In this document: positions 1 to 34,809 of the stretch, one piece after another
How the letters are laid out: each line of letters starts with the position of its first letter
Position numbering within the stretch: the first letter of the stretch is position 1
IMG/VR virus record: IMGVR_UViG_3300046010_002745
Location: 1-34,809 of that record
Strand: one strand, 5' to 3'
DNA: 34,809 nt
DNA from: a virus
Program-made: the position numbers and the translations under genes
The notes under the pieces: model-generated
Seen by the model: only the letters and a program-made list of their open reading frames with translations
What the model was told of the DNA's origin: nothing
Database searches by the model: none

Positions 1-99
1 AGACTCGGCCGCATCATGGCTGGATTGGAGCGCGCCTCCGCAATCCAGCGCGACATGCAACTGGAGGCCGACGACGAGGAGGTGATGTTGCTGCTATGA
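1..99 (+). CDS. 3' end of connector-region hypothetical protein (partial)
   Basis: This is the last 32 codons of the gene that appears complete at 34402-34779. The reading frame is open from base 1 and ends at TGA 97-99, overlapping the next ATG at 96. The only difference from the complete copy is the first codon (Arg here, Asp there), caused by the unmatched bases at the contig end. It is not a separate gene. Confidence 0.9.
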   Translation, partial: RLGRIMAGLERASAIQRDMQLEADDEEVMLLL

Positions 100-129
100 G
101 GACGCGATACGTGTGGCGCGACGGCGAGA
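4..129. repeat. Left copy of 126-bp terminal overlap
   Basis: Bases 4-129 are identical to 34684-34809, an offset of 34,680. The three bases before each copy differ (aga against gac). The repeat lies across the junction of two overlapping coding genes rather than in an intergenic region. It is most simply the overlap left when a circular or circularly permuted genome is written linearly. A short true direct terminal repeat is the alternative. Confidence 0.95.
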
Positions 130-425
130 TGATCGAGATCGCGGTCGCCACGCCCGGTGCCGAGCCAAAGATCCAGATCGTTCCAGACATCGGCGGATAC
201 AAGTCGATGGCGGACGGCTCGTGGATCAGCAGCCGTTCGCAGCACCGCGAGCATCTGAAGAGGCACAACTGCTTCGAGGTGGGCAACGAGATGCCCAAGG
301 CGAGGCAGCCGATCACGACTAACCGCGAGCAGCGCATCAAGCGCCTGCGCGAACAGTTGTGGAACATGACCGATCGGCAGGCGGACAAGATTCTGGCCGA
401 CCTGCGGTCGCAGCAACGGAGATGA
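96..425 (+). CDS. Hypothetical virion-region protein, 109 aa
   Basis: The start ATG overlaps the preceding stop in an ATGA arrangement, which suggests translational coupling. The protein opens with a short beta-like segment containing WRDGEMIEI. A segment near residues 35-70 (DIGGYKSMADG, then SRSQHREHLKRH and FEVGNE) follows a pattern I recognise from small proteins between portal and scaffold genes of many podovirus-like phages. The C-terminal third is helical and basic. No catalytic motif or membrane segment is visible. Its place between portal and scaffold suggests a head-assembly or minor virion role, but the function is unknown. Confidence 0.85.
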   Translation: MRTRYVWRDGEMIEIAVATPGAEPKIQIVPDIGGYKSMADGSWISSRSQHREHLKRHNCFEVGNEMPKARQPITTNREQRIKRLREQLWNMTDRQADKILADLRSQQRR

Positions 426-426
426 C

Positions 427-1455
427 ATGAGCGAGATCCAGAAGGTCGACAGCGACAGCCGCAAGGAGCTGCTGGCCGAGCAGTTCAGCGCGATCGAGGC
501 AGAGGCCGCCGCACCCGCCCCGGAAGCCGCGCCCGAGCCTGCAGCCGAGGCGGAGCCTGCCGGCGACCGCGCGCGCGATGCCTCGGGCCGCTTCGCCAAG
601 GCCGCTGCCGCCGGGCCGCAGGCCACCGCGGGCGAGGCGACCGAGGCCGTGGAGGAGCCCGTCTGGCGCCGGCCGCCGCAGTCGTGGAAGAAGGAAATGC
701 ACGACTTCTGGTCCAAGGCGGACCCGCGGCTGCAGGAGTACGCCTACCAGCGCGAGGAGCAGATGCGCGCCGGCATCGAGCCGATCCGCTCGAAGGCCGA
801 GTTCGCGGACAAGGTCAACGAGGCGATCGCGCCCTACATGGACACGATCCGAGGCCTCGGCATCGACCCGCCGCAGGCGATCCGCGCGCTCATGGAGGCG
901 GACAACATCCTCCGCTCGTCGCCCCCTCAGGACAGGCTCAACTATTTCCATTCCCTCGCCCGGTCCTACGGCATAGACTTGACCGCGCAGGGTCAGCCCG
1001 CCCCACAGGCCCCGGTCGATCCCAGCTTCGTGGCGCTTCAAAACGAACTCGTGAAGATTCGTGGCGAAGTGACCGGCTGGAAGCAGGCGCAGGAAGAGGC
1101 GGCCAATGCCGTGCTTCTTGACGAGGTGCAGCAGTTCTCCGCGAAGGCAGAGCATTTCGAGGCCGCGAGGCCGACGATGATTCAGCTCTTACAGAGCGGC
1201 GTCGCGACCACGCTAGAAGACGCATACGACAAGGCCCTTCGTCTCGATCCCGAGCTGTTCGCGGCATCGCAGCAGGCCCAACAGGCCGCAGCCGCAGCGC
1301 AGCGCAAGGCATCCGCAGACAAGGCGGCGAAAGCCGCTAGGGCAGCCGCGGTATCGGTTCGGTCCTCCACACCCGGGGCGCCCCCCGCCGCCAAGGCAGC
1401 CGACCGCCGGTCCCTTCTCGCCGAGCAGTTCGACGGGATGTCCGACCGGCTCTGA
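427..1455 (+). CDS. Putative scaffolding protein
   Basis: This 342-residue protein is acidic and Ala/Glu/Pro-rich at its N terminus, with a helical, charged middle and an Ala/Lys-rich C-terminal third. It lies immediately before the major capsid gene, the usual scaffold position. The middle segment (about 75-175) includes PPQSWKKEMHDFWSKADP, common in this type of putative scaffold. A short motif occurs near both ends: RKELLAEQF at about residues 12-20 and RRSLLAEQF about 15 residues from the C terminus. No protease motif is seen, so how the scaffold is removed is unclear. The role rests on composition and position rather than on a diagnostic domain. Confidence 0.75.
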   Translation: MSEIQKVDSDSRKELLAEQFSAIEAEAAAPAPEAAPEPAAEAEPAGDRARDASGRFAKAAAAGPQATAGEATEAVEEPVWRRPPQSWKKEMHDFWSKADPRLQEYAYQREEQMRAGIEPIRSKAEFADKVNEAIAPYMDTIRGLGIDPPQAIRALMEADNILRSSPPQDRLNYFHSLARSYGIDLTAQGQPAPQAPVDPSFVALQNELVKIRGEVTGWKQAQEEAANAVLLDEVQQFSAKAEHFEAARPTMIQLLQSGVATTLEDAYDKALRLDPELFAASQQAQQAAAAAQRKASADKAAKAARAAAVSVRSSTPGAPPAAKAADRRSLLAEQFDGMSDRL

Positions 1456-1483
1456 CCCCAACCCTCTGTAAGGAGTGCCATTC

Positions 1484-2485
1484 ATGGCGTTCGCGAACAG
1501 TTCGATCAGCGATATCATCGCGACGAACATCCAGTCGCGTTCCGGCGAGCTCGCCGACAACGTGACGAACAACAACGCGCTGCTGCGTCGCCTCAAGGAG
1601 CGCGGCAACGTGAAGACGTTCTCGGGTGGTAACGTGATCCTCCAGGAGATCATGTACAACGACACCTCGACGAACAACACGAACTCCTACTCGGGCTACG
1701 AGGTGCTCAACGTCTCGCAGAACTCGCCGATCTCCGCGGCGCAGTTCTCGATCACGCAGTACGCCTCGGCAGTCTCGATCTCGGGCCTGGAGATGATCCA
1801 GAACTCGGGAAAGGAGGCGATCATCGACCTGCTGGATGGCCGCATGGCCGTTGCGGAGGCGCAGCTCGCCAACCGCATCGGCGGCGACATCTACCTCGAT
1901 GGCACCGGCAACTCGGGCAAGAACATCACCGGCCTCGCGGCCGCGGTGCCCGACAGCCCGGCGACCGGCACGTATGGCGGCATCAGCCGCGTGTCGTGGT
2001 CGTTCTGGCGCTCGGTCGCCTTCTCGGGCGTGACAAACGGCGGCTCGGCCACGACGGCGTCCAACATCCAGCAGTACATGGATTCGGTCGCCGTGCAGCT
2101 GATCCGTGGCACCGACAAGCCCGACCTGATCGTCGCGGACAACAACTACTACCGCCTGTATCTGCAGTCCCTGCAGTCGATCCAGCGCATCTCGGACAGC
2201 GGTTCGAGCATGGCTGGCGCGGGCTTCGCGTCGCTCAAGTACTACGGCGCGGGCATGGCCTCCGATGTCGTCCTCGACGGCGGCATCGGCGCGGCGGCGA
2301 CGGCGAACCACATGTGGTTCCTCAACACCAAGTACCTGCACTTCCGCCCGCATGCCGACCGGAACTTCGTGCCGATCGGGGGCGAGCGTCAGGCGGTGAA
2401 CCAGGACGCCATCGTGAAGCTCATCGGCTGGGCCGGCAACCTCACCAGCAGCGGGCCGCAGTTCAGCGGCGTGCTGATCGCCTAA
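1484..2485 (+). CDS. Major capsid protein
   Basis: A 333-residue protein that forms the icosahedral shell. The start ATG at 1484 follows TAAGGAG about 8 bases upstream; an in-frame GTG at 1475 lies inside that ribosome-binding site and is less likely. The central segment (SISGLEMIQNSGKEAIIDLL, then MAVAEAQLANRIGGDIYLDG) matches a capsid type I recognise from many proteobacterial podovirus-like phages. No N-terminal delta domain or protease site stands out, consistent with a separate scaffold gene. The scaffold precedes it, an accessory protein follows with a strong AAGGAGG site, and a terminator comes after the pair, which fits high expression. Confidence 0.9.
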   Translation: MAFANSSISDIIATNIQSRSGELADNVTNNNALLRRLKERGNVKTFSGGNVILQEIMYNDTSTNNTNSYSGYEVLNVSQNSPISAAQFSITQYASAVSISGLEMIQNSGKEAIIDLLDGRMAVAEAQLANRIGGDIYLDGTGNSGKNITGLAAAVPDSPATGTYGGISRVSWSFWRSVAFSGVTNGGSATTASNIQQYMDSVAVQLIRGTDKPDLIVADNNYYRLYLQSLQSIQRISDSGSSMAGAGFASLKYYGAGMASDVVLDGGIGAAATANHMWFLNTKYLHFRPHADRNFVPIGGERQAVNQDAIVKLIGWAGNLTSSGPQFSGVLIA

Positions 2486-2498
2486 GGAGGACCATCAC

Positions 2499-3035
2499 AT
2501 GGCCTACTCGTTCACCGAAAACCGCGCGGGCATGCTCCAGATCGACCAGACCGATGCTGGCGTGACCATGGCAAACGGATCGTCCGCGATCCCGACGCCG
2601 CCGGCCACGCTCGGCATGGTCGCGCGCGCGTTCGATCCGACGTATGGCGAGGGCGAGTTCATCGTCCTCGTCGGCGTCGCCAGCACCGAGGTCGGCTCGC
2701 TGGTCTCGTACAACGCCACCACCTACCAGACCGCGCTGGCCGCCAACACGGCGAACCTCGCGGGCCCGGTGGCGGTCGCGATGTCCGCCAACGGCGCCGG
2801 CTCCTTCGGCTGGTACCAGATCGGCGGCCTCGCGGTCATGAAGAAGACCGCCGTGGCCGTCAACCCGCAGGTCGCCATCTTCCAGTCCGCCACGGCGGGC
2901 CGGGTGATGCCGACCGTGGCCACCGGCAAGCAGCTGCTCGGGGCTCGCTCCGCGAACCTCGCGACGGTCGCGTCCGGCGTGTCGACGGTGATCGTCTCGA
3001 TCAACCGTCCGCACAAGCAGGGCCAGATCATCTGA
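2499..3035 (+). CDS. Capsid accessory/decoration-type protein
   Basis: A 178-residue, Ala/Val/Thr-rich and mostly beta-predicted protein starts 13 bases after the capsid stop, with AAGGAGG just upstream. Small proteins of this composition directly after the capsid gene are commonly head decoration or stabilising proteins. A segment near residues 70-115 (YNATTYQTALAANTANLAGP, then SFGWYQIGG) is typical of these capsid-adjacent proteins. No enzymatic motif or signal peptide is visible. It is the last gene before a rho-independent terminator, so it should be made at capsid-like levels. Decoration is inferred from position; another minor head role is possible. Confidence 0.75.
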   Translation: MAYSFTENRAGMLQIDQTDAGVTMANGSSAIPTPPATLGMVARAFDPTYGEGEFIVLVGVASTEVGSLVSYNATTYQTALAANTANLAGPVAVAMSANGAGSFGWYQIGGLAVMKKTAVAVNPQVAIFQSATAGRVMPTVATGKQLLGARSANLATVASGVSTVIVSINRPHKQGQII

Positions 3036-3041
3036 CGACTG

Positions 3042-3077
3042 GGGGCGGCGGGTTCACGCTCGCCGCCCCTTTCTTCC
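3042..3077 (+). terminator. Rho-independent terminator after the capsid genes
   Basis: A perfect 9-bp stem (GGGGCGGCG at 3042-3050 and CGCCGCCCC at 3061-3069) encloses a 10-base loop and is followed by TTTCTTCC. It starts a few bases after the stop at 3035. The downstream late genes face the same way and no obvious new promoter is seen in the 54-bp gap. It probably acts as a partial terminator that favours capsid transcripts over tail transcripts. Confidence 0.8.
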
Positions 3078-3089
3078 TCGGGAGCATTC

Positions 3090-3911
3090 ATGGCGCTTCC
3101 GTCGCGCGTCTTGAACTCTGGCGTCACGTCGCTGAGCACCGCCGCAATCTGCGGCGAGGGCGCGTCAGCGGTGTCGGCAGCCGGATCGACATCCAGCGAC
3201 GCGACCGCGCTGACCAGCATCTACAACCGGATCTCGACCGTCGCCGCGGGCTCTGGCGTGAAGCTGCCGCCCTGCGAGATGGGCGCGACGATCTGGGTGA
3301 CAAACCCGACGGCAACGTCCCTCACGGTCTATCCGTTCGACGCCGGCACGACCATCGGCGGCGCTTCATCGCTTGCAGTCGTCAGCAATTCGTCGGCGTG
3401 CTTTTTTGCCGTCAGCAACACGCGGTGGGAGCATCTGCAGGGCTACGGCGGCGCCCAGGCGCAGGCCGCCTACGGCGCGTTTTCGTCGACCGCTACGCAG
3501 AACGCGGCAACGATCAACACCGCCTATCCCGTAACGCTCAACACGACCGCCGAGGCGTACCTTGTCAGCATCGGCAGCCCGGCTTCGCGGGTCGTGTGCT
3601 CGCAGGCCGGGGTCTACAATTTCCAGTTCAGCATCCAGCTCGACAAGACCGCGGCTTCGACGGCTGCCGTCTATATCTGGTACAGGGTCAACGGGTTCGA
3701 CATCGCCAACAGCGCGACGAAGGTCGCCGTTAACGGCAGCGACGCCGAGACCGTCGCGGCATGGAACTTTGTGCAGGAAATGAACGCAGGCGACTATTTC
3801 GAGCTCGTCTGGTCAACCGACGACACCAACTGCTTCATCGCGGGCTTCGCGGCGTCGCCGCCCGTTCCCGCGATCCCCTCGGTAATCCTGACCGCGGTGC
3901 AGGTCCGATGA
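3090..3911 (+). CDS. Two-domain virion surface protein (paralog domain + C1q/TNF-like domain)
   Basis: This 273-residue protein has two parts. Residues 1 to about 110 are clearly related to the whole 119-residue product of 4699-5058: both start with PSRVL, share an ICG(E/D)GA segment, have GVKLPP near residue 58, and have a SLTVYP/TLTVYP strand. The C-terminal part (about 125-273) is beta-rich, with YNFQFSIQL, the AVYIWYRVNG segment and FELVWSTDD. This pattern resembles C1q/TNF-like jelly-roll domains of phage structural proteins. It follows the capsid module and overlaps the next gene by 4 bases. A head fibre or exposed decoration is the best guess; a tail position is possible. Confidence 0.7.
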   Translation: MALPSRVLNSGVTSLSTAAICGEGASAVSAAGSTSSDATALTSIYNRISTVAAGSGVKLPPCEMGATIWVTNPTATSLTVYPFDAGTTIGGASSLAVVSNSSACFFAVSNTRWEHLQGYGGAQAQAAYGAFSSTATQNAATINTAYPVTLNTTAEAYLVSIGSPASRVVCSQAGVYNFQFSIQLDKTAASTAAVYIWYRVNGFDIANSATKVAVNGSDAETVAAWNFVQEMNAGDYFELVWSTDDTNCFIAGFAASPPVPAIPSVILTAVQVR

Positions 3912-4696
3912 TCGTTGCCGACAACCTCGACCAGACGCTGCCGATTGTCTGCAACACCGCCGACGACCGCATCCGCGCGAACGTCTTGGCGGCCTGCAAG
4001 CTGCCGCTGCCGTGGCTGGATCTGGTCGAGGCTCACGAGCGGCCCGCCATCGTGGTCGGCGGCGGCCCGTCGATGCGGCCCCTGCTGCCGATGATCCGCG
4101 CTCTGCGCGACGGCGGGGCAGAGGTCTACGCCACGAACGGCACGGTGCGGCTGCTGCACTCGGCTGGCGTGACGGCCAATTTCCACGTCCTGCTGGACGC
4201 CCGGCCCGAGAACGTCGCCTTTGTCGATGGTCCCAAGGCTCAGCACTACCTGATCGCCAGCCAGTGCCACCCGCTGCTGTTTGCGGCCATTGCCGGGCAT
4301 CCGCAGACGCTCTGGCACCCGGCCTACCCCGAAATCGACGAGTGGATCGGCCGCCGCGAGGCGGTCCTGATCGGCGGCGGCACGACGGTCGGCCTGCAGG
4401 CCCTGTCGATCGCCTACGCGCTCGGGCACCGCAAGATCCACCTGTTCGGGTTCGATAGCAGCTACTCCGAGGCCGGCGACGGCCATGCCTACGCCCAGGC
4501 GCTGAACGATGACGACGATCGGCAGGAATACCGGGTCGGCGACAGGCGCTTCATCGCTGCGCCATGGATGGTTCGGCAGGCGGTGGAGTACCAGACGGCC
4601 GCGCGTCAATTGTGCGAAGGCGATGCGGAGTTGTATGTTCACGGGACGGGGCTTCTCCCGACCGTTGCCGCCCTCATGGGCAAGGAAAGGAACTGA
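3908..4696 (+). CDS. DUF115/Maf-like (MptE-like) enzyme, possible glycosyltransferase
   Basis: This 262-residue protein has the fold signature of the DUF115 (motility accessory factor / MptE-like) group. It has a glycine-rich loop (VVGGGPSM at about 49-56), an ATNGTVRLL segment at about 75-83, a conserved Asp near 97 (FHVLLDARP), and a second nucleotide-fold segment at about 154-183 (LIGGGTTVGLQ, then IHLFGFDSSY). Relatives include Maf proteins needed for flagellin glycosylation and archaeal pterin diphosphokinases. It sits between two paralogous structural genes, overlapping the first by ATGA and ending 2 bases before the second. That context favours virion or surface sugar modification over pterin chemistry, but the substrate is unknown. 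Confidence 0.75.
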   Translation: MIVADNLDQTLPIVCNTADDRIRANVLAACKLPLPWLDLVEAHERPAIVVGGGPSMRPLLPMIRALRDGGAEVYATNGTVRLLHSAGVTANFHVLLDARPENVAFVDGPKAQHYLIASQCHPLLFAAIAGHPQTLWHPAYPEIDEWIGRREAVLIGGGTTVGLQALSIAYALGHRKIHLFGFDSSYSEAGDGHAYAQALNDDDDRQEYRVGDRRFIAAPWMVRQAVEYQTAARQLCEGDAELYVHGTGLLPTVAALMGKERN

Positions 4697-4698
4697 CT

Positions 4699-5058
4699 AT
4701 GCCGATCCCCTCTCGCGTGCTGGCCTCGGGCAATTCGGGCCTCGCCACGACCTCCATCTGCGGCGACGGCGCGACCGGCCTGACGGCCACGGGCTCGTCC
4801 GCCTCCGACGCGCTGCAGCTCTCCGCCGTCTGGAACACCGTCGGCACGACCGCGGCCTCGACGGGCGTCAAGTTGCCGCCGACGGAAGCCGGCGCGGTCG
4901 TCTGTGTCTACAACGCGGGCGCCAGCACGCTGACCGTCTACCCGGCCAACGGCTCGACCATCAACGCCGGCGCCTCCTCGCTCAGCGTCACCGCCACCAC
5001 GCGCGTCCTGTTCATCGCGACGTCCGCGACGACCTGGATCAGCATCGCGGGCGCCTGA
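4699..5058 (+). CDS. Small beta-rich structural protein, paralog of the 3090 gene N-terminal domain
   Basis: The whole 119-residue product aligns with residues 1 to about 115 of the protein at 3090-3911, including PSRVL near the start, ICGDGA, a GVKLPP motif in the middle and TLTVYP toward the end. It lacks the C-terminal C1q/TNF-like part. It is rich in Ala, Ser, Thr and Gly with alternating hydrophobics, consistent with a small beta sandwich. AAGGAAAGG lies just upstream of the ATG. The two copies flank the DUF115-like gene, so a duplication around that enzyme, or an insertion between the copies, is likely. A head decoration or fibre-base role is inferred. Confidence 0.75.
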   Translation: MPIPSRVLASGNSGLATTSICGDGATGLTATGSSASDALQLSAVWNTVGTTAASTGVKLPPTEAGAVVCVYNAGASTLTVYPANGSTINAGASSLSVTATTRVLFIATSATTWISIAGA

Positions 5059-5060
5059 TC

Positions 5061-5597
5061 ATGCCGCTCGACAGCGACGACGCGAACGCGGACGCCAAGC
5101 TCCATGTGGAGTTCTATACCCACAAGGAGATGGGGCGTCCGTTCATCCGCATCATGGTGCCCGGCGACACGACGAACATCATCGACCAGCCGGTGCGCGA
5201 TGACCACAAGGAGCGGTTTCCGCGCCAGTGGCTTCACTTCCAGATGCAGAACGAGAACGGCGACATCCCCGGCACGAAGCTGGAGGACTGGCACCACGCC
5301 GCGCCCGGCGACATCACCGACGGGCAGGTCGCGGAGCTGCAGATCCTCAAGTTCCGCACCGTGGAGCAGGTGGCCACGGCCAGCGACGCGCAGGTGATGC
5401 GGGTCGGCATGGGTGGCGTCGGCCTTCGGCTCAAGGCGCAGGCGTTCCTGCGGATGAAGAGCGAAAGCACCGCGAATGCGGAGCTGGCCGAGGCCAAGGC
5501 GCAGCTCGCGGCGCTGCAGGCTCAGGTCGCGCAGCTGATCGAAGCCAAGGGCGAGGCACCGCGTCGCGGGCGTCCGCCGATGGACAGGAGCGCCTGA
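5061..5597 (+). CDS. Hypothetical protein with C-terminal coiled coil, 178 aa
   Basis: The N-terminal two-thirds resemble proteins I have seen next to head-tail genes in many phages, with HVEFYTHKEMGRPFIRIMVP near residue 15, DQPVRDDHKERFPRQW near 43 and GTKLEDW near 72. Residues about 130-165 form a heptad-like coiled coil (ELAEAKAQLAALQAQVAQLI). A basic, Pro/Arg-rich tail follows. Coding starts 3 bases after the preceding stop and ends 2 bases before the adaptor gene. No catalytic motif is apparent. The location suggests a capsid-vertex or connector accessory part, but the function is unknown. Confidence 0.8.
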   Translation: MPLDSDDANADAKLHVEFYTHKEMGRPFIRIMVPGDTTNIIDQPVRDDHKERFPRQWLHFQMQNENGDIPGTKLEDWHHAAPGDITDGQVAELQILKFRTVEQVATASDAQVMRVGMGGVGLRLKAQAFLRMKSESTANAELAEAKAQLAALQAQVAQLIEAKGEAPRRGRPPMDRSA

Positions 5598-5598
5598 C

Positions 5599-6507
5599 AT
5601 GGGCTCGACGATGGTTCAGCTTGTCCAGCAGGTCTGCAACGAGCTGGGCCTCGTCTCGCCGTCTACCGTGGCCGGGAACAACTCGCAGGACGTCATCCAG
5701 ACGTTGGCGCTGATGAACGCGAGCGGCTACGAGCTGCTCAAGCGTCACGACTGGCGCGAGCTGACCCGGCCGCACCGCTTCACCGTCCAATACCTGACGA
5801 CGACCGGCACATGGACGACCTCGTCGCCGCAGGTGACCGGCATCCCCGACACCACGGGCCTCGACTCGACCTACATGGCCGTCGGCACGGGCATCAACCA
5901 GGACACGTTCATCGAGACCGTCGACAGCGGCACGCAGGTGACGCTGAACCAGAACCCGGGCGGCCCGGGCACCGCGGCAAGCATCACCTTCGCCAAGACC
6001 AAGTATTCGCTGCCGGCCGACTACGACGCGCTAGTCCCGCGCACGCAGTGGGACAAGTCAAAGCGATGGGAGATGCTTGGCCCAGAGAGCCCGCAGCAGT
6101 GGGAATGGCTGCTGTCGGGCTACATCTCGACTGGCCCGCGCATCCGCTGGCGCCTCTACGGCGCGTACTTCCAGATCTGGCCGGCCACCACGACCGCCGA
6201 ATACCTCGGCTTTGAGTACAGGTCGAAGGGCTGGGCGCTGTCGTCCTCGGGCGCGATCAAGAACAGCTTTACCGCTGACGACGACACCTGCATCTACCCG
6301 GACCGCGTCATGGTCCTCATGACGAAGCTGAAGTATTTCGAGGCCAAGGGCTTCGATACCACGGCGCTCTATCGCGACTTCCTGCGCGAGCTGGAGACGG
6401 CGATGGCGCAGGACATGTCGGCCGCCAACCTGTCCTTCGCGCCGCGCCCGGGCACGGTGCTGATCGGCTACGACAACATCCCGGACAGCGGTTACGGGTC
6501 GACCTGA
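5599..6507 (+). CDS. Head-to-tail adaptor / tail tubular A-like protein
   Basis: A 302-residue protein whose N terminus is helical (MVQLVQQVCNELGL, then ASGYELLKRHDWREL), as in podovirus adaptor proteins that dock under the portal. An inserted beta region follows (about 65-130), then the pattern YSLPADYDALVP with a downstream WRLYGAYFQIWP strand. That pattern recurs in gp4/gp11-type connectors, where it precedes a C-terminal helical part (here LKYFEAKGFDTTALYRDFL). It lies directly before the large tail-hub gene, the usual order in P22- and T7-like tails. I did not identify the exact family, so the name is by architecture and position. Confidence 0.75.
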   Translation: MGSTMVQLVQQVCNELGLVSPSTVAGNNSQDVIQTLALMNASGYELLKRHDWRELTRPHRFTVQYLTTTGTWTTSSPQVTGIPDTTGLDSTYMAVGTGINQDTFIETVDSGTQVTLNQNPGGPGTAASITFAKTKYSLPADYDALVPRTQWDKSKRWEMLGPESPQQWEWLLSGYISTGPRIRWRLYGAYFQIWPATTTAEYLGFEYRSKGWALSSSGAIKNSFTADDDTCIYPDRVMVLMTKLKYFEAKGFDTTALYRDFLRELETAMAQDMSAANLSFAPRPGTVLIGYDNIPDSGYGST

Positions 6508-6508
6508 G

Positions 6509-8074
6509 ATGGTCCGGCCCGCCCCAGTCTTGCGTGCCGCAAAGCAAGCCAGCGCGCGCGTCGCGTCGATCCCGTCTCCGATCGGCGGGTGGAATGCGCG
6601 CGACAGCCTTGCGAACATGAAGCCCACCGATGCGGTGACGCTGACCAACTACTTCCCGACCGCCACCAACGTCGTCTTGCGTGGCGGTTACCAGAAGCAC
6701 GCGACCGGCCTGCCGGGTCAGGTCGAGACGCTGATGCCGTACAACGGCGCAACGACGCAGTCGCTGTTCGCGATCTCCAGCAACTCGATCTACAACGTCA
6801 CCAGCGCCGGCGCGGTAGGCGCTGCGGTGGTTAGCGGCTTGACCAACAGTCGATGGGAAAGCACCAACGTCGCGACGCCAGGTGGCAACTTCCTGTACGC
6901 GGTCAGCGGCGGCAACAACCCGCTACTCTACGATGGCTCGACCTGGACGGCCATCACCGGAGCTTCGACGCCCGCGATCACCGGCGTCACGACGAGCGAA
7001 CTAGACAACGTCTGCCTATTCAAGAACCGGTTGTGGTTCATCCAGCGCAACACGCTGAAGGCATGGTACCTGCCAACCCAGTCGGTGGGCGGCGCTGCGC
7101 AGGTGCTTGACTTGTCATCGGTGGCGCGCAAGGGCGGATACCTGCTCGCGATCGGCGTCTGGACTATCGACGCCGGCTTCGGCCTCGACGACAACCTCGT
7201 GTTCGTGACGACGCAGGGCGAAATCATCATCTACCGCGGCACCGACCCGTCGAACATCTCGACGTGGTCGCTGGTCGGCGTCTGGGCGATGGGCTCGCCG
7301 ATGGGCAAGCGGTGCTTGGCGAAGTTCGCCGGCGATCTGGCATACATCGCCTTCGATGGCCTGTTCCCGCTCTCGCAGGCGCTACAGAGCGCGCGCGTGG
7401 CGCCCGAGAGTGTCGCGCTGACCAACAAGATCCAGGGCGCCTTCGCAGCTGCAACGGCCGCCTATTCCGGCTCGTTCGGATGGGAAATCTGCGTGGCGCC
7501 CAAGTTCAACGCCGTGATCGTCAACATTCCGGTCGGCGTTGGGTCGCAGCAGCAGTACGTGATGAACACCATCGTCCAGAGCTGGTGCAACTTCACTGGC
7601 TGGAACGCCAACACGTTCTGCTTGCACAAGCAGGATCTGTTCTTCGGCGGCACGGACTACGTCGCCAAGGCATGGACCGACGACCATTCGGATGACGGCG
7701 CCGCCATCTCGGCAGGCGCGCTGCAGGCGTTCAACTACTTCGGGTCGCGCGGCCAGAAGAAGATCTTCACCCGCGCGAGGCCGAACCTGTTCGCAGATGG
7801 CCAGCCGGCAGTCTTTGTCGGCATGAACATCGACTTCCAGGTCAACGACACCTCGGCGCCGCTGGCCTATCTGCCGCAAACCAGCGCGGTTTGGGATACG
7901 TCGCTCTGGGACAACGGAACGTGGGGCGCCGGGCAGAACATTTCGGTGAACTGGCAGGGTGTCACGGGCGTCGGCTACTGCGGGTCGGTCAACTTCCGCT
8001 CGGCGTCGAAGGGCCTGTCGCTGGAATGGGCCGCAACCGACGTCGTCTTCATGCCGGGCTGGAACGGCATATGA
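6509..8074 (+). CDS. Tail hub / stabilisation protein (P22 gp10-like)
   Basis: A 521-residue beta-rich protein without enzymatic motifs. Its start resembles tail-accessory proteins of short-tailed phages: SPIGGWNARDSLANMKPTDA followed by LTNYFPTATNVVLRGGY. Repeated short strands with aromatic ends (FLYAVSGGNNPLLYDG, LWFIQRNTLKAWYLP, LVFVTTQGEIIIYRG) look like propeller-type blades, as in P22 gp10-like tail hubs. The C terminus (SVNFRSASKGLSLEWAATD) is a typical ending for this group. It starts 1 base after the adaptor stop and its own stop overlaps the GNAT gene. It likely joins the connector to the tail needle or fibres. Confidence 0.75.
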   Translation: MVRPAPVLRAAKQASARVASIPSPIGGWNARDSLANMKPTDAVTLTNYFPTATNVVLRGGYQKHATGLPGQVETLMPYNGATTQSLFAISSNSIYNVTSAGAVGAAVVSGLTNSRWESTNVATPGGNFLYAVSGGNNPLLYDGSTWTAITGASTPAITGVTTSELDNVCLFKNRLWFIQRNTLKAWYLPTQSVGGAAQVLDLSSVARKGGYLLAIGVWTIDAGFGLDDNLVFVTTQGEIIIYRGTDPSNISTWSLVGVWAMGSPMGKRCLAKFAGDLAYIAFDGLFPLSQALQSARVAPESVALTNKIQGAFAAATAAYSGSFGWEICVAPKFNAVIVNIPVGVGSQQQYVMNTIVQSWCNFTGWNANTFCLHKQDLFFGGTDYVAKAWTDDHSDDGAAISAGALQAFNYFGSRGQKKIFTRARPNLFADGQPAVFVGMNIDFQVNDTSAPLAYLPQTSAVWDTSLWDNGTWGAGQNISVNWQGVTGVGYCGSVNFRSASKGLSLEWAATDVVFMPGWNGI

Positions 8075-8502
8075 TCGTCGCCGGCCCGGATGTCGGCCAT
8101 TGGGTCATGGACCGCATCGGCGGGTTCTTCGACCCGGTCTGCATGTCGGCGATCGGCTGGGAGCGCGATGGGCGCCTGACCTCGGGCGCGTCTTACCGCG
8201 ATTGGAACGGCGCATCGGTCGAAGGCCAGATTGCGGCCGACAGGCCATTGACGCGCGGCTTTCTGTTGGCGATCTTCGACTATCCGTTTCGCCAGTTGGG
8301 CGCGCGCAAGATTGTCGCGACGACCTCCGCGGACCACATCCGCAGCATCCGACTTTTGCGTCGCCTCGGTTTTGTCGAGGAGGCCTGCCTGCGTGATGCC
8401 GCGCCGGGCGGCGACCTGATCATCTACACCATGCGGCGGGAGACCTGCCGCTTCCTTGGAGACAGCCATGGGCAAGAAAGCGTCCGCACCTCCGGCCCCT
8501 GA
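8071..8502 (+). CDS. GNAT-family N-acetyltransferase
   Basis: This 143-residue protein has a GNAT layout: an N-terminal strand region, then about residues 85-125 with GARKIVATTSADHIRSIRLL and RRLGFVEEACLRDA. The last part matches the usual 'N..S.rllekLGF..EG' acetyl-CoA-binding C terminus, with His-Ile-Arg in place of the usual Asn. It overlaps the tail-hub stop (ATGA) and the next gene by 35 bases, so it is fully embedded in the virion operon. Such phage GNATs may acetylate virion proteins, sugars or host factors; the substrate is unknown. It is one of four group-transfer enzymes in the late operon. Confidence 0.8.
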   Translation: MIVAGPDVGHWVMDRIGGFFDPVCMSAIGWERDGRLTSGASYRDWNGASVEGQIAADRPLTRGFLLAIFDYPFRQLGARKIVATTSADHIRSIRLLRRLGFVEEACLRDAAPGGDLIIYTMRRETCRFLGDSHGQESVRTSGP

Positions 8503-9370
8503 CTATGCCGGCGCCGCCAAGGCGCAGGGCGCGGCGAACGTCGAGGCCGCGCGCGCCTCGGCCATGCTGTCGAACCCCAACATCTACGGCCCGCTCGGCA
8601 GCCAGACGGTGACCTATCAGGGCGACATCCCGACCGTCACGCAGACCCTGACGCCCGAGGCGCAGGCGACGCTGCAGGCGCAGCAGCAAGTGGACCGCCG
8701 CCTCGCTGAGCTAGGACTGCAAGGCGTCCAGACCGCGGAGCGGACGCTTTCGACCCCGTTCCAGACCGGCACGGGAGAGCTCAACACCGTGTTTGACCTG
8801 TCGGGGCTGCCGCGCGCCCCGGTCAACGCCGGGACGACCGCGCAGGAAGCGATCATGGCGAGGCTGGAGCCCCAGATCCAGCGGTCGCGCGCGCAGCTAG
8901 AGACGCAGCTTGCCAACCAGGGGCTCTCGCGCGGCGGCGAGGCGTACAACGCCGCCATCCGCGAGCAGCAGCAGCAGGAGAACGACCTGCGCTCGCAGGC
9001 GGCGCTGCAGGGCATCGGCCTTGACACGCAGGCTCGCGCGCAGGCGGCGTCGGAGCAGCAGGCGGCGATGGGTTTCGAGAACCAAGCGCGCGCGCAGGCG
9101 CTGCAGCGCGAGCTGGCGCTGCGGTCGGTCCCGCTGAACGAGATCATCGGCCTGATGGGCGGCTCGCAGATCCAGATGCCGCAGTTCGGCGCGTATCAGG
9201 GCCAGCAGGTCGCGCCCGCCCCGATCTTCGGCGCGGCGCAGGCGGCGGGGCAGAATGCGATGCAGCAGTACGGCATTCAGCAGGCTGGGCTGAACGCGCA
9301 GACTGCCGGCCTCGGCCAGCTGCTCGGAAGCGCCGCCGGTCTTGGCGGCCTGTATTTCATGCGCCGCTGA
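8468..9370 (+). CDS. Internal virion / DNA-ejection type protein, 300 aa
   Basis: I chose ATG 8468, with GGAGA 6 bases upstream, over the in-frame TTG at 8456. The N terminus (YAGAAKAQGAANVEAARASA, then NPNIYGPLGSQTV and a TVTQTLTPEAQATLQAQQQV segment) is one I recognise from many podovirus-like phages in the internal-protein cluster. The middle is helical and very rich in Gln, Ala and Arg with coiled-coil potential. The C-terminal 25 residues are Gly/Leu-rich (GLGQLLGSAAGLGGLYF) and could insert in a membrane. Together with the two following genes it likely forms the ejectosome. This is inferred from composition and order. Confidence 0.7.
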   Translation: MGKKASAPPAPDYAGAAKAQGAANVEAARASAMLSNPNIYGPLGSQTVTYQGDIPTVTQTLTPEAQATLQAQQQVDRRLAELGLQGVQTAERTLSTPFQTGTGELNTVFDLSGLPRAPVNAGTTAQEAIMARLEPQIQRSRAQLETQLANQGLSRGGEAYNAAIREQQQQENDLRSQAALQGIGLDTQARAQAASEQQAAMGFENQARAQALQRELALRSVPLNEIIGLMGGSQIQMPQFGAYQGQQVAPAPIFGAAQAAGQNAMQQYGIQQAGLNAQTAGLGQLLGSAAGLGGLYFMRR

Positions 9371-9387
9371 TCTAGGAGAACGCAGAC

Positions 9388-10614
9388 ATGGCCGTCTCCT
9401 TTAACCTGCCGGACCCCTACGAGGCCCAGAAGCAGGACATCGCGCGTCGGCAGAAATACGCCGAGGCGCTCCAGCAGCAGGCATTCCAGCCGACCGAGCC
9501 GTTTTCGTATCAGGGCATACAAGCGCCGATCCCTGTCACCGCTTCGCTTGCCAAGGTGCTGGCCGGCCTCGGCGGCGCCTACTTGAGCGCAGAGGGAGCT
9601 CGCGAGCAGCGCGAACTGCGCGAGGGCGACGTGAAGAAGGGCCAGGAGTTCGCTGCGGCGCTGCAGGGCGCGAAGACGCCCGAGGAGCGACAGGCCCTGT
9701 CGATGCGCGCGCTCGGTGGCGAGTTCGGACAGCGCGCGGGCATCATCGGCGGCGCGGAATACCAGCTTGGCGAGCGTCGCGCGGAGTCCGCAAGGACGCG
9801 CGCAGCGCGGGCCGAGGAGGCCGAGCTGAACCGCGAAATGCGGCGCGAACTGGCTGCCGCACAGCAGGAAAACACGCGCATGATCGCAGGCATGGCCGCC
9901 GGGCAACGTCAGGATGCGCTAGCCCTGCAGCGAGAGCTTGGAACGGCTCGCCTTGAGGATCAGCGCGCAGAGCGCGAACGCCGCGCCGCGCAGCTGACCC
10001 CGCCGGAACAGAAGGAGCTGTTCGACGCCCTCGGGCAGGAGAGCGCCGCCAAAGACTCGATTTCGGCGCTGCGCGAGGCTCGCGCACTCAGCGAGAAGTT
10101 CGGCGGCGGCAGGGCTGGCACGGCTCTCTCCTATGTTGAGAGGCAAGGTGCATCTATGGTGGGCATCTCGCCGTCGGAGAGCGCAAAGGCGACCGAGGAG
10201 TTCAACAACATCGTCGGGCAGGAGGTTCTCAGGAAGCTGCGCGACACCTTCGGCGGCAACCCGACCAACGCCGAGCGCGAAGTCCTCGCCAAGTTGCAGG
10301 CATCGTCCTACGAGGAGCGCAGCGTCCGCAATTCGCTACTCGACCGCGCGATCAAGATGGCCGAGGAGCGCGAGAAGTCGAGCATCAGCCGAGCGGACAC
10401 CATACGCACCCGCGAATATCGCCAGCCTAGCGGTGCGCGACCGGCTGCCCAGCCCGCCGCGCCCGCCGCACCCGCCGCACCGGCGGCTCCTGGCGCCCCG
10501 GCAACGAACATACCGCAGGCCGCGATCGACGCCCTGCGCGCGGGACGAGGGACGCGCGAGCAGTTTGACGCGGCGTTCGGCGCTGGTGCGGCAGCGCGCG
10601 TTCTGGGGAGGTAG
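9388..10614 (+). CDS. Internal virion / ejection protein, coiled-coil rich, 408 aa
   Basis: A strong TAGGAGAA site precedes ATG 9388. After an N-terminal segment with SFNLPDPYEAQKQDIARRQ, residues about 60-200 are long charged helices (Glu, Arg, Ala, Gln) with coiled-coil periodicity. Residues about 250-330 are helical (EEFNNIVGQEVLRKLRDTFG). A Pro-Ala linker (about 350-370) leads to a short C-terminal motif, AIDALRAGRGTREQFDAAFG, that recurs at the ends of phage internal proteins. No lysozyme or other enzyme motif is seen. It sits in the middle of a three-gene set typical of ejection proteins between tail hub and fibres. The exact role is unknown. Confidence 0.7.
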   Translation: MAVSFNLPDPYEAQKQDIARRQKYAEALQQQAFQPTEPFSYQGIQAPIPVTASLAKVLAGLGGAYLSAEGAREQRELREGDVKKGQEFAAALQGAKTPEERQALSMRALGGEFGQRAGIIGGAEYQLGERRAESARTRAARAEEAELNREMRRELAAAQQENTRMIAGMAAGQRQDALALQRELGTARLEDQRAERERRAAQLTPPEQKELFDALGQESAAKDSISALREARALSEKFGGGRAGTALSYVERQGASMVGISPSESAKATEEFNNIVGQEVLRKLRDTFGGNPTNAEREVLAKLQASSYEERSVRNSLLDRAIKMAEEREKSSISRADTIRTREYRQPSGARPAAQPAAPAAPAAPAAPGAPATNIPQAAIDALRAGRGTREQFDAAFGAGAAARVLGR

Positions 10615-10616
10615 CG

Positions 10617-12359
10617 GTGGCCGAGCCGAACCCGTTCCTGCAGTACGTCCAGCCCGCCGCGCCCGCCCAACCAGCGCCGCAGGAAGGGGCAAATCCGTTT
10701 TTGCAGTTCGCTCAACCCGCCCCCGGCCCGCAGGAGGCCCCACAGGCCCCGCAGGCTGCCCCACCGCGCACGACGGCCGAGCAGCTGGGCCTTGGCACCC
10801 GCGCGGCCGCACAGGGCCTCCTAGGGCTTCCTGGGCTCGCCTATGACGTGGCGGCGATCCCGCAGAACCTCCTGTCCAACATCCCCGGCCTCGGCTTCAT
10901 GCGGGCCAAGCCGGCAGCCGAGCTCGTGTCGCAGGCGGCGACGGCCATCGGCCTTCCCGAGCCTCGGGACGCGGGCGAGCGGATCATGGGCGCGGCGATC
11001 TCGGGCGCGGCTGGCGTTCCTGCTGGTGCGGGATTAGGTGGCGCGGCGCGGCAGATTGCGGCCCCGGCCGCCCAGCGCCTTGCCAACGTGCTGCAGGCCG
11101 CACCTGCCCAGCAGGCCCTCACGGGCGCCACGGGCGGCGCCGGGGCGCAGTTGGCGCAAGAGGCCGTGGGAGAGCAGGCCAGCCCGGCAGCCAAGGCCGC
11201 TGCCGGCATCCTGGGCGGCGTCGCCGGATCGGTGGCGCCATCGGCAGCCCTCGGTGCCGCTCGTCGCGCTTACACCCCTCTCCCGTCGCGCCTCACCGCG
11301 GAAGAACGCAGGTTGATGCAGGTGGCTCAGGCCGAGGGCGTGGAGGTGCCGATCGGCGCGGCCACCGGCAGCAACATGATGCAGCGCATCGAGTCCGGTC
11401 TGGCGCAGATCCCGGGGTCGTCCGGTTTGGCGCAACAGCAGCAGCAGCGAATGCGCGAGCAGCTGAATGCCGCGGCGATGCGGCGCGCGGGCGAGGTGGC
11501 GACGGACGTCAGCCCCGAAACGCTCGATCGCGCGTTCACTCGGATCGGCAGGCAGTTCGATGATCTGATCGCGCAGACACCGCAGGTCAATCTCGACCGT
11601 CAATTCGCTGTGGACCTCGGCGGCATCGCCCGGACCTACGCTCAGCGCCTGCCGACGGACGTGCGGCCAGTGGTGGTGTCGCGCCTGCAGGATCTAGCTG
11701 CCATGGCGGGCAGGAATGTCCCGGGCCAAGAGTTTCAGGCCATCTCCAGCGATCTACGGCGGGCCGCGCGCGACTATGCAGGCGTGCCGGAGGTCAATCG
11801 GGCGATCAACCAGATGGCGACCGCTCTGGACGATGCGATCGCACGCCAGCTAGGAACTGACCTCAGGCGCGACTGGCAGCAGACGCGCCGGGAATACCGC
11901 AACCTGCTCGCGATCGATCAGGCCGCACGAAGCGCCGCAGGCGCCGGCATGCAGACCGGCAACCTGACTGCGGGCGCGCTGAAAAGCGCGGTGCGCGCGC
12001 AGGACACCGCCGGCTTCGGTCGCGGACGCGGCGATCTGAACGACATCGCCCGCCTTGCGGGTTTCATTGCCGACAAGATCCCAGACAGCGGCACCGCGTC
12101 GCGCCTCAACGTCGCCAACCTCCTGACCCTGTCCGCGCCAGCCATGACCACGGGAAGCATGGTCGGATCGTTTGCAGGCCCCGTCGCGGGTCTTGCCGCA
12201 GGAGCGGCATTCCCCTACGCCCTGCAGCGCGCCATCCAGTCCGATCCCGGTCGCGCGTACCTCATAAACCAGCGGTTTGCCGGCCCGTCGCCGCTTTCCG
12301 CTGACGCGCGTCGCGCCGCTCTCGCAAGCATCCTCTCGCAGCAAGGGGTCTCCCCATGA
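10617..12359 (+). CDS. Large Ala/Gly-rich internal virion / ejection protein, 580 aa
   Basis: The start is GTG 10617, two bases after the previous stop and behind GGGGAGG. The N terminus carries a duplicated motif, NPFLQYVQPA and NPFLQFAQPA about 20 residues apart, followed by Pro/Gln-rich sequence. Residues about 60-220 are Ala/Gly-rich hydrophobic helices resembling membrane-active segments. The middle (about 225-470) is helical and charged. Another hydrophobic Gly/Ala segment near 505-540 (MVGSFAGPVAGLAAGAAFPY) lies before the C terminus. This composition fits a protein released from the capsid to cross the host envelope. No peptidoglycan-hydrolase motif is present. Its stop overlaps the tail-fibre start. 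Confidence 0.7.
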   Translation: MAEPNPFLQYVQPAAPAQPAPQEGANPFLQFAQPAPGPQEAPQAPQAAPPRTTAEQLGLGTRAAAQGLLGLPGLAYDVAAIPQNLLSNIPGLGFMRAKPAAELVSQAATAIGLPEPRDAGERIMGAAISGAAGVPAGAGLGGAARQIAAPAAQRLANVLQAAPAQQALTGATGGAGAQLAQEAVGEQASPAAKAAAGILGGVAGSVAPSAALGAARRAYTPLPSRLTAEERRLMQVAQAEGVEVPIGAATGSNMMQRIESGLAQIPGSSGLAQQQQQRMREQLNAAAMRRAGEVATDVSPETLDRAFTRIGRQFDDLIAQTPQVNLDRQFAVDLGGIARTYAQRLPTDVRPVVVSRLQDLAAMAGRNVPGQEFQAISSDLRRAARDYAGVPEVNRAINQMATALDDAIARQLGTDLRRDWQQTRREYRNLLAIDQAARSAAGAGMQTGNLTAGALKSAVRAQDTAGFGRGRGDLNDIARLAGFIADKIPDSGTASRLNVANLLTLSAPAMTTGSMVGSFAGPVAGLAAGAAFPYALQRAIQSDPGRAYLINQRFAGPSPLSADARRAALASILSQQGVSP

Positions 12360-13597
12360 GCTTCAACGGCTCCGGCACCTTCCAGATCAACACCGCAGGC
12401 CAGCCGGTCGTCGCGGGCACGGTCATCACGGCCACCGCGTTCAACGCGCTCACCGCCGACCTCGCCACCGGCCTCTCGACCTGCATCACGAAGGACGGCC
12501 AGACGACCGTCACCGGGAACATCCCCATGGGCGGCAACAAGCTCACGGGCCTCGCGGCGGGCACGGCAGCAGCCGACAGCGCCAGGCTCTCGCAGGTCCA
12601 GGGCGGGGTCGTCTCGCTGCTGGGCGTCACAGGCATCGATACCATCGCGGCATCGGCCAATCCCGTCCTGACCAGCTACGCGACCGGCCAGATGTTCTGG
12701 TTCGTGGCCGCGGGCACCAACACCGGCGCCACCACGCTCAACATCGACGCTCTGGGCGCCAAGAACATCACCCGCGGCACGGCTGCGCTGGCGGCTGGCG
12801 ACATCATCAACGGCGCGATCGTGCTGGTGGTCTACGACGGCACGCAGTTCCAGCTCCTGTCCATCACGCGCTCAATCCAGACCAGCTCGACCATCGCATC
12901 GGCCTCGACGACGAACATCGGCGCGGCGAATGCCGAATACCTCGCGGTCTCTGGCACCACAACAATCACCGCGTTCGACACCGTCACGGCGGGCATCTAC
13001 CGGGTGCTCAAGTTCGACGGCATCCTGACGCTGACCTACAACGCGACCTCGCTCATCCTGCCGGGCGGCGCCTCGATCACCACCGCAGCGGGCGACACGG
13101 CCGGCTTCGTCTCGCTGGGTTCCGGCAACTGGCGGTGCGAGTGGTACCAGCGCTTCAGCGGCTCGCCGATCGGCGTGGTCGCGATCGCCAACGGCGGCAC
13201 TGGAAGCACCACCGCTTCGGCAGCTCGTAGCGCGCTCGCCGTCCCGGGGCTCGCCGACGTCAATTCCTTCACGGCAGGCAATCGCGGCGCGGTGTCTGTC
13301 CTGACCGATGCGGCCACCATCACCGCGGACTTCGCGGTCGCCAACAACTTCTCTCTGACGATCGGCGGCGCACGCACCCTGGCGAACCCATCTAACCAGA
13401 CCGCAGGCCAGTCCGGCGCGATCGTGATCACCCAGGACGGCACAGGCGGCCGCACGCTGGCCTACGGCACGAACTGGAAGTTCGCCGGCGGCACTGTGCC
13501 TGTCCTGACCACCACCGCGGGCGCCGTCGACGTGCTGGTCTACTATGTCGAAAGCGCCAGCCGCATCACCGCGGCGATGCTCAACGACGTGAAGTGA
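12356..13597 (+). CDS. Tail fibre / tail appendage protein
   Basis: A 413-residue beta-rich protein built from Gly/Thr/Ala/Ser strands. It contains TVTGNIPMGGNKLTGLAAGT near residue 57, a classic phage tail-fibre repeat, and IANGGTGSTTASAARSAL near 280, another fibre hallmark that links trimeric shaft and tip. A segment around 110-140 (MFWFVAAGTNTGATTLNIDA) is common in fibre shafts. The start overlaps the previous stop by ATGA. No endosialidase or chaperone autocleavage motif is evident. It likely attaches to the tail hub and carries or supports the receptor-binding protein encoded next. Confidence 0.85.
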   Translation: MSFNGSGTFQINTAGQPVVAGTVITATAFNALTADLATGLSTCITKDGQTTVTGNIPMGGNKLTGLAAGTAAADSARLSQVQGGVVSLLGVTGIDTIAASANPVLTSYATGQMFWFVAAGTNTGATTLNIDALGAKNITRGTAALAAGDIINGAIVLVVYDGTQFQLLSITRSIQTSSTIASASTTNIGAANAEYLAVSGTTTITAFDTVTAGIYRVLKFDGILTLTYNATSLILPGGASITTAAGDTAGFVSLGSGNWRCEWYQRFSGSPIGVVAIANGGTGSTTASAARSALAVPGLADVNSFTAGNRGAVSVLTDAATITADFAVANNFSLTIGGARTLANPSNQTAGQSGAIVITQDGTGGRTLAYGTNWKFAGGTVPVLTTTAGAVDVLVYYVESASRITAAMLNDVK

Positions 13598-13601
13598 CGC
13601 C

Positions 13602-15149
13602 ATGATTGTCCCCGGCTCCGCGAACGCTCTGCTGCTTTCTTCCAGCGCATATACCATCCCCTACTCGCTGCGGTTTCGCGCGAGCAACAGCGCCTATTTG
13701 AGCCGTACCTTCGGCAGCCCCACGAGCTCGTCAATCTGGACGTTCTCTGCGTGGGTGAAGCGCGGACTGCTTGCTTCGACGCGCTATTTGCTTGGCGCAA
13801 GCACGACGACGAACTTCGGCTTCAATTCGTCAGACCAGCTTACGCTGACGCTCAATGGCGTCACGGCCTGCACCTCGACCGCCGTCTTTCGCGACCCCAC
13901 GGCCTGGATGCACGTTGTCTACCAGCAGAACGGCAGCGCGCAAACGATCTACGTCAACGGCTCATCGGTGGCGACTGGAACAACGGCAGCGGCTGTCTTC
14001 AACACCGCGATCGCGCACCAAATCGGCGCGGCCAACACGACAAATTTCTCAGACGGCTACATTTCTGAGGTGAACTTCATCGACGGCCAAGCCCTGACGC
14101 CCAGCAGCTTCGGCCAGACCGACGCAACGACCGGCGTGTGGGTGCCAAAGAAATACTCTGGCACCTACGGCGCAAACGGCTTCTATTTGACGTTCGCCGA
14201 CGACACGACCACCACGACCATCGGCAACGACAGCAGCGGCAACGCCAACAATTTCACGACCAGCGGCATCTCGGTGACGAGCGGCGTGACGTTCGACCAG
14301 ATGACCGACACGCCGACGTTGAACTATGCGGTAATGAACCCGCTGGATCTCAGCGGCACGGCTGCGACATTTCAATGGGCCAATATGCAGGTCACGCGAA
14401 GCGGTGCGTCGTTCGCGCAGGCTTACTGCTCGATACAGATGTCGAGCGGCAAGTGGTACTGCGAGATGACCGCAGGCGCGGACGTTGCGAACCTTTCGTT
14501 GGGGCTTATCACCGGCACGGCAAATGCTGCTGCGAACCGATATCTCGGGCAGGACAGCTTCACCTACGGCTACGATCCAGATGGGCGGAAAGTGAACAAC
14601 GCTTCGTACTCGCTATATGGAAACTCTTGGACGGCGGGAGACATCATCGGGATCATTCTAGATGCCGACAACGGGAAGCTATATTTCAGCAAGAACGGAA
14701 CCGTACAGAACAGCGGTGATCCTGTTGCCGGTACAAACGCTGCCTTCACAGGACTGACGGGGCCGTATCGGTTCGTGGCAGCTTTTGAGAACGGCGGCAT
14801 CTGCGATTTCAACTTCGGCCAACGCCCCTTCTCCTACACGCCGCCCAGCGGCTTCAAGGCGCTGAACACGCAGAACATCACCTCGACTGCGGTGTCCACC
14901 AGCGGCAGCTTCACCGGCAACGCGGCTGCGGATGGTCCGTTCATCTGGGCCAATGGCAACCCCGCCACGCTGACGATCAACGGCAATGCCGTCACGTTCG
15001 GGACGGACGCCGACAAGACCGCCGGCGGCTTCAAGCTGCGAACCTCGTCGGCCTCGTACAACACGAGCGGGACCAATAATTGGACCTCGACTGCCGGCAA
15101 CCGTTTCGTGCAGAACAAGAAACCAAATAACTCGCAGGTGAACCCATGA
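13602..15149 (+). CDS. LamG + SPRY domain receptor-binding tail protein
   Basis: This 515-residue protein combines two concanavalin-type folds. Residues about 20-200 match LamG-like phage domains: SLRFRASNSAYLSRTFGSPT, WTFSAWVKRG, and the closing pattern ISEVNFIDGQALTPSSFG followed by GVWVPKKYSGTYGANGFYL. Residues about 265-415 are SPRY-like: GKWYCEMTAGADVANLSLGL, then IIGIILDADNGKLYFSKNG and FNFGQRPFSYTPPSGFKAL. Such domains bind carbohydrate or protein ligands, so this is the best candidate for host recognition. A Thr/Ser-rich C-terminal tail follows. The next gene, probably a small assembly or tip partner, overlaps its stop by ATGA. Confidence 0.85.
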   Translation: MIVPGSANALLLSSSAYTIPYSLRFRASNSAYLSRTFGSPTSSSIWTFSAWVKRGLLASTRYLLGASTTTNFGFNSSDQLTLTLNGVTACTSTAVFRDPTAWMHVVYQQNGSAQTIYVNGSSVATGTTAAAVFNTAIAHQIGAANTTNFSDGYISEVNFIDGQALTPSSFGQTDATTGVWVPKKYSGTYGANGFYLTFADDTTTTTIGNDSSGNANNFTTSGISVTSGVTFDQMTDTPTLNYAVMNPLDLSGTAATFQWANMQVTRSGASFAQAYCSIQMSSGKWYCEMTAGADVANLSLGLITGTANAAANRYLGQDSFTYGYDPDGRKVNNASYSLYGNSWTAGDIIGIILDADNGKLYFSKNGTVQNSGDPVAGTNAAFTGLTGPYRFVAAFENGGICDFNFGQRPFSYTPPSGFKALNTQNITSTAVSTSGSFTGNAAADGPFIWANGNPATLTINGNAVTFGTDADKTAGGFKLRTSSASYNTSGTNNWTSTAGNRFVQNKKPNNSQVNP

Positions 15150-15469
15150 GGTATTCGCTCCCTGACGGCCAGACCGTCCGCATCGACCAAGAGTTTGAGA
15201 TGGGGGACGTGCGGTATCCGTCCAACTGGCTGCGCTCCATGAACCACGACGAGCGCATGGCGTTCGGCGCGGTCGAGCTGCCGGAGCCGGAGCCGCCGGT
15301 GACGCCGTATGTCCCGACGGTGTTCGACGAGATTCGAAACCTGGAGGCGCTGATTACGCCCCGCCGACTGCGCGAAGCTGTGCTCACGCCGGAAGGCAAG
15401 GCGTGGCTTGAAGGCATCGAGGCCCAGATATCGGCCCTGCGTCCGCCCAAGCAGGAGGTTGCGCCGTGA
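15146..15469 (+). CDS. Hypothetical protein downstream of tail spike, possible fibre-assembly partner
   Basis: The product has 107 residues. The first 40 are beta-like (SLPDGQTVRIDQEFEMGDV), a Pro/Glu linker follows (ELPEPEPPVTPYVPT), and the C-terminal half is helical (FDEIRNLEALITPRRLREAV). This two-part layout, an N-terminal tip-binding piece and a helical tail, is seen in many short proteins encoded just after tail fibres, some of which are assembly chaperones. No motif proves that here. It overlaps the spike stop (ATGA) and the holin start (GTGA), so it should be co-translated with both. Confidence 0.7.
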   Translation: MRYSLPDGQTVRIDQEFEMGDVRYPSNWLRSMNHDERMAFGAVELPEPEPPVTPYVPTVFDEIRNLEALITPRRLREAVLTPEGKAWLEGIEAQISALRPPKQEVAP

Positions 15470-15645
15470 ACGAATCCACAAAGCACGCAATCGACGCGGC
15501 ATCGTTTGGCACTGCGGTTGCTACCGTGGCTGGATGGCTCCCTTCGCTCGCGGCGATCTTCACGATCATCTGGACCGGCATCCGCATCTACGAGACGAAA
15601 ACCGTTCAGCACATCATCAGCCGCTTCCGAAAGCCCGCCGCGTGA
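15466..15645 (+). CDS. Holin (small, membrane)
   Basis: The 59-residue product starts at GTG 15466, which overlaps the preceding stop as GTGA and has AGGAGG upstream. Residues about 14-42 are hydrophobic (FGTAVATVAGWLPSLAAIF, then TIIWTGIRIYE), enough for one long or two short membrane segments separated by a Trp-Leu-Pro turn. The charged tail contains KTVQHIISRFRK. This layout closely matches small holins encoded ahead of lysozymes in proteobacterial phages. It would make the membrane lesion that releases the soluble GH108 endolysin. No dual-start control region is visible. Confidence 0.8.
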   Translation: MNESTKHAIDAASFGTAVATVAGWLPSLAAIFTIIWTGIRIYETKTVQHIISRFRKPAA

Positions 15646-15648
15646 TCG

Positions 15649-15798
15649 ATGGAAGCGCTGGAAGCTGTCCTTAAGCTGTGGCCGCTTGCGATCGGCTTTA
15701 TCACGCTCGTGATCGTGCTAGCGAAGCTAGACCAGCGCGTCCTCGTGATCGAGGAGAAGGTCAAGGCTCTGTTTGATCTTTGGAACAAGAAAGGTTGA
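15649..15798 (+). CDS. Small single-pass membrane protein of the lysis cassette
   Basis: A 49-residue protein starts 3 bases after the holin stop. Residues about 8-25 (VLKLWPLAIGFITLVIVL) form one transmembrane helix, and the rest is a charged amphipathic helix (AKLDQRVLVIEEKVKALF). The reading frame is tightly packed between two lysis genes, which supports it being real. It could be an antiholin, a holin partner or a minimal inner-membrane spanin. It is too short and lacks the features needed to choose between them. Confidence 0.7.
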   Translation: MEALEAVLKLWPLAIGFITLVIVLAKLDQRVLVIEEKVKALFDLWNKKG

Positions 15799-15800
15799 CG

Positions 15801-16271
15801 ATGCCGACGCAAGAGGAAAAGCAAGCTGCGATGAGCGAAGCGATGGCTGCATCCGCCTCTAAAAGCGCGCTTGTCGAGAAGGTCGTGTTTGCGGCCGTGC
15901 CTATTTTGTTCTCTTGCGTCGTTTACCTCATGACCTCGTTGAGCAGCGCGCACAACGAGATCATCGTCCTAAAGGGCAAGATTGCGGTGGTGGTGAACGC
16001 CGAGAACAAGGCCATCCCGCCGCAGGGCACAACCATCGATATGGCGCAGATCCGCGAGAATCTGAACGACAAGATCGACCGCGTCGAACGTGACGCTGCG
16101 CTGTCGCGCGCCGCCATGACACTAGACCGTGAGCGCAGCATGGCGGCGATCGACAAATCCCGCCTCGACATGGCTGCAGACGCTGCGGCTGCAAGGGCTG
16201 CAATTCGCTACGAAATAAGCGCGCTTCGAGCAGAACTCGACAAGCGCATCGCGCTACTGGAGAAGAAGTGA
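15801..16271 (+). CDS. Membrane-anchored coiled-coil protein, candidate inner-membrane spanin
   Basis: The product has 156 residues. A short polar N terminus is followed by one transmembrane helix at about 27-46 (VVFAAVPILFSCVVYLMTSL). A long charged, coiled-coil-like domain follows (about 75-156), ending EISALRAELDKRIALLEKK. An N-terminal anchor with a periplasmic coiled coil is the layout of inner-membrane spanins (Rz-like), and the gene lies in the lysis cassette. No lipoprotein partner is visible nested or next to it, so the spanin call is tentative. Its stop overlaps the following start by one base (TGATG). Confidence 0.65.
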   Translation: MPTQEEKQAAMSEAMAASASKSALVEKVVFAAVPILFSCVVYLMTSLSSAHNEIIVLKGKIAVVVNAENKAIPPQGTTIDMAQIRENLNDKIDRVERDAALSRAAMTLDRERSMAAIDKSRLDMAADAAAARAAIRYEISALRAELDKRIALLEKK

Positions 16272-16792
16272 TGGACCTGCTCAAGATCGTTGGTGCGGTT
16301 GCGCCGACCATCGCGACCGCCATCGGCGGACCGCTTGGCGGCATGGCGATGAAGGTCGTCGCCGACGCGCTCGGGCTGCCGGCGGAAAGCAGCGAGAAGG
16401 ACGTATCGAAGGCGATGGCGGCGGCAACGCCCGACCAGCTTTTGGCGCTCAAGCAGGCTGACCAAGACTTCGCCGTACGCATGCGGGAACTCGACATCGA
16501 CCTTGAGAAGATCGCCGCGTCGGACCGCGACAGCGCCAGGCGGCGCGAAGCGCAGGTGCGAGACTGGATGCCGCGCGTGCTGGCTTTCGTCGTGGTCGCC
16601 GGGTTCATGGCGACGGTGTTCCTCGTGTTGCTCGGGTACGTCGATGGGATGAAGGACCCGTTGATGGCTACTACTGTCGGCACGCTGATCGGGTTCGTCA
16701 GCGCCAAATGCGAACAGGTCGTGGCGTACTATTTCGGCTCGTCAAGCTCGTCGCAGCAGAAGACGCAGCTGCTGGCCGGGGGCAAGCAGTGA
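16271..16792 (+). CDS. 3TM holin family protein (gene-transfer-agent type)
   Basis: This 173-residue protein matches the holin-of-3TMs family described for gene transfer agent release. The N-terminal Gly-rich helix contains IGGPLGGMAMKVVADALGLP. A charged middle (about 55-100) has DFAVRMRELDIDLEKIAASD and RDSARRREAQ, a hallmark of that family. Two C-terminal hydrophobic helices follow, near 106-123 (VLAFVVVAGFMATVFLVLL) and 133-155. It directly precedes the endolysin, overlapping it by GTGA. With the short holin at 15466, the cassette has two candidate holins. Confidence 0.8.
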   Translation: MDLLKIVGAVAPTIATAIGGPLGGMAMKVVADALGLPAESSEKDVSKAMAAATPDQLLALKQADQDFAVRMRELDIDLEKIAASDRDSARRREAQVRDWMPRVLAFVVVAGFMATVFLVLLGYVDGMKDPLMATTVGTLIGFVSAKCEQVVAYYFGSSSSSQQKTQLLAGGKQ

Positions 16793-17319
16793 CCGCGGCA
16801 ACGTGGCCGCAGGCCTTTGCCTCGCTCCTCAAGCACGAGGGCGGATACGTCAACCATCCAAGCGACCCCGGCGGCCGCACCAACCTGGGCGTCACGCAAC
16901 GTGTCTGGGAAGAGTGGGTCGGCCACCCAGTCGACGAGGCCGCCATGCGCGCGCTGACACCTGCAATGGTGGAGCCGCTCTATCGCAAGCGGTACTGGGA
17001 CAAGATCCGCGGCGACAACCTGCCGGCCGGCATCGATCTGGCGGTGATGGACTACGCGGTAAACAGCGGCCCGGGCCGGGCGGCGAAGACATTGCAGGAG
17101 GCCGTCGGCATCGCTGCGGATGGGTCAATTGGGCCGAAAACTCTGGCTGCGGTGTCTGACGCAGACGCCCTGACGGTCATCGGCGAGATCTGCAACCTGC
17201 GCCTCGCGTTCCTCCGATCGCTGCCAACCTGGCCGACCTTTGGCAAGGGCTGGTGGGCTCGCGTCGAGAACGTGCGTAAGGAGGCGTCGTCGCTGGCGCG
17301 TCACCCTTCGCAGGAATAG
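16789..17319 (+). CDS. Endolysin, GH108 lysozyme (N-acetylmuramidase)
   Basis: The product has 176 residues and starts at GTG 16789, which overlaps the holin stop. The signature HEGGYVNHPSDPGGRTNLGV (about 16-35) is the GH108 motif, and its first Glu (about residue 17) is the expected catalytic acid. The middle contains YRKRYWDKIRGDNLPAGIDL and VMDYAVNSGPGRAAKTLQ, the usual link to the C-terminal peptidoglycan-binding-3 type region (about 100-170, with GSIGPKTLAAV). It cleaves the glycan strand of peptidoglycan at lysis. No signal peptide or SAR anchor is present, so it should depend on a holin. Its last 19 bases overlap the convergent gene at 17301. Confidence 0.92.
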   Translation: MTAATWPQAFASLLKHEGGYVNHPSDPGGRTNLGVTQRVWEEWVGHPVDEAAMRALTPAMVEPLYRKRYWDKIRGDNLPAGIDLAVMDYAVNSGPGRAAKTLQEAVGIAADGSIGPKTLAAVSDADALTVIGEICNLRLAFLRSLPTWPTFGKGWWARVENVRKEASSLARHPSQE

Positions 17320-17849
17320 ACCGTTTCCGACCGGCGCAGCTTGCGCCACTCCAGCTTGGTCGTGAACGAGGCGTCGCGGAACAGCACCCGGTTGGTAGGC
17401 TGGATCGTCAGGCGCCCGTGCTGCGTCCGCATGAACATGAACTCCTTGGCCTGCGCCGGCGCGTGCGTATAGGCGTCGCCCACCGGAATGGCGGTGAACA
17501 GGTAATCCGCGGCCAGCTCGTCATCAGCCGCCCGCACGATCGCGTCGAGTCCGTCGAGGTAGTCGTAGACGTGCAGCGAGAACTGCGAGCCGTAGCAATC
17601 CCAAGTCTGCGCGTCCTTGATCGTCCATGGCGGCGGGTCATCGCAGAACGCCAAGGCATGCGGCGGCAGGTCTCGGTAGACCGCGCCGCATTCCAGCAGC
17701 ACCGTGCAGCCCCATGCGCGGCCAGGATGACTATGCAAACCGAACCAGACCGCCTGCAGCCATTCGTCGGCGTCGTAGCCGAGGAATGCGCCGTTGACCG
17801 AGACGTACTGGTGGCGCGGCAGGCTGCCGCTGGCGGTGAACAGCGTCAC
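17301..17849 (-). CDS. Hypothetical protein, 182 aa, end of the leftward operon
   Basis: I chose GTG at 17849 because GGGAGG lies 7 bases upstream and the start overlaps the preceding small gene as GTGA. Upstream in-frame codons would run through that gene. The protein is mixed alpha/beta with many aromatic residues (ADEWLQAVWFGLHSHPGRAW, QFSLHVYDYLDGLDAI). It has several scattered Cys and His residues but no recognisable metal cluster, and no membrane segment. It is the last gene of the leftward early operon and meets the endolysin gene tail to tail, overlapping it by 19 bases. I do not recognise the family. Confidence 0.75.
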   Translation of the reverse strand: MTLFTASGSLPRHQYVSVNGAFLGYDADEWLQAVWFGLHSHPGRAWGCTVLLECGAVYRDLPPHALAFCDDPPPWTIKDAQTWDCYGSQFSLHVYDYLDGLDAIVRAADDELAADYLFTAIPVGDAYTHAPAQAKEFMFMRTQHGRLTIQPTNRVLFRDASFTTKLEWRKLRRSETVYSCEG

Positions 17850-17929
17850 GACAGCGCCTCCCAGAACGCGCACACCCACATCGCCAAGTAAGCTGCTACC
17901 GCTATCGCTTCGACGCACGCCCTGCTCAT
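17846..17929 (-). CDS. Tiny membrane peptide, 27 aa
   Basis: The short frame reads from ATG 17929 and overlaps the upstream gene's stop (ATGA at 17926-17929) and the downstream gene's GTG start (GTGA at 17846-17849). Its sequence is hydrophobic over most of its length (ACVEAIAVAAYLAMWVCAF), enough for one membrane helix, with a short polar end. The perfect fit into the chain of stop-start overlaps is the main support. The function is unknown. Confidence 0.6.
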   Translation of the reverse strand: MSRACVEAIAVAAYLAMWVCAFWEALS

Positions 17930-18267
17930 TTCTGAGCACTCTTTTGAACATGCGTTATTTTTGGCGGTGGAAGGCGAAAGAGTGCAGTCCTCCATTGCCC
18001 GTCGACGACGCGATACTGCGTATCCCGATGCATTGCATCTAGGCTGATTGCAATCGTGTCGATTTGCGTGACCGTTGGCATCAACGCTTTTGCGGCGGCG
18101 ATTGCGCCGCGCATGTCGGTGCAGGACAGCTCGCTGATGAATATCTCAACATGCGTCGCGCTCCTCACCCTGATGGAATTGCAGTAACAAAGAAGCGTAT
18201 CGCTCCAATAGAACGTTCCGTGCGGCGTTTTGATGCTGTCGCCTTCATATTCCGTGCTCATCGTCAC
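17926..18267 (-). CDS. Hypothetical protein, 113 aa
   Basis: The start is GTG 18267, which makes a GTGA overlap with the upstream stop; ATG 18261, two codons later, is the alternative. GAGGAGGAAGAA lies just upstream. The protein appears mixed alpha/beta, with beta strands around 15-45 (GTFYWSDTLLCYCNSI) and a helix with RGAIAAAKALMPTVTQIDTI near 55-75. The tail is basic. Cysteines near residues 27, 29 and 49 are present, but the spacing does not form a known zinc motif. I do not recognise it. Expression with the recombination genes is inferred from the unbroken operon. Confidence 0.7.
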   Translation of the reverse strand: MTMSTEYEGDSIKTPHGTFYWSDTLLCYCNSIRVRSATHVEIFISELSCTDMRGAIAAAKALMPTVTQIDTIAISLDAMHRDTQYRVVDGQWRTALFRLPPPKITHVQKSAQK

Positions 18268-18464
18268 TTCTTCCTCCTCTTTCGGTATGGGTTGTCCTTC
18301 AGATAGCCGGGGCTGACGTTGCCCTCATCCCACGCCTCGCCCATGCGGCGGCGGATGAGGCGGTCGATCTCTTTGCTGGCGGCGTCCAAGTACCATCCCT
18401 TGAGTATGCCTTCACCGGACCACTTGCTGGCGAGGCGGTATCCGTCTGTCTTGCGGCGGGTCAT
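18264..18464 (-). CDS. Small basic hypothetical protein, 66 aa
   Basis: It starts at ATG 18464, overlapping the upstream stop as ATGA, and ends in a GTGA overlap. The protein is strongly basic, with KRRKK at the end and IDRLIRRRMGEAWDEG in the middle. It contains a Trp/Gly segment (KWSGEGILKGWYLDAASKEI). Basic small proteins in early phage operons often bind nucleic acid or host proteins, but no fold can be assigned here. The overlap structure supports it as a real gene. Confidence 0.65.
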   Translation of the reverse strand: MTRRKTDGYRLASKWSGEGILKGWYLDAASKEIDRLIRRRMGEAWDEGNVSPGYLKDNPYRKRRKK

Positions 18465-18733
18465 GGATTTCCCTCCAGCGCTTCGCGCGCCCGCCTGCCG
18501 CAGTCGGTCATAATCGCCGGCTCATCGACGAAGACCACAGCAGGGTCAGGATCGCCGCGCCTGCGATGCTCGACAGGGAAGTGGTTACGCTGGTCCGCGT
18601 ACCAACGCAGCGTCTCCCGCAGCCGCTCGGCCTCGGCCAGCAGATAACCCCGGTCGCGGTGCTGCTCCCACATGTCACCCCAGCGGATGTCTCGCTCATG
18701 TCGCGCGCGGATCTCTGCGATTTTGTCGCTCAT
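18461..18733 (-). CDS. Hypothetical protein, 90 aa
   Basis: The start is ATG 18733, overlapping the stop of the Ala-repeat gene as ATGA; longer in-frame readings upstream run through the GC-rich repeat and are not supported. The product is hydrophilic and helical over the first half (SDKIAEIRARHERDIRWGDM, then LLAEAERLRETLRWYADQR), with an acidic C-terminal half (VVFVDEPAIMTDCGRRAREA). The pattern of a short helical protein with a LRWYADQ-type segment is common in phage early regions. No catalytic motif is present. The function is unknown. Confidence 0.7.
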   Translation of the reverse strand: MSDKIAEIRARHERDIRWGDMWEQHRDRGYLLAEAERLRETLRWYADQRNHFPVEHRRRGDPDPAVVFVDEPAIMTDCGRRAREALEGNP

Positions 18734-19314
18734 CGTCCATCCCCCCCTGGATATGGATCTCTGCCCGCCTCGATCTCGCGGCAGATACGTCGTAGTTCCT
18801 TGGCTTGCGCGGCTTTCTCTTTTTTCCCCGCCGCCGTCGCTGCCGCCGTCGCTGCCGCCCACGCCGCCCACGCCGCCCCCACCGCCGCCCACACCGGCGC
18901 TCTCGCCGCCGCCCTCGCCCCAATCGCCCCCACCGCCGCCCTCGCCGCCGCCCTTGCCCCAACCGCCCCCACCGCCGCCCACGCCGCCGCCGCCCGCGCA
19001 TCCTTTAGCTCATCGTCTGTGGCGCGTCCGCGCGCATATCGCTCAGCTACATCGAGGACTGCGACGCTTCGCGGATCGGACATAAGATGCTCAATTCGAC
19101 GCGCGCACCAGACGGCGTAGAGCCTCAAATCTCGGTCTCGGACCTCGACAGCGCGCAGACACCAGAGCGCGTCGTCGATACCGTTGGCATCGAGTATCGT
19201 CTCGATCAGCAGCGGTTCATCGTCGGGCTGCGTCTTATCCAGGTGCCGCAACAGTTTCTCCCAGCCGTCGCAGCAGGGGCTGTGCGCGCGGATTGAGCTC
19301 AGGGTCGTCCTCAT
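18730..19314 (-). CDS. Ala/Trp-rich tandem-repeat protein, 194 aa
   Basis: The N-terminal half is a normal-looking domain (WEKLLRHLDKTQPDDEPLLI, then DDALWCLRAVEVRDRDLRLY and an AVWCARRIEHLM helix) followed by VAERYARGRATDDELKDARA. Residues about 107-166 are a low-complexity Ala-rich array (VGAVGARAAARA, then VGAIGARAAARA, then AAWAAWAAATAAATAAGK). The last 25 residues are charged. Proteins with this layout, a helical head and Ala-Trp repeats, recur in phages of GC-rich hosts, usually annotated as hypothetical. The array is encoded by near-identical DNA repeats and should vary in length. The start overlaps the upstream stop by ATGA. Confidence 0.75.
   Translation of the reverse strand: MRTTLSSIRAHSPCCDGWEKLLRHLDKTQPDDEPLLIETILDANGIDDALWCLRAVEVRDRDLRLYAVWCARRIEHLMSDPRSVAVLDVAERYARGRATDDELKDARAAAAWAAVGAVGARAAARAAVGAIGARAAARAPVWAAVGAAWAAWAAATAAATAAGKKEKAAQAKELRRICREIEAGRDPYPGGDGR
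18904..18981. repeat. Two 39-bp tandem repeats in a longer GC-rich array
   Basis: 18904-18942 and 18943-18981 differ at 3 of 39 positions. They lie in a longer low-complexity stretch (about 18831-19000) that also holds two 12-bp units (gtcgctgccgcc) and short cacgccgcc units. The array is in frame in the leftward gene at 18730-19314, where each 39-bp unit encodes 13 Ala/Gly/Arg-rich residues. Replication slippage is the likely origin. Confidence 0.85.
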
Positions 19315-19481
19315 CGTCCTTCCTCCATTTCCACGACCGCCAGCCCGGCAGCCTCGATTGCCCGGATCGTCTCCATCCAGATGTTCGTTCGAACTCGCCG
19401 CACCCGTTCGGCGGCGTCGAACCAGCCGTCTCCGTAGTCCGAGGCCGCGAGGCGCTCGGCTAGGGCGCGGTGGTCGGTCAC
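19311..19481 (-). CDS. Small hypothetical protein, 56 aa
   Basis: The frame starts at GTG 19481, inside a GTGA overlap with the methyltransferase stop, and ends in an ATGA overlap with the next gene. The product is one or two amphipathic helices (ALAERLAASDYGDGWFDAAE, then ETIRAIEAAGLAVVEMEEG). A longer reading of the frame would run back through the methyltransferase coding region and is rejected. The length and helical content resemble small phage regulators or accessory subunits, but nothing specific can be assigned. Confidence 0.6.
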   Translation of the reverse strand: MTDHRALAERLAASDYGDGWFDAAERVRRVRTNIWMETIRAIEAAGLAVVEMEEGR

Positions 19482-20749
19482 GCGCTCACCTTCGCGATGC
19501 GCTCTCCGATCCACCTCATAACCGGCACCGCCATGCTGTTGCCCAAGGCCTTGTACCGCGGCCCGTCTGGACACTCGGCGGGCGGCTTGCCGCGCCAAGG
19601 GATCGCGGTCCAATCGTCGGGGAATCCTTGGAGGCGCTCGCACTCGCGCGGGGTCAGGCGGCGGACTTGCATGGCGCTTTGCAGGCTGAGTCCGCCTGCG
19701 TTCTGACTGGGTTTATAGCCGTTTGCCGTCATCTCCGGCGCAACGTCGACCTTTCGGGCGGCGTCGAAGTTTTCTTCAAACGCCACCGCCACCGTCGCCG
19801 TGCCGCCCTTTGACCCAGTGCCCATCGCGTGCGTCGTGCCGTCGACGCTGCTGATCGGGTCTTGCGTGGGATGGAACGCCACCGGCACCAGCGGCGTCCC
19901 GCGCCCCGTGCCGTCCTCCGATGCGTCGAAGCCCTCGGCGCGCAGCGAGTGGGCGATCGGCACGAACAGCCCCGCGCCGCCGAGCGCGTGCTGGTCTTCA
20001 AGCCCCTGCTTCTTGCCGAACGCGGCGTTGAGCGTCGGCGCAATGTCGGCGGGCCAGCGCACGTCCGCGATCAGTCCTCCGTCAAGCTCGCAGCCGGTGC
20101 CGAGCCCGCCACCGCCTCGAGTGCGCTCTGCAAGGCTGGGGGCAGGTCTTTGCCCCGCCGCTCGGCGCGGCGCAGGATCCCGGCACACGCCTTCGCGCTC
20201 AAATAGAACCTGGGCGGCACGGCGCTGGTCTCCAGCACATCCGACAACGAACACACGGCGGCGTCGCTGGGCCACTCCGAACCACTGAGCGTCCAGCACC
20301 CGGTAGGCCCACCCGTACCCCAGCTGCCCCAGCGCCCCGAGGAAGGAACCAAAATCCCGTCCTCCCCCGCTGGACAGGACGCCGGGGACGTTCTCCCAGA
20401 CAATCCATGCTGGGGCGCGTCCAGCAGCGCGTCGAAGATCGTCGATTGCATTGGCTAGCCTCACGAACTCAAGGGTCAGGTTGCCGCGCGCGTCCGCGAG
20501 CGAGCCGCGCAGGCCCGCAACGCTGAACGCTTGGCACGGGGTGCCGCCGACCAGCAGGTCGGCGTCTACGATCCACGACTGGTCGCGCAGCACGGTGAAG
20601 TCGCCGTGCAGCGGAACGCCAAGGAAGTGATGCTCTAGGACGGCGCGCGGAAATGGCTCGATCTCCGAGAACGCGAGCGGCGTCCATCCAAGGCTGTGCC
20701 AAGCGGCGCTCGCTGCCTCAATACCGCTGCAGACGGACAGATACCTCAT
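19478..20749 (-). CDS. DNA (cytosine-5-)-methyltransferase
   Basis: This 423-residue C5 methyltransferase carries the standard motifs in order: SVCSGIEAASAAW (motif I, about 5-17), SEIEPF (motif II), GGTPCQAFSVAG with catalytic Cys near 72 (motif IV), WENVPGVL near 118 (motif VI), QRRRRVFVVG near 161 (motif VIII), then a variable target-recognition region (about 180-355). It ends with RRLTPRECERLQGFPDDW (motif IX) and LGNSMAVPV (motif X). I chose ATG 20749 because it overlaps the upstream stop as ATGA. No restriction endonuclease gene is adjacent, so it probably protects phage DNA from host restriction or alters expression. The target sequence cannot be read from sequence alone. Confidence 0.93.
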   Translation of the reverse strand: MRYLSVCSGIEAASAAWHSLGWTPLAFSEIEPFPRAVLEHHFLGVPLHGDFTVLRDQSWIVDADLLVGGTPCQAFSVAGLRGSLADARGNLTLEFVRLANAIDDLRRAAGRAPAWIVWENVPGVLSSGGGRDFGSFLGALGQLGYGWAYRVLDAQWFGVAQRRRRVFVVGCAGDQRRAAQVLFEREGVCRDPAPRRAAGQRPAPSLAERTRGGGGLGTGCELDGGLIADVRWPADIAPTLNAAFGKKQGLEDQHALGGAGLFVPIAHSLRAEGFDASEDGTGRGTPLVPVAFHPTQDPISSVDGTTHAMGTGSKGGTATVAVAFEENFDAARKVDVAPEMTANGYKPSQNAGGLSLQSAMQVRRLTPRECERLQGFPDDWTAIPWRGKPPAECPDGPRYKALGNSMAVPVMRWIGERIAKVSA

Positions 20750-20904
20750 CGCAGCATCGCCAGCACGATCACGACGCCGCCGGTCATCGCGCCGAGGATC
20801 GCGGAGACCATGAGGTAGACCGCCGGGCCTTTCGCCCAGCGGTCCTCTTCCATCCACCCGAACGCCTCTCCGGCGGCGCGGATGTGCGGATTCTCGTCGG
20901 TCAT
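20746..20904 (-). CDS. Small single-pass membrane protein, 52 aa
   Basis: The start ATG 20904 overlaps the RecT stop and the end overlaps the methyltransferase start, both as ATGA. The first 27 residues are polar (DENPHIRAAGEAFGWMEEDR) and the rest form one membrane helix (PAVYLMVSAILGAMTGGVVI) that ends near the C terminus. Its fixed position between two DNA-metabolism genes says only that it is expressed early. It could alter the host membrane or exclude other phages; neither can be shown. Confidence 0.65.
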   Translation of the reverse strand: MTDENPHIRAAGEAFGWMEEDRWAKGPAVYLMVSAILGAMTGGVVIVLAMLR

Positions 20905-21845
20905 CCCGCCACCTCGGCCACCCGGCGGCGGCTCTCCTCCATGATGCGCTCGTGCGCGTCGGGCGACGCGGCGCTGATGTCGTCCAGGTTGCCGCGCTGC
21001 GCGAGCATCACGCGGTCGATGTCCTTGACCGTCTGGGCCTTGCGGATCGCCGCGACGATGGCGCGGGCGCGCTCGGCCAGCTCCTGCGGGAGTGCGCCTG
21101 TCGGGGCGTCCGAGGACGCTGCAGCCGGGGAGTCTGCATCCGACGCGGCAGGCGCGGTGTTGTCGGCCTCTTGTTCCACGTTGTCGAGGAGGGCGTCCAT
21201 CGCCTGCGTCACCGCGGCGAGCGGCGACGAGGCGGGGGGCGGGGTGATGTCGCGCATGGTGACGCTGGTCGGCGCGCTGCCGGCGAGGTCGTCGTCGGCG
21301 TGGATGCCGAGGATCGCCTCGGGCATGTACCTGCGCGCCCACTCGCGCGCGCCGCGGTACGCCAGCATCTGATCGGTGTTCTTCTTCCACTGCTCGTTGC
21401 TGGTCTTCCAGCCCGCGACGGTGCCGATGACCTCGCGCGGCTCGGCGTCACCGACGAGCTTGCCCGACACCGTCACGCTGCGCTGGTCGCCCGCGCCGCT
21501 ATAGCGGTAGTCGAGGCTGCCCTGCAGCTTGCCCGAGGCGTTCACGATCGCGGCGATCAGCTTGCCCTCGTAGCCGAGCTTGCCCGACAAGACGTAGGTG
21601 TGCTGCGCAACCGCGAACGGGTCCATCCGCCACCGGAACGCCTGGGCGGCGACGAGGAAGCAGTCGCCCAGCTTGCCCTCGCCGCGCAGGTGCGCGGGGA
21701 CTAGCGAGGCCGACGACATCAGCTTCGCGACACGCTGCAGCTGGCCGAAGATGTCGCTGTCGAGATAGACGGCGACGGGGTCGTTGAAGTCCACCGAGAC
21801 CGCGCGCGGCGCGGTGGCGGTCGGCAGGTTGGTCACGTTGGTCAT
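20901..21845 (-). CDS. recT: RecT-family single-strand annealing protein
   Basis: The product has 314 residues. The core, about 40-190, matches RecT: LRGEGKLGDCFLVAAQAFRW, MDPFAVAQHTYVLSGKLGYE, YRYSGAGDQRSVTVSGKLVG, and the segment around KTSNEQWKKNTDQMLAYRGA followed by REWARRYMPEAILGIHADDD. These proteins coat single-stranded DNA and anneal complementary strands during phage recombination. The C-terminal 100 residues are an Ala/Asp-rich linker and a helical tail that may bind partners. The gene overlaps the RecE-like nuclease gene by 4 bases, the usual exonuclease-annealase pair. The start ATG 21845 lies within that overlap. Confidence 0.9.
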   Translation of the reverse strand: MTNVTNLPTATAPRAVSVDFNDPVAVYLDSDIFGQLQRVAKLMSSASLVPAHLRGEGKLGDCFLVAAQAFRWRMDPFAVAQHTYVLSGKLGYEGKLIAAIVNASGKLQGSLDYRYSGAGDQRSVTVSGKLVGDAEPREVIGTVAGWKTSNEQWKKNTDQMLAYRGAREWARRYMPEAILGIHADDDLAGSAPTSVTMRDITPPPASSPLAAVTQAMDALLDNVEQEADNTAPAASDADSPAAASSDAPTGALPQELAERARAIVAAIRKAQTVKDIDRVMLAQRGNLDDISAASPDAHERIMEESRRRVAEVAG

Positions 21846-22711
21846 GCGACGTACTCCCTCTGGATGCTGGCTGCGATCTCGTTGGCCGCCCACTGCGGAA
21901 TTCCGATTTCGAGAACACCCGCGGTGTAACCCGGCCAGTCGTTGTCCGCAACAGATTTCGCGAAGCGGCGCAGGATCTGGCGCAGCTGCTGGTCGGCGGC
22001 GCTGGCGGCGTCGGCGCTGAGCGCGGCGACGTAGCCCAGATGCGGGGCGTTGCTGCCGACGACCATGAAGGCGTGCGAGGGCCGCTGGACACCGAGCAGC
22101 CCGGCGACGAGGCGGAACATCGCGTCGCCCAGGTCGTAGCGGAGATTGGCGCAAGTGCGCCGCCATGCGTTCGGCGCGGGATTCGCGGTGGTCTTGAGGT
22201 TCACCGCCAGCCCGGCCCTGCCGATCCACAGGTCGGGACGGCACAGCAGCGTCAGGCCAGTTTCCTCGTCTTTCGCGACCATCGTGACCTCGGCTCGACC
22301 GCCGGCCTCGAGGAGGCGGCGGGCGTCGGGCTGGGCCATGAGCGCGTCGCGCATCGAGATGATCTGCATGTGCGCGTCGAAGCTGATGATCGACCGGCCC
22401 TCCTGCGCGTCGCGCCACGCCCTGCCCTCGCGCGTCGAGAAGTTGAGGCCCTCGGGCTTGACCGCGTAGCGGTGGTGGAAGGCGTCGGCACCCTCCAGGA
22501 TGTAGCAGTGCGCGGCGGTGCCGAGCGCCATCGCGGGCGTGCTGTCCGACTGGATGCGATCCGGGTTACCGCGCCAGAACGCGAAGGCGTGAGCCGGGCA
22601 CTCGGTCTCGTAGGCCACGAGGTCGCTGCCGCTGACCGCCGGGGCCGGGATGCCGGTGCCGGACAGGTAGGCGTCGAACGAAACGTCGTGGTGGATGCCT
22701 TCATCGATCAT
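21842..22711 (-). CDS. RecE-like (exodeoxyribonuclease VIII) PD-(D/E)XK nuclease, atypical active site
   Basis: This 289-residue protein resembles the C-terminal nuclease domain of RecE. It has GTAAHCYILEG near 64-74 (catalytic His), CRPDLWIG near 157 (Asp 160), VNLKTTANP near 170 and RYDLGDAMFR near 193. In E. coli RecE the matching residues are H652, D748, D759 and K761. The spacing is the same here, but the residue at the D759 position is Asn (codon AAC, N171), while the Lys is kept. Activity is therefore uncertain. It would resect DNA ends for the RecT partner encoded next. The start overlaps the upstream small gene by 11 bases. Confidence 0.85.
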   Translation of the reverse strand: MIDEGIHHDVSFDAYLSGTGIPAPAVSGSDLVAYETECPAHAFAFWRGNPDRIQSDSTPAMALGTAAHCYILEGADAFHHRYAVKPEGLNFSTREGRAWRDAQEGRSIISFDAHMQIISMRDALMAQPDARRLLEAGGRAEVTMVAKDEETGLTLLCRPDLWIGRAGLAVNLKTTANPAPNAWRRTCANLRYDLGDAMFRLVAGLLGVQRPSHAFMVVGSNAPHLGYVAALSADAASAADQQLRQILRRFAKSVADNDWPGYTAGVLEIGIPQWAANEIAASIQREYVA

Positions 22712-22853
22712 TGGTCGTCTCCCTCTTGAGCTGGCGGTGGACCCAGCCGCGCAGCGCGGCCATGCGGGACTGCTTCTTGCCGCGCGGGGCGTGAGCCGCC
22801 TTGCGGATCATGCTGCGGTAGACGCGCAACAGCTTGCGGCGTTCGCTGGTCAT
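22701..22853 (-). CDS. Small basic hypothetical protein, 50 aa
   Basis: This frame starts at ATG 22853, overlapping the upstream stop as ATGA, and ends 11 bases inside the RecE-like gene. The product is very basic and helical (TSERRKLLRVYRSMIRKAAH, then PRGKKQSRMAALRGWVHRQL). With about one-third Arg/Lys it likely binds DNA or RNA. It is encoded directly upstream of the recombination pair. I do not recognise it. Confidence 0.65.
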   Translation of the reverse strand: MTSERRKLLRVYRSMIRKAAHAPRGKKQSRMAALRGWVHRQLKRETTNDR

Positions 22854-23032
22854 CGCTTGCCCTCCATCGCGGCGAGCTGGTGCTCCAGCGCGGCGATGCG
22901 CTGGTGCGCCAGAAGATAGTCGAGCGTCTCAGGGTTGAGGTCGCGGGCCAGTTCGACGCGGAGCTGGATGCGCGCGCGGAGCGTCGCGGGCGTGTCCAAC
23001 AGCGCGCGGACGGCGGGCAGGGGGCGGGTCAT
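22850..23032 (-). CDS. Small helical hypothetical protein, 60 aa
   Basis: It starts at ATG 23032 and ends in an ATGA overlap with the next gene. The product is almost entirely amphipathic helix (LRARIQLRVELARDLNPETL, then LLAHQRIAALEHQLAAMEG) with coiled-coil potential at the C terminus. It overlaps the upstream 21-codon membrane peptide by 4 bases. The function is unknown. Confidence 0.65.
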   Translation of the reverse strand: MTRPLPAVRALLDTPATLRARIQLRVELARDLNPETLDYLLAHQRIAALEHQLAAMEGKR

Positions 23033-23094
23033 GCCAGCACCATGATCAGCGCGAGGATGATGCCCATGAGGGCGGGGGCGAGGAGGCCGCGCAT
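23029..23094 (-). CDS. Tiny membrane peptide, 21 aa
   Basis: This frame reads from ATG 23094 to TGA 23029-23031. The product is a single hydrophobic helix after a Met-Arg start (GLLAPALMGIILALIMVLA). It overlaps the upstream stop by one base (TGATG) and the next start as ATGA. Its support is its fit in the operon and its clean membrane-helix composition; no homology can be claimed. Confidence 0.5.
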   Translation of the reverse strand: MRGLLAPALMGIILALIMVLA

Positions 23095-23414
23095 CACTCG
23101 GCGTCCATCTCGTTGCGGATCTCGCGCTCGGTCATGTACGCGAACTCGTCCGTGATCAACTCGCCGGCCTCCATTGCGGTCTTGCAGTCGGCCTCCCACT
23201 GGATCTCGCTGTCCTCGCTGCCGCAGCCGATGCGGGCGTGCTGGGCGACGAGAACGTCGCGCAGGCGCTCCATCGCCGCCTGCACATCGTAAGCCGCGCG
23301 CAGCTTGGCGCTGCGAATGACGCTCAGCGCATCCTCGCACTCGTCGAGGAAGCCCACGCTGCGGATGTGCGTTTCGCCTCGATCGGTGGTGTCCTTCATG
23401 CTCATCATCGACAT
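23094..23414 (-). CDS. Acidic hypothetical protein, first gene of the leftward operon, 106 aa
   Basis: I chose ATG 23414 (protein start MSMMSMKD) because GGGGAGA lies about 8 bases upstream; a longer in-frame start near 23462 would lie in the promoter. The protein is acidic and helical (FLDECEDALSVIRSAKLRAA, then MERLRDVLVAQHARIG), with IQWEADCKTAMEAGELITDE near the end. As the first gene under the operator-bearing promoter it should be expressed very early. Such proteins are often host-takeover factors or DNA mimics, but that is speculation here. Confidence 0.75.
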   Translation of the reverse strand: MSMMSMKDTTDRGETHIRSVGFLDECEDALSVIRSAKLRAAYDVQAAMERLRDVLVAQHARIGCGSEDSEIQWEADCKTAMEAGELITDEFAYMTEREIRNEMDAE

Positions 23415-23457
23415 AGTCTGTCTCCCCGGTTGCGTCGCCGTCGTTGGCGACGGGGAA

Positions 23458-23485
23458 AACATACACCAGCGGTGCAGGCCGTCAA
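23458..23485 (-). promoter_or_regulatory. Leftward early promoter
   Basis: On the minus strand, TTGACG (23480-23485) and TATGTT (23458-23463) are separated by 16 bp, a good sigma-70 match. Operator-like site O_L lies in the spacer and overlaps the -10, so a repressor bound there would block RNA polymerase. The first leftward start codon is about 45 bases downstream of the -10. Confidence 0.7.
23462..23476. promoter_or_regulatory. Operator-like site O_L
   Basis: TACACCAGCGGTGCA is an imperfect inverted repeat of the form TACAC-N5-GTGYA. It sits between the -35 and -10 of the leftward promoter. Two further sites of the same form occur at 23516 and 27323, and I found no others by reading the window. 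Confidence 0.7.
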
Positions 23486-23507
23486 CAGGTTCGCGTAAAT
23501 AGTCTGC

Positions 23508-23534
23508 TTGACGGCTACACGCCGGGTGTAGTAG
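23508..23534 (+). promoter_or_regulatory. Candidate cro promoter
   Basis: TTGACG at 23508-23513 is a good -35, but the -10 is weak (TAGTAG at 23529-23534, 15-bp spacing). The operator-like site at 23515-23531 fills the spacer. The cro ATG is at 23547, leaving little room for a leader or ribosome-binding site, so a near-leaderless transcript is possible. Confidence 0.5.
23515..23531. promoter_or_regulatory. Operator-like site O_R
   Basis: CTACACGCCGGGTGTAG has perfect 6-bp arms (CTACAC and GTGTAG) around a 5-bp centre, the most symmetric of the three related sites. It lies between the -35 and the start codon of the cro-like gene, so autoregulation is likely. Confidence 0.75.
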
Positions 23535-23546
23535 CCGTGGCGAACC

Positions 23547-23750
23547 ATGAACCTAGACCAGTTCCTCGCCGCCATCGGCGGCACTCTCGCGGCGGCTCGC
23601 GCATTCGCGACCTCGCCTCAGGCCATCAGCAACTGGAAGCGTCGGCAGCGGCTTCCGGCGGCTCGCCAGCTCCAGGCGCTGCAGATCGCGCGCAAAAAGC
23701 GCCTGCGGTTTGATCCGGCGGCGGCCACGCAGCCCGAGGCGCGGCGATGA
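23547..23750 (+). CDS. Cro-like transcriptional repressor
   Basis: This 67-residue protein begins with NLDQFLAAIGG and has a helix-turn-helix at about 14-33 (LAAARAFATSPQAISNWKRR). It then has LPAARQLQALQIARKK and a RFDPA segment. The layout matches short Cro-family regulators, in which a 'GG..A....G.s..avs.W' pattern is followed by a basic stretch and L..DP; YdaS-like proteins are a related alternative. It is the first rightward gene after a divergent control region with matching operator-like sites, so it probably represses both early promoters. No CI-type partner is encoded anywhere in the window. It overlaps the next gene as ATGA. Confidence 0.8.
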   Translation: MNLDQFLAAIGGTLAAARAFATSPQAISNWKRRQRLPAARQLQALQIARKKRLRFDPAAATQPEARR

Positions 23751-24484
23751 ACCGGATCACCGCGATCGAGCAGGTCACCAACGCCCTGCGCGTTGCCGGA
23801 GGTAGGGCCACGACCTCGGATCTGTGCGCGGCGCTGCCGCAAATGGACCGCGGCGCGATCCTCGGGTCGCTGGCGCACCTCAAGCGCAAGCGCGTCGTCG
23901 AGAGCAATTACGTCCCGACGAGGCCGCCGGAGTGCGGCTGGACATACTGGTTCACATCGACGAGGCCGGTGCGCGGCTCGCGCTACCGCGCTGCGGTGTC
24001 GGCGGGGTTCACGCGGGTCATCTGCGAATGGATGGACAAGCAAGGCGGCGAGGCCAGCATCGAGGCGTGGCGGGCGTGGATCGCGGGCATACAGAACCGC
24101 ATCCGGCTCAACAGCGCTATTCACTCGCTGCGCAAGCGCGGCTTGGCCGAGTGGGGAGACGACCGCGTCGCGCTGACGCCAGAGGGCCACAAGGCACTCA
24201 CGCTCGGTCGCAAGGTCGCGCCATACCCTCCGCAGCTGCAGGATTTCGAGGACGGCGAGCCGGTCGAAGCGCAGCCATCCACCGATCCCGAGCAGAGCGT
24301 CGAGCGCGCCGAGCGCCTCTGGCCGCGGCTGATGGGCGGGCGGCGTTTCGAGGACATTCCGGCCCACATGATCCGGCCGCTGAAGGTGCTGCGCTGGACG
24401 CCGCGCGTCGAGGCGCGGAGCCTGACCGGGTCGAGCGGTGCCATGCTGGCGGAAAGCCGCAGCTCGATCGGGACGACGCCATGA
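23747..24484 (+). CDS. Winged-helix-type hypothetical protein, 245 aa
   Basis: Residues 1-60 form a winged-helix-like unit (TAIEQVTNALRVAGGRATTS, then AILGSLAHLKRKRVVESNYV), with a wing-like WTYWFTSTRP segment. A second helical repeat at about 95-150 (AWIAGIQNRIRLNSAIHSLR, then RGLAEWGDDRVALTPEG) reads like another winged helix ending in a short hairpin, as in MarR-type or replication-associated folds. The C-terminal 90 residues are Pro/Glu-rich and likely flexible. It lies between cro and the resolvase gene, overlapping both by ATGA. It could be a DNA-binding early regulator or a replication factor; I do not recognise the family. Confidence 0.7.
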   Translation: MNRITAIEQVTNALRVAGGRATTSDLCAALPQMDRGAILGSLAHLKRKRVVESNYVPTRPPECGWTYWFTSTRPVRGSRYRAAVSAGFTRVICEWMDKQGGEASIEAWRAWIAGIQNRIRLNSAIHSLRKRGLAEWGDDRVALTPEGHKALTLGRKVAPYPPQLQDFEDGEPVEAQPSTDPEQSVERAERLWPRLMGGRRFEDIPAHMIRPLKVLRWTPRVEARSLTGSSGAMLAESRSSIGTTP

Positions 24485-24846
24485 GGCGCAAATGGCAGGG
24501 TGTGATCCTGGGCGAGCCGGTTTCCAAGGCCAACAGCCGCCGGATCGTGCGGTTCGGCACGAAGCTACGCGTCATCAAATCCGAGAAGGGGCTGGCCTAC
24601 GTCGAGGCCGTCGCGCGGCAGGTGCCGGAGCTGCCTCCGGATAAGCAGCTGCTGTCACCAATTCGGCTGACCGCGCACATCTACTATTCCAGCAACAGGC
24701 CGGACCTCGATCCGAGCCTGCTGCTGGACGCCTTGCAGGGCCGCATCTACCGCAACGACCGCGCGGTGCGGGAAATGCACCTGTACCACCACCTCGATCG
24801 CACGACGCCGCGGGCCGAGGTCTACCTAGAGGAGATCGACGAATGA
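24481..24846 (+). CDS. RusA-like Holliday junction resolvase
   Basis: This 121-residue protein has the RusA layout: an N-terminal strand with GEPVSKANSRRIV, a middle strand (SPIRLTAHIYYSSNRPDLD), then PSLLLDALQGRIYRNDRAV and a final strand (HHLDRTTPRAEVYLEEID). Asp 75, Asp 77 and Asp 93 match the three metal-binding aspartates of RusA (D70, D72, D91). The loop between DLD and DAL is two residues shorter than in E. coli RusA, and the active-site Lys (K76 there) has no clear match. The enzyme would cleave branched DNA before packaging. It overlaps the genes on both sides as ATGA. Confidence 0.85.
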   Translation: MRRKWQGVILGEPVSKANSRRIVRFGTKLRVIKSEKGLAYVEAVARQVPELPPDKQLLSPIRLTAHIYYSSNRPDLDPSLLLDALQGRIYRNDRAVREMHLYHHLDRTTPRAEVYLEEIDE

Positions 24847-25097
24847 GCGCAGTGAACGACGACCTGACGAGCTACGCCGACCGCCTGACACGCCTGCTCG
24901 ACGCCGCCGACGAGGCGCGCGAGGACATCAAGCAGCTGCGCGTCGAGATCAAGTCCGCGGGCTACGACCCCGCTGCGCTGGTGCGCGTGGTGCAGCTGCG
25001 CCGCGACGAGCGCAAGCGGGCGAAGGAGCAGGAGCGGCTGCAGGCGGTCGCGCTCTACGCTGATCGGCTCGGGGTCCAGCTCGCCCTCGCGCTTTAG
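24843..25097 (+). CDS. GapR-like protein (DUF2312)
   Basis: The product has 84 residues and aligns with the DUF2312/GapR family. It has LTSYADRLTRLLDAADEARE, DIKQLRVEIKSAGYDPAALV and a VQLRRDERKRAKEQERLQAV segment, matching the family pattern 'I.RIE.LEEEK..i..DIK.vy.EAK..GfD...lr..vrlRK.d'. In Caulobacter and relatives GapR is an essential protein that clamps overtwisted DNA ahead of replication forks and transcription. This supports an alphaproteobacterial host. A phage copy next to the initiator gene could aid phage replication or interfere with host GapR. It is the last gene before a non-coding interval. Confidence 0.85.
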   Translation: MSAVNDDLTSYADRLTRLLDAADEAREDIKQLRVEIKSAGYDPAALVRVVQLRRDERKRAKEQERLQAVALYADRLGVQLALAL

Positions 25098-25249
25098 AAA
25101 CCGGCCAGGCCCTCCCTTGCCGTCGCCGGCGGGCGGCGGAACCTAAAACCGATCCAGCGCGAGTTGCGACGCGTCAACAGGCCCCTGGCCGGGTCGTTTA
25201 CCTGATGGATCGGACCCGCCAACAAACCAGAAAACTGGGAGAGTTCGAC

Positions 25250-25321
25250 ATGGCTCTGGGTTGGATCGACTGCATCGCGATCGCGATCATCGTGGCGTTC
25301 GTGCTTGACTTGAAACGCTGA
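25250..25321 (+). CDS. Tiny membrane peptide, 23 aa
   Basis: A 24-codon frame starts at ATG 25250 behind a good site (GGGAGA, 7 bases upstream). The product is a single hydrophobic helix (WIDCIAIAIIVAFVLDLKR, with a short polar end). It is the only coding potential I see in the 357 bp between 25097 and 25455. It is followed by a strong GC hairpin. Function and family are unknown. Confidence 0.55.
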   Translation: MALGWIDCIAIAIIVAFVLDLKR

Positions 25322-25338
25322 CGACCCGCACAAATGAC

Positions 25339-25370
25339 GCGCCCCGCCGGGCTGGAACCGGGCGGGGCGC
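25339..25370. terminator. Strong GC hairpin, possible terminator or processing signal
   Basis: GCGCCCCGCC (25339-25348) and GGCGGGGCGC (25361-25370) form a perfect 10-bp stem around a 12-base loop, 18 bases after the stop of the tiny membrane peptide. No U tract follows (aacggactgc), so classic rho-independent termination is unlikely. It may slow polymerase, protect the 3' end or separate the early genes from the replication genes. Confidence 0.5.
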
Positions 25371-25454
25371 AACGGACTGCACCAACCAGTCCGGCCACAA
25401 TGGCGCGCTGAACCTATCGCGCGCGGCGGGCCGGATCAACGCGAAAGGGCGCTG

Positions 25455-26324
25455 ATGGACCCGCTAGTACCGCCGGAGGTCGATCTCCGGAATTTCACCT
25501 ACATGCCGCTCGACGTGGTTCGGCTGCGCGACAGCGACATCGCGGGCGTCGAGGACGGCGAAGTCTTCCGCGCGGCGGTCCTCGCGTGGTGCGCCGCTTG
25601 GCATCAGGTTCCCGCCGCCAGCTTGCCCGACGACGACGCCCTGCTGGCCCGCCTGACCGGCTACGGACGCGACATGGCGACCTGGAGGCGGGTTCGCGAG
25701 GCTGGCGCGCTGCGCGGTTTTGTGCGGTGCAGCGATGGCCGTCTCTACCACCCGGTTGTGGCCGAGAAGGCGTTGGAAGCGTGGGACAAAAAGGGCCGCC
25801 AAGTTGAGCGCACGCGACGCGCCACGGAGGCCGCTGCGGAGCGCGCACGGGTGCGTAGAGAATCCGTTACGGATTCCGTAACGGACTCCAAGGAGAGGAG
25901 AGGAGAGGAAAGGAATAGAGAGGAAAGAGATATCGGAAACGTCCCTCCCAGTTCTGGGGGGTCCGGGGGGACGCGCGCAGAGCGCGCCGACCGCGGGGCG
26001 CGCCTGCCGGCGGATTGGTCACCGACGGAGGACGACCGCGCGTTCGCGGCCAGCATCGGCGTCGCGGTTGAGCGCGAGGCGGCGTCGTTCCGCGACTATT
26101 GGCATGCCAAGCCCGGCGCGGACGGGCGCAAGACCAACTGGTCGGCAACCTGGCGCAACTGGGTGCGCCGGACATCGGAAAGGAAGCAGGGCAATGGCAC
26201 AGGATCTCGATCTCAGTCCCGCAACGGGTTTATCGTTCTCGCTGAGCGCCTTGCTCGGGAGGATGCAGACCGAGCAGCCGGGCGCCCCGCTGGCGATTTC
26301 TTCGACCCAGAAGGCCGAGGCTGA
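25455..26324 (+). CDS. Replication initiator / helicase-loader type protein (DUF1376 + O-like C terminus)
   Basis: The product has 289 residues. The N terminus (about 1-110) follows the DUF1376 pattern: PLDVVRLRDSDIAG, an Ala/Trp helix, LPDDDALLARLTGYGRDMAT and LYHPVVAEKALEAWDKKGRQ. A low-complexity charged linker follows (about 115-180). The C-terminal unit at about 185-240 (LPADWSPTEDDRAFAASIGV, then FRDYWHAKPGADGRKTNWSA and TWRNWVRR) is the type that ends lambda-O- and DnaT-like phage initiators. It probably loads the host helicase at the phage origin, for which the linker DNA is the best candidate. The last 43 codons overlap the next gene. Confidence 0.8.
   Translation: MDPLVPPEVDLRNFTYMPLDVVRLRDSDIAGVEDGEVFRAAVLAWCAAWHQVPAASLPDDDALLARLTGYGRDMATWRRVREAGALRGFVRCSDGRLYHPVVAEKALEAWDKKGRQVERTRRATEAAAERARVRRESVTDSVTDSKERRGEERNREERDIGNVPPSSGGSGGTRAERADRGARLPADWSPTEDDRAFAASIGVAVEREAASFRDYWHAKPGADGRKTNWSATWRNWVRRTSERKQGNGTGSRSQSRNGFIVLAERLAREDADRAAGRPAGDFFDPEGRG
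25863..25930. promoter_or_regulatory. Candidate replication origin: inverted repeat plus purine tract
   Basis: TCCGTTACGG (25863-25872) and CCGTAACGGA (25876-25885) are perfect 10-bp inverted arms around ATT. A purine-only run follows at 25890-25915 and 25917-25930, broken by a single T. A further G-rich hairpin (25944-25961) lies just downstream. This is the sharpest break from the local base composition and lies in the linker region of the initiator gene, as in lambda O. It is a candidate, not proven. Confidence 0.5.
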
Positions 26325-26784
26325 GCGCGCCCTGGCGGCGATTGAGGCCGCCCTGCAGCCCGCACCGCAGGCGCTGGCGCTGCGCTGGATCTCGGCGCTT
26401 GGCACCCTGACGGCGACCAAGCCGGGCGAGGCCGACGGCGATGCCAAGGCCAGGGCCTACGCAGCGATGCTGGAATATCCGGGGTCAGCGTTCAGCCGGG
26501 CGAGCCTCGACGCGGCGGCGCGCAAGTTCCGGTGGTTCCCGAGCTACGCTGAGGTCTGTGAGCACCTCGAGGCCGAGGTCGCGGCGGCGAAGGCCCAGCG
26601 CCACCAGCTGCGCCGGGCGGTCGCGCTGCCGGCGGAAGGGTCGAGGCCGGTCGGGAAGTGGTCCACGATGACCGACGAGCAGAAGGCGGAATTCGAGTCG
26701 ACGATGGCGAAGTTCCGGTCCCGGTTCGCCTCGGATGCCTCGCGCGGCCCCGAGGATGGCGCAGGAAGCGCGGAAGCCCGCTGA
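26194..26784 (+). CDS. Putative replication accessory protein, 196 aa
   Basis: The start ATG 26194 has AGGAAG about 7 bases upstream and lies 131 bases inside the initiator gene, in another frame. The product is helical: AEAERALAAIEAALQPAPQA, then KARAYAAMLEYPGSAFSRA, SLDAAARKFRWFPSYAEVCE and a charged coiled end. The pattern 'Y...L...P..A...A......ffPs.aE' is common in proteins encoded next to phage initiators, where helicase loading is suspected. I cannot confirm a family. It is the last gene of the rightward early operon and faces the leftward pair at 26834-27285. Confidence 0.7.
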   Translation: MAQDLDLSPATGLSFSLSALLGRMQTEQPGAPLAISSTQKAEAERALAAIEAALQPAPQALALRWISALGTLTATKPGEADGDAKARAYAAMLEYPGSAFSRASLDAAARKFRWFPSYAEVCEHLEAEVAAAKAQRHQLRRAVALPAEGSRPVGKWSTMTDEQKAEFESTMAKFRSRFASDASRGPEDGAGSAEAR

Positions 26785-26821
26785 CCCATGGCAGGGTAGC
26801 GGGCGACCGGCTTCCGGCGTT

Positions 26822-26844
26822 CCTAGGGCCGTTCTAGGCGTTTT
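26822..26844 (+). terminator. Weak possible terminator of the rightward early operon
   Basis: CCTAG (26822-26826) and CTAGG (26834-26838) form a short 5-bp stem with a 7-base loop, followed by CGTTTT. It lies 37 bases after the rightward stop and overlaps the stop codon of the convergent gene. The stem is short, so the call is weak. Confidence 0.35.
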
Positions 26845-27040
26845 CGGGCCGGAGATGCCTCGGCAGGCGCTTGTAGGCGGTCCTGACCGCGTCCGACCAC
26901 TCGTCGGCGGTCATCAGGTCGGTGTCGATGACGCCTCGGCGCAGGAGGACGTCGCGCAGCTGCTCGGCGTCGAGGAGGCTGGCCTCGCCCATGGCGTGGC
27001 GCAGGCGGGTGAGGCTCATGGTCGGGTGGACGCGCATCAT
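26834..27040 (-). CDS. Hypothetical protein, 68 aa
   Basis: It starts at ATG 27040, overlapping the upstream stop as ATGA, with AAGGGAG upstream. The product is helical (SLTRLRHAMGEASLLDAEQL, then RDVLLRRGVIDTDLMTADEW and AVRTAYKRLPRHLR). The second ATG, one codon in, is an alternative start. It is the distal gene of a two-gene leftward unit controlled by the third operator-like site. I do not recognise the family. Confidence 0.75.
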   Translation of the reverse strand: MMRVHPTMSLTRLRHAMGEASLLDAEQLRDVLLRRGVIDTDLMTADEWSDAVRTAYKRLPRHLRPENA

Positions 27041-27285
27041 GAGACTCCCTTATCCAGACCGGCGCTGTTCCCTTCATACCAGCCGCGCATATACTCCGCG
27101 CGATTGCGGTTCCGAACGCTGCGGTTCGTCGCGCGCTTTTCGGCATCGGCAAGAGAAACGCCGCGTGCGGCTGCGCGCCATCCGGCGCGGAAAGAACGGA
27201 AGCAAAGCGTTTGACCTTCCGGCAGCAGCCTGGCGGTGCCGGTCGGCAACCAAGTGATCGCGGTGGGGCGGGTGTCGAGGGTCAT
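27037..27285 (-). CDS. Small protein with weak resemblance to Rmf/CrpP-type folds, 82 aa
   Basis: I chose ATG 27285 with GGAGA upstream; an in-frame GTG near 27327 would start in the operator. The C-terminal half reads FRSFRAGWRAAARGVSLADA, then NRNRAEYMRGWYEGNSAG. This two-part pattern, an aromatic 'G...A..G' helix and a later 'R..W..GW' helix, loosely resembles ribosome modulation factor and CrpP-like small proteins. The usual CPY core of Rmf is missing, so this is only a suggestion. It is the first gene of a leftward pair behind an operator-like promoter divergent from the terminase genes. Confidence 0.7.
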   Translation of the reverse strand: MTLDTRPTAITWLPTGTARLLPEGQTLCFRSFRAGWRAAARGVSLADAEKRATNRSVRNRNRAEYMRGWYEGNSAGLDKGVS

Positions 27286-27318
27286 CTGTGTCTCCGTGGT
27301 TGCTGTTGCGATGCGAGG

Positions 27319-27346
27319 AACATACACCGCCGGTGCATGATGACCA
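27319..27346 (-). promoter_or_regulatory. Second leftward early promoter
   Basis: On the minus strand a TATGTT -10 (27319-27324) and a TGGTCA -35-like element (27341-27346) are 16 bp apart. The -10 and its operator context (CGGTGTATGTT) closely match the leftward promoter at 23458-23485. The -35 is weaker. The first start codon is about 34 bases downstream of the -10. Confidence 0.5.
27323..27337. promoter_or_regulatory. Operator-like site O3
   Basis: TACACCGCCGGTGCA has the same form as the sites at 23462 and 23516 and lies over the -10 of the leftward promoter here, in the same arrangement as O_L. This is the strongest sign that one repressor controls both leftward units. Confidence 0.7.
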
Positions 27347-27389
27347 TTGCAAGGAACGCGGGGCGGTATGCGCTTGACGCATGGGTGGC

Positions 27390-27418
27390 TTGACGGTCGA
27401 AGCGGACAGGGCCATCAT
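27390..27418 (+). promoter_or_regulatory. Candidate late promoter ahead of the terminase genes
   Basis: TTGACG (27390-27395) with CATCAT (27413-27418) at 17-bp spacing is a plausible sigma-70 promoter 40 bases before the small terminase gene. GCTTGACG occurs twice 16 bp apart (27372-27379 and 27388-27395), and GCTTGACGG also occurs at the cro promoter. No late activator site can be named. Confidence 0.45.
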
Positions 27419-27458
27419 TGTTCACCTATGACGGAAAACGACTAGCGATATCAGCGAC

Positions 27459-27698
27459 ATGGCGGCCCGGAAAATAAAGCGCCTGCTGTCGGACGACTGG
27501 AAGGCGAAGATCCAGGCGTCGAACATCTGCCATCGGCTCGCGCTGCACGTCGATGGCAAGATCGAGATGACGCCGACGCAGGTTCGCGCGGCGGAGATCC
27601 TGCTCCGCAAGACCGTGCCGGACCTCGCGCGCACCGAGGTGACCGGCGCGGATGGCGGGCCTCAGAAGATCATCTACGAGTGGGGCGAGCCGACGTGA
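27459..27698 (+). CDS. Putative terminase small subunit
   Basis: A 79-residue protein directly before the large terminase, sharing a GTGA junction with it. The segment KAKIQASNICHRLALHVDGK, followed by IEMTPTQVRAAEILLRKTVP and DLARTEVTG, matches a short protein type I recognise upstream of large terminases in proteobacterial phages and prophages. It could bind the packaging site and regulate the large subunit. It is shorter than classic small terminases and lacks an obvious separate oligomerisation domain, so the role rests on position and this motif. The ribosome-binding site is weak. Confidence 0.75.
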   Translation: MAARKIKRLLSDDWKAKIQASNICHRLALHVDGKIEMTPTQVRAAEILLRKTVPDLARTEVTGADGGPQKIIYEWGEPT

Positions 27699-29044
27699 CC
27701 GAGCTGCGCGATGCGCGCGTTCGGATGCCGTACAACCCGCGCAAAGCGTTCATGCCGTTCCACCGCAGGACGCAGCGATGGTCCTGCCTCGTCGCCCATC
27801 GCCGGGCGGGCAAGACCGTCGCCGCTATCAACGACCTGATCCGCGCCGCGATCACCGCGCGCCAGCCGCATGCCCATTATGCCTACGTCGCGCCGTTCCG
27901 CTCGCAGGCCAAGTCGGTCGCCTGGGACTACCTCAAAAGATACGCCGAGCCCGCAACCGCAGGCGTCAACGAGGCCGAACTGCTGCTGACGACCCGCACC
28001 GGGGCCAAGATCCAGCTGTTCGGCGCGGACAACGCCGACGCGATGCGCGGCCTCGGGTTTGACGGCGCGTATCTGGACGAGTACGGCGACTTCCGCCCCT
28101 CGGTCTGGGGCAACGTCATCCGCCCGACGCTCTCGGACCGGCAGGGCTGGGCGGTGATCGGCGGGACGCCGAAGGGCCGCAATCAGTTCCACGAGGCGGT
28201 CGAGGCCGCGCAGCGATCTCCCGACTGGTTCTTCCTGCGCCTGCGCGCCAGCGACAGCGGCATCCTGCCGGAGACCGAGCTCCACGCGCTTCGCGCGCAG
28301 CTGACGCAGGACCAGTACGACCAGGAGTACGAGTGCAGCTTCGACGCCGCCATCCTCGGGGCTTTCTACGGCGTCGAGATGCGCGAGGCCCTCGACGCTG
28401 GCCGCATCCGATCGGTGCCGCACGACCCGGCGCTGCCGGTCTACACCGCGTGGGACATCGGCTGGCGCGACGACACCGCCATCTGGTGGTGGCAGGTAGC
28501 CGGCGGCGAGATCCACGTCATTGACCACCACGCCTCGAGCGGCTCGACCATCGCGGAGCTGGCCGAGATCGTCGCCGGGCGGCCGTATCGCTACGGCAAG
28601 CACTACCTGCCGCACGACGCGCGCGCCAAGACGCTGGCCTCGGGCGGGCGCAGCGTGGTCGAGCAGCTGGCGGCGCTCCTCGGCGGCATCGGAATGTTCC
28701 AGATCGTGCCAGACCTCGGCGTGCAGGACGGCATCCAGGCCGTGCGCCTCATGCTGCCGCGCGTCTGGTTCGACGCCGAGCGGTGTCATGAGGGCATCGA
28801 GGCGCTGCGCCAGTACCAGCGCGAGTACGACGAGGACAAGCGCGCCTTCCGCGCCGCGCCGCGACACGACTGGACGAGCCACAGCGCAGACGCCTTCCGC
28901 ATGATGGCGATCGCGTGGCGCGAGGAGCCGCGGGTCGAACCGCCGCGCAGTGATCGGCCACTATTGATAGGGCCTGACAACTCGGCTACCCTCAACGACA
29001 TGTGGGCCGCGTCGGCAGCCCGATCTCGGAGCGCGCGCATATGA
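27695..29044 (+). CDS. Terminase large subunit
   Basis: I chose GTG 27695, which overlaps the small subunit stop; GTG 27680 is possible. The 449-residue protein has VAHRRAGKT (Walker A, 33-41), GAYLDEYG (Walker B, 124-131) and GGTPKGRNQFHE (coupling motif, near 156). The nuclease domain has an acidic set: WDIGWRDDTA (Asp near 254), YLPHDARAKT (Asp near 308) and HDWTSHSADAFR (Asp near 399). All key residues are present. It pumps DNA into the prohead through the portal and cuts the concatemer. The gene order to the portal includes seven inserted genes. Its stop overlaps the next ATG. Confidence 0.95.
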   Translation: MTELRDARVRMPYNPRKAFMPFHRRTQRWSCLVAHRRAGKTVAAINDLIRAAITARQPHAHYAYVAPFRSQAKSVAWDYLKRYAEPATAGVNEAELLLTTRTGAKIQLFGADNADAMRGLGFDGAYLDEYGDFRPSVWGNVIRPTLSDRQGWAVIGGTPKGRNQFHEAVEAAQRSPDWFFLRLRASDSGILPETELHALRAQLTQDQYDQEYECSFDAAILGAFYGVEMREALDAGRIRSVPHDPALPVYTAWDIGWRDDTAIWWWQVAGGEIHVIDHHASSGSTIAELAEIVAGRPYRYGKHYLPHDARAKTLASGGRSVVEQLAALLGGIGMFQIVPDLGVQDGIQAVRLMLPRVWFDAERCHEGIEALRQYQREYDEDKRAFRAAPRHDWTSHSADAFRMMAIAWREEPRVEPPRSDRPLLIGPDNSATLNDMWAASAARSRSARI

Positions 29045-29430
29045 GCGACAGCGAGTACCACGCCGCAATGGGCGAGTTCGCGGGGCACATGCTCTGCACC
29101 GCCGTCGCCGCGCATTTCATGCACTGGTCGACAGACAGCTACGCCGCGCACAACGCGCTGGGAGAGTATTACGAGGCGATCCCCGGCCTCGTCGACACCG
29201 TCGTCGAGAGCTATCAGGGCTGCTACGGGCTCGTCGGCAAGTTCGTCGCGCGCATGGACAATCCCCGCGGCAAAGGCGTCGAGGCCATGGTCGCCTATTT
29301 CCGCGACCAGAAGGACTACGTCGAGAAGCAGCGCGAGAAGCTGCCCGATCGCAGCGAGCTGCAGAACGACATCGACGCCATCGCGTCGCTGATCGACAGC
29401 ACGCTCTACAAGCTCCGTTTCCTGTCCTGA
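29041..29430 (+). CDS. DUF5856-like helical protein, 129 aa
   Basis: The product is all-helical. It begins with a segment containing HMLCTAVAAHFMHWSTDSYA, then AHNALGEYYEAIPGLVDTVV and ESYQGCYGLVGKFVARMDNP. The His-rich pattern with 'H..HW.t.s...H.al...Y......D...E..qG' matches the phage DUF5856 group as I remember it and also recalls Dps/ferritin-like four-helix bundles. Whether the His and Glu residues bind metal is untested. It overlaps the terminase stop as ATGA and is the first of several small genes before the portal. Confidence 0.75.
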   Translation: MSDSEYHAAMGEFAGHMLCTAVAAHFMHWSTDSYAAHNALGEYYEAIPGLVDTVVESYQGCYGLVGKFVARMDNPRGKGVEAMVAYFRDQKDYVEKQREKLPDRSELQNDIDAIASLIDSTLYKLRFLS

Positions 29431-29440
29431 GGAGGCCCAG

Positions 29441-29743
29441 ATGGCCGGCGTGAACAACCCCTACCGCTACGCCTACGAGGCCGTCGCCGCCTCGCAGACG
29501 GATCAGGCGCTCGGCGCGACCGGCGCGACCGGCGACTACCTGCACCGCCTTCTGATTTCCGTCACGACGGCATCGACCGCCTCGGTCACGCTGAAGGACG
29601 GTTCCACGACCATCTTCACGACGCCCGCGGCAACGCCGATCGGCGTCTACAGCATCGAGGTCAACGCGGTGTCGCGAAACGGCGCGTGGAATTTGACCAC
29701 GGGATCGAATGTCACGGCTGTCGGCGTCGGCGTCTTCGCGTAG
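29441..29743 (+). CDS. Small beta-rich head-region protein, 100 aa
   Basis: AGGAGG lies about 7 bases before ATG 29441. After a short start the sequence is beta-predicted: SQTDQALGATGATGDYLHRL, then SVTTASTASVTLKDGSTTIF and the GVYSIEVNAVSRNGAWNL segment. This type of small beta-sandwich protein recurs in virion gene clusters of many phages; a decoration or fibre role is the usual guess. No enzymatic motif is visible. The gene is followed 4 bases later by a short basic gene. Confidence 0.75.
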   Translation: MAGVNNPYRYAYEAVAASQTDQALGATGATGDYLHRLLISVTTASTASVTLKDGSTTIFTTPAATPIGVYSIEVNAVSRNGAWNLTTGSNVTAVGVGVFA

Positions 29744-29747
29744 TGTC

Positions 29748-29906
29748 ATGAACAGGCCCGGCCTCTATGCCAACATCCTCGCCAAGCAAGAGCGCATCAA
29801 GGCGGGCTCCGGCGAGAAAATGAAGCGCCCTGGCGAGAAGGGCCGGCCGACCGCGGCAGACTTCAAGCAGGCGGCCAAGACCGCAAAGCCGGAGAACAAG
29901 CGATGA
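29748..29906 (+). CDS. Small basic hypothetical protein, 52 aa
   Basis: The frame starts at ATG 29748 and overlaps the next gene as ATGA. The product is Lys/Arg-rich and helical or disordered (GLYANILAKQERIKAGSGEK, then KGRPTAADFKQAAKTAKPEN). This start, 'GLYANI..K..RI..GSGE.M', is a frequent feature of tiny proteins encoded before the DUF6321-type gene in phages. The function is unknown; an internal or DNA-binding role would fit its charge. Confidence 0.75.
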   Translation: MNRPGLYANILAKQERIKAGSGEKMKRPGEKGRPTAADFKQAAKTAKPENKR

Positions 29907-30193
29907 GCGCGGCGTGGCAGCGCAAGGAGGGGAAGAACCCCGCCGGCGGCCTCAATGCCAAGGGCCGCGCCAGCTACAAGGCCCAGACCGGCGGCACCCT
30001 CAAACCGCCCGTGAAGTCGGGCGACAACCCGCGCCGCGCCAGCTTCCTCGCCCGCATGGGCAACATGCCCGGCCCGATGGCGAAGAACGGCAAGCCGACC
30101 CGCCTCGCGCTTGCGCTGCGCGCATGGGGCGCATCGTCCAAGGCCGAAGCGAAGGCCAAGGCCCGCGCCATCAGCGCGCGAAACAAGGAGTAG
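29903..30193 (+). CDS. DUF6321-like small basic protein, 96 aa
   Basis: The product is highly conserved in type. It contains WQRKEGKNPAGGLNAKGRAS, GTLKPPVKSGDNPRRASFLA and RMGNMPGPMAKNGKPTRLAL, matching what I recall of the DUF6321 family found in podoviruses, including marine ones. It is basic and probably wraps nucleic acid or sits in the capsid interior. It lies with its basic neighbour between terminase and portal. The C terminus is an Ala/Lys helix. No catalytic residues are evident. Confidence 0.75.
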   Translation: MSAAWQRKEGKNPAGGLNAKGRASYKAQTGGTLKPPVKSGDNPRRASFLARMGNMPGPMAKNGKPTRLALALRAWGASSKAEAKAKARAISARNKE

Positions 30194-30197
30194 CACC

Positions 30198-30914
30198 ATG
30201 GCGATGACGCGCGAGCAGATGGACGAGTTCGACCGCATCATGATGGGCATGCCGGCGCGGCAAGCGGGCAATGCGCCCGTTCGCGCCATGACGCCGACGC
30301 CGGAGTCGATGGACCCGATGCTGCGACCAGAGGGCACCGCCGGCGGCCCTGTCGTCAGCTACAGCCTCGACGACATCCGTCGCTTTCTCGGCATGGGCGG
30401 CCGCCCCGCGATGTCGCCCGCCGAGGCTGCCGACGCCGCGCAGATGTACGAGCGTCTGCCCAACGCCGCCCTTCCTCCGACGCCGCCCGGCGACTACGAC
30501 GCGCCGTCGCCGTCGATCCCGTACATGCCTAGCACCGACCCGCGTGGCGCTGCGGCCCCGATCCCGGCGCCGCCGCGCCCTGCCGCCCCGCCGCGTCCGC
30601 GCCTGCCGGTGATGCAGGGTCTGCCGACGAACGAGGCGGGCTTCGTGCCGCCGCGCCCCGACACGTTCGGCGGCGTGACGCCGGCGGACATGGCGGCGAT
30701 GCCGATGGCGCGCCCCATGCCAGTTGATCCAATCGGTATCCCTCGACCCGCCATTCCGTCAGGCGCGATGGTTCCGGGCACGATGCCCGGCGAGGCGGCC
30801 AATGTGCCATTGCGCGCCACACCGCAGCAACTCGCGCAAGCAATGCGAAGGTTTGGCCGCATGGAGCTCGATCCAAACAGCTTCGCCGCACGGTTTGCGC
30901 GCACACAGCGATGA
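30198..30914 (+). CDS. Pro/Ala/Met-rich hypothetical protein, 238 aa
   Basis: The N-terminal 100 residues hold short helices (TREQMDEFDRIMMGMPARQ, then SYSLDDIRRFLGMGG). The middle is a Pro-rich, probably disordered region with repeated PRP/PPRP segments (about 105-200). The C terminus returns to a helix (PQQLAQAMRRFGRMELDP). A low-complexity protein of this kind upstream of the portal could be an internal or tail-associated virion part; nothing diagnostic is seen. An ATGA overlap links it to the glycosyltransferase gene. Confidence 0.7.
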   Translation: MAMTREQMDEFDRIMMGMPARQAGNAPVRAMTPTPESMDPMLRPEGTAGGPVVSYSLDDIRRFLGMGGRPAMSPAEAADAAQMYERLPNAALPPTPPGDYDAPSPSIPYMPSTDPRGAAAPIPAPPRPAAPPRPRLPVMQGLPTNEAGFVPPRPDTFGGVTPADMAAMPMARPMPVDPIGIPRPAIPSGAMVPGTMPGEAANVPLRATPQQLAQAMRRFGRMELDPNSFAARFARTQR

Positions 30915-31525
30915 TCTCGATCGCCACCGTCCTGCGATCCGGCGGCGACTACCGCCCCGAGCATGTCCGCGCCCTAGCCGACATGTGCGCGCGTTTTGCG
31001 CCGGCGCACCGTTTCGTGGTGCTGACCGACACCTGCTACGCGTTCGCCGAGGACGACGACATCGAGGCCCGGCCGTTGCGCCACGATTGGCCCGGCTGGT
31101 GGGCGAAGATGGAGTTGTTCGAGCTGCCCGGCCCCGTCCTGTTCTTCGACCTCGACACCGTGCTGCGCCGCGATATCACGCCGCTGGTCGAGCTAGTCCG
31201 CGACGAGGAGTTCGTCATCCTGCGCGACTTCTACCGCGGCCGCAGCAACCGCAACGCCATGCAATCGTCGATGATGTGGTGGGATGGCGACCTGTCGAGG
31301 CTGACCGCAGAGTTTGAGGCTGACCCTCGGTATTACCTCGGCGGCGACCAGGAATGGTTGGAACAGCATTACGCCGGCGAGCTGGCGTTTTGGCAGGACG
31401 TCGCGCCGCGCGCGATCGGCAGCTTCAAGGCTAGCCCGCGCACTAAGAACGAGCGCGTCATCATCTTCCACGGCCAGCCGCGTCCGTGGCAGCAGACCGA
31501 GGTGCCATACCATGCAGCGGCGTGA
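30911..31525 (+). CDS. Glycosyltransferase, GT-A type with DxD motif
   Basis: This 204-residue protein shows a short GT-A-like fold. An N-terminal nucleotide-sugar half (ISIATVLRSGGDYRPEHVRA, then HRFVVLTDT) leads to VLFFDLDTVLRRDI, with the DxD metal motif at about 80-82. A second acidic motif, GGDQEWLEQHY, lies near 144. The segment WPGWWAKMELFELPGPVLFF is typical of short phage glycosyltransferases. It may add sugar to virion proteins, phage DNA or host surface glycans. It overlaps the FkbM-like methyltransferase gene by 14 bases, so the two probably act together. Confidence 0.8.
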   Translation: MISIATVLRSGGDYRPEHVRALADMCARFAPAHRFVVLTDTCYAFAEDDDIEARPLRHDWPGWWAKMELFELPGPVLFFDLDTVLRRDITPLVELVRDEEFVILRDFYRGRSNRNAMQSSMMWWDGDLSRLTAEFEADPRYYLGGDQEWLEQHYAGELAFWQDVAPRAIGSFKASPRTKNERVIIFHGQPRPWQQTEVPYHAAA

Positions 31526-32147
31526 AGGCTGGCACGTTCCCGAAGCCGACCAAGTTGCGCTTGAAATCATCCTGCGCGAGGTCGACGACCTGCGAACCGA
31601 CATCCTGCCTCTCACCGACAAACACCGCACCGCAATCCAAGCCGGCGGCAATGTCGGCATCTGGCCAATAGAGCTCGCGATGCATTTCGCCCGGGTCGTG
31701 ACCGTGGAGCCGGACGAGTTCAACCACGCGGCCATGATGGCAAACCTCGACGATCGCTTGCTTGGAGCCAATCGCGCGCGCGTCATGGCCTACCGCGGCG
31801 CATTCGGCGCGCAGCCCGGCACCGGCGCGATGGACCGTTTCGACCCGCACAATGTTGGCGCGCACCGAGTGGCTGACGGCGCCGAGTTCGCGATCATGAG
31901 GATCGACAGCCTAGAAATCGAGGACTGCGACCTGCTTTGCCTTGATGTGGAGGGCTTCGAGCATTTCGCGGTGCAGGGTGCCGAGCGCACCATCAAGCGG
32001 TCGTGGCCTACGATCGTGCTGGAGCTCAAGGGCCTCGGCGAGCGCTACGGCGTGACCGACGTTGACACCATCACCATGCTGGCGGATTGGGGCTATATGA
32101 TCGCCGGGCATGTCCATCGCGACGTCATCTTCCGCAGGAGGCCGTGA
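31512..32147 (+). CDS. FkbM-family methyltransferase
   Basis: The product has 211 residues. It has a SAM-binding first motif, IQAGGNVGIWPIELA (about 42-56), with Gln where many FkbM proteins have Asp. VVTVEPDEFNHAAMM follows as the acidic second strand, then LLCLDVEGFEHFAVQGAE near 139, the usual FkbM 'D.EG.E..v..Ga' motif, and PTIVLELKG. FkbM proteins O-methylate sugars and other small molecules. The 14-base overlap with the glycosyltransferase suggests methylation of the transferred sugar. Its stop overlaps the portal ATG (TGATG). Confidence 0.85.
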   Translation: MQRREGWHVPEADQVALEIILREVDDLRTDILPLTDKHRTAIQAGGNVGIWPIELAMHFARVVTVEPDEFNHAAMMANLDDRLLGANRARVMAYRGAFGAQPGTGAMDRFDPHNVGAHRVADGAEFAIMRIDSLEIEDCDLLCLDVEGFEHFAVQGAERTIKRSWPTIVLELKGLGERYGVTDVDTITMLADWGYMIAGHVHRDVIFRRRP

Positions 32148-34405
32148 TGGCCGACGCCCAGCCGACCGGACTGCAGAAGTACCTGCAGGCGATCTCGACC
32201 TACGAGCGCGAGTTCGAGCGCTGGCAGAAGCGTGCGACCAAGATCATCAAGCGGTACCGCGACGACATGCGGACGCAGTCGGGCAACGAGACCGTCAAGT
32301 TCAACATCCTCTGGTCGAACGTCCAGACGCTTATCCCCGCGGTCTACGCCAAGCTGCCAAAGGCCTCGGCGGCCCGGCGCTTCGGTGACAACGACCAGGT
32401 CGGTCGCGTGGCGGCGCAGCTGATCGAGCGCGCCCTAGACTATGAGATCGAGCACTACCCCGATTTCCGCGCGACGATGAAGTACGCCGTCGAGGACCGC
32501 TTCCTCGGCGGGCGCGGCGTCGCATGGGTGCGCTACGAGCCGCACGTCCGCGCGCAGGAACTCGGCATGCCCGAGGACGGCACGCAGGTCACCGAGGATG
32601 TGGACGAGGACGGCAACCTGCCCGAGCCCGCCGGCGTGCCCGAGGAGATCGAGTACGAGTGCGCGCCGGTGGACTACGTCCACTGGAAGGACTTCGGCCA
32701 TTCGTCGGCCAGGACATGGGAAGAGGTCACGCAGGTCTGGCGCTGGGTCTACATGACCCGCGAGGCGCTGGTCGAGCGCTTCGGCGAAGAGATGGGCCGC
32801 AAGATCCCGCTCGACAGCGGACCCGACAACCTCGACGGACCTAACAAACAGCGCGAGGGCACGCGCGCAAAGATCTGCGAGTTGTGGGACCGCGAGACGC
32901 AGAAGGTCTACTGGATCAATAAGAGCATGGCGCAATTCGTCGACGAGCGCGACGACCCGCTGGAGCTGGAGGGCTTCTACCCCTGCCCGCGCCCGCTCTA
33001 CGCCACGACGACGTCCGACACCCTCGTCCCGGTGCCCGACTTCCTGCTCTATCAGGATCAAGCCAACGAGCTGGACATCCTGTCCGATCGCATCGACGGG
33101 CTGGTCAAGGCGCTGCGCATGCGCGGCGTCTACGATGCCTCGCAGCCTGCCCTGCAGCGCCTCCTGACCGAGGGCGACAACAACGCGCTGATCCCGGTCG
33201 ACAAGTGGATGGCGTTTGGCGAGAAGGGCGGCCTCAAGGGCTCAATCGACCTCCTGCCGCTCGACACCCTCGCCCAATGCTTGCTGCAATGCTACGCGGC
33301 GCGCGAGCAGATCAAGGCGCAGATCTACGAGATCACCGGCATTTCGGACATCATCCGCGGCCAGACCGCCGCGTCCGAGACCGCGACGGCCCAGCAGATC
33401 AAGGGCCAGTACGCGGGCCTACGGCTGCGCTCGATGCAGGAGGAGGTCGCCCTCTTCGCGTCGGAGCTGATCCGCCTCAAGGCGCAGATCATCTGCCAGC
33501 TGTTCCAGCCGCAGACCATCCTCCAGTACGCCGCCGCGCAGCAGATGTCGCCGGCCGACCAGCAGCTAATCCCCCAGGCGCTGCAACTGCTGGCCGACAA
33601 GCCGCTGCGGAACTTCCGCATCGAGGTCGCGTCCGACAGCCTCGTTCAGATTGACGAGGCGCGGAACAAGCAGGACCGGCTGGAGTTCGTGCAGGCCTAT
33701 GGCGGCTTCCTCGAAAAGGCGCTGCCGGTCGTCCAGCAGGTGCCGCAGGCCGCGCCGATCGTCATCGAGCTGATGAAGTACGGCATCGGCGCGTTCAAGC
33801 AGGCCGAGCCGATCGAAGGCACGCTCGACCGCATGCTGGAGCAGATCACCCAGCAGCAGCAGGTCGACGCCGGCGCCCAGCCGCCGCCCGACCCCGAGAT
33901 GGTCAAGGCGCAAATGCAGCAGCAGGCCGAGGCCGCGCGCATGCAGGCCGAGCAGCAGAAGGCGCAGTTCGACGCGCAGATGCAGCAGGCCAAGCTGCAG
34001 GCCGACATGCAGATTGAGCAGATGAGGGCCCAGGCGCAGGCTGCCATCGAAGAGCAGCGCCAGCGTTTCGAGGCTGCTCTGAAGGCCGAGGAGCTTGCCC
34101 AGCGCGCCGAGCTGGAGCGGCACAAGGCGCAACTCGACGCCGATACCAAGATCCTCGTGGCGCGTATCGGCGCGGCGGGGGCGGATGTCCCGGCGATCGA
34201 CGCGGTCAACGATATCACCAACCGCATGGCGACCGGCATGTCCGAGGACGTGCGCTCGATGATTCAGGCGATGGCGCAGGACAGCGCCCAGCGCGAGCAA
34301 CAGCTGCTGGGGCTCATGCAGGCGCTGATGCAGGCCATGGCCGCCCCGAAACGCATCGTCCGCGGCCCGGATGGCAGGGCAATGGGCGTTGAAGTTGGCG
34401 CATGA
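32147..34405 (+). CDS. Portal protein
   Basis: This 752-residue protein is a large podovirus-like portal. It begins with helices (LQKYLQAISTYEREFERWQK, then FNILWSNVQTLIPAVYAKLP), a pattern shared by P22-like portals. The centre has VDYVHWKDFGHSSARTWEEV and YATTTSDTLVPVPDFLLYQD, followed by the stem helix region (YEITGISDIIRGQTAASETA). The C terminus (about 570-700) is a long Gln/Ala/Glu coiled coil, like the barrel of P22 portals, ending in a short tail. It forms the 12-subunit ring at the packaging vertex. AGGAGG precedes ATG 32147, and its end overlaps the next gene by 4 bases. Confidence 0.93.
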   Translation: MADAQPTGLQKYLQAISTYEREFERWQKRATKIIKRYRDDMRTQSGNETVKFNILWSNVQTLIPAVYAKLPKASAARRFGDNDQVGRVAAQLIERALDYEIEHYPDFRATMKYAVEDRFLGGRGVAWVRYEPHVRAQELGMPEDGTQVTEDVDEDGNLPEPAGVPEEIEYECAPVDYVHWKDFGHSSARTWEEVTQVWRWVYMTREALVERFGEEMGRKIPLDSGPDNLDGPNKQREGTRAKICELWDRETQKVYWINKSMAQFVDERDDPLELEGFYPCPRPLYATTTSDTLVPVPDFLLYQDQANELDILSDRIDGLVKALRMRGVYDASQPALQRLLTEGDNNALIPVDKWMAFGEKGGLKGSIDLLPLDTLAQCLLQCYAAREQIKAQIYEITGISDIIRGQTAASETATAQQIKGQYAGLRLRSMQEEVALFASELIRLKAQIICQLFQPQTILQYAAAQQMSPADQQLIPQALQLLADKPLRNFRIEVASDSLVQIDEARNKQDRLEFVQAYGGFLEKALPVVQQVPQAAPIVIELMKYGIGAFKQAEPIEGTLDRMLEQITQQQQVDAGAQPPPDPEMVKAQMQQQAEAARMQAEQQKAQFDAQMQQAKLQADMQIEQMRAQAQAAIEEQRQRFEAALKAEELAQRAELERHKAQLDADTKILVARIGAAGADVPAIDAVNDITNRMATGMSEDVRSMIQAMAQDSAQREQQLLGLMQALMQAMAAPKRIVRGPDGRAMGVEVGA

Positions 34406-34779
34406 TCGGCATCTGGGACGCTGGGCGATGGGACGAGGCGACGTGGGGTGACTCGCCGTACATAGTCGTCGACGACACCCATGATGGCGAATACCGCGCC
34501 AAGAAGCTGCGCGAAGAGCGGGACGCTACCGATCAGCGCCGGCAGCGCGTCCTGGCGCTGTACGAGCGCATCGTCGAGGGCAAGCAGTCACTGCCCGATG
34601 CCGCGGAATACGTCGTCACGCGCGCGGTCGAGGCCGCAGGGGTCGAGGCCCGCGCCGACATACTGAAGGCCCCGAGGATCGACCTCGGCCGCATCATGGC
34701 TGGATTGGAGCGCGCCTCCGCAATCCAGCGCGACATGCAACTGGAGGCCGACGACGAGGAGGTGATGTTGCTGCTATGA
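34402..34779 (+). CDS. Hypothetical connector-region protein, 125 aa
   Basis: The frame overlaps the portal stop as ATGA and runs to TGA 34777-34779, overlapping the next ATG. It begins IGIWDAGRWDEATWGDSPYI, an aromatic pattern seen at the start of several phage tail and connector proteins. The rest is helical and charged (DATDQRRQRVLALYERIVEG, then GRIMAGLERASAIQRDMQLE) with an acidic end. The last 32 codons also appear at 1-99 because the genome is circular. No function is recognised; a portal-associated role is inferred. Confidence 0.8.
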   Translation: MIGIWDAGRWDEATWGDSPYIVVDDTHDGEYRAKKLREERDATDQRRQRVLALYERIVEGKQSLPDAAEYVVTRAVEAAGVEARADILKAPRIDLGRIMAGLERASAIQRDMQLEADDEEVMLLL

Positions 34780-34809
34780 GGACGCGATACGTGTGGCGCG
34801 ACGGCGAGA
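34684..34809. repeat. Right copy of 126-bp terminal overlap
   Basis: Identical to 4-129. It contains the end of the gene at 34402-34779 and the first 34 bases of the gene that appears complete at 96-425, so that gene should be drawn as starting at 34776 and continuing at 96 on the circular map. Confidence 0.95.

Follow-up and report, generated by a model that had tools for sequence, protein, structure and literature searches.

The linker-coding part of the initiator gene of this phage very probably contains the phage's own replication origin. In the stretch analyzed here (a 34,809-bp IMG/VR virus record, called the window below), two palindromic iterons and an adjoining tandem tract occupy positions 25863 to 25930, and their sequence points to an origin that would work by a lambda-type mechanism. 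The case is built on properties computed directly: the layout of the elements, its recurrence in relatives, the order in which the elements occur, the low stability of the duplex, and constraint at the DNA level. The preliminary description had placed a candidate origin in this part of the gene, and that placement is supported; the tract encodes residues 146 to 159, within the linker that AlphaFold2 models with low confidence between two domains.

The window carries terminase, portal, and lysis genes. Its initiator gene (25455 to 26324, plus strand; 289 residues) encodes a DUF1376-like N-domain, a disordered linker, and a DnaT-like C-domain; in the AlphaFold2 model, the N-domain with a long helix spans residues 1 to 144, the low-confidence linker spans about 146 to 180, and the C-domain spans 181 to 247. 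The match to DUF1376 (PF07120) covers residues 16 to 105 (E = 4e-5; 24.3 bits, below the Pfam gathering cutoff of 30.1), and that to DnaT (PF17948) covers residues 184 to 247, encoded at 26004 to 26195 on the plus strand (E = 7e-4; 19.6 bits, below the gathering cutoff of 25). PHROG matches are strong (“replication protein,” E = 3e-47, and also primosomal and replication initiation protein), the best matches in a library of predicted viral folds are DUF1376 proteins (E of 1e-15), and relatives L041, L044, L055, L062, and L066 exceed the DUF1376 gathering score. A fold search of the PDB with the initiator returned no significant match, DnaT (2ru8) ranking third at E = 0.8. The protein had been labeled a DUF1376/O-like initiator. 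The first half of that label is likely, at a score below gathering but with support from viral folds. As to the second half, the Pfam matches of the window protein are to DUF1376 and DnaT only, with none to Phage_rep_O (PF04492), which lambda O itself matches with an E of 6e-36.

An ORF with its ATG at 26194 (26194 to 26784, plus strand) overlaps the end of the initiator gene by 131 nt. It occupies the position of a lambda P-like helicase loader and has no PHROG or Pfam match, relaxed E-values included. Directly 5′ of the replication module is a gene for a small GapR-like DNA-binding protein (24843 to 25097, plus strand; PF10073, E of 1e-10). GapR is a binder of overtwisted DNA in alphaproteobacteria, and a phage GapR-like copy beside an initiator is notable. 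The gap preceding the initiator gene holds a 13-bp inverted repeat, GCGCCCCGCCGGG / CCGGGCGGGGCGC (25339 to 25370), that resembles a terminator or an attenuator. Farther away, MptE-like, glycosyltransferase-like, and FkbM methyltransferase-like genes (3761 to 4696 and 30911 to 32147) possibly form a sugar-modification set.

The iterons on the plus strand, TCCGTTACGGA (25863 to 25873) and TCCGTAACGGA (25875 to 25885), lie 12 bp apart from start to start and encode the end of the initiator's long helix. They had been described as a perfect 10-bp inverted repeat; the repeat is present, but its arms are 11 bp, with a single T between them, and because each arm is itself palindromic, the structure is really two direct copies of TCCGTWACGGA. 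With at most one mismatch allowed, these two are the only matches to that motif in the window (0.28 expected by shuffling). Taken alone, the inverted repeat is not extreme, with 15 pairs listed in the window and P = 0.03 under synonymous resampling. Iteron 1 is kept in relatives L026 to L039, and the central base of iteron 2 varies between T and A in relatives.

The tract, (GGAGA)3 GGAAA GGAAT AGAGA GGAAA GAGA, runs from 25890 to 25930 on the plus strand with a period of 5, which Tandem Repeats Finder (TRF) also reports at 25890 to 25927. As claimed at the outset, it spans 41 nt with one pyrimidine (40/41 purines); no longer run of this kind exists on either strand, and the best with one pyrimidine on the other strand measures 20 nt. 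It departs from its GC-rich surroundings, as had also been noted, with a GC content of 0.46 against 0.67 for the window, and at 46% GC it is not AT rich in absolute terms. A nearest-neighbor scan of all 34.8 kb located the weakest duplex in the tract region for windows of 20, 30, 40, and 50 bp (starts 25884 to 25914); at 60, 80, and 100 bp, too, the weakest window includes the tract. These duplex energies use SantaLucia parameters and the hybrid energies given below use Sugimoto parameters. We propose that the tract could serve as the unwinding element and the site at which single-stranded DNA is loaded.

One might argue that the tract merely encodes a flexible, charged, disordered linker and that its tandem repeats are neutral slippage that the protein tolerates. 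The encoded region is indeed predicted to be disordered, and such linkers tolerate low complexity; many of the tracts in relatives have a period of 6, a multiple of 3, and some (L214 and L217) are not significant against synonymous shuffles. We nevertheless regard a purely protein-level origin of the tract as quite improbable. Given the encoded peptide and the codon usage of the window, the scarcity of pyrimidines has a P of 5e-6, and all five arginine codons in the tract are the rare AGA or AGG, which make up 7% of arginine codons in the other genes. The encoded peptides vary widely among relatives, and the same DNA repeat is read in different frames: GGGACA repeats encode GTGT in eight genes but QGQG in two, AACCAG repeats encode NQNQ and in one case QPEP, and in L036 to L039 an inserted G reshapes the tract so that the same repeat appears in another frame. 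The periods themselves, and the fixed order in which tract and iterons adjoin, also speak against this explanation, as described below. The suggestion that the DNA rather than the peptide is under selection is thus supported by codon choice, by the same repeat in different frames, by the weakest duplex, and by recurrence in relatives, including a set chosen blind to repeats.

Close relatives (L026 to L035) keep both iterons and tract. Other relatives differ in sequence but not in layout: TTCCGCYGGAA iterons are followed by (AGGGAG)n, TGTCCC..GGGACA by (GGGACA)n, AACGTTACG by (ACAACC)n, and CAACGNNCGTT by (ACCCATT)n; the units, among which AACCAG is another, are usually T poor on the coding strand. 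For a quantitative comparison, 42 nonredundant genomic DUF1376 genes, found by HMM in about 1,150 genomes without regard to repeats and made nonredundant by shared 8-mers (a crude measure), were set against 221 control ORFs picked by length from the same loci, and tandem repeats of lag 4 to 8 in each gene were compared with synonymous-codon shuffles of that gene. The tract beat the shuffles at P < 0.01 in 15/42 DUF1376 genes versus 5/221 controls (Fisher 9e-10) and at P < 0.05 in 22/42 versus 15/221. By this measure, roughly half of the DUF1376 genes lack a significant tract. Part of the 42-gene set had been seen before the test was chosen. The loci fetched after the hypothesis was formed (L243 to L266) gave 7/18 at P < 0.01 and 9/18 at P < 0.05, and the recurrence therefore holds out. 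In the lambda O family (PF04492), of which few genes were found, 1/7 had a significant tract, and we therefore do not generalize to that family. The Bartonella prophage relatives have no 5- to 7-bp tract; in one locus, L004 (Bartonella sp. F02), the linker instead has a long array of 12-bp repeats similar to TCTCAAGGCTCG.

Across the DUF1376 genes, the lag spectrum peaks at 5 to 7 and at 10 to 12 and is flat at 3 and 9; the first peak is the tract and the second the iterons. Enrichment of periods 5 and 7 without 3 and 9 is the opposite of in-frame slippage, and it speaks against a codon or slippage origin because either would favor multiples of three. Within the 130 nt 5′ of the tract, direct repeats were found in 30/70 cases versus 2/120 control positions and palindromes in 24/70 versus 4/120; iteron-like repeats preceded the tract in 26 cases and followed it in 1. 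Tracts average 8% T, versus 17% in the rest of the gene; T falls below the level of the remaining gene sequence in 43/52 and below A in 48/52, and 22/52 contain no T at all. Tract regions fell in the weakest 1% of their own locus in 30/53 cases, versus 7% for random spans, yet 15/52 tracts exceed their own gene in GC content. Thus, easy melting is neither universal nor the whole story, and AT richness as a property of all members is ruled out. Homopurine composition as the conserved property is likewise ruled out by relatives that use ACAACC, ACCCATT, and AACCAG. On sequence grounds, the conserved feature is a usually T-poor tandem tract of period 5 to 7, not a homopurine run.

Three natural chimeras (L044, L049, and L051) help to place the elements within the initiator module. 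Their C-domain DNA is 88 to 95% identical to that of the window, and the start of the downstream ORF (26194) is kept, whereas the N-domain (39 to 44%), the iterons, and the tract are different, with the breakpoint just 3′ of the tract. Because iterons and tract change along with the N-domain against a nearly constant C-domain DNA, both appear to travel with the N-domain, as would be expected if the N-domain binds the iterons. A breakpoint so near the tract could also suggest that the repeats are a recombination joint or, given that initiators often bind iterons for self-regulation, an autoregulatory operator rather than an origin. We consider either role highly unlikely: the sites lie some 400 bp inside the gene and flank the weak duplex, and because the tract sequence differs between the swapped modules, the tract is not shared homology for recombination.

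Two further features bear on the origin assignment. The preliminary description had included a second G-rich hairpin in the origin; its stem, CCCAG-TT-CTGGG (about 25943 to 25961, plus strand), is present, but it finds no support as an origin part, folding no better than shuffles (z = −0.84), and hairpins downstream of the tract in relatives are not enriched (3/70 versus 8/120 control positions). By eye, such hairpins seemed common, as in phi297 (AGTCCTAC..GTAGGACT) and the Bartonella prophages, but they are not enriched over synonymous shuffles, and we rejected the hairpin as a third origin element. A GC-skew minimum elsewhere had been named as evidence against an origin here. The cumulative minimum lies at about 20 to 21.5 kb, 4 to 5 kb to the left of the candidate origin, and nominally counts against it; because minus-strand genes lie nearby, we take it as uninformative rather than as a refutation. 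The minus strand from 19478 to 22418, close to this minimum, encodes a C5 cytosine methylase and a RecT-like annealing protein.

For the origin at 25863 to 25930, we infer a course that leads from binding by the initiator through melting and the capture of one strand to loading of the helicase. Dimers of the initiator N-domain would bind both palindromic iterons (25863 to 25885), and the resulting nucleoprotein complex would strain the adjacent 41-bp tract (25890 to 25930), which might open because of its strong strand asymmetry and its position in the record's weakest duplex. One exposed strand would then be held. The DnaT-like C-terminal domain would most likely do this and may then recruit the loader and the host DnaB helicase. 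The tract would be one version of a general element, a usually T-poor repeat of period 5 to 7 directly 3′ of palindromic iterons about 11 bp apart; among the DUF1376 initiator genes sampled, about half carry iterons with a tract of this kind.

Since melting is an incomplete account, two additions can be envisioned, strand-specific recognition of the single strand or a stable RNA-DNA hybrid. In the latter, transcription would open the origin through a U-poor nascent RNA that forms a stable R-loop, a strong form of the transcriptional activation known from lambda. Among 34,769 plus-strand windows, the tract comes 10th in predicted hybrid advantage, the low T content of the tracts in relatives fits, and ori-lambda needs transcription (PMC5043065). 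The relatives show a modest hybrid advantage overall (median rank, 0.23; top 5% in 20/52), and the ACCCATT and ACAACC units are hardly favored with the same parameters. R-loop preference is therefore at best a partial explanation, weak in many relatives, and we rejected it as the sole one; an origin that is opened in this way seems unlikely. More plausible to us, and still tentative, is that DUF1376-type initiators share an undescribed origin grammar in which palindromic iterons in an approximately 11-bp register are followed by a T-poor half-turn (5- to 7-bp) repeat, which the initiator or the loader might read as a single strand, beyond mere easy melting, as a phage counterpart of the DnaA-trios. 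The footprint of DnaT was considered as the source of the period and rejected. Each DnaT subunit binds 2 nt, and 5 subunits make up one turn (PMC4132743), a geometry that fits periods of 5 or 7 poorly; tracts also occur with other C-domains (phi297 and L131).

If the origin reading is right, these repeats would provide a computable origin signature for a large and poorly studied group of temperate phages, those with DUF1376 (YdaU) initiators, allowing origin prediction where no origin is known, and they would support a function for a “domain of unknown function.” They also raise the question of why a period of 5 to 7 bp and low T are kept while the sequence and the frame of the tract change freely.

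We found no literature, among open papers, on origins in DUF1376/YdaU genes. A familiar member is ydaU of the Rac prophage in E. coli K-12 (L088, 5120 to 5977). In this DUF1376 gene, TGTTCAAACA-type repeats precede an A-rich, T-poor tract, a likeness to the initiator gene of the window; as a difference, the ydaU tract alone is not significant (P = 0.11). Rac has an active origin, oriJ (PMC3945230), for which ydaU is a candidate location by this likeness; open papers yielded none that maps oriJ to ydaU. The DnaA-trios and the DnaD recognition element of bacterial oriC offer a second comparison. There, a short-period motif beside the initiator boxes is read as a single strand on one side and directs helicase loading (PMC10201434). 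The short-period motif adjoining initiator sites is shared, whereas the period is 3 rather than 5 to 7, the proteins are others, the repeat sequence varies between phages, and single-strand reading is, for the phage element, our proposal.

The closest parallel is the lambda origin in gene O, where the linker-coding part of the initiator gene likewise carries palindromic iterons with a weak, strand-asymmetric tract on their 3′ side. As a positive control, our scan placed the weakest 40-mer of lambda O in the known AT-rich region, immediately behind the last iteron (gene position 436), and detected a lag-7 repeat within that region (P = 0.037). In lambda, two iterons and the neighboring tract are the minimal unwinding unit (PMC7466680), and one strand of the tract consists almost entirely of purines (PMC5043065). 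Mutations isolated as origin defects in lambda include in-frame deletions that remove 12 and 15 bp from the AT-rich region yet leave O able to complement in trans (PMC6022878). The window differs in having two 11-bp iterons rather than four of 18 bp, a pentamer tandem tract of 46% GC, an initiator that matches DUF1376 and DnaT rather than Phage_rep_O, and a downstream gene without a family match. What is new, then, is a presumably lambda-like way of working with an initiator from outside the lambda O family and a tandem tract of moderate GC content.
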